A stretch of DNA of 32,350 bases from positions 1 through 32,350 of the forward strand of contig JAFVXI010000010.1 in NCBI GenBank assembly GCA_017501245.1. The letters are read 5' to 3'. A program made the position numbers and the translations under genes. The notes under the pieces are model-generated. The model was not told where the DNA came from. It saw only the letters and a program-made list of their open reading frames with translations, and ran no database searches. Of the stretch, positions 1 to 32,350 are shown in pieces; position 1 is the first letter of the stretch; every line of letters begins with the position of its first letter. The DNA is from Clostridia bacterium (GTDB lineage Bacteria; Bacillota; Clostridia; Oscillospirales; CAG-272).

Positions 1-1
1 G

Positions 2-337
2 GATAAAATAGGGCTTGTAAAATTTGAAGATGATAACAAAAAATACGAGATATATTTTACTCGCAAACGCGCAAACAGATATTCTATTATTCACTGTAAA
101 AACAATACGATTGAATGGGAGCAGTTTCCCGTTTTGCCTCGCATAGCAGGTAGACGCTATGGTATAAGAGAACCGATTATCAAGCTTGCGCCATCAAAGG
201 ACTGCATTAGGATTTTTGTAATTATGGGTAAGCCGAACATTATCACCGGTCTTGATGAAGGTAATTTTCGTTCGATTCATAAGTATGATGAGAATTATAT
301 AAACGTAATGTCGGAAGCGCGGTTCAAAGAAGTATAA
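2..337 (+). CDS. Unknown protein, C-terminal part only
   Basis: The reading frame is open from the window edge to a TAA at 335-337, giving the last 111 residues of a protein that starts outside the window. The visible part is charged and soluble, rich in Lys, Arg, Asn and Ile, with no membrane segment and no motif I recognise. Its codons are more AT-rich than those of most genes to the right. An internal TTG could be misread as a start, but the frame is open upstream of it, so truncation by the window edge is the simpler reading. Function unknown. Confidence 0.6.
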   Translation, partial: DKIGLVKFEDDNKKYEIYFTRKRANRYSIIHCKNNTIEWEQFPVLPRIAGRRYGIREPIIKLAPSKDCIRIFVIMGKPNIITGLDEGNFRSIHKYDENYINVMSEARFKEV

Positions 338-398
338 TGCACAAGGGTTCAAGCCCATACGAAAACTCACGAAAACATCTTTTTTGTCCGCTCTTCAC

Positions 399-443
399 AA
401 AGAAAGAGGAATGAGGCGTTTTACGTTTCGTTCCTTTTTCTTT
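399..443. terminator. Hairpin terminator, probably bidirectional
   Basis: A 13-bp stem with one G.T pair joins 399-411 (A/G-rich) to 431-443 (T/C-rich, ending in TTTTTCTTT) around a 19-nt loop. Purine-rich on one arm and T-rich on the other, it could stop transcription from the left-hand gene. Confidence 0.5.
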
Positions 444-570
444 TACTGTGGGCTGGCGGACTTGAAGGGGAAGCGGTACAGAGCAAACATCGCATCGTTG
501 CGGAACGAAGCGGAGCAACATCATTTTGATCGAAGCGAAAACAACATATCACCGCGAGGCGATGCATCAT

Positions 571-599
571 TTGACGAGTATATGAATTTATGTTATAAT
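571..599 (+). promoter_or_regulatory. Sigma-A promoter P1 of mgtE
   Basis: TTGACG at 571-576, a 17-nt spacer and TATAAT at 594-599 preceded by TGT (extended -10). Expected transcription start is about 606, which leaves a leader of roughly 250 nt before mgtE. The region 444-570 holds nothing I can identify. Confidence 0.75.
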
Positions 600-653
600 A
601 CCCAAGCCGCAGCAAATGGAGGATCATCTGCTCGGATCTGCATCAAAAAATCA

Positions 654-683
654 TTGACACCAAAGCTATCATGGTGATAAAAT
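654..683 (+). promoter_or_regulatory. Possible second promoter P2 of mgtE
   Basis: A perfect TTGACA at 654-659 is followed by TAAAAT at 678-683 (18-nt spacer); GATAAA at 676-681 is an alternative -10 with a 16-nt spacer. It lies inside the leader made from P1, so mgtE may have tandem promoters. Confidence 0.5.
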
Positions 684-734
684 AAAAGTGGCTAAGAAAT
701 TGCCAAAAAACAATAATATAAAGGGAGGTAAGTC

Positions 735-803
735 ATGGAAGAACGAAGTAGAAGCGCAGACCCCGACGGGCGTAGCTTGTCCCTGGCTTATACTCCGGGA
801 TAA
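735..803 (+). CDS. 22-codon leader ORF upstream of mgtE
   Basis: ATG at 735 follows a strong GGGAGG site at 723-728 and runs 22 codons to TAA at 801-803. The peptide is charged at its N-terminus (MEERSRSADPDG...) and has no membrane segment. Its last codons and stop lie in a nested hairpin: GGGCGTAG 768-775 pairs with CTACGCTC 820-827, and inside that GGCTTAT 785-791 pairs with ATAAGCC 800-806. The mgtE ribosome site follows at 849-853. The arrangement fits a leader peptide whose translation affects mgtE expression, as leader peptides do for Salmonella mgtA; that role here is inference. It could also be a fortuitous short ORF. Confidence 0.4.
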   Translation: MEERSRSADPDGRSLSLAYTPG

Positions 804-863
804 GCCTGTTTGCCGTCGTCTACGCTCCGATGTTCTATCAATGAAAACGGAGGTATGATGGAG

Positions 864-2219
864 ATGAAGGATAGGATTTTGCTCCTTTTGGAGGAGCGCA
901 ATTTCTCCGCCTTGAAGCCCGTGATATCCGAGATGAACGAGGTCGATATCGCAGACTTCCTTGAGGAGATCGCACCTGACGACAGGCTGCGTGTTTTCCG
1001 CATTTTGCCAAAGAGCCTGGCAGCGGCAACCTTTGTCGAGCTTGACAGAGATACCAAGGAGGCTCTCATCAGATCGCTCACAGACAGCGAGCTTAAGTCC
1101 GTCATAGACGAGATGTTCCTCGACGACACGGTCGATCTCATAGAGGAGATGCCCGCAAACGTCGTTAAGAGGCTCTTGAAGCAGAGCGATAAGGAAACAA
1201 GAAACATAATAAACGAGATATTGAAATATCCGAAGGACAGCGCAGGCAGTATAATGACTACCGAGTTTATCCGCTTCCGTGAGGATATGACGGTCAGGGA
1301 AGCGTTCAGAAAGATACGTGAATTAGCGATAGATTCCGAAACGATCTACACCTGCTACGTCACCGACCGCTCTAAGCGCCTGCTCGGCTACGTCACGGCA
1401 AAAACGCTGATGCTCGCAGGCAGGGAGCAGACCATCGGCGAGATAATGGACACGAACGTTATCTACGCTGTAACGACCGACAACCGTGAGACGGTCGCAA
1501 GAAGGATGACGGACTACGGCTTCCTCGCCATGCCCGTCGTCGACGGAGAGGCTCAGCTCGTAGGCATCGTAACGGTCGACGACGCTATCGACGTCCTCAC
1601 GGAGGAGACCACCGAGGATATCGCAAGGATGGCGGCTATCGCCCCCTCCGACAAGACCTATTTAAAGACCTCACCCCTCGAGCTTTTTAAAAACCGAATT
1701 CCCTGGCTATTGATACTCCTCGTCAGCGCAACCTTTACAGGTCTTATTATTAACGCCTATGAGGCTAGGCTGACTGCTATATCCGCCGTGCTTTTCGCCT
1801 GCGTACCCATGCTTATGGACACGGGAGGAAACTGTGGCTCTCAGGCGTCCGTCACGGTGATCCGTGCGCTCTCGCTCGGTGAGCTTGAGGCTAAGGATAT
1901 ATGGAGGGTGCTTCTTAAGGAGATAGGCGCTGCAATGCTCCTTGGAGTAACGCTCGCCGCCGCCTGCTTCTTAAAGCTCATCCTGATCGACAATCTTCTC
2001 TTCGGCTTCGACGGCTATACGCCGATGCGATGCCTCGTCGTTTCGGCGGCGCTCTTCTTCACGGTCGTCATAGCAAAGATCGTCGGCTGCTCCTTGCCCA
2101 TTCTCGCAAAGGCTGTAAGGCTCGACCCCGCCGTGGTCGCCTCGCCGTTTATCACGACGGTGGTGGATGCGCTATCGCTAATCATCTATTGCTCGATCGC
2201 AGTTGCTGTTTTGGCTTGA
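864..2219 (+). CDS. mgtE: MgtE magnesium transporter
   Basis: A dimeric Mg2+ channel/transporter of the cytoplasmic membrane. The 451-residue product has the full MgtE layout: a helical N-domain rich in acidic residues (about 1-125), paired CBS domains that sense cytoplasmic Mg2+ (about 128-255), then five membrane helices (about 278-450). Hallmarks are PMLMDTGGNCGSQ at 315-327 and VVDALSL near 433-439, whose Asp matches the pore Asp of Thermus MgtE. Three in-frame ATGs at 855, 858 and 864 follow GGAGG at 849-853. The first is too close (1 nt); 864 (10 nt) and 858 (4 nt) are both possible. Expression is driven by P1/P2 through the structured leader. I looked for an M-box riboswitch and did not find its conserved blocks. 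Confidence 0.95.
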   Translation: MKDRILLLLEERNFSALKPVISEMNEVDIADFLEEIAPDDRLRVFRILPKSLAAATFVELDRDTKEALIRSLTDSELKSVIDEMFLDDTVDLIEEMPANVVKRLLKQSDKETRNIINEILKYPKDSAGSIMTTEFIRFREDMTVREAFRKIRELAIDSETIYTCYVTDRSKRLLGYVTAKTLMLAGREQTIGEIMDTNVIYAVTTDNRETVARRMTDYGFLAMPVVDGEAQLVGIVTVDDAIDVLTEETTEDIARMAAIAPSDKTYLKTSPLELFKNRIPWLLILLVSATFTGLIINAYEARLTAISAVLFACVPMLMDTGGNCGSQASVTVIRALSLGELEAKDIWRVLLKEIGAAMLLGVTLAAACFLKLILIDNLLFGFDGYTPMRCLVVSAALFFTVVIAKIVGCSLPILAKAVRLDPAVVASPFITTVVDALSLIIYCSIAVAVLA

Positions 2220-2275
2220 TATTGTAAACAAAAAATTGCAAAATCTGACGGTTTGGTGATAATTTGATAAAAATA

Positions 2276-2292
2276 GCGGTAAATAATGCCGC
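2276..2292. repeat. Small inverted repeat after mgtE
   Basis: GCGG at 2276-2279 pairs with CCGC at 2289-2292 in the gap after mgtE. There is no T-run, so it is not a convincing terminator. The rest of 2220-2370 holds nothing I recognise. Confidence 0.25.
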
Positions 2293-2374
2293 AGAAGAGC
2301 TGTGATGAAAAGGCCGAAAGCCTGCGGGCCGCAATCGGGATAAATCATGCTTGCCCTGATAAAAGGAAAAAATG

Positions 2375-2407
2375 AAAAAAGCCACAGATCTTGCATCCGT
2401 GGCTTTT
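2375..2407. terminator. Terminator of mgtE
   Basis: GCCAC at 2381-2385 pairs with GTGGC at 2399-2403, with an inner GAT/ATC pairing, flanked by AAAAAA on the left and TTTT on the right. It can act in both directions between the convergent mgtE and collagen-like genes. Confidence 0.75.
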
Positions 2408-2440
2408 GTTCTGCAAAAGAGGTGCTGGCAAGCAGACGAA

Positions 2441-2476
2441 AAAAGAAAGAGGCAGAGGGAAAGCTCCCTCTGCCTC
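2441..2476 (-). terminator. Terminator of the collagen-like gene
   Basis: A perfect 12-bp stem (2449-2460 with 2465-2476, loop AAGC). Read on the minus strand it is followed by TTTCTTTTTT, a textbook intrinsic terminator about 75 bp after the collagen-like stop codon. Confidence 0.85.
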
Positions 2477-2552
2477 AAATGCTGCCATAGGCTATATGCA
2501 CTCAGGCGACGAATGCGGCCGCATGGGTTTCAGTATTCGGCTTGCCTATCTC

Positions 2553-3692
2553 TTACGCCAGCCTCAGGATCACGAGCTGTGCGGTAACGGGGGAAGCGCC
2601 TCCCGCAGAGGGGGTAAGAAGCAGATTTTCCGTGCTTGCCGCAGGGTTTCTGACCGTGAGGATGCTGTCCGCCGTAGCCGTCGTGATGATGGAGCTGCCC
2701 ACAAGCTGAGCGCCGCCCGAATCTCTGCCGACGAGGGTGGATGCAAGCTCGGCTCCGTTCAGCGTAAGCACGAGCTGTCCTGCCTCGGTTGCGCTGAGAA
2801 TATAGCTGACGAGGTAGGTTCCCGCCTCGGAAAGCAGGAAGGTGGTATCTCCGGTTCTGCCGATGTCGGTGTTTGCTATCACGCCGTTAGTGGGGAAGGC
2901 AACGTCCTCACCAGGGGTGATAAGCGCGGGGTTGTCGGGCGGCATAGTAGCGTAGAAGTTTGCATAGCTAAGCACCGTGCCCGCAGGACCCTGAGGTCCA
3001 ACAGGACCGGTTGCACCCGTAGCGCCGGTAGCACCTGCGGGGCCGGCAGGACCCTGAGGCCCAACCTCACCCTGAGGGCCCTGAGGACCGACAGGACCGG
3101 TTGCACCCGTAGCGCCGGTAGCACCTGTGGGGCCGGCAGGACCCTGAGGTCCAACCTCACCCTGAGGTCCCTGAGGACCGATAGGGCCAATAGGACCGGT
3201 TGCACCCGTAGCACCCGCAGGGCCGGCGGGACCCTGAGGCCCAACCTCGCCCTGAGGTCCCTGAGGACCGATAGGCCCGGTAGCACCCGTAGCACCGGTA
3301 GCACCTGCTGGGCCGGCAGGACCCTGAGGTCCAACAGGACCTGTTGCACCCGTCGCACCGGTAGCACCTGTGGGGCCGGCGGGACCCTGAGGACCGGTTT
3401 CACCGATAGGACCCTGTGCGCCCGTGGGACCCTGAGGTCCGGCAACGCCCTGAGGACCGATAGGACCCTGAGGTCCTACGCAGCAGCATTCGGTGGGATA
3501 GTCGCAACCGCAATCACAGCCGCCACACTGACCGCAGGAGCAGCAGCTGCCGCATCCGCCGTGGTTGACCGTGGAGCTTCCGCAGCCACCCTGATTTACC
3601 GAGGAGGCTGTGCATCCAGTGCCAAAACCCGTACCATAGGTCTGTCTCGTCTGGTTGCAGTTAAATCTTGAAAGTCTGTTATCTCTATACAT
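2553..3692 (-). CDS. Collagen-like, Cys-rich surface/exosporium-type protein
   Basis: 379 residues in three parts. Residues 1-72 are a Cys/Gly-rich head with 14 cysteines, which could cross-link or anchor the protein. Residues 73-239 are unbroken Gly-X-Y triplets (GPQ, GPA, GAT, GEV) that should form a collagen triple helix. Residues about 240-379 form a non-repetitive beta-rich globular domain of the BclA C-terminal (C1q/TNF-like trimer) type. Such proteins form filaments on the exosporium or cell surface of Bacillus and Clostridia. There is no Sec signal or LPXTG motif, which fits assembly on a spore rather than export. The start is supported by AGAGG six bases upstream. The gene has its own terminator and its own (weak) promoter. 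Triplet number is likely to vary between strains because the DNA is internally repetitive. Confidence 0.85.
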
Positions 3693-3728
3693 TATTTTCC
3701 TCTGAATTCATCTTGGTGCACCGTTTTC

Positions 3729-3757
3729 ATTATATGTAGCTTTCGGCGCTTTGACAC
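3729..3757 (-). promoter_or_regulatory. Probable promoter of the collagen-like gene
   Basis: On the minus strand TATAAT occupies 3734-3729, but the -35 region (GTGTCA, 3757-3752) matches the sigma-A consensus poorly. The -10 also reads CATATAATG, loosely like a sigma-K -10 (CATAnnnTA), though I found no matching -35. Confidence 0.45.
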
Positions 3758-3781
3758 AGTGGGGAAGTGTAAGGAAAAGAG

Positions 3782-3820
3782 AAAAGGGAGCTATGCCGAC
3801 ACAAGCCGACGTAACTCCCT
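3782..3820 (-). terminator. Terminator of trpB
   Basis: AGGGAG (3820-3815) pairs with CTCCCT (3790-3785), followed on the minus strand by TTTCTCTTTTCC. It lies 30 bp after the trpB stop codon. Confidence 0.65.
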
Positions 3821-3850
3821 AAAATATAACAAAACAAAGAATTCGTACCG

Positions 3851-5071
3851 TTACGGTGCATTATTTCCAAGGCCTAAGATATAGTCCATATCCTTGTCGC
3901 CTCTGCCCGAGAGGTTGATGAGCACAGAGCCCTTGCCCATAGTCTTGGCGAGCTTGATGCCGTATGCAACGGCGTGCGAGCTTTCGATAGCGGGGATGAT
4001 GCCCTCAAGGCGTGAGAGTGCGTAGAACGCATCGATCGAGTCCTTGTCGTCGACGACGTCATACTTAACTCTGCCGATATCACGGAGGAAGGCGTGCTCG
4101 GGGCCCGAGGAGGGGTAGTCAAGTCCGGATGCAACCGAGTAGACGGGGGCGGGCTCACCGTTTTCATCCTTGAGCATTACGCTGTTGAAGCCGTGCATAA
4201 TACCCTCGGTTCCGTACTGGAGGCTGGCTGCGTGGTCGCCGAGCTTCGGTCCTCTGCCGAGAGGCTCAACGCCGTAGATGTCAACGGGGTCGTTGAGGAA
4301 GCCTGCAAAGAAGCCGGCAGAATTCGATCCGCCGCCAACGCAAGCGACGATAGCATCGGGCAATTCACCCGTCATACCGAGAAACTGCTCTCTTGCCTCA
4401 ATTCCGACAACGCTCTGGAAATCTCTTACCATCATAGGGAAGGGGTGAGGGCCGACTACCGAGCCTATGCAGTAGATGCAGTCCTTGTAATCTCTTGCGT
4501 AGGCCTCAAAGGCTGCGTCAACAGCCTCCTTTAAGGTTGCGAGACCGTGCTTGACCTCGATGACGTTTGCGCCGAGGATCTTCATTCTCGCGACGTTAGG
4601 CGCCTGCTTCTTGATATCCACAGAGCCCATATATATATCACATTCAAGACCAAAGTAAGCCGCTGCAGTGGCGAGCGCAACTCCGTGCTGTCCCGCACCC
4701 GTCTCTGCTATGACCTTTTTCTTGCCCATGTATTTAGCTAACAGAGCCTCACCCATACAGTGGTTGAGCTTGTGCGCACCCGTGTGGTTGAGGTCCTCAC
4801 GCTTTACGTAGAGCTGAACTCTGCCTATGCTCGTCGAAAGCCTCTCAAGATGAGAGATAGGGGTGGGCCTGCCCTGAAAATCCCTGCGTATCTTCCTTAA
4901 TTCCGAAATAAACTTCGACGACTTGCAGATGGTGAAGTAGGCGTCGGTTATCTCCTTCATCGCCGCCTTTAATTCGTCGGAAACGTAAGCTCCTCCATAC
5001 TTGCCGAAGTAGCCGTCCTCGCTCGGATAGTTTTTGAAATACGTGTCAAAATCAACGTTGCCTAATTTCAT
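3851..5071 (-). CDS. trpB: Tryptophan synthase beta chain
   Basis: A PLP enzyme that condenses indole with L-serine to L-tryptophan. The 406 residues match the usual length of the TrpB1 class. Visible signatures are HTGAHKLNH, with Lys101 forming the PLP Schiff base; ETGAGQHG with the catalytic Glu123; the GGGSNS phosphate-binding loop near 245; and SGRGDKD near 390. The start has AGGAGG six bases upstream. No trpA or other trp gene lies beside it, so within this window it is an orphan: it could partner a distant TrpA or convert scavenged indole to tryptophan. Transcription is controlled by the T-box at 5241-5507, whose specifier reads UGG (Trp), matching the product. Confidence 0.97.
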
Positions 5072-5240
5072 TTTATCCTCCTATATCCCTGGGAAATCCA
5101 TTAAAATGTAAAGTATTGATTACAAAATCCTTGTATAACTCTTACTGATGGCGCAGCTTTCTGTTGAATGACGGTGCATATCCCGTCCAGCCTCCTCTGC
5201 CGCACATATGGACCTTTTGCCTTCGGTGCATCAGAAAAAC

Positions 5241-5507
5241 AAAAAAGCCCCGTGACAAAAGAAAATGTCACAAGGGCGAAAAATTTCCGCGGTGCCACCT
5301 TGCTTTGCGACCTCGTCGCACACTCGAGGGTACTTACATACCCGAGGCAAATGACGTCTGCCACACGTCGCAGAATACTCTCGGGTATGCCTACCCGATT
5401 TGACTGCGCCCTCTGCGGTCCATTTGACGGTATGCTCCTATCCGGCTCTCAGCCTCCCGGACTCTCTGTGAGGTCACCCTCCGCCTTTATCTCCGCTTCA
5501 ACGGTTT
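5241..5507 (-). ncRNA. T-box leader with tryptophan specifier
   Basis: Read on the minus strand, the leader holds the T-box core AAGGTGGCACCGCGG (5301-5287) followed by a terminator: CGCCCTTGTGAC (about 5278-5267) against GTCACGGGGC (about 5255-5246) and TTTTTT. In the stem I specifier loop the sequence is AAATGGACCGC with TGG at 5422-5420, immediately 5' of the closing stem, so uncharged tRNA-Trp is the predicted ligand. A leader of about 180 nt continues to trpB (5072-5240) with nothing else recognisable. Confidence 0.92.
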
Positions 5508-5513
5508 GGTATG

Positions 5514-5542
5514 AGTATAGCATATTGAATTCACTTTGTCAA
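5514..5542 (-). promoter_or_regulatory. Promoter of the trpB T-box leader
   Basis: On the minus strand: TTGACA (5542-5537), a 17-nt spacer and TATACT (5519-5514). Predicted start near 5507, at the 5' edge of the T-box. Confidence 0.85.
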
Positions 5543-5587
5543 CCCAAATCCTTAAATTCGTGACAGACAAATTTTGCCTCACGTCGC

Positions 5588-6001
5588 TTACTCCCTGCTT
5601 CTACCCTCGACGATATCCGCAAGCTTCAGCATCTCGGGGGCAATACGCCTTCTTTCTTTTTTAATCACGGCTGTGTAAACAGGATATGCCAGCGCATCTA
5701 TACCGATGCCTACGAGGCCTATCAGAAGCCCGAGGGGAAGTGCGAGGCTACCGAGCATATTTCCGATCTCTGTCATTATGATGCTCATTCCCGTGCCGAG
5801 GATGAGTGTGCCGATGACGCCGAGCGACAGCGAGATGGCTCTCGCCTTGTTTTCGACAGATGCGTCGAGCCGCCTCATCAGCTCGACTGCGCTAAGCTCT
5901 TTATCTCTTTCGGCATATTTATCACGTATGCTCCTCGCCTCCTTTATCTCCCCTGCGGAGTAGGTGTACGAAAAGCTGCTATTATTTTTGTTATCTTCCA
6001 T
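5588..6001 (-). CDS. Small unknown membrane protein, last gene of the two-component operon
   Basis: 137 residues. A charged, helical N-terminal third (about 17-53) precedes two hydrophobic segments (about 56-77 and 84-108, rich in Gly and Leu) and a basic C-terminal tail with KKERRR. No family recognised. Its ATG lies inside the end of the upstream gene (11-nt overlap), so translation is probably coupled to it. It closes the operon that starts with the response regulator at 8623. Confidence 0.75.
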   Translation of the reverse strand: MEDNKNNSSFSYTYSAGEIKEARSIRDKYAERDKELSAVELMRRLDASVENKARAISLSLGVIGTLILGTGMSIIMTEIGNMLGSLALPLGLLIGLVGIGIDALAYPVYTAVIKKERRRIAPEMLKLADIVEGRSRE

Positions 6002-6883
6002 TAGCTTCCTTTTCCTTGATCATTTTGATCTCTTTGCTAACTTTAATTAGCATATTTGTTGCAATTGCCAGGATTACTATGAGGATCGCCGCACCCGTTG
6101 CGCCTGTTAATATAGGCTGCATATCAGCCGTTTCCTCACCTCCGAAGGCGCCAAGCATCGCTACCTCAAGCGTCAGCATCGACACCATGGCGGAAACGAA
6201 GCCGACTATCTTGGTTGATGAAAGTGCAGGGCTTCCATGCCGCCTGATCTTAACGGAGGATATGATAGAATGCGTAAATGCGTAAAGGTGTATGCCGCCA
6301 TAGCAATCGTGGTTATCTCGTCGTGGACGGCTCCTCTGCCAAATCCCGTAACGAACACCATAACACCGGCAAGAGCAAGCGTCATAGGTATCAGCAGCAT
6401 CGCAACCAGCCTGTATAAAAACCATTCGAGCTTGAGCTTTTCACCATCTCCCGCCCACCGCATGCTGCTGAGTAAAAAGCCGCGCATGATGACGAGCAGA
6501 GCGTAATAAGCAAACAGCGAATAGTACCAAGCCGAGCCGTGCAAAATACCAAGCCCGAGCTGAAAGAGCGTGTAGGCGGTGTTTATCACCAGCGATATGA
6601 TCAGAGATAGCCTCGTGCGGTAGTTAACGTCGCCAAAGTAACGGACGAGAAAGGCGTTTTCGCTTTTTATCCTTCCGAAAAAGCGGATAAGATCGGGTAT
6701 TCTTACGCAAACGACCGTCAGCGCATATGCCGAAGCCGCATAAGCGATATACGTCAGGATATTCTCGCCGCCAAAGACTACGAGCGAGGCTCCCATTCCA
6801 CCAAAGCCTACTATAACCGCGATGATCGCAACGAAAACGGGCGGCTTTACGATGGCCTTAAGGATAGACAAAAGCTTATCCAT
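5991..6883 (-). pseudogene. Multi-pass membrane protein, frameshifted by an 8-bp tandem duplication
   Basis: Two overlapping open frames together form one membrane protein of about 290 residues. The first starts at 6883 (MDKLLSILKAIVK...) and carries about six hydrophobic segments. It leaves frame at 6270-6285, where ATGCGTAA occurs twice in perfect tandem. Removing one copy joins ...MAAYTFTH directly to SIISSVKIRRHG... in the second frame, which runs to the stop at 5991 and carries two more membrane segments. As it stands the first frame stops at 6206 after 225 residues. The ATG overlaps the end of the sensor kinase by 8 nt and the stop overlaps the next gene. It may be a recent mutation, a phase-variable switch or an assembly error. 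Family not recognised. Confidence 0.8.
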
Positions 6884-7955
6884 TTTTCTCCCCCTTGATC
6901 CTCACGGTAAAGACCGAGCCCTCGCCGGGGCGGCTCGTGACCGCTATTGCAGAGCCGGTTATGTCGATCACCGAGCGCACCATAGCGAGGCCGAGGCCGT
7001 AGCCCTCTCTTGAGCGTGAGCCCTCCGCTTGATAGAATTTATCGAAGATATGCTTGCCGACTTCGGCGGACATACCGCACCCCGTGTCGGATATTCTGAG
7101 TATACACTCACCGTTTTCCATAGACAGCGAGGCACCGACGCTACCTCCTCGGTCGGTAAATTTGATAGCGTTTGACAAGAGGTTGTTTATAACTATACTG
7201 ATAAGCTCGGGGTCTGAGCAGGCCTTGACGCCGTCCTCTATGTCGACCTCAAGCTCTAGCTCCTTGTCCTCGATAGGCTCCTCAAAGCCGAGGATACATT
7301 CGGCAAGAAGCATGGAGAGGTCGAAGGGTATCTCTTGGGGCTGGATCCTTCCGTTTTCAAGCTTTGAGAGCTTCAGTATTCCTCCGACAAGCTCCGAAAG
7401 CTTAGACGAGGTCTTGCTTATTACCTCAACGCATTCACGGCGCTCCTCTTCGGAAAGCTCTCCCTCGGAGAGCATCTCGGTCTGCGAGCGGATTATGGCG
7501 AGCGGCGTCCTTATCTCGTGCGAAACGTTTGAGATGAAGTCCTGTCTCAAGGTCTCGGTCGAGCCAAGCTCCTCTGCCATTTTGTTGATGCTCTCGGCGA
7601 TCTCTGCCAGCTCCTCTCTTGCATAGCTGAAGCCCCCGACGGATATCCTGACCGAAAAATCTCCCTCAGCCATTCTCTCTGCCGCCCTCGTTATTTTTGA
7701 CACGGGGTCGTCTACCTGTATCTTTCTGCGCAAATATTCAAGCGCAGTAAACACCATAGATAATGCGACAACTACGATCAGCGTCCACTTTGCCGCCCCT
7801 CCGACGTTCTCCTCGTCGAGCTTTATCCCGGCATCTACCGAGAGTATTGTGATGAAGAGCGAAACCGAGCAGGTGACGGTAATTGCGATGACGAGAAAAA
7901 TCAAAAGAAAGTCGGATATAGCCCTGAGCACTCTTGCATACCTTGATCTCGTCAT
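6876..7955 (-). CDS. Sensor histidine kinase
   Basis: A 359-residue membrane histidine kinase. Two membrane helices (about 14-40 and 56-72) flank a very short extracytoplasmic loop, so it probably senses something in or near the membrane. A HAMP-like segment follows (about 73-135). The HisKA motif is FISNVSHEIRTP with His146; the ATPase domain has the N-box NNLLSNAIKF, G1 DTGCGM and G2 GYGLGLA. The ATG overlaps the stop of the response regulator (ATGA), and the 3' end overlaps the frameshifted membrane gene. The intramembrane-sensing shape and the adjoining membrane genes suggest control of envelope or transport functions; that is inference. Confidence 0.95.
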   Translation of the reverse strand: MTRSRYARVLRAISDFLLIFLVIAITVTCSVSLFITILSVDAGIKLDEENVGGAAKWTLIVVVALSMVFTALEYLRRKIQVDDPVSKITRAAERMAEGDFSVRISVGGFSYAREELAEIAESINKMAEELGSTETLRQDFISNVSHEIRTPLAIIRSQTEMLSEGELSEEERRECVEVISKTSSKLSELVGGILKLSKLENGRIQPQEIPFDLSMLLAECILGFEEPIEDKELELEVDIEDGVKACSDPELISIVINNLLSNAIKFTDRGGSVGASLSMENGECILRISDTGCGMSAEVGKHIFDKFYQAEGSRSREGYGLGLAMVRSVIDITGSAIAVTSRPGEGSVFTVRIKGEKNG

Positions 7956-8623
7956 TTTATCACCGCCTTATAGCCGAGGCCGTGCACTGTCTTGATCTCA
8001 AAAGCCTCGCAGCTCGAGAGCTTCTGGCGCAGCTTCGTCATATAGACGTCAACCGTCCTCGGGCCCGACTCGGTGTCCGCATCCCAGAACTCCTCCATAA
8101 GAGCAGCACGGGAGAAGGTCTTTTTAGGGTAGGAGAGCAGCTTATAGAGTATGTTGAATTCCCTTGCCGTCAGTGCGATCTCCTCGTCGCCGAGGGTCGC
8201 CGTATGCTCGTCGGCATCCATCGTAAAGCCATCAAGCTCTATCCTCTTCGCCGCCTTGATTCCCGCACGCCTCATAAGCGCCTCGATACGCAGGATAAGC
8301 TCGGCGTTGTCTATCGGCTTTACCATATAGTCGTCGATCCCGAGCCTGAAGCCGCGCTGCTTCGAGCCGAGGTCGTCAAGCGCCGTCATAAAGATTATCG
8401 GAATCTCGCCGTAGGTCTCCCTCACGGTCCTTGCAAATTCAAAGCCGTCTATCCCCGGCATCATAACGTCGGAGATTATCAGGTCGAAAACGTTCTCGTA
8501 CATAGCGTCGTATGCATCCATAGCACTAAGCACGCCGATAGCCTCGTAGCCCTGGCGGTTAAGATAGCTGCAAACGCTTTTATTAAGCAGCTCGGTGTCC
8601 TCAACGACAAGAATCTTGAACAT
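7952..8623 (-). CDS. OmpR-family response regulator
   Basis: 223 residues. The receiver domain (1-120) has the acidic pair Glu8/Asp9, phospho-acceptor Asp52 in LIISDVMMPG, Thr80 and Lys102. The C-terminal winged helix (about 130-223) binds DNA and ends with the family-typical VDVYMTKLRQKL...VHGLGYK. An upstream in-frame start at 8653 is less likely, because GAGGAGG sits six bases before the ATG at 8623. It is the first gene of the operon, co-translated with the kinase. Closest general resemblance is to VanR/PhoP-like regulators. Confidence 0.95.
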   Translation of the reverse strand: MFKILVVEDTELLNKSVCSYLNRQGYEAIGVLSAMDAYDAMYENVFDLIISDVMMPGIDGFEFARTVRETYGEIPIIFMTALDDLGSKQRGFRLGIDDYMVKPIDNAELILRIEALMRRAGIKAAKRIELDGFTMDADEHTATLGDEEIALTAREFNILYKLLSYPKKTFSRAALMEEFWDADTESGPRTVDVYMTKLRQKLSSCEAFEIKTVHGLGYKAVIK

Positions 8624-8664
8624 AGCACTCCTCCTCGGGGCATAAAATCTCATTTTACATCACT

Positions 8665-8673
8665 ATTATAGCA
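8665..8673 (-). promoter_or_regulatory. Extended -10 promoter of the two-component operon
   Basis: TGCTATAAT on the minus strand (8673-8665). No good -35 lies 16-18 nt upstream, so it would rely on the extended -10. It is about 40 bp from the response-regulator ATG. Confidence 0.6.
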
Positions 8674-8741
8674 TACAAATGTTAAGGTTTTGTTTTTCTG
8701 TCGAGGATTAATTAAAAAATAGGCGAGATCATCCCCCCCTC

Positions 8742-8770
8742 TTGCATCCGACCGTGATGCGTGATATAAT
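8742..8770 (+). promoter_or_regulatory. Promoter of trxB
   Basis: TTGCAT (8742-8747), a 17-nt spacer and TATAAT (8765-8770) preceded by TGA (extended -10). Start expected at about 8777, just before the folded leader. Confidence 0.7.
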
Positions 8771-8784
8771 ATAAAAGAAGAAAT

Positions 8785-8844
8785 GCCTCGACCGTCTGCA
8801 TACGAAATGGTGCGAAGACGCTCTTGTTGAGCCTCGGTCGAGCA
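8785..8844 (+). promoter_or_regulatory. Three-way-junction structured leader of trxB
   Basis: Almost the whole leader folds. CTCGACCG (about 8785-8792) pairs perfectly with CGGTCGAG (about 8837-8844). Inside are two hairpins: TCTGCA with TGC-GA-AGA, and GCTC-TTGTT-GAGC. There is no T-run, so any control would be translational or through RNA stability; the ribosome site AAAGGAG follows within about 10 nt. It matches no riboswitch class I can recall. It could also be a protein-binding inverted repeat. Confidence 0.4.
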
Positions 8845-8857
8845 AAAGGAGATAATT

Positions 8858-9808
8858 ATGGAAAAGATATACGATATGATAGTCGTGGGCGGAGGCCCGG
8901 GAGGCTACACTGCCGCACTCTACGGCGCAAGAGCAGGGCTTGACGTCCTCGTCATCGAAAGGATGTCTGTCGGAGGGCAGATGGCTCTCACCGGCGATAT
9001 AGATAATTATCCCGGCTTCGACGAGGGCATCGACGGCTTTACCCTGGGTATGAGGATTCAGGCGGGCGCCGAGCGCTTCGGCGCAAAGACCGAGTACGCC
9101 TCCGTAACCGAGCTTATCCCCGGAATGCCGATCACGGTCAGGACGGACGCAGGCGACTATTTCTGCCGCACGTTGGTTTTTGCGACAGGCGCATATCCAA
9201 GGAAGCTTGGCATCCCCGAGGAGGAGAGCCTCGTAGGGCAGGGTATACACTACTGCGCACACTGTGACGGCAGGTTTTATAAGGGAAAGACGGTTGCCGT
9301 TGTCGGCGGCGGCAACAGTGCGGCAGAGGATGCGCTCTATCTCTCGCATCTTGCAAGCAAGGTCTATCTCATCCACCGCAGAGAAGAGCTGCGTGCCGAT
9401 AAAATATATAAGACCGCCCTCGAAGGAGCGAAGAACGTCGAGATCCTCTATAACACCACCGTAGCATCACTCGTATACGACGAGCGTGTGCGCTCGCTTT
9501 GCCTAGATAGCACGGTCGGAGGCGGCAAGAGCGAGATAGAGATCGATGCGCTCTTCGTCAGCGTCGGCAGAGTTCCCGAAAGTGCGCTTCTTGACGGTAT
9601 AGCCGAGCTTGATCCCTCGGGCTACGTCGTTGCCGACGAGACCACACGCACCTCGGTCGAGGGTATATTTGCCGTTGGCGACGTCAGAACGAAGGCACTC
9701 AGACAGGTTATAACCGCCGCCGCAGACGGTGCAACCGCCGCTTATTACGCAGAAAAGTATATCTCCACGGGAGAAGAGGCGGCAGGCGTAGGTCATATAG
9801 ATAAATAA
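8858..9808 (+). CDS. trxB: Thioredoxin-disulfide reductase
   Basis: A flavoenzyme passing electrons from NADPH to thioredoxin. 316 residues, the usual length for the low-molecular-weight class. The FAD site GGGPGG is at 11-16; the redox-active pair is Cys133/Cys136 in CAHCDG; the NADPH site GGGNSAAEDA starts near 150, followed by HRREELRAD, whose arginines favour NADPH; the C-terminal FAD motif GIFAVGDVR is near 270. The active site reads CAHC where CATC or CAVC is usual; a His between the cysteines could alter the redox potential. AAAGGAG lies 6-7 bases before the ATG. No thioredoxin gene is adjacent. Confidence 0.95.
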   Translation: MEKIYDMIVVGGGPGGYTAALYGARAGLDVLVIERMSVGGQMALTGDIDNYPGFDEGIDGFTLGMRIQAGAERFGAKTEYASVTELIPGMPITVRTDAGDYFCRTLVFATGAYPRKLGIPEEESLVGQGIHYCAHCDGRFYKGKTVAVVGGGNSAAEDALYLSHLASKVYLIHRREELRADKIYKTALEGAKNVEILYNTTVASLVYDERVRSLCLDSTVGGGKSEIEIDALFVSVGRVPESALLDGIAELDPSGYVVADETTRTSVEGIFAVGDVRTKALRQVITAAADGATAAYYAEKYISTGEEAAGVGHIDK

Positions 9809-9891
9809 AGGAAAGCAGGCTCCGATCACAAACAAACGGACACCAGAGGCGGGTCGATCCCACTCTTTTACCGAGAGGAGGGAAGAGCTCC

Positions 9892-9921
9892 TTGCATTTC
9901 CCCGGCACTTCGTGCTATAAT
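9892..9921 (+). promoter_or_regulatory. Promoter of the VUT transporter/SDR pair
   Basis: TTGCAT (9892-9897), an 18-nt spacer and TATAAT (9916-9921) preceded by TGC. It closely resembles the trxB promoter in both boxes and in the GTGn before the -10. Confidence 0.7.
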
Positions 9922-9944
9922 ATACGGGCAAAAACATTTTAAGG

Positions 9945-10703
9945 ATGTCAATAACGCTAATGTCAAAGATAAAGGACTTAATAAAAAAAGAAGGCGAGGA
10001 GTTCGGCAGGCTCTTACGCTCCATACCCGCAACGGTGGTAACGCTCTTCGTCGTCAGCGTCATCTCGATGAACCTCCTTGCGAATAAAACGCTCGTCCAG
10101 CTCGACTGGATAGCCCTCGACGGCGGTATACTCATATCCTGGCTCTCCTTTATGTGTATGGATATGATAACCAAGCACTTCGGCCCAAAGGCGTCGAACA
10201 GTATCTCGCTGCTTGCTGCGGCGATAAATCTCCTCACCTGCGTTATCTTCTTCGTTGCAAGCGCCATACCCTCGTCGGCAGACGATTACACGGCGTTTGA
10301 CTCCATCTTCGGCGGCACCTGGTTTATCCTCCTTGGCAGCACGGTTGCCTTCCTCGTGTCGGCGCTCATCAACAACGGCCTCAATTTTCTTATAGGAAAG
10401 GCGTTCAAGCGCTCGCCCGACGGCAAGCTCGCATACGCTATGCGCAGCTACGTTTCTACCTTTATCGGTCAGTTCCTCGACAACTTCATCTTCTCGCTTA
10501 TCGTGTTTGTGCTCTTTGCGCCCATCTTCTGGGACGGCTTTTGCTGGACGCCGCTTCAGTGTGCCACCTGCGCCCTCACGGGTGCTGTTGCAGAGCTTAT
10601 TATGGAGGTGCTTTTCTCACCGATAGGCTATCGCATAGTCAAGCGCTGGCAGGCTGAAAACGTCGGCAAGGAATACTTGGAGCATCTGAATAAGCAAATA
10701 TAA
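9945..10703 (+). CDS. VUT (YhhQ) family transporter, probably queuosine-precursor uptake
   Basis: 252 residues with six hydrophobic segments. The motif MDMITKHFGPKAS near 70-85 and QFLDNFIFSLIVF near 185 are typical of the VUT/YhhQ family (formerly DUF165), whose studied members import queuosine precursors. No preQ1 riboswitch precedes it; the leader is only about 20-35 nt. The start is uncertain: ATG 9945 has AAGG directly against it, and ATG 9960 is 14 nt from the same AAGGA. The SDR gene follows after 21 bp on the same transcript. Substrate not provable from sequence. Confidence 0.8.
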   Translation: MSITLMSKIKDLIKKEGEEFGRLLRSIPATVVTLFVVSVISMNLLANKTLVQLDWIALDGGILISWLSFMCMDMITKHFGPKASNSISLLAAAINLLTCVIFFVASAIPSSADDYTAFDSIFGGTWFILLGSTVAFLVSALINNGLNFLIGKAFKRSPDGKLAYAMRSYVSTFIGQFLDNFIFSLIVFVLFAPIFWDGFCWTPLQCATCALTGAVAELIMEVLFSPIGYRIVKRWQAENVGKEYLEHLNKQI

Positions 10704-10724
10704 CTTTACATTTAGAGGTTTATT

Positions 10725-11378
10725 ATGAAGATTTTAGTGACCGGAAGCTCGCAGGGCATAGGCAAGGCTATTGCGGAGCGCTTCCTCTCGGCGGGCGATA
10801 GCGTCGTAGGCATCGACCTCTGTCCCTCGGGTATCATACATAAAGATTACACCCATATCGTGGCGGACGTGAGAGACACGGACGCCCTGCCCGAGATCGA
10901 CGGGCTCAATATCATCATCAACAATGCGGGCGTTCAGTGCGCCGACGATATAGACGTAAATCTCAAGGCGCTCATCCGTCTTTCGGAAAGGTATGCCTTT
11001 TGCCCCGGCATCCGCTCGGTTTTGAATATCGGCTCGGCGAGCGCACACACGGGCTCGGAGTTTCCCGAGTACTGCGCAAGCAAGGGCGGCGTCCTCGCAT
11101 ATACGAAAAACCTCGCAATGCGTCTTGCTCCCCTCGGCGCAACCTGCAACAGCCTCGACCCCGGCGGAGTTCTCACACCCCTTAACGCACCGGTAATGAA
11201 CGACCCCGAGCTTTGGGAAAAAATCATGGATGAGACCCCACTCCGCCGCTGGGCAACTCCCGAGGAGATCGCCGAATGGGCGTACTTTCTTACTGTGACG
11301 AACAGCTTTGCGACGGGTCAGAGCATAGTCGTTGACGGAGGCGAATCCATCAACTTTAACTTTATATGGAAGGATTGA
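10725..11378 (+). CDS. Short-chain dehydrogenase/reductase (FabG-like)
   Basis: A classical SDR oxidoreductase of 217 residues, slightly shorter than the usual 245-250. It has the cofactor motif TGSSQGIG (6-13), NNAG (66-69), Ser104 and the catalytic Tyr116-x3-Lys120 (YCASK). Asp31 after the second strand suggests NAD(H) preference. The shortening lies between strands 2 and 4, where helix C is reduced, without loss of catalytic residues. AGAGG stands before the ATG and the gene is co-transcribed with the VUT transporter. Substrate unknown. Confidence 0.9.
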   Translation: MKILVTGSSQGIGKAIAERFLSAGDSVVGIDLCPSGIIHKDYTHIVADVRDTDALPEIDGLNIIINNAGVQCADDIDVNLKALIRLSERYAFCPGIRSVLNIGSASAHTGSEFPEYCASKGGVLAYTKNLAMRLAPLGATCNSLDPGGVLTPLNAPVMNDPELWEKIMDETPLRRWATPEEIAEWAYFLTVTNSFATGQSIVVDGGESINFNFIWKD

Positions 11379-11466
11379 TCGTCTCGGGCAGGGCTCGTAA
11401 TGAGAGCTAAACGCTTCGGCTCGGTATTGGTAATGTTCTTAGCGGAGAAATTGAAAACTCTACTAA

Positions 11467-11513
11467 GTGCGATCATCGCACCTGACCGGTCAAATGCAAA
11501 TGGGCTAAGCCCA
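11467..11513. repeat. Two small palindromes after the SDR gene
   Basis: GTGCGAT-C-ATCGCAC at 11467-11481 is a perfect 7-bp-arm palindrome and TGGGCT-A-AGCCCA at 11501-11513 another. They begin the gene-free, repeat-rich stretch 11379-12062. Nothing recognisable lies in 11379-11466. Confidence 0.6.
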
Positions 11514-11519
11514 AACCCT

Positions 11520-11610
11520 TATACGTGAACCCCCAAAGCTCATACTTCGCTTCGGGGAACCCCTATACGTGAACCCCCAAAGCTCATTACATTCGCTTCG
11601 GGGAACCCCT
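11520..11610. repeat. Tandem pair of ~45-bp repeat units
   Basis: Units at about 11520-11563 and 11564-11609 each start TATACGTGAACCCCCAAAGC and end TTCGCTTCGGGGAACCCC, differing by two or three bases in the middle. Each can fold: CCCCAAAGC pairs with GCTTCGGGG with one mismatch. Non-coding. Confidence 0.85.
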
Positions 11611-11617
11611 ACACTAG

Positions 11618-11877
11618 CAGAAAGAGATAACAAATCGGTTCGTAGCCGAAATGTTATCTCTTTTTCTGTTTGTTTAATGAAATCGTTGCACGGCAACGAT
11701 GAAATCTTCACTTCGTTCAGATGAAATCCAAGGGTAAGCCTTGGATGAAATCAAATCCGTCCATATATAACCCTGCGAAGCAGGATTTCATCGCGGCAGT
11801 GATTTCATCCACTGTAAGTGGATTTCACCCGTCGAAGACGGATTTGACTGCGTGTTCTCCGTTAAGGATAACACGCA
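11618..11877 (+). repeat. Hairpin-array element, copy 1 (complete)
   Basis: Left end: a 51-nt terminator-like hairpin, CAGAAAGAGATAACA (11618-11632) with TGTTATCTC-TTTTTCTG (11652-11668). Then the word ATGAAAT at 11677, 11699, 11721 and 11745 alternates with palindromes such as CGTTG/CAACG and CCAAGG/CCTTGG. After an unpaired stretch near 11752-11771 the word turns into its reverse complement, ATTTCAT, at 11785 and 11802 and as ATTTCAC at 11822, alternating with CCTGC/GCAGG, CCACT/AGTGG and CCGTC/GACGG. Right end: hairpin TGCGTGTT...CC-GTTAA-GG...AACACGCA (11849-11877). There is no usable ORF. The same architecture with other sequence occurs at 32124-32350. It is a repeat-element family, not a CRISPR. 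Function unknown. Confidence 0.85.
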
Positions 11878-11943
11878 TATCCGGAGGATGTTTTTTGTAC
11901 CTCACAGTATCCGGATGTGATATCTTTCACATTATATCGTTTT

Positions 11944-11984
11944 CGGTGCGCAAGGGCTCCTTTATCCTGCGCACCGTTTTCCTT
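11944..11984 (+). terminator. Strong intrinsic terminator
   Basis: CGGTGCGCA (11944-11952) pairs with TGCGCACCG (11968-11976), with an inner AGG/CC pairing, followed by TTTTCCTTTC. It isolates the following T-box operon from transcription entering from the left. 11985-12062 shows nothing further. Confidence 0.75.
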
Positions 11985-12062
11985 TCTCGCTCGATAAATG
12001 CCCCGTGTGTGACACATTTGACAAAATGTCTGATTTTCCTCCGAAAAAAATCAAAATAGCTA

Positions 12063-12091
12063 TTGACAGAGCTAAAAGATTGTGCTATAAT
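12063..12091 (+). promoter_or_regulatory. Promoter of the T-box/ABC transporter operon
   Basis: TTGACA (12063-12068), a 17-nt spacer and TATAAT (12086-12091) preceded by TGC: a consensus sigma-A promoter. Confidence 0.92.
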
Positions 12092-12097
12092 CACCAC

Positions 12098-12384
12098 ATA
12101 TTGAAAAGACGCTTGAGCGGAAACCAGTATCCGTCATAGGTTTTAGAAGAGAGCTGCCGGTCGGTGCGAGGCAGTACTACCTTATCGGTGAATTCATTCC
12201 GCGAGTCGTCAGTTGAAGGCTGTTTTGCTGCGTAGGCTGATCGGGTCCGACCGTTATATCGGCTCGGGTGTGTTGGCACCCATAGAGGCCCTCTCCGCGA
12301 GGTGTGGGCGAAGCAGAGTGGTACCGCGGCATATGCCGTCCCTGTTCGATGCCTTTTTTGGCTCGGCAGGATTTTTTCTTTTTT
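12098..12384 (+). ncRNA. T-box leader with phenylalanine specifier
   Basis: The T-box core AGAGTGGTACCGCGG is at 12315-12329. Stem I closes by GACG (12108-12111) with CGTC (12207-12210) and GCGGAA (12117-12122) with TTCCGC (12197-12202). Directly 5' of that closing strand stands GAATTCA, so the specifier is TTC at 12193-12195 (Phe), in the same position as TGG in the trpB leader. The terminator (CCTG...GCC / GGC...CAGG, 12341-12370) is followed by a T-rich run to 12384. The predicted ligand is uncharged tRNA-Phe. Confidence 0.9.
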
Positions 12385-12392
12385 ATCGGTGT

Positions 12393-12420
12393 TTTTTAAG
12401 GGCTATTACCCTAAAAAATA
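12393..12420 (+). promoter_or_regulatory. Second hairpin between T-box terminator and first ABC gene
   Basis: TTTTTT-A-AGGG pairs with CCCT-AAAAAA around CTATTA, a near-perfect inverted repeat ending some 20 nt before the ribosome site of the binding-protein gene. It may stabilise the mRNA 5' end or act as a further attenuator. Confidence 0.4.
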
Positions 12421-12451
12421 AAACAATTATTTACATAAAAGGAGTTTTGTT

Positions 12452-13381
12452 ATGAAAAAGATCCTATCCCTCGTCCTTATCCTTGCGCTCACGCTCAGCG
12501 TTGCGCTCGTTTTCGGCTCTTGCGCTCCTGCTGCGGATTATACCGTCGGCGTCTGCCAGCTTATGAAGCACGATTCCCTTGATCAGGCTACTCAGGGATT
12601 CATTGACGCACTTAATAAGGCTATGAATGATGCAGGCAAGACCGTTGACATCCAGCTCCAGGTCGCAGGCGAGCCCCGCCTTTGCGCAACCGTTATCAAC
12701 ACCTTCACCGCTAAGAACGTAGACCTCATTATGGCAAACGCTACCCCCGCTCTTACCGCAGCGGCTGAGGCTACCTCTACCATTCCCGTTCTCGGCACCT
12801 CCGTTACCGATTATCTCGACACCTTCGGTGGAAACATCCCCGCTAACGTTGGCGGCACCTCCGACGCAGTTCCCTTTGACGATCAGGCAGAGATGATGAT
12901 CGAGACCCTTGGCCTCGTTAAGGGCGACAAGGTCGGCGTTATCTATTGCTCCGACGAGTCCAACTCCATTATCCAGTACAATGCTGTAAAGGCTCTCTTC
13001 GAGTCCGCAGAGATCGTCGTTGAGGCTTACACCTTCTCCGATGCAGCTACCGAGCTTTCCGCTATCACCAACAATGCGGCAGCAGAGTGCAAGGCGATCT
13101 ACGTCCCCTCCGACAACACCGTCGCTCAGAACGACACCATCGTTGGCAGCATCTGCCAGGATAACAACGTTCCCGTATTCACCAGCTACGGCGGAACCAT
13201 CTGCTATGCAAGCCTTGCTATCGACTACTATGATCTTGGTTACCGCACCGGCGAGATGGCAGCAGAGATCCTCCTCGGCACCAAGACCCTTGCCGACTTC
13301 GAGATCGAGGTCCTTGAGCCCTCCACCGTATACAACGAGGAGCTTTGCGAGGCTCTCGGCATCGCCGTTCCCAAGAACTGA
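12452..13381 (+). CDS. ABC transporter substrate-binding lipoprotein (TrpX-like)
   Basis: The extracellular, membrane-anchored ligand-binding subunit of an amino-acid importer. 309 residues. The Sec signal 1-20 ends in the lipobox FGSC with Cys24 as the lipidated residue. The rest is a two-lobed periplasmic-binding fold of the ABC_sub_bind family (PF04392), the family of TrpX in the TrpXYZ tryptophan transporters; note VIYCSDESNSIIQ and VFTSYGGTICYASL. AAAGGAG stands before the ATG. The T-box with a Phe codon indicates induction by phenylalanine starvation, so phenylalanine or a precursor is the likely cargo rather than tryptophan (inference). The permease gene follows after an intercistronic hairpin. 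Confidence 0.9.
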   Translation: MKKILSLVLILALTLSVALVFGSCAPAADYTVGVCQLMKHDSLDQATQGFIDALNKAMNDAGKTVDIQLQVAGEPRLCATVINTFTAKNVDLIMANATPALTAAAEATSTIPVLGTSVTDYLDTFGGNIPANVGGTSDAVPFDDQAEMMIETLGLVKGDKVGVIYCSDESNSIIQYNAVKALFESAEIVVEAYTFSDAATELSAITNNAAAECKAIYVPSDNTVAQNDTIVGSICQDNNVPVFTSYGGTICYASLAIDYYDLGYRTGEMAAEILLGTKTLADFEIEVLEPSTVYNEELCEALGIAVPKN

Positions 13382-13428
13382 TAGATCGGCATTTCATATC
13401 GGGCAAGCTACGCCCGTATAGCGGCATA

Positions 13429-13470
13429 CCGTCGGCGCACACACGTGGGCCGACGGCACCGTTTTGTTTT
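13429..13470 (+). terminator. Intercistronic hairpin, probable partial terminator
   Basis: CCGTCGGC (13429-13436) pairs perfectly with GCCGACGG (13449-13456), followed by CACCGTTTTGTTTT. Between the binding-protein and permease genes it would let the binding protein be made in excess, as is common in ABC operons. Confidence 0.6.
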
Positions 13471-13518
13471 ATCGCCTGCGCACGCGCGCGGGAATACACT
13501 AACAGAAAGTAGATCGAC

Positions 13519-14454
13519 ATGGTTTTCTTAAACGCTTTGCCCGGCGCAGTTGCAGAAGGGCTTATCTGGGGCCTCATGGCCATCGGAGTTTACATCTCCT
13601 ACAAAATTCTTGACATAGCCGACCTCTCGGTTGACGGCTCTATCTGCACGGGAATGTGCGTATCCGCAGTGCTTATCACCGCAGGCGTTCCTGCTTGGCT
13701 CAGCATCATCGTGGCGTTTCTTGCGGGTGCTGTGGCGGGCATGGTCACGGGTCTTTTCCATACGGCGCTGGGCATCCCCTCCATCCTTGCGGGCATCCTC
13801 ACGCAGCTTATCCTCTATTCGGTAAACCTCACCATCCTCGGCGGCCGCTCACTCATTCAGATCAGCGCGAGAAACTACTCACTCGTGCTCAATATGGGCA
13901 ACAACCCTATGGCTATCCTCGCCGCAGTCGTTGTTATCGCCGCTGTAATCATCGGCCTCTGGCTCTTCTTCTACACAGAGATCGGCCTCACCCTCAAGTC
14001 CACGGGTGATAACCCCGATATGAGCCGTGCGCAGGGTGTTGACGTCTCGAGAAATAAGGTCATCGGCCTCGCCATCTCAAACGGCATCGTAGCTCTTGCG
14101 GGCGCACTCCTCGCTCAGTACAAGGGCTCGGCAAACATCAACGAGGGCAGAGGCGCCATCGTCGTCGGCCTTGCGGCGATCTTCATCGGTCTTTCGGTCT
14201 CGCTCAAGATCAAGCCGAACTTCGTCGTCAGCCTTATCGGCGTCGTTGGCGGCGGAATAGTCTATTATCTTATCTATAACTTCGTTATTCTCCTCGGTCT
14301 TAAGACCGATTTCCTTAAGATGCTCTCGGCGCTCATCGTCGTTATCTTCCTAGCCGTCCCCTATCTTAAGAAGCAGTATTTCACAAAGCAAAAGCCCCTG
14401 CGTATGAGCCCCGTGCCTGACGAAGAGGAGAAGGGAGGCGAGGCAGATGCTTAA
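13519..14454 (+). CDS. ABC transporter permease (TrpY-like)
   Basis: 311 residues with eight to nine hydrophobic segments, of the BPD_transp_2 / branched-chain-type permease family found with ABC_sub_bind proteins. The segment GLTLKSTGDNPDMSRAQGVD near 156-175 is the conserved cytoplasmic loop expected to contact the ATPase. It forms the membrane channel of the importer. The ribosome site is weak (AGAAAG), which with the upstream hairpin suggests lower output than the binding protein. It overlaps the ATPase gene by 8 nt. Confidence 0.92.
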   Translation: MVFLNALPGAVAEGLIWGLMAIGVYISYKILDIADLSVDGSICTGMCVSAVLITAGVPAWLSIIVAFLAGAVAGMVTGLFHTALGIPSILAGILTQLILYSVNLTILGGRSLIQISARNYSLVLNMGNNPMAILAAVVVIAAVIIGLWLFFYTEIGLTLKSTGDNPDMSRAQGVDVSRNKVIGLAISNGIVALAGALLAQYKGSANINEGRGAIVVGLAAIFIGLSVSLKIKPNFVVSLIGVVGGGIVYYLIYNFVILLGLKTDFLKMLSALIVVIFLAVPYLKKQYFTKQKPLRMSPVPDEEEKGGEADA

Positions 14455-15244
14455 GATCACAGGCCTTGAAAAAACCTTCAACCCCGGCACCGTAAATGCA
14501 AAAACGGCGCTCTCTGGCCTTGACCTCGTGCTTGAGGACGGCGATTTCGTAACCGTCATCGGCGGAAACGGAGCAGGAAAGTCCACCCTCCTTAACGCCA
14601 TAGCAGGCGTATGGAAGCCCGATTACGGAACCATTGAGCTCGACGGCGTCGACGTGACTAATATGCCCGAGCATAAGAGAGCCGCCTTCCTCGGCAGAGT
14701 TTTCCAGGATCCGATGAAGGGCACGGCACCCGATATGGAGATAGCCGAAAACCTCGCCATCGCCTCCAAGAGGGGCATCAGACGCAGATTCGTCTGGGGC
14801 GTCAAGCGCAGCGACAGGGAAGAGTATAAGAAGCTGCTCGCCACCCTCGAGCTCGGCCTTGAGGACAGGCTCTCCACCAAGGTCGGACTCCTTTCCGGCG
14901 GTCAGAGGCAGGCGGTCACCCTCCTTATGGCGACCTTGAACCGCCCGAAGCTCCTCTTGCTCGACGAGCACACCGCCGCCCTCGACCCCAAAACGGCGGC
15001 AAAGGTGCTCCATATCACCAACAAGATCGTCAGCGAAAACAAGCTTACCACGCTTATGATCACGCACAATATGCACGATGCCATCGAGTACGGCAACCGC
15101 CTTATTATGATGCACGAGGGCAGAGTTGTCGTTGACGTGCGCGGCGAGGAAAAGAAAAAGCTCACCATCGATATGCTCTTGAAGCTCTTCGAGGCGTCGA
15201 GCGGCTCAAGATTCGGCGACGATAAGGCTATCCTCTCTAAGTGA
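14447..15244 (+). CDS. ABC transporter ATP-binding protein (TrpZ-like)
   Basis: The 265-residue cytoplasmic ATPase that powers the importer. Walker A GGNGAGKST is at 39-47, the signature LSGGQ at 149-153, Walker B LLLLDE ending at Glu174, the D-loop ALD directly after, and the switch His207 in MITHN. It starts within the permease gene behind a GGAGAAGGGAGG stretch, so translation is coupled. Last gene of the T-box operon; a strong terminator follows. Confidence 0.95.
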   Translation: MLKITGLEKTFNPGTVNAKTALSGLDLVLEDGDFVTVIGGNGAGKSTLLNAIAGVWKPDYGTIELDGVDVTNMPEHKRAAFLGRVFQDPMKGTAPDMEIAENLAIASKRGIRRRFVWGVKRSDREEYKKLLATLELGLEDRLSTKVGLLSGGQRQAVTLLMATLNRPKLLLLDEHTAALDPKTAAKVLHITNKIVSENKLTTLMITHNMHDAIEYGNRLIMMHEGRVVVDVRGEEKKKLTIDMLLKLFEASSGSRFGDDKAILSK

Positions 15245-15262
15245 CAAGCATAAGAGCTTGGT

Positions 15263-15305
15263 TAAAAAAAGCCCGACACGGCAGAAACCGTGTCGGTTTT
15301 TTTAT
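15263..15305 (+). terminator. Terminator of the ABC transporter operon
   Basis: CCGACACGG (15273-15281) pairs with CCGTGTCGG (15288-15296), flanked by an A-run on the left and TTTTTTTATTTT on the right. It probably also serves the convergent serine-hydrolase gene. Confidence 0.9.
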
Positions 15306-15367
15306 TTTCAGCGCAAGTTTATATAGGTTATTCGCGGTGATCGCTTATAGGGCATTCCTTACGAGCT

Positions 15368-16762
15368 TCATTGGGCGCGCCTTCCGCCGGCAAATCCCTC
15401 GAAGCCGTCGAAGAAGAACTGCGCACGCTTGTCGGCCTTTACTCCGATGCGTCCGTCCTCCCTGAAGGCGAAGGCAAGCGTCATATTTCCGACGTAGAGG
15501 TCCTCTGCCCATATTTTGATAAAGAGCTTTCTCTCCTCGAGCCACCTCGCCTCGACGGAGCAGCGGTAGCTTATATACGTCGCCTCGTTAAAGAGCATCT
15601 CGCCCGAGTATTTTTCGGGGAAGATGATCTGCGTTTCTGAGCCGATCCTAAAGGGGATCCGATGCTCCTTGCCGCCCTTCGTATAGATGAGGCAGTTGTC
15701 ACGTCCGTCACCCTCGAAGCGCACGGCGTCTATACCGAGCTTGTTTTCATCCAGCAGATAGTCGGTGTCCTTGATCTCGTCAAAGAGGTTTTTTCTGAGT
15801 GGCTGAGGCTGCGCCGCCAGGTACGCCCCCTCGTCAGTAATGGGAAAGGCGGGGAGGATGATGCTTTCGACCGCTTCGAATATATCGTCGTAGGCGTTGT
15901 GATTTCCAGCCGTGTCGGAGGTGCAGGAGAAAACGAGGTCATGCCCGGGGAAGCCTATTGCAATCTGACCGCCAAGCCCCCTGAAGGCAAACGCTCCGTT
16001 CGGGTGCGACCAGATCTGATAGCCGTAGCCGCAGTCAAAGCGGGACACCTTCGCTCCGTCGTCGTTTCTCTTTAAGGGAGAGATAGCTGCTCTCACGTAG
16101 TCCTCGGGGAGGAGCTGCTTTCCACGCCATCTGCCGCCCGAGAGCAACAGATATGCGATCCTGCCGAGGTCGGAGGTCGTCGCCGTAAAGCCCGAGGAAG
16201 CCCACGCCTCACCGTCCGGTCCTTTAAGTGTATATACCCCACGGGATACGCCGATCTCGTCAAAGATATCACGCAGATATTCAACGTAGTCAAGCCCCGT
16301 CTTATGCTTTACGATGGCTCCAAGCACGTAGCTTCCCGAGCTGTCGTAATACCATACCGTGTCTGCGGGATGCGTCGGCTCGGCTCTGAAATACGAAGCG
16401 AGCCAATCCTTTATCTCGGGTGAGTAGGTCGGGGTTGAATACGCCGTCGTCATCGTCAGCATATGCCTGACCGTCTGCTCCCGAAGGTAGGGATGAGCGG
16501 CACCCGTGTCAAATCTATCGGCAAAAACGTCAACGATCCTGTCGTCAAGAGAGAGTAGCCCCTCGCCGACGAGCTTTCCGATAGCAACTGCGGCAACCGA
16601 CTTGCTCGTTGAATACATTCGAGTTTTCGTTTCGGCGGTATAAGTGCCGTTATAGATCTCGCCGACAACCTCAAAGCCCGAGATCAGCGAGGCACCGTGC
16701 AGGCGCACCCGGCGTCTTTCCAGTTCTCGGTTAAAGTCCTCGAGCAGACTTTTCGTATCCAT
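15368..16762 (-). CDS. Serine beta-lactamase-like hydrolase
   Basis: 464 residues. The N-terminal ~320 residues form a class C beta-lactamase/DD-peptidase fold (PF00144): nucleophile Ser51 and Lys54 in STSK, the Tyr motif YDSSGS near 137-142, and a RGLGGQ segment in place of KTG/HxG. The C-terminal ~140 residues form a separate beta-rich domain. There is no signal peptide, so it is probably a cytoplasmic esterase/peptidase rather than a resistance enzyme. The open frame extends to 16783 with a TTG, but ATG 16762 has GGAGG ten bases upstream. It follows pnuC by 61 bp on the same strand and may be co-transcribed. Substrate unknown. Confidence 0.88.
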   Translation of the reverse strand: MDTKSLLEDFNRELERRRVRLHGASLISGFEVVGEIYNGTYTAETKTRMYSTSKSVAAVAIGKLVGEGLLSLDDRIVDVFADRFDTGAAHPYLREQTVRHMLTMTTAYSTPTYSPEIKDWLASYFRAEPTHPADTVWYYDSSGSYVLGAIVKHKTGLDYVEYLRDIFDEIGVSRGVYTLKGPDGEAWASSGFTATTSDLGRIAYLLLSGGRWRGKQLLPEDYVRAAISPLKRNDDGAKVSRFDCGYGYQIWSHPNGAFAFRGLGGQIAIGFPGHDLVFSCTSDTAGNHNAYDDIFEAVESIILPAFPITDEGAYLAAQPQPLRKNLFDEIKDTDYLLDENKLGIDAVRFEGDGRDNCLIYTKGGKEHRIPFRIGSETQIIFPEKYSGEMLFNEATYISYRCSVEARWLEERKLFIKIWAEDLYVGNMTLAFAFREDGRIGVKADKRAQFFFDGFEGFAGGRRAQ

Positions 16763-16823
16763 ATCCGTAAGACCTCCTACCAAAGCTTTTTCACCGACAT
16801 TATATCACACGTACGAGGAGAGT

Positions 16824-17540
16824 TCAAGCCCCGAGAGGAGATTTTTCCACCTCCTTATCCTCTAGCCCCTGCCTCCTTGCCATCCTCCTCCAGCTGATAA
16901 AGCCGTAGATGTCGTTTATAAGGAAGGTGACGAAGCAGATGACGACCGAGAGATAAGAGGGCTCGGCTACCGCACACGGCACCCACAAAACGAGCAGAAT
17001 GACGTCGTTTGCGGCGTAGGCTAGTGCGTAATACGGGCTGCGGCGGAAGGTCAGATAAACGGCGGCAAAGCTCGTTGTAACCGAAAGAGTACTGAATAGG
17101 ATATTTGCCGTTCCGAGCGAGGAAAGGATAAAGTAAAACGCAAGCGTGACCGCCGCCGTAAGCAGGATAATAAAGGGAACCTCACGCCTACCGAGGCGAT
17201 CGACCCTTACCTCGCTCTCGCCCTTCCGATAGGGATTTTTCACCCACGAGATCAAGGATAGGACAGCCATCGGCAGCGTCATACCGAGGTAGGTTATCAT
17301 CTCGCCGTAGTATCTGAAGGCGTAGGAGATTATACCGTAAAGGATAGAAAAGGCTATCATTAAAAGCTGCCCCAAGGGATGCCCCTTAGCACAATAGATC
17401 AGCGACACGGCGCCTATAAGAGATGCCACGAGCGACATTGGGTCGGGCTCGCCGATAAACAGATTTGATATTATGATCAGGGCGAGAGATCCGCAGAGCA
17501 GTGCTATTTCACCTCTTGAAAAGTAACCTTTTATTTTCAT
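16824..17540 (-). CDS. pnuC: PnuC-family vitamin transporter (nicotinamide riboside-type)
   Basis: 238 residues with about seven hydrophobic segments. The C-terminal FLINDIYGFISWRRM is the PnuC signature; family members carry nicotinamide riboside (PnuC), or less often riboflavin or thiamine (PnuX, PnuT), by facilitated diffusion trapped by phosphorylation. No kinase gene is adjacent. The ribosome site is AGAGGGG. The leader has a consensus promoter and an attenuator-like hairpin, so expression probably responds to a metabolite. Vitamin specificity cannot be told from sequence alone. Confidence 0.85.
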   Translation of the reverse strand: MKIKGYFSRGEIALLCGSLALIIISNLFIGEPDPMSLVASLIGAVSLIYCAKGHPLGQLLMIAFSILYGIISYAFRYYGEMITYLGMTLPMAVLSLISWVKNPYRKGESEVRVDRLGRREVPFIILLTAAVTLAFYFILSSLGTANILFSTLSVTTSFAAVYLTFRRSPYYALAYAANDVILLVLWVPCAVAEPSYLSVVICFVTFLINDIYGFISWRRMARRQGLEDKEVEKSPLGA

Positions 17541-17567
17541 TTTGCCCCTCTTATCGCCGGTGCGGGC

Positions 17568-17665
17568 AAAAAATAAAGCATCTGCTATGCGTATCTTCTA
17601 AGACCTAACGACACGCAGAACAAATGCAAATGCTCTCTACCCGGTGGCAGTGAATTATTTGTTTT
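17568..17665 (-). promoter_or_regulatory. Attenuator-like leader of pnuC, candidate riboswitch
   Basis: On the minus strand GCATTTGC (17633-17626) pairs with GCAGATGC (17585-17578), and inside it TGCGTGTC pairs with GATACGCA; TTTATTTTTT follows immediately (17577-17568), making an intrinsic terminator upstream of the pnuC ribosome site. An earlier AACAAAT can instead pair with ATTTGTT in the terminator's 5' half, an antiterminator-like alternative. I could not match it to TPP, FMN or NAD+-II riboswitches from memory. Confidence 0.5.
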
Positions 17666-17671
17666 TCTACC

Positions 17672-17700
17672 ATTATACCACGCATCAGCTGATAAGTCAA
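17672..17700 (-). promoter_or_regulatory. Promoter of pnuC
   Basis: On the minus strand: TTGACT (17700-17695), a 17-nt spacer and TATAAT (17677-17672). Predicted start about 17665. Confidence 0.88.
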
Positions 17701-17739
17701 GCACCGTGTCATAATTGAGTGAGGCTCTCTTGTTGAAAG

Positions 17740-17780
17740 AAAAAAGGCTCCCCCTCGGGATGCATAAGCCGGGGGGAGCC
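17740..17780 (-). terminator. Terminator of the cation ATPase gene
   Basis: GGCTCCCCC (17780-17772) pairs perfectly with GGGGGAGCC (17754-17746), followed on the minus strand by TTTTTTC. It lies 45 bp after the ATPase stop codon. Confidence 0.88.
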
Positions 17781-17824
17781 CTTAAATAATTAAAACCTAT
17801 GAAAAGCGCTTGGATAGACCGTCC

Positions 17825-20464
17825 TTACGCCTTCTTCATCCTTCTCTGAATGAGCTTTACAAGCTCAACGACGGGGATAACTACTGCGCCGAGTGCGATA
17901 GCGATAAGGTATTCGCCGATGCCAACGCTTGCGAAGCCGAACGCCGAAGCAAGGAAGGGTATCTCGCAGACGAGAGTAGTTGCGATGAGCGAGCCGATGC
18001 CTGCGATCCAGAGCGTCTTGTTCTGCGAGCCGAGGGTAAAGGTGCTGCCTCTCTGCGAGCGCATGTTGAAGCTGTGGAAGATCTCAGCCATAGACATAGT
18101 GAGGAACGCCATCGTCATGCCGTGTGCGCTGTTGGTTATCTCCCAGTTTCCGGTCTCCATAAAGTGGCCGATGAAGTAGGAGAGGATGGTGAGTATAGTA
18201 ACCATAACGCCCTGATATGCGATGTCGACGCCCATACCGTCGGAGAAGATGCCGGATTTTGCATTCCTCGGCTTGCGGCGCATGATGTCGGGCTCAGCCT
18301 TTTCCATTCCAAGCGCAAGAGCGGGGAAGCAGTCGGTGACGAGGTTGATCCAGAGCAGATGCACGGGCTTGAGGATGGTAAAGCCCATCAGCGTTGCCGT
18401 AAAGATGGAAAGCACCTCGCTCATATTAGAGCCGAGTAAGAACTGAATTGCCTTACGGATGTTGTCGTAGATGCGGCGTCCCTCTTCAACTGCGCCTACG
18501 ATGGTCGCAAAGTTGTCGTCGGTAAGCACCATATCCGCAACGTTTTTGGTAACGTCGGTGCCGGTGATGCCCATTCCGACGCCGATATCGGCGCTCTTGA
18601 TGGAGGGGGCGTCGTTAACTCCGTCACCCGTCATAGCGGTAACGTAGCCCGCCTTGCGCCAAGCGTTTACGATCCTCGTCTTATGCTCGGGCTGAACTCT
18701 AGCATAGACGCTTATTTCCATAAACTTAGCCTCAAACTCCTCGTCGCTCATATCGTTGAGCTGCGAGCCCGTGATGGCGTATGTGCCGTCGGTGATGATG
18801 CCAAGCTCCTTAGCGATGGCGACGGCGGTGTCAATGTGGTCACCCGTGATCATTATCGGACGGATGCCTGCGCTTCTGCACTCTACGATAGCGTCCTTGA
18901 CCTCGGGACGCACGGGGTCGATCATTCCGCAAAGGCCGCGGAAGCAAAGCTCGGTCTCAAGCGCCTCGGCGTCGTAGCTTGCGGGCTCCTCGCCCCATAC
19001 CCTCGTCGCACAGGCGAGGACTCTGAGCGCCTTGTCTGCCATCGCCTTGTTTGCCGAGAGGATGGACTGCTTGTAGTCCTCGGTCATAGGCACGGGCTTG
19101 CCATCCTTAAGATAATGAGTGCATCTGTCGATGATGACGTCGGGCGCACCCTTTGTGTACTGTATATATCCGCTCTCACCTACGTGGACGGTGGACATCA
19201 TCTTTCTGCCCGAGTCGAAGGGCGCCTCTCCCGAGCGGGGGTAGGATGCCTTGAGGTCGTATTTCCTCATTCCGAGCTTATCAGCCCAGGCGACGAGCGC
19301 CGCCTCGGTAGGCTCGCCCGTAACGTTTCCGTCGGTGTCGATCTCAGCGTCGCAGCAGAGCGCCATAGCCGATGCTATCGCACCCTCGTCCTCGCCGAAG
19401 AAGTCAACGACGGTCATCTTGTTCTGCGTGAGGGTTCCGGTCTTATCCGAGCAGATGATCTGCGCACAGCCGAGCGTTTCTACCGCTGTCAGACGGCGGA
19501 TAATAGCGTTTCTTCTCGACATGTTAGTGACGCCCATCGAAAGCACGACGGTGACGACGGCAGCCAAGCCCTCGGGAATTGCGGCAACCGCAAGTGATAC
19601 GGCAACCATAAAGGAGGGAAGCACGGTCTCATTAAAGTTGAAGTTGCCTGCGCGGATCACCTGAACGCCAAACACCACGATGCATATGCCGAGCACGAGC
19701 CAGGTGAGGATCTTCGAGAGCTGATTGAGCTTTCTCTGCAAGGGGGTCTCGCCGTCCTCCGCCTCCTGGAGCGCACCTGCGATCTTACCCATTTCGGTGT
19801 CCATTCCCGTTGCGGTAACGACTGCGGTTCCTCTGCCGTAAACGACCGTCGAGCCCATATAGAGCATATTCTTACGGTCTCCGAGGGGGACGTCCTTTTC
19901 GCCCTCCTTGAGGTAGATGATGTCGATAAACTTAGTTACAGGCACCGACTCACCCGTAAGAGCCGCCTCCTCGACCTTTAAGCTTGCGTTTTCAAGAATT
20001 CTCGCATCTGCGGGAACTGCGTCGCCCGCCTCAAGAAGAATGATATCGCCGACTACGAGATCCTCGCTGTGGACGATCTGGACTCTTCCGTCGCGCAGGA
20101 CCTTTGAGGTCGCTGCCGACATCTCTTGGAGAGCCTCGATTGCCTTTTCCGCCTTGCTCTCCTGGTAGACGCCAAGCACGGCGTTTACGATAACTACCGC
20201 AAGGATGATGATAACGTCTGCAAAGCTCTCGCCCTCGACGACCGCAAGCACGCCGCTGATAGCCGCAGCAACCAGAAGGATGATGATCATCGGGTCTGCG
20301 AGCTGCTCAAGGAAGCGGCGGATGAGCGACTTTCCCTTAGCGGCGGCAAGCTTGTTCTTGCCGTTTTCCTCTAAGCGCACTGCCGCCTCGGAGGAGGAAA
20401 GACCTTCTCTTGACGAGCCGAGCGCAGAAAGGACGTTTTCATTGTCTTCACAATAAAACTTCAT
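17825..20464 (-). CDS. P2-type cation-transporting ATPase (Ca2+/Mn2+)
   Basis: 879 residues, the full length of a SERCA/PMCA-like pump that expels divalent cations at the cost of ATP. Motifs in order: actuator TGES (170-173), membrane ion-site AIPEGLAA (295-302), phosphorylation DKTGTLT with Asp340, hinge TGDGVNDAP, then M5 SNMSEV and M6 NLVTDCFPALALG, which keep the Asn/Glu and Asn/Asp ligands of Ca2+ pumps. M6 has Cys-Phe where Gly-Leu is usual, which could affect selectivity. The ribosome site AGGAG is rather far (12 nt) from the ATG. The leader carries a yybP-ykoY riboswitch, a Mn2+ sensor, and that class controls the related YoaB pump in Lactococcus, so Mn2+ export is a good possibility. 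Confidence 0.93.
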   Translation of the reverse strand: MKFYCEDNENVLSALGSSREGLSSSEAAVRLEENGKNKLAAAKGKSLIRRFLEQLADPMIIILLVAAAISGVLAVVEGESFADVIIILAVVIVNAVLGVYQESKAEKAIEALQEMSAATSKVLRDGRVQIVHSEDLVVGDIILLEAGDAVPADARILENASLKVEEAALTGESVPVTKFIDIIYLKEGEKDVPLGDRKNMLYMGSTVVYGRGTAVVTATGMDTEMGKIAGALQEAEDGETPLQRKLNQLSKILTWLVLGICIVVFGVQVIRAGNFNFNETVLPSFMVAVSLAVAAIPEGLAAVVTVVLSMGVTNMSRRNAIIRRLTAVETLGCAQIICSDKTGTLTQNKMTVVDFFGEDEGAIASAMALCCDAEIDTDGNVTGEPTEAALVAWADKLGMRKYDLKASYPRSGEAPFDSGRKMMSTVHVGESGYIQYTKGAPDVIIDRCTHYLKDGKPVPMTEDYKQSILSANKAMADKALRVLACATRVWGEEPASYDAEALETELCFRGLCGMIDPVRPEVKDAIVECRSAGIRPIMITGDHIDTAVAIAKELGIITDGTYAITGSQLNDMSDEEFEAKFMEISVYARVQPEHKTRIVNAWRKAGYVTAMTGDGVNDAPSIKSADIGVGMGITGTDVTKNVADMVLTDDNFATIVGAVEEGRRIYDNIRKAIQFLLGSNMSEVLSIFTATLMGFTILKPVHLLWINLVTDCFPALALGMEKAEPDIMRRKPRNAKSGIFSDGMGVDIAYQGVMVTILTILSYFIGHFMETGNWEITNSAHGMTMAFLTMSMAEIFHSFNMRSQRGSTFTLGSQNKTLWIAGIGSLIATTLVCEIPFLASAFGFASVGIGEYLIAIALGAVVIPVVELVKLIQRRMKKA

Positions 20465-20662
20465 TTGTGCAAATTTCTCCTGTTTAAATTTATTTATATT
20501 TGTTTTGCTTTCTTATAATAAACCTATCCGTCGATGATATAACTACCGTTTTATTTTTTCTGACCGTTTTCGGTGTTGAATTTAGCTTCATTTATTAATA
20601 ATACGCCGAATTCTTCCATATTTATCACGCATACTTCGTTATATTTTTAACAATTGAAGATG

Positions 20663-20809
20663 AAAAAAAGACGAGCCTCACCTTTCAACAGATACAGAGA
20701 AAGATAAGTCTCGCCGTTTAATATAAAGCCAAATAATGTGTTGTTGACTTTATCGCATCACAGTGTGATGTCGACTACTCCCTTATTTGGGTATTTAGTT
20801 CATATAACG
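20663..20809 (-). ncRNA. yybP-ykoY manganese riboswitch with terminator
   Basis: Read on the minus strand, the conserved pieces appear in order: AAGGGAGTAGT (L1), AAGTCAACA, and CGAGAC (L3). The CGAGAC lies in the 5' arm of the terminator (GGCGAG... 20715-20710 with ...GCTCGTC 20676-20670), followed by TTTTTTT (20669-20663), so Mn2+ binding and termination exclude each other. It precedes the cation ATPase by about 200 nt; the intervening AT-rich 20465-20662 shows nothing else. Confidence 0.82.
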
Positions 20810-20815
20810 AAAAGT

Positions 20816-20844
20816 ATTTTACCATAAAGCCGCAAGCCTGTCAA
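20816..20844 (-). promoter_or_regulatory. Promoter of the riboswitch/ATPase transcript
   Basis: On the minus strand: TTGACA (20844-20839), a 17-nt spacer and TAAAAT (20821-20816). Confidence 0.85.
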
Positions 20845-20889
20845 GAGATTTTTGATAAAATCCCTGCTCGCCCCCTTAAACATGGGGGC

Positions 20890-20918
20890 TTGACAAATTT
20901 ATTTTAGTGTGCTATAAT
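20890..20918 (+). promoter_or_regulatory. Consensus promoter of a candidate small RNA
   Basis: TTGACA (20890-20895), a 17-nt spacer and TATAAT (20913-20918) preceded by TGC. One of the strongest promoters in the window, yet no protein gene follows. Confidence 0.85.
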
Positions 20919-20924
20919 AGACAC

Positions 20925-21052
20925 ATCCAAGGGAGAATAGCAGTTCTCCCTCGGATGCTCGGCTTGTGCCGATAATCAATAGTACAGTGGGCTATTGATA
21001 TTTAATAGAGATTTTGCGAGAAAGAGCGGTTATTGATTAACTGCTCTTTTTT
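20925..21052 (+). ncRNA. Candidate ~128-nt structured small RNA
   Basis: From the predicted start the sequence folds into four hairpins. H1: CATCC-GGGAGAA / TTCTCCC-GGATG (20924-20957). H2: TCGGC-TTGT-GCCGA (20959-20972). H3: ATCAATAG / CTATTGAT (20975-20999). H4: GAGCGGTTA-TTGA-TAACTGCTC (21024-21046) followed by TTTTTT, an intrinsic terminator. There is no ORF with a ribosome site inside. It could be a trans-acting sRNA, or a leader whose gene has been lost, since a decayed gene fragment lies just downstream. I do not recognise it as 6S, SRP or RNase P RNA. Confidence 0.6.
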
Positions 21053-21150
21053 GTCATTTTTTCGATGACTCTTACGATTGCATCATCGGTTAAGCCTTCG
21101 GCTTTGAGTGCTTCAATAAGGTTGTTAAGTGTTTCAATATGTATAGTCAA
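21037..21150 (-). CDS. 37-residue unknown small protein
   Basis: A short ORF with a TTG start at 21150-21148, eight bases after AAAGGAG, ending at TAA 21039-21037 within the terminator of the opposing small RNA. The product (MTIHIETLNNLIEALKAEGL...) is mostly helical and amphipathic: a helix, a Gly-Leu-Thr-Asp turn, a second helix and a Lys-rich tail. It is not hydrophobic, so not a typical type I toxin. The helix-GLTDD-helix shape loosely recalls SHOCT-like segments. A GTG in the same frame three codons upstream overlaps the ribosome site. Function unknown. Confidence 0.45.
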   Translation of the reverse strand: MTIHIETLNNLIEALKAEGLTDDAIVRVIEKMTKKSS

Positions 21151-21169
21151 CTCGTTCACTCCTTTCCGC

Positions 21170-21306
21170 CCACCTTTCTATCGTCTGTTCGGCTTTGCAA
21201 CCCCGGTAGCCGTCAGCCCCTACTTCTCATCGGTCATCTCCGGCCTCGAGCGTGTCGCTGACCACCTCGTCAACGTCGGCTTCAGCATCAACAACCCCAT
21301 CGGCTC
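21170..21306 (+). pseudogene. Remnant of a Na+/phosphate cotransporter PhoU-like C-terminus
   Basis: One frame encodes FYRLFGFATPVAV...SGLERVADHLVNVGFSI..., then collapses into basic, low-complexity sequence. The block LERVADHLVN matches the conserved helix of PhoU-like domains (LERIGDHAVNIA), as found at the C-terminus of NptA/YjbB-type Na+/Pi cotransporters. No start codon or ribosome site belongs to it, and the upstream 500+ residues of such a transporter are absent. Its GC-rich codon use matches the chromosome, whereas 20876-21165 is more AT-rich, so an insertion or deletion may have removed the rest. Confidence 0.55.
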
Positions 21307-21515
21307 TCAAAGGAGACGGCGTAAACGGCATAAACCAAAACGGCAAAATAACAGTGCGGCGCTGTGGCGAAAATGCTCCAAAGAGAGTATCACGCTACGG
21401 CGTCGCACAGTTTTGCCTGCACCGTAATGCACGTCCCTTGTCAATATACCGTACGTCAGACGGAGGGGCGTTGGGGTGGATAATTCAGTCATTTAACATT
21501 TTTGCGCCGAGCGTA

Positions 21516-21544
21516 TTGATTTATGCCGTCAAGTATGCTACAAT
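21516..21544 (+). promoter_or_regulatory. Promoter of nfnAB
   Basis: TTGATT (21516-21521), a 17-nt spacer and TACAAT (21539-21544) preceded by TGC. The ~125-nt leader contains GCCGAT/ATCGGC and other small hairpins but no T-run attenuator. 21307-21515 holds no gene I can support. Confidence 0.7.
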
Positions 21545-21675
21545 TATAAATAATTTACGTGCGGGCGGGGGTGCGTCCGGCATCGGCGTCCGTAACGCTT
21601 GCCGATCATGGGCATCGGCTCGTATCATTGTTTTTTTAGATTTAATAAACGCTATACAGCGAAAGAGGTGTTAAT

Positions 21676-22530
21676 ATGTATAGAATTGTTGACAAAAAGG
21701 TGTTAAATCCCACGGTCATCCAGCTCTGGATCGAGGCTCACCTTGTTGCAAACAAGGCGAAGCCCGGTCAGTTTATCATTCTCAGAGTTGACGAGGAGGG
21801 TGAGAGGATCCCCCTGACCGTTGCGGGAGTAAATAAGGAGATCGGTGCCGTCAAGATCATCTTCCAGGTCGTAGGCGGCACGACGAAAAAGCTCTCCTAT
21901 CTCGAGGCGGGCGAATATATACAGGACTTCGTAGGTCCTCTCGGCGTTGCGACGCATCTTGACGGACTTAAAAAGGTCTGCATCGTTGGCGGAGGCGTCG
22001 GCTGTGCTATCGCTATGCCTATAGCCGAGGCTCTACACGCTATGGGCGCTGAGGTCACGAGCGTTATCGGCTTCAGAAACAAGGATCTCGTTATCCTCGA
22101 GGATGAGTTCAGAGCCTGCTCCGACGTGCTTCACCTTATGACGGACGACGGCTCCTACGGCGAGGCGGGTAACGTTACCGCTCCCCTTAAGCAGATGCTC
22201 GAGGCAGGTGAGCAGTTTGATATGATCATCACCATCGGTCCTCTCATTATGATGAAGTTCGTCGTAGCCACCGCAAAGCCCTTCGGCACTCCCGTCACAG
22301 TTTCTATGAACCCGATTATGATTGACGGCACGGGAATGTGCGGCGGCTGCAGACTTTCTCTCAACGTTGACGGCAAGAGGGTCACGAAGTTTGCTTGCGT
22401 CGACGGCCCCGACTTCAATGGCTACGAGGTAGACTTTGACGAGGCTATGTCGAGAGGCAGAATGTACGCCGACTTTGAGCGCCACGCATACGAAAAGAGC
22501 TGCAATCTCTTCAAGAAGGAGGTAAACTGA
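21676..22530 (+). CDS. nfnA: NfnA: ferredoxin-NADP+ oxidoreductase small subunit
   Basis: 284 residues with the ferredoxin-reductase fold: an FAD-binding barrel (about 1-95), an NAD(H)-binding domain with GGGVGCAIAMPIAEAL (105-120), and a [2Fe-2S] site made of Asp217, Cys222, Cys225 and Cys241 (IDGTGMCGGC...FACVDGP), the unusual Asp/Cys3 set known from NfnA. With NfnB it forms the electron-bifurcating NADH-dependent reduced ferredoxin:NADP+ oxidoreductase of anaerobes, linking ferredoxin, NADH and NADPH pools. Such proteins are often annotated as sulfide dehydrogenase or dihydroorotate dehydrogenase electron-transfer subunits. GAGG precedes the ATG; NfnB follows after one base. Confidence 0.92.
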   Translation: MYRIVDKKVLNPTVIQLWIEAHLVANKAKPGQFIILRVDEEGERIPLTVAGVNKEIGAVKIIFQVVGGTTKKLSYLEAGEYIQDFVGPLGVATHLDGLKKVCIVGGGVGCAIAMPIAEALHAMGAEVTSVIGFRNKDLVILEDEFRACSDVLHLMTDDGSYGEAGNVTAPLKQMLEAGEQFDMIITIGPLIMMKFVVATAKPFGTPVTVSMNPIMIDGTGMCGGCRLSLNVDGKRVTKFACVDGPDFNGYEVDFDEAMSRGRMYADFERHAYEKSCNLFKKEVN

Positions 22531-22531
22531 A

Positions 22532-23947
22532 ATGGCAAAGGCAAATATGAATCCTAAAAGAAACGAGATGCCCACACAGGACGCTCTTGTACGTGCGCAC
22601 AACTTTGACGAGGTAGCCCTCGGCTACACCGAAGAGCAGGCAATCGACGAGGCTATGAGATGCCTTAACTGCAAAAATATGCCCTGCGTTGACGGCTGTC
22701 CCGTCAAGATCCATATCCCCGAGTTTATCTCAAAGATCAAGGAGGGCGACTTCGAGGGCGCATATCAGGTCATCACCAAGTCCTCATCTCTTCCCGCCGT
22801 TTGCGGCAGAGTCTGCCCCCAGGAGACGCAGTGTGAGTCCAAGTGCGTCAGAGGCATCAAGGGCGAGTCTGTCGGCATCGGTCGCCTTGAGCGCTTCGTT
22901 GCGGATTGGCACAACACCTTCTGTACTGAGGAGCCCACCAAGCCCGTCGGCAACGGGCATAGAGTTGCCGTCGTCGGCTCGGGCCCCTCGGGTCTTACCT
23001 GTGCCGGCGACCTTGCTAAGCGCGGCTATGAGGTAACCGTCTTTGAGGCGCTCCACACAGCGGGCGGCGTGCTTGTCTACGGCATCCCCGAGTTCCGCCT
23101 TCCTAAGAAGATAGTAGCTAAAGAGGTTGACACTCTTAAGAAGCTTGGCGTTAAAATAGAAACAAATGTTGTCATTGGCAAGACTTTAACGGTAGATGAG
23201 CTCTTTAAGATGGGCTTTGAAGCCGTGTTCATCGGATCTGGCGCAGGCCTGCCAAACTTTATGGGCATCCCCGGAGAATCATTAAAGGGCGTCTATTCCG
23301 CAAACGAGTTCCTCACTAGGAGCAACCTTATGAAGTCCTATCTCGCAAGTCCCGAAACGCCTATTATGAAGGGCGGCAGGGTCGCAGTCGTCGGCGGCGG
23401 AAACGTTGCTATGGATGCGGCGAGGACGGCTCTCAGGCTCGGCGCAGAGAAGGTGTATATCGTATATCGCCGCTCTATGGATGAGCTGCCCGCAAGGCGC
23501 GAGGAGGTCGAGCACGCAGAGGAGGAGGGAATAGAGTTCCGCCTGCTTTGCAACCCCACCGAGATCCTCGGCTACAACAATCCCGACGATCCGAGAGACC
23601 CGAGGAATGGCTTCGTCACGGGTATGACCTGCGTTAAGATGGAGCTTGGCGAGCCCGACGAGCGTGGCAGACGCCGCCCCGTAGTTATTCCGGGCAGTGA
23701 GTTTACCGTAGAGGTCGACACCGTCATTATGTCTATCGGCACCTCCCCGAACCCCCTCATCAAGTCCACCACGGAGGGCCTTGAGGTCAATCGCTGGGGC
23801 GGTATAGTCGTCAACGAGGACGGACTCACCTCGAGGGATGCCGTTTATGCAGGCGGCGATGCTGTAACGGGTGCGGCAACCGTCATCTCGGCTATGGGTG
23901 CCGGCAAGGTTGCGGCAAAGGCTATCGACGAGGCTCTCGGCAACTAA
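22532..23947 (+). CDS. nfnB: NfnB: ferredoxin-NADP+ oxidoreductase large subunit
   Basis: 471 residues, homologous to the small subunit of glutamate synthase (GltD/GltA). The N-terminal domain has two Cys clusters for [4Fe-4S] centres: Cys44, 47, 52, 56 and Cys91, 95, 101, 105. The FAD motif GSGPSGLTCAGDLAKRG follows near 150, then the NADPH motif GGGNVAMDAARTALRLGA near 288, then the C-terminal FAD motif GGDAVTGAATVISAMGAG. Pairing with NfnA and the absence of a glutamate-synthase large subunit favour NfnB over a GOGAT subunit. AAGGAGG lies over the end of nfnA, so translation is coupled. Confidence 0.92.
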   Translation: MAKANMNPKRNEMPTQDALVRAHNFDEVALGYTEEQAIDEAMRCLNCKNMPCVDGCPVKIHIPEFISKIKEGDFEGAYQVITKSSSLPAVCGRVCPQETQCESKCVRGIKGESVGIGRLERFVADWHNTFCTEEPTKPVGNGHRVAVVGSGPSGLTCAGDLAKRGYEVTVFEALHTAGGVLVYGIPEFRLPKKIVAKEVDTLKKLGVKIETNVVIGKTLTVDELFKMGFEAVFIGSGAGLPNFMGIPGESLKGVYSANEFLTRSNLMKSYLASPETPIMKGGRVAVVGGGNVAMDAARTALRLGAEKVYIVYRRSMDELPARREEVEHAEEEGIEFRLLCNPTEILGYNNPDDPRDPRNGFVTGMTCVKMELGEPDERGRRRPVVIPGSEFTVEVDTVIMSIGTSPNPLIKSTTEGLEVNRWGGIVVNEDGLTSRDAVYAGGDAVTGAATVISAMGAGKVAAKAIDEALGN

Positions 23948-24008
23948 TTTCCGAGCCGTTACCGACGGGGCGTTTTGCCCGACGTAATAACCTAATATTA
24001 ATGAAGCG

Positions 24009-24074
24009 TTTGACACGGGGTCAGCCCTGTGTCAAAGCGGATCTAGGGGGCGCAGCTTGCGCCCCTCTTTTTTA
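24009..24074 (+). terminator. Double-hairpin terminator of nfnAB
   Basis: First hairpin TTTGACAC-GGG / CCC-T-GTGTCAAA (24009-24036); second GGGGCGCA-GCT-TGCGCCCC (24047-24065) followed by TCTTTTTTA. The motif CTCTTTTTTATCCC recurs at about 24105-24118 without a hairpin. 24120-24239 shows nothing recognisable. Confidence 0.82.
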
Positions 24075-24239
24075 TCCCCGGCGCTTTTCATCCTTGCGTC
24101 CCTCTTTTTTATCCCGAGCCTCCTATCATTTTTTATTCGTTAGCGCCTGTCATTTTGCCCCAAGCCCCTTATATCCCGACGGATAAGGGGGATATAACAA
24201 TTTGATCAGGGAGACGCCTTATATTTTTTTGTTATTTTC

Positions 24240-24268
24240 TTGACAATCTTTTTTCCGCATTGTATAAT
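24240..24268 (+). promoter_or_regulatory. Promoter of the TetR-controlled operon
   Basis: TTGACA (24240-24245), a 17-nt spacer and TATAAT (24263-24268). Predicted start about 24275, inside the operator. Confidence 0.92.
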
Positions 24269-24273
24269 ATTAA

Positions 24274-24287
24274 ATGAACAAGTTCAT
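24274..24287 (+). promoter_or_regulatory. Probable TetR operator
   Basis: ATGAAC-AA-GTTCAT is a perfect 6-2-6 palindrome placed at the predicted transcription start. It has the size and symmetry typical of TetR-family operators, and the operon encodes a TetR regulator as its second gene. Autorepression relieved by a ligand is the simplest model. Confidence 0.72.
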
Positions 24288-24305
24288 AAAAACGGAGTGA
24301 AGCTT

Positions 24306-25046
24306 TTGGCTAATAGAATAAATAGAAAAATCATATGGATCGGAGCAGCTGTTCTTATCATAGCATTGTGCTTTGGCTGCTGTGCGGTTTATCTCTCGGA
24401 CTACTATCGGGCTGATCTCGAAGCCATAGAGGCGTTTGCCGTCGGCAGAGAAGTGGAGAAGGCAGAGGTCGCAGACGGATTGATAGCCTTCGGTGACCCC
24501 CACGCCGAGATCGGCTTAATATTTTACCCGGGCGGCAAGGTCGAGTATACCGCCTACGAGCCTCTTATGCGCAGTATCGCCGCTAATGGCGTGCTTTGCA
24601 TCCTCGTACGGATGCCCTTCAATCTTGCGGTTCTCGACGTAAACAGGGCAGACGCTGCAAGAGCCCATTTCCCCGAGGTCGAGAGCTGGTATATCGGCGG
24701 TCATTCGCTCGGCGGATCGATGGCGGCAAGCTATCTTGGCTCGCACGCTGGTGAGCTTCGGGGGCTGGTTCTTCTTGGCGCTTATTCTACGGCGGACCTC
24801 TCGGGCGGCTCGGCTAAGGTTCTTTCTGTATACGGAAGCGCCGACGGCGTAATGAACCGTGAGAAATACGAACAGTATCGGGATAATCTCCCGAGCGCAA
24901 CAACCGAGATCCTGATCGACGGAGGCTGCCACGCCTATTTCGGAATGTACGGCGAGCAGGAGGGCGACGGAGCCCCCTCTCTCAGCGCAGAGGAGCAGAT
25001 CGCCATCAGCGCCGGGTATATCTCGGACTTTATCCTTAGGAGGTAA
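24306..25046 (+). CDS. Membrane-anchored alpha/beta hydrolase
   Basis: 246 residues. A single N-terminal membrane helix (about 9-30) anchors an alpha/beta-hydrolase domain with the nucleophile elbow GGHSLGGS (Ser134), acid Asp180 in YGSADGVM and His209 in GGCHAYFG: a complete catalytic triad. It would act outside the membrane on an ester or similar bond. The open frame extends back to 24240, but that start lies on the -35 box; the TTG at 24306, eight bases after CGGAG, is the credible start. First gene of the TetR operon, so it may release or activate the pathway's substrate (inference). Confidence 0.82.
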   Translation: MANRINRKIIWIGAAVLIIALCFGCCAVYLSDYYRADLEAIEAFAVGREVEKAEVADGLIAFGDPHAEIGLIFYPGGKVEYTAYEPLMRSIAANGVLCILVRMPFNLAVLDVNRADAARAHFPEVESWYIGGHSLGGSMAASYLGSHAGELRGLVLLGAYSTADLSGGSAKVLSVYGSADGVMNREKYEQYRDNLPSATTEILIDGGCHAYFGMYGEQEGDGAPSLSAEEQIAISAGYISDFILRR

Positions 25047-25048
25047 GT

Positions 25049-25555
25049 ATGCCAAAGATCATAGAAGGGCTGCGTGAGCAGCTGTTAGCCGAGGCAAAAA
25101 GACAGGTCCTCGAGCAGGGCTACGCCAAAACGACGGTGCGCTCGGTCGCATCAGCTCTGGGTGTCGGCGTAGGAACGGTATATAACTACTTTGAGTCAAA
25201 GGAGATGCTGGTCGCACACTTCGTCTATGAGGAGTGGAGGGAATATCTTGCGCTCATAGAGAGCCTCCCGACCGATGACCCGAGAGCGCTCCTTTCGGGT
25301 ATATTCGAGGCGATAAAGCGCTTCGCGGGGGCAAACGAGCGCCTCTTCACGGATGCGGATGCCGCAAAGCTCGTCTCCGCAGGCTCGGCGGAGCGCCACA
25401 AAATGCTAAGAGGGCAAATAGCGGGCTTTATCCTCCCCGTAGCGCCTGATCGCTTTTCTGCGGAGTTCATCTCCGAGGCGCTGATCCGCTGGGCTATGGA
25501 GGACGTCGGCTTCGATCTCATCTACCCCCTTATCGAAAAAGCAATTAAACAATAA
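25049..25555 (+). CDS. TetR-family transcriptional regulator
   Basis: 168 residues, short for the family. The N-terminal helix-turn-helix spans about 29-48 (TTVRSVASALGVGVGTVYNYF); the remaining helices form the ligand-binding and dimer domain. Its ATG is two bases after the hydrolase stop and uses an AGGAGG located at the end of that gene. It probably represses the operon through the palindrome at 24274-24287. The ligand pocket residues do not reveal the inducer. Confidence 0.92.
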   Translation: MPKIIEGLREQLLAEAKRQVLEQGYAKTTVRSVASALGVGVGTVYNYFESKEMLVAHFVYEEWREYLALIESLPTDDPRALLSGIFEAIKRFAGANERLFTDADAAKLVSAGSAERHKMLRGQIAGFILPVAPDRFSAEFISEALIRWAMEDVGFDLIYPLIEKAIKQ

Positions 25556-25579
25556 ATATATCAAAAGGAGAAAAACACT

Positions 25580-26506
25580 ATGAGCAGCTTTGAAAACCTT
25601 CGCATCGTGGACAACTTCTATCAGACCTCGTTATTCTTCCCGATGCCCACAGTCATCATCTCTTCGCTTTGCGAGGACGGCTCGACAAACCTCGGCCCCT
25701 ACTCCCTCGTTCAGCCCTATTACGTAGCAGGCAAGGACTACTACGCAATGCTTCTGTGCTGCCGCAATTCCTCTAACACAGCGCAGAACATTCTCCGCAA
25801 CGGCAAATGCACGATCAACTTCATCGACGACAAGCCCGCAACCTTCAAGGAGGCGGTAAAGCTCTCCTGGCCGGGTGATAAGCCCTCGGAGAAGATGCCT
25901 AAATGTAAATTTAAGTTAGAAAAGAGCCTTATTGAAGAGGAAACGGGCGAGCAGAGACCCATGGTTCTCACCGATGCTATCGAAGCGATCGAATGCACCT
26001 GGATGCGTGAGCTTGACGGAGCAGACAAGGATCTGCCCGGTGAGCTTAACGGCTACGAGGGCCCCTATCATGACTTCAACGGCATCACCAGTAAGTTCGG
26101 CGCACACTTCATCCTCCGCGTTGACAAGATCCTTATGAAGAAGAAGTATAGCGACGCTATCATAAACGGCGTAAGGGCCAAGGATTTCCCGCCCCTTCCC
26201 GTTGACTACGGCTACCGTGACTCGAAGAACTTCTGGTTCCATAGAAAGACGAGGATGAGAGCCGAGCTTCTCCAGATGCGCCAGGCATCGCTTGATTCTG
26301 TGCGCTATGCGGCAGACCGTGTCGACGACAAGATCAAGTTTACCGACGAGGCGCTCACCACCGTTCTCGGCGTTCCGAGAGTCTTCCTTCCCCTCGTTCT
26401 CAAGGGCTGCGTTGCCTGGGCTAGAGAAAACGGGGTAGAGCTTATCACTGCCGATCATATGAAGATCATCAACGATAAGCGCTCCAAGGAAAAGAATAAG
26501 AAATAA
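25580..26506 (+). CDS. Flavin reductase-like protein with PCP_red-like C-terminal domain
   Basis: 308 residues in two parts. Residues about 10-195 match the FMN-binding split-barrel of the flavin-reductase family (PF01613): FPMPTVIISSLCEDGSTNLGPYS is the typical opening. Residues about 253-299 (KFTDEALTTVLGVPRVF...) resemble the small PCP_red domain (PF08369), known from the C-terminus of light-independent protochlorophyllide reductase subunit B and of various bacterial oxidoreductases. The PCP_red match is from memory of the pattern (acidic-Ala, val-Pro, Ala-Arg-Glu-x-Gly) and moderate. It probably delivers electrons or reduces a substrate with FMN. AAAGGAG precedes the ATG. Confidence 0.82.
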   Translation: MSSFENLRIVDNFYQTSLFFPMPTVIISSLCEDGSTNLGPYSLVQPYYVAGKDYYAMLLCCRNSSNTAQNILRNGKCTINFIDDKPATFKEAVKLSWPGDKPSEKMPKCKFKLEKSLIEEETGEQRPMVLTDAIEAIECTWMRELDGADKDLPGELNGYEGPYHDFNGITSKFGAHFILRVDKILMKKKYSDAIINGVRAKDFPPLPVDYGYRDSKNFWFHRKTRMRAELLQMRQASLDSVRYAADRVDDKIKFTDEALTTVLGVPRVFLPLVLKGCVAWARENGVELITADHMKIINDKRSKEKNKK

Positions 26507-26536
26507 TAAAAAAAATATAAAGGAGAAAAACCGAAA

Positions 26537-27403
26537 ATGAAAGTTGTTCTTGCCGGCGCCTTTGGTAATCTCGGTGCCGAAATTCTCAAGTGCCTTTGTG
26601 CCGAGGGTCACGAGGTAGTTGCCGCCGACCTCAAGGAGGCTGCCGTTGAGGGCTGCGAGGGAAAATACACCTTCAAGTCCATCGATGCAACCAATCCCGA
26701 GAGCTTAAAGGGTCTTTGCGACGGAGCTGACGTAGTCATCACTACCGTTGGTCTTACCGGCGCATCCACCAAATTCACATCCTACGACATCGACTATAAG
26801 GGAAATATGAACCTCTATGCCGAGGCAAAGGCCGCAGGCGTTAAGAAGTTCAATTACGTATCCGTCATCTCCTGCGACGAAAAGGGCGCAAACAAGGTGC
26901 CTATGCTCCACGCAAAGTATCTCGTCGAGGAAGAGATCAAAAAGGAAAACATCGACTGGGTCATCTACCGTCCCACCGGCTATTTCTACGACATCGCAAA
27001 GGTATTCAAGCCCTACGTAGACAAGGGCGAGATGCAGCTGCTCAAGGGCTTCGGCGCCGTTAAGGCAAACGTCGTTGACTGCCATGACTTCGCTGAGTTT
27101 ATCGTCGAGCATATGAACGACACTAACGTGACCTACAACGTCGGCGGTAAGGAGACCTACACCTACGAGGAGATGGCAAAGCTTTGCTTTGACGCAGCAG
27201 GCAAGCCCCTCAAGATCAAGTGGGCGCCCCGCTGGCTCTTCACCATACTTGCAAACCTTCCCAAGATCAAGAAGGCAGGCAAGCACGACATAATCCTCTT
27301 CTCCAAGTGGACGCTCAGCCACGATCTCGTCGGCGACACCGCAGTTGGCGATAAGAGCTTCGGAGAGTACATCAAGTCCTATTTCGGAAAGGAGAACAAC
27401 TGA
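26537..27403 (+). CDS. NmrA/BciA-like NAD(P)H-binding reductase
   Basis: 288 residues, an atypical SDR. The cofactor loop is GAFGNLG (7-13). The segment HAKYLVEEEIKKENIDWVIYRPTGYF is the conserved core of NmrA-like proteins, and the order RPTGYF ... NVVDCHDFAEFI ... YNVGGKETYTYEEMAKL also resembles the BciA divinyl-reductase branch of that group. The classical Tyr-x3-Lys is replaced by His-Ala-Lys. It probably reduces a C=C or C=O bond, or isomerises a substrate, with NAD(P)H. AAAGGAG precedes the ATG; the next gene starts two bases after the stop. Confidence 0.85.
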   Translation: MKVVLAGAFGNLGAEILKCLCAEGHEVVAADLKEAAVEGCEGKYTFKSIDATNPESLKGLCDGADVVITTVGLTGASTKFTSYDIDYKGNMNLYAEAKAAGVKKFNYVSVISCDEKGANKVPMLHAKYLVEEEIKKENIDWVIYRPTGYFYDIAKVFKPYVDKGEMQLLKGFGAVKANVVDCHDFAEFIVEHMNDTNVTYNVGGKETYTYEEMAKLCFDAAGKPLKIKWAPRWLFTILANLPKIKKAGKHDIILFSKWTLSHDLVGDTAVGDKSFGEYIKSYFGKENN

Positions 27404-27404
27404 T

Positions 27405-28214
27405 ATGCCTTGGTCACTTTTAGGAATTCTTCTCGCCGTCTGTGCGGTAGCCTGCGCAGTAGGCTTCTATAAGTTCGTATACTTTCTCTCCATCGGCTAC
27501 GGCTTTGCGGTAGCCTTCGGCGGCATCGCCGTTCTCGTTATGTATCTGATCAACCCCACGGCGGCGCCCCTGTGGCTGCTTCTTATCGAGGCTGCGCTCT
27601 TTATCGCATACGGCGTGCGCCTCTCGGGCTTCCTTCTTATCCGCGAGTTCAAGAACGCCACCTTCAAAAAGACCGACGTAGCAAAGGACACCCTTGCTAA
27701 AAACGGCGAAAAGAAGATGCCCATCTTCGTGCTTGCAACCATCTGGATCACCGTTTCGGTGCTCTACGTAGCCCAGGTCAGCCCCATGCTCTTCCGTTAT
27801 GAGAACGGAGCTACCGACTTCATCGTTCCCATCATCGGCTTTGCGGTTTCGGTGCTCGGCCTCGTGCTTGAGTCCATCGCAGATAAGCAGAAGTCCGAGC
27901 AGAAGAAGGAGCGCCCCGATATGGTTGCTACCAAGGGTCTCTATAAGATCTGCCGCTGCCCCAACTACCTCGGCGAGATCCTCTTCTGGACCGGCGTTTT
28001 CATCAGCGGCATCACCGCTTATCAGTCTGTCGGCGAGTGGATCACCGCCATCGTCGCATATATCTGCATCGTTTTCATTATGTTCAACGGTGCGCAGAGA
28101 CTTGAGAAGCGCCAGATGGCTCGCTACGGCGACAACGAGGAGTATAACTCCTACGCCGACAAGACCCCCATCATCATCCCCCTTCTTCCCATCTATCACC
28201 TCAACAAAAAGTGA
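27405..28214 (+). CDS. DUF1295 / steroid 5-alpha-reductase-like membrane enzyme
   Basis: 269 residues with about seven hydrophobic segments. The C-terminal third has GLYKICRCPNYLGEILFWTG (178-197) and the closing YGDNEEYNSYADKTPIIIP, the conserved pattern of the DUF1295 family, related to steroid 5-alpha-reductases and isoprenylcysteine methyltransferases. These integral membrane enzymes act on lipids, sterol-like or isoprenoid substrates using NADPH or SAM. The first basic residue of the usual RHPNY motif is kept (Arg184) but His is Cys185. The frame extends upstream to 27345, but ATG 27405 with AAAGGAG ten bases before is the better start. Confidence 0.85.
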   Translation: MPWSLLGILLAVCAVACAVGFYKFVYFLSIGYGFAVAFGGIAVLVMYLINPTAAPLWLLLIEAALFIAYGVRLSGFLLIREFKNATFKKTDVAKDTLAKNGEKKMPIFVLATIWITVSVLYVAQVSPMLFRYENGATDFIVPIIGFAVSVLGLVLESIADKQKSEQKKERPDMVATKGLYKICRCPNYLGEILFWTGVFISGITAYQSVGEWITAIVAYICIVFIMFNGAQRLEKRQMARYGDNEEYNSYADKTPIIIPLLPIYHLNKK

Positions 28215-28232
28215 TAAACAAGGAGATAAGCT

Positions 28233-28868
28233 ATGAATGACTTTTCTATTCCTATGGCTCTCGTGGATTACATTCCCGTGGTCCTCTTTGCCGTAGCATC
28301 ATTTATCCTTCTTAGCGATCTTTACGGCAAAATGACGAAGGGCGCATATGCGCTCTTCGCCGCAGGCCTTATCGACGTTGCGATCGCAGGCGCCCTTAAA
28401 GCGACCTGGAAGCTGCTTTATGCCTCCGGGGCATGCAATTTCGAGGCTCTTGACGCAATGTTCTTCCCGGTTCAGTCCATCGGCTTCCTCCTCGCAGGCA
28501 TAGGCATTCTCCTTATGCTCGTGAAAAAGAACGGGGAAGCGAAGCTCCTCGCCGTGGCACCCCCCGTATTTTCCGGCACCTTCGTGTTCGTCGGTCTTAT
28601 GGTGGCGGGTCTCGGCATTATGGACGCCGTGCTTTCCATCCTTGCGGCAAAGCTCAAAAAGCCCCTCTTTATCGCCATCTTTGCCCTTTCCTTCGTCTGC
28701 TCGCTCTGCATGGGCTATCTCTCCAGCCAGAACTTTGCCGAGGCGGCAATGAACTGGATCACCGAGGGCGTAAACGTCGTTGGCCAGGGTGCCTTCCTTG
28801 CGGGCGTCATTCTCTTACATAAGAATGGGCTCCCCACGATCGAGCTTAGTAAAGGAGAAGAGGCGTGA
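28233..28868 (+). CDS. Unknown six-helix membrane protein
   Basis: 211 residues with six predicted membrane helices separated by short loops and few charged residues. No family recognised. AAGGAGA before the ATG and close spacing place it firmly in the operon; it may be a partner of the DUF1295 enzyme or a transporter of its substrate (inference). Its TGA stop overlaps the GTG start of the next gene (GTGA). Confidence 0.8.
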   Translation: MNDFSIPMALVDYIPVVLFAVASFILLSDLYGKMTKGAYALFAAGLIDVAIAGALKATWKLLYASGACNFEALDAMFFPVQSIGFLLAGIGILLMLVKKNGEAKLLAVAPPVFSGTFVFVGLMVAGLGIMDAVLSILAAKLKKPLFIAIFALSFVCSLCMGYLSSQNFAEAAMNWITEGVNVVGQGAFLAGVILLHKNGLPTIELSKGEEA

Positions 28869-29509
28869 CGGATAAGCTTTTGAAGCTGTTAGAGGAGAAA
28901 TACACCCTCTCGCCGATCGACGCAGGAGAATTCTCCACCCTTAAGGCAAGCGGGATGACCTTCACGGTCAGTGCGTACCACGCCGAGGGGCTCGGACACG
29001 TTTCGCTGATGAGGGCAAAGGGCTTCTTCGGCCTTATGAGAATGGACACCCTGATGATCGTCCCCGAGGAGATCGATCTACCCCTCTATTCCTACGACCG
29101 CATCCACGCTATGGGAAACGATACCCTCATCGTAGAGCTGTACGACACCCTCACCTCTCCCCTCGACCTCTCGGCTCTTTCGGCATCGAAGGCGAGGTTT
29201 GCGCATTTATCCGACCGTGACCCCGGCGAGCATTGGTACGATGAGATAAAGCTCCCCGGGAGCATCTCCAAAAAGGGCAAAAGGAAGCACACCCCAGAGC
29301 TTGACCTTATGGCAACCGGGCATTTTGAGGGCTACCTTAATGCGGATGCCCTAGCCGTCACCGACCGTGATGCGAAGAGGGCGCTCTCCTTAGCCTACGT
29401 AAACGGGCTTCTCGAGCGCGGCGGCCCCTCCACCGACGTCTTTAAAAAGGCGCTGGGTAGAGAGAAGACTGAGCGTCTCTTTAAGACGTTGCTTTTCGGC
29501 GTAGGCTGA
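28865..29509 (+). CDS. Unknown soluble protein, last gene of the TetR operon
   Basis: 214 residues, GTG start overlapping the previous stop, AAAGGAGAAG just upstream. There is no membrane segment and no Cys cluster. The central stretch MIVPEEIDLPLYSYDRI followed by NDTLIVELYDT recalls the core of ferredoxin-dependent bilin reductases (PcyA/HY2: ...P..DLP.FG.D....), but the resemblance is faint and could be chance. Translation is coupled to the membrane protein before it. If the resemblance holds, it would be the most interesting gene here; otherwise it is an orphan family. Confidence 0.75.
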   Translation: MTDKLLKLLEEKYTLSPIDAGEFSTLKASGMTFTVSAYHAEGLGHVSLMRAKGFFGLMRMDTLMIVPEEIDLPLYSYDRIHAMGNDTLIVELYDTLTSPLDLSALSASKARFAHLSDRDPGEHWYDEIKLPGSISKKGKRKHTPELDLMATGHFEGYLNADALAVTDRDAKRALSLAYVNGLLERGGPSTDVFKKALGREKTERLFKTLLFGVG

Positions 29510-29571
29510 CGCAGGCGTATGAGCGCAGTGCTATCCCACAGCACCCCCCCGAAATAACAGCATTAATAATG

Positions 29572-29634
29572 AAGCCGAGTGCTTTTCGCTCTGCCATAGT
29601 GGCATGACGCTAGGCCTCGGCTTTTTTGTTTTTT
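29572..29634 (+). terminator. Terminator of the TetR operon
   Basis: AAGCCGAG (29572-29579) pairs with CTCGGCTT (29616-29623), enclosing a second perfect hairpin TGCCA-TAG-TGGCA (29592-29604), followed by TTTTGTTTTTT. Confidence 0.85.
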
Positions 29635-29642
29635 GGCGGCGG

Positions 29643-29663
29643 CTTTATCTGTTTCAGATAAAG
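29643..29663. promoter_or_regulatory. Perfect 9-bp palindrome upstream of the lipocalin gene
   Basis: CTTTATCTG-TTT-CAGATAAAG. It has no T-run and lies 25 bp upstream of the -35 box, so it could be a protein-binding site or a remnant hairpin. Confidence 0.5.
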
Positions 29664-29687
29664 ATCGGTGGGATCAAAGTAAAAATA

Positions 29688-29716
29688 TTGAATTTTTCCC
29701 CGAGAAGTGCTATCAT
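29688..29716 (+). promoter_or_regulatory. Promoter of the lipocalin/NimA-like pair
   Basis: TTGAAT (29688-29693), a 17-nt spacer and TATCAT (29711-29716) preceded by TGC. Confidence 0.65.
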
Positions 29717-29750
29717 TATCTTGAAAATATATCTCGAGAGGGAGTAGGAT

Positions 29751-30818
29751 ATGAGAGAAGTAAGACTGTATAAGCCCGAGGAGCTTGGGCTTTGCGACAG
29801 GGTTCAAAAATTCGAGGACGGTCTGCGCACCGAGCCGAGATCGGGCAGCTACGAGTGGTGGTATTTTGACTCCAAGTTTCCCGATGGCTCGAGCCTCGTC
29901 ATCGTTTTTTACACCAAGCACGTAACCTCATTTGCGAAAGGCTTCAAGCCCTTCGTGTCGCTGAGTTATATAAATCCGAACGGCAGGGAGCTGAGAGTGG
30001 AGGCGCACAGCGACGACTATTCCTTCTCAAAGGATGCCTGCGAGGTCAGGATTGGCGAATGCTACGTCAAGGGCGACCTCTCGCATTACGATATATATTT
30101 CAAAAACGAGGATGCGGAGTGCAAGCTGAGCCTGGATGCGAGCGTCCCCTCCTGGCGCCCCGAGTCGGGTCATATATATTTTGGCAGGAAGGACTATTTC
30201 GCCTGGCTTCCCTCTGTCCCCGAAGGGCGGATAAACGGAACGCTGAGGATAAAGGACGAGCTTATCACGCTGACGGGCACGGGCTACCACGATCACAACT
30301 GGGGCAACAAGTTTATGATCCTGCTTATGAACGATTGGTATTGGGGCAGGGCGAAGATCGGCGACTACGTAGTCGTTTCATCCTATATATACGCCAACAA
30401 GAGCGACGGCTATAAGCCTACGCCCATCTTCATGCTCGCCAAGGACGGCGAGATCCTCACGGGTGACGCCTATAAGCATCTGACCTACGAGGAAAAGGAT
30501 TTCATTAAGGATCCCTACACCAAACGCCACGTCGCAAAAACGCTCGTCTACGATTATAACGATAAGGAAAAGGGAATTCACTACCGCATCACCTATAAAA
30601 AGGGTGACGAGGAGGTCGAAAGGCAGGTAATGACCGACATCGTCGGCAGACCCTTGGCGATCCTGTTTTACCTCCTCGGCTTCCGCGGCTCCTACCACCG
30701 TATGGGCGGCAGGGCTATGCTGGAGAGATTTGAGGGAGAGGAGCCGGTAGAGCGCATCGAGGCGCCCGCTATGTGGGAGCAGATGTGCTTTAAGCCTGAC
30801 AGGATAAAGAGGGCGTAA
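29751..30818 (+). CDS. CrtC/AttH-like lipocalin-fold protein
   Basis: 355 residues. SYEWWYFDSKFPDGSSLVIVFY (33-54) and GTGYHDHNWGN (176-186) are the two hallmark blocks of the CrtC/AttH family (hydroxyneurosporene synthase / carotenoid 1,2-hydratase and AttH), a double-lipocalin fold; His180-Asp181-His182 lies in the putative active site. The family binds hydrophobic molecules, and in most bacteria outside phototrophs its substrate is unknown. No signal peptide, so cytoplasmic. GGGAGTAGG precedes the ATG. The NimA-like gene follows after 20 bp. Separate promoter from the TetR operon, yet a related hydrophobic-substrate theme. Confidence 0.85.
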   Translation: MREVRLYKPEELGLCDRVQKFEDGLRTEPRSGSYEWWYFDSKFPDGSSLVIVFYTKHVTSFAKGFKPFVSLSYINPNGRELRVEAHSDDYSFSKDACEVRIGECYVKGDLSHYDIYFKNEDAECKLSLDASVPSWRPESGHIYFGRKDYFAWLPSVPEGRINGTLRIKDELITLTGTGYHDHNWGNKFMILLMNDWYWGRAKIGDYVVVSSYIYANKSDGYKPTPIFMLAKDGEILTGDAYKHLTYEEKDFIKDPYTKRHVAKTLVYDYNDKEKGIHYRITYKKGDEEVERQVMTDIVGRPLAILFYLLGFRGSYHRMGGRAMLERFEGEEPVERIEAPAMWEQMCFKPDRIKRA

Positions 30819-30838
30819 GGAGAAGAGGAGAGGGAAAA

Positions 30839-31309
30839 ATGTTCAGAGAAATAGCGAGAAAAAAGCAGGCGCTCTCACCCGAAGAGTGTAAGGAGCTTTT
30901 GAGTCGGGAAAAGCGCGGCGTGCTTGCCGTCCTTGGAGACGAAGGCTACCCTTACGCCCTGCCGATAAATTTCTACTTCGACGGGGAAGAGGGCAGGATA
31001 TATTTCCATTCGGGAAAGGTCGGGCATAAGCTCGATGCCATCGCAAGGTGTGACAAGGCGTCCTTCTGCGTTTTTGACGAGGGTTATCACAAGGACGGAC
31101 ACTGGTCGCTTAACGTTAAGAGCGTTATCGCCTTCGGGCGCATCCGTGTGGTTGATGACTGGTCGGACGACCTGATGGTCGGATTTTGTCGGCGCTTTAC
31201 CGAGGATATGGAATATATCGAGAGCGAGATCGAAAAATTCAGATCAAGCACGCTCGTCCTCTGCATGGGGATCGAGCATATGACGGGAAAGCTTGTAAAC
31301 GAGTCCTGA
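30839..31309 (+). CDS. NimA-like FMN-binding split-barrel protein
   Basis: 156 residues of the pyridoxamine-5'-phosphate-oxidase-like family. GVLAVLGDEGYPYALPINFYF (28-48) and IYFHSGKVGHKLDAI (54-68) are typical of the nitroimidazole-resistance NimA branch. Members bind FMN or heme and reduce small molecules; true drug resistance cannot be inferred. GGAGAGG stands just before the ATG. Probably co-transcribed with the lipocalin gene. Confidence 0.9.
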   Translation: MFREIARKKQALSPEECKELLSREKRGVLAVLGDEGYPYALPINFYFDGEEGRIYFHSGKVGHKLDAIARCDKASFCVFDEGYHKDGHWSLNVKSVIAFGRIRVVDDWSDDLMVGFCRRFTEDMEYIESEIEKFRSSTLVLCMGIEHMTGKLVNES

Positions 31310-31366
31310 AATCTACACAAAGGTATCAAGAGAGGGAAGCGGTGCGGCAGAGCCCTAATGCAGACA

Positions 31367-31418
31367 GCAACAGCGCGTTGCTTGCAAATGTCGGGACTCC
31401 GTGATATGATATGATCAC
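31367..31418 (+). promoter_or_regulatory. Promoter with two dyads, probable autoregulatory region
   Basis: TTGCAA (31382-31387), a 17-nt spacer and TATGAT (31405-31410). GCAAC-N5-GTTGC (31367-31381) abuts the -35 and GTGAT-N8-ATCAC (31401-31418) spans the -10. Either could be the operator of the XRE regulator encoded directly downstream. Confidence 0.55.
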
Positions 31419-31441
31419 AACTAAAGAGGGCGGTGATTTAT

Positions 31442-32101
31442 ATGGAAACGAAGGATATCATTCGTGAATTAAGGACGAAAAGAGGACTCTCACAGGAGGA
31501 GCTCGCCGAGCGGATATTCGTGACGAGGCAGGCCGTCTCGAGATGGGAAACGGGCGAAACGCTGCCAAACACCGAGGCGCTCAAGCTGCTTTCGGGGCTT
31601 TTTGACGTGTCTATCAACACTCTCTTAGGCTCTCCGCATCAGCTGATCTGTCAGTGCTGCGGTATGCCGCTTGAGGACTGCAACATAAGCAAGGAGCCCG
31701 ACGGGCTTTTCAACGAGGAATACTGCAAGTGGTGCTATGCCGACGGCGAGTATACCCTGGATATCTGGAAGCGATACGCCGAGATAGGCGGCAGGGAAAA
31801 GCTCGAAGAGTTTAAGCAGCAGCTGATCAACGAATTCAACACGCTTTTGCATATCGAGGGCTTGCCCAAGGTGGAAAATTTAAACGTTCTGTCGGGTGAA
31901 TTTATCAATATGGAATACACGCTCCCAAGCGGAGAAAGAGTGAAATTCCTTGACGATAAGCAGACCTATCTCGGCAGTCAGCTCGAGTGCGAATCCGGCG
32001 GCAGATGCGTCGGCATAGCCGCAAATATGGACTTTCTCCTCGTCTCGACCTACGAGGAAAACGGCGAAAACCCCGAGCTTGTGATCTATAAGAAAAGATG
32101 A
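31442..32101 (+). CDS. XRE-family regulator with zinc-ribbon domain
   Basis: 219 residues. The N-terminal HTH_3 domain spans about 4-62 (LRTKRGLSQEELAERIFVTRQAVSRWE). A putative zinc ribbon (PF12674-like) follows, with CQCCGMPL (Cys70, 72, 73) and EYCKWC (Cys95, Cys98). Residues about 125-219 form a beta-rich C-terminal part I do not recognise. Such fusions are common single-component sensors in Clostridia; the zinc site may be structural or metal-sensing. An earlier GTG at 31433 overlaps the ribosome site (GGCGGTGA), so ATG 31442 is preferred. It ends directly before the second hairpin-array element. Confidence 0.9.
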   Translation: METKDIIRELRTKRGLSQEELAERIFVTRQAVSRWETGETLPNTEALKLLSGLFDVSINTLLGSPHQLICQCCGMPLEDCNISKEPDGLFNEEYCKWCYADGEYTLDIWKRYAEIGGREKLEEFKQQLINEFNTLLHIEGLPKVENLNVLSGEFINMEYTLPSGERVKFLDDKQTYLGSQLECESGGRCVGIAANMDFLLVSTYEENGENPELVIYKKR

Positions 32102-32123
32102 AAAAAAAGGGCTGACGGCAAAT

Positions 32124-32350
32124 AGCGTGATGTCCTTAACGGACAAATCACGCTAACTAAGTTTGCCCTTAGGGCAAGTGAAGTTATCTTCGATAGTGAA
32201 GTTCACTCTGTGAGTGAAGTTTCGCCTAATGGCGAAGTGATGGGCAAACTTAACTTCACTGCGAGCTTTTGCGAGCAACTTCACTGTGTATAACACAACT
32301 TCACTTTTGCGACAGCAAAAACTTCACCAACAGAAAAAGAGCATACATAC
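32124..32350 (-). repeat. Hairpin-array element, copy 2 (cut by window end)
   Basis: In + coordinates: hairpin AGCGTGAT-GTCC-TTAAC-GGAC-AA-ATCACGCT (32124-32154); then palindromes separated by GTGAAGT at 32178, 32196 and 32214, then by its reverse complement ACTTCAC at 32253, 32278, 32298 and 32321. Palindromes include TTGCCCT/AGGGCAA, TTCACTC/GAGTGAA, TTCGCC/GGCGAA, TGTGT/ACACA and TTTTGC/GCAAAA. AAGTTTGCCC (about 32159-32168) also pairs with GGGCAAACTT (about 32242-32251), so the forward half can close as one large stem. The right end CAACAGAAAAAGAG is the complement of the CTCTTTTTCTGTT of copy 1, so the element lies in reverse orientation. Non-coding. Confidence 0.85.

Follow-up and report, generated by a model that had tools for sequence, protein, structure and literature searches.

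A probable gene-less mobile element with an inverting, Gut-1-like hairpin array in a Clostridia genome, and its possible connection with PF05635 proteins

Introduction

REP/BIME (RAYT) elements are palindrome mosaics that occur in single-hairpin and in composite forms. Gut-1 (RF01706) is a noncoding RNA of the human gut that was placed in class 'Y' and held not to be cis-regulatory; the available text of the original description names no protein for it (Weinberg et al. 2010, PMC2864571). The intervening sequences (IVS) of 23S rRNA, whose ends are complementary, take the place of hairpin loops in a structured RNA, and an S23-family ORF is present in some of them; according to the accessible part of a study of Coxiella, the S23/IVP protein of these sequences has no known function (PMC4990558). 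The same protein family, PF05635, resembles Avd of the diversity-generating retroelements (DGRs) in the structural comparison of 4DWL with 2GSC, as given in an excerpt of the source (PMC10053308), and the legend of one figure lists 23S rRNA IVP among CRISPR adaptation associations. Streptococcus pneumoniae has BOX elements, repeats without genes that are built of end modules and of inner modules whose number varies; they fold strongly, and target duplications are known for them (PMC3049150, available text). A literature search that was not keyed on the name Gut-1, and that had subscription journals mostly outside its scope, returned no paper tying PF05635 to hairpin arrays or to Gut-1.

The DNA analysed here, referred to as the window, is the whole 32,350-nt stretch of contig JAFVXI010000010.1 from a Clostridia bacterium (assembly GCA_017501245.1). 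An earlier note, made from the letters alone, had described in it a hairpin array threaded on a 7-base word that inverts midway.

Structure and boundaries of the element

All word positions given in the earlier note were found again on re-reading of the sequence (table 1). ATTTCAT and ATTTCAC are also present singly at other places in the window, and GATGAAATC was counted five times on the two strands of the window, every time within the element (expected 0.34; 0/100 shuffles reached five). The inverting-word score of positions 11618-11877 was 7, with a maximum of 4 when its bases were dinucleotide-shuffled 2000 times, which excludes the chance origin that the note had named as a possible refutation. 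Folding z-scores of the array region were -7.1 (+ strand) and -8.3 (- strand). The hairpin-array layout in the window is thus real and beyond chance. The extent first assigned to it (11618..11877) was too short: that feature makes up the right half of an element without genes spanning about 11426-11879, which begins near 11426 and includes the tandem repeat at 11514-11617.

Table 1. Coordinates of the element, its modules and related features in the window.
Feature	Position	Strand	Description or basis
Whole gene-less element, about 454 bp	11426..11879	.	Inverted ends; boundaries from same-genome copies C3, C10, C21
Module A, left end	11426..11513	+	TTCTTAGCGGAG at end, palindrome around GACCGGTC, hairpin GGGCTAAGCCC; left end common to other copies
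Module B	11514..11617	+	Unit of 44-46 nt (AACCCC..AAAGCTCAT..GCTTCGGGG), present twice in tandem
Module C	11618..11676	+	Long hairpin CAGAAAGAG..CTCTTTTTCTG, the 'terminator-like hairpin' of the earlier note; also in other copies
Module D	11677..11848	+	Inverting hairpin array whose links change from GATGAAATC to GATTTCATC
Word ATGAAAT	11677, 11699, 11721, 11745		Re-read of sequence
Inverted word ATTTCAT	11785, 11802		Re-read of sequence
Inverted word ATTTCAC	11822		Re-read of sequence
Gut-1 RNA (RF01706) match, 36.2 bits	11675..11756	+	Rfam covariance model, gathering score 50
Gut-1 RNA (RF01706) match, 46.6 bits	11797..11885	-	Rfam covariance model, gathering score 50
Module E	11849..11879	+	Right-end hairpin GCGTGTTCTCCGTTAAGGATAACACGC
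Right flank	11880..11897	+	T-run; would-be right arm of host terminator
Second element, same class	32123..32350 (site also given as 32103-32350)	-	Cut by contig end

The second half of module D is enclosed by a long-range stem (AAATCCGTC/GACGGATTT), and the copy number of module B differs from element to element. The left end is conserved among copies and matches the right end imperfectly in inverted orientation over 25 nt (72%), so that the element has terminal inverted repeats of the MITE kind. The second element of the window comprises the end hairpin, an array with the word GTGAAGTT/AACTTCAC in reverse sense and the start of module C; directly to its left are a run of A and what may be a terminator arm.

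Other features were noted in the window. A T-box leader (RF00230), scoring 87.9 bits where the cut-off is 93, was matched at 12103-12346; the ORF downstream of it, at 12452, was read as a putative transporter binding protein. The ORF at 2553-3692 (-), of 379 aa, has long collagen-like GXY repeats.

Copies in this and other genomes

In the genome to which the window belongs (G000, 73% complete), the right half of the element matched 18 times and the left half 33 times. Five of the 18 array matches stop at a contig end (contigs C3, C13, C24, C25 and C28), so that the repeat breaks this assembly. The E hairpin was found at 8 places without mismatch and on C12 and C15 with one or two mismatches; three further two-mismatch places may be due to chance. 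This hairpin also stands alone, as mini-copies of about 30 nt that were located by eye in terminator loops at C12:41272-41292 (L027) and C15:13413-13433 (L029).

Matches were obtained in 26 of the 40 genomes searched, namely in 23/25 within the genus and 3/15 outside it. A three-word pattern scan of public genomes yielded at least 110 stretches; among those listed, 72 were inverting arrays, 9 ran into a stretch end and 29 were of other kinds. By eye, about 18 of these 29 are repeats of a simple or coding kind from outside Clostridia, and about 11 are Clostridia arrays that are degenerate or run one way. The records of the 72 inverting arrays among the matches listed are titled as Clostridia, Clostridiales, Oscillospiraceae or Ruminococcus MAGs, many from ruminant gut. 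The absence of further copies, by which the earlier note would have judged its proposal, did not hold: dispersed copies are present in the same genome and in its relatives.

Two other origins were rejected. A simple tandem or coding repeat does not agree with 72 inverting arrays among the at least 110 public stretches listed, and a phage origin does not agree with the viral-contig stretches, none of which (0/7) was an inverting array. The phages and plasmids searched gave no match to the element.

Position within terminators

Among the loci examined, 36 copies had their two ends within 700 nt of each other, with lengths of 335-445 bp; one of them (L188) had a left flank of just 5 nt. Complementary flanks (score ≥10) were found in 26/36 copies versus 58/1260 mismatched flank pairs, and 28/36 had an A-run on the left together with a T-run on the right. 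In a random-piece control, whose pieces came from array-bearing loci, 23/600 were at score 5. Most two-ended copies sit in the loops of intrinsic terminators, where they split the stem between its complementary arms. The window copy is an exception to this pattern: no complementary left arm was found beside it, and its flank stem score was 5.

Orthologous loci with and without the element, a comparison that the earlier note had proposed, were available for one copy. L107 (in G011) lies between a gene pair that was found in 8 relatives, and the junction was empty in 8/8. A clear, uninterrupted terminator hairpin was seen at 6/8 of the empty junctions; the hairpin of L336 has no T-run and that of L342 is weak (by eye). 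For the window copy no usable empty site was obtained, the right flank matching a coding sequence in G001 and a T-box with its gene in G006, neither of them with the window's left neighbour. No target duplication was established; the targets are palindromic, and TAA often stands on both sides (by eye) but overlaps the E palindrome. The suggestion that the array might be non-autonomous mobile DNA is supported by the dispersed copies, the common ends, the terminator positions and this one filled/empty site. Terminator hairpins are an unusual choice of target for a small element.

Arrays beside PF05635 genes

PF05635 (23S rRNA intervening-sequence protein) was found in 15/16 genus genomes examined and in 63/147 of the order. 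In all, 114 PF05635 loci were examined, 60 of them order-level loci hand-picked from an order-wide list; 107 had enough upstream sequence and 105 were scored downstream. An inverting word stood upstream of 62/107 PF05635 genes (41 at score 5, 29 at score 6), and the downstream control gave 15/105 (7 at score 5, 5 at score 6). The word detector was crude: it gave no word for 45/107 genes, and part of the low-scoring words probably arose by chance. L362 was scored on masked bases in the upstream count, and real words were present in it in the word-sharing comparison; four of the 30 genus loci (L299, L309, L310 and L311) were partial matches and were omitted from the word count. The view that the feature encodes nothing is borne out for the window copy, but PF05635 genes stand downstream of arrays of the same build.

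The nearest tRNA or tmRNA within 700 nt upstream of PF05635 was on the same strand in 51/107 loci and on the opposite strand in 0/107, at a distance of 172-322 nt in 47/51. Similar arrays, with various words, often stand between a tRNA terminator and a PF05635 gene. In 23/72 public arrays among the matches listed, a tRNA gene was situated within 330 nt to the right, always pointing at the array; the E hairpin (narrow pattern) was present in 28/72 of those listed, and the tRNA and the E hairpin occurred together in none. Beyond the array, a four-helix-bundle gene was noted at several of these tRNA-adjacent public loci. Since the array family is often beside PF05635 genes, it is a possible target for the PF05635 protein.

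The word was shared by 2% of PF05635 protein pairs at 40-50% identity, 4% at 50-60%, 28% at 60-80% and 71% at 80-95%. Sixty sampled same-word pairs also aligned upstream (median 79% over about 217 columns), so that this correlation may be plain co-inheritance. The words of the 36 gene-less copies were ATGAAAT (22), GTGAAGTT (9) and TGAATTG (1) by count, and CGATAT (3) and GTGATGTT (1) by eye, so that different arrays can be enclosed by the same ends. All five words recur in PF05635-linked arrays, an overlap that is more telling than the word-protein correlation. The A and E ends were found in 0/114 PF05635 loci, three weak single matches looking like chance, and so no element with both ends and a PF05635 gene was seen. 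In G000 (73% complete), PF05635 genes are present on C7 and C13 only, with none in the window contig C1. Neither of them falls in the clade linked to the window's word (by eye), and the cognate protein is therefore absent from this genome or unassembled.

Some tRNA loci showed additional features. In L268 (G040:C5) and L276 (G046:C4), 18-nt matches to the 3' end of tRNA-Leu surround inserts of 425, 193 and 125 bp beside the array, and these look like nested insertion at tRNA 3' ends. Integration of the array by tRNA 3'-end duplication was rejected, being seen only in these 2 of the 16 stretches tested (2 of 18 stretches had no tRNA call). To the left of the arrays at the tRNA genes of L264-L266, L131, L207 and L257, a common promoter-like stretch is followed by different small cargo-like genes (by eye); at several tRNA loci the by-eye impression was of an integron attC-like site with cassette cargo. 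In L283-L286 and L288, PF05635 genes lie between short tandem words of opposite sense (TTGAAAATGG.. / ..TTTTCAAC in L284), with no hairpin array (by eye).

Conservation of words and stems

In 32 aligned arrays, the words of the left half were invariant and those of the right half nearly so, and the stems varied. Hairpin 1 had 26 distinct sequences among the 32, with 99% Watson-Crick pairs versus 64% when the arms were swapped between copies. For hairpins 2, 3, 5 and 6 the values were 67, 79, 96 and 85%, versus 40, 46, 69 and 66% with swapped arms. A TC/CT double mismatch was often kept in hairpins 2 and 3 (by eye). RNAalifold on a MAFFT alignment gave 27 pairs, 7 of them changed on both sides; the per-hairpin count was preferred because the stems were misaligned in the MAFFT alignment. 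The linker words are thus invariant or nearly so and the stems are replaced on both sides, which bears out the proposal that word and fold are kept and sequence is not.

Interpretation

The window element is very probably a gene-less mobile relative of the PF05635-linked arrays. As an explanation of the whole, to which we give a probability of about 0.5, we propose a mobile element, present in the window as a gene-less copy, which has at its core the Gut-1 hairpin motif in doubled and inverting form and is moved by way of a putative recognition of the word by PF05635. In such a mechanism, the PF05635 four-helix-bundle protein, an oligomer in a solved relative, would bind the repeated word held open between the hairpins. 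The complex of protein and array may be the handle by which the element gets copied or inserted, and gene-less copies would use the PF05635 protein, together with whatever enzyme it works with, in trans.

We also put forward, more tentatively, a hitherto unrecognised class of mobile elements in which PF05635 proteins might act on inverting arrays with clade-specific words at tRNA terminators, the arrays also travelling without a gene into terminator loops. IVS and Gut-1 could then be partial views of this class, and array recognition could be the function of S23/IVP. This would tie up three loose ends, namely the Gut-1 RNA, the S23/IVP family, which has no known function, and the abundant repeats of gut Clostridia that break assemblies; through the pairing of word and protein, binding can be tested directly and cheaply in a family for which a structure has been solved.

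The inverted ends (25 nt, 72%), the five different words enclosed by the same ends and the existence of ends-only mini-copies of about 30 nt would also fit an ordinary MITE, in which A and E are the terminal repeats of an unfound, terminator-preferring DNA transposon and the array is a passenger from PF05635 loci. No gene was seen between the ends of the 36 copies (335-445 bp, looked for to 700 nt), nor in A-E pairs up to 6 kb apart, a range that gave 5 more pairs, none of them real; this is to be read with the 36/82 A-like ends that had no E in the stretch examined. The Y1 (IS200/REP-type) transposase is missing in 13/16 genus genomes, including G000, and the E hairpin differs between genomes on both sides of its stem (by eye), which is unusual for terminal repeats that are read by sequence. 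We consider this reading rather unlikely.

Still less probable, in our judgement, is a structured RNA with a cellular role, either a small RNA near tRNA operons or a leader of PF05635, of which the gene-less copies would be relics. It agrees with the scores of sister loci, which reached the Gut-1 cut-off in 8/18 and 7/20, and with the placing of Gut-1 as an RNA of class 'Y', not cis-regulatory, in the available text of its authors (PMC2864571). In the tRNA/PF05635 direction, the PF05635-linked arrays had 27 G.T pairs versus 13 A.C mismatches and the neighbouring tRNA terminators, in the same direction, 8 versus 1; in the tRNA direction, the public array set had 14 versus 9 and the per-hairpin set of 32 arrays, which is partly the same data, 13 versus 9. 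This wobble bias is weak; it leans toward an RNA in the tRNA direction and settles nothing. A DNA-only structure, a view first prompted by the few G.T pairs, was dropped when the larger count gave the weak G.T excess in the tRNA direction. Against a cellular RNA, the examples read by eye place the arrays beyond a terminator, and before a promoter-like box where such a box is visible, and dispersal into terminators is left unexplained.

That the array was selected as a benign insert, around which the host terminator refolds at no cost, is very improbable, because the terminator arms paired around the element in the predicted fold of 26/26 copies with a stem (14/14 in the first test) and did so equally with dinucleotide-shuffled interiors (155/156), so that nothing in the array is needed for arm pairing.

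Comparison with known systems

The element of the window resembles REP/BIME in being a palindrome mosaic with single-hairpin and composite forms, and differs in the inversion of the word within its layout. The RAYT-type Y1 transposase (PF01797) was absent from G000 (73% complete) and present in 3/16 genus genomes; action of a RAYT in trans is not supported, the enzyme missing in 13/16. With BOX it shares modularity, the lack of genes, a variable inner module and strong folding; compared by description only, and within the available text on BOX, the inverting-word layout and the terminator-loop target are not described there (PMC3049150).

The PF05635 query sequence matched structure 2rld. Avd works with a reverse transcriptase, whereas RVT_1 was found in 2/16 genus genomes and not in G000 (73% complete); its absence from the other 14/16 gives no support to a reverse transcriptase acting in trans.

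Like the 23S rRNA IVS, elements of the window type mostly sit in hairpin loops, but their usual host hairpins are terminators, and hairpin arrays are not mentioned for IVS in the accessible part of the Coxiella study (PMC4990558). The window had no Rfam rRNA match at gathering scores, and the profile search of G000 placed no PF05635 gene in the window contig C1.

In Gut-1 three hairpins are linked by UGAAAU, and each half of the window array matches it. Both halves, on opposite strands, scored below the Gut-1 gathering score. The statement that no known element class has this layout was too strong, since both halves resemble the published motif, below its cut-off. The Gut-1 model covers one half, whereas two halves in opposite sense and a long-range stem are present here. 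Further differences from Gut-1 are the other words, the links with PF05635 and tRNA genes and the gene-less copies in terminators. A fragment of the element is known, as Gut-1, and the whole is new.
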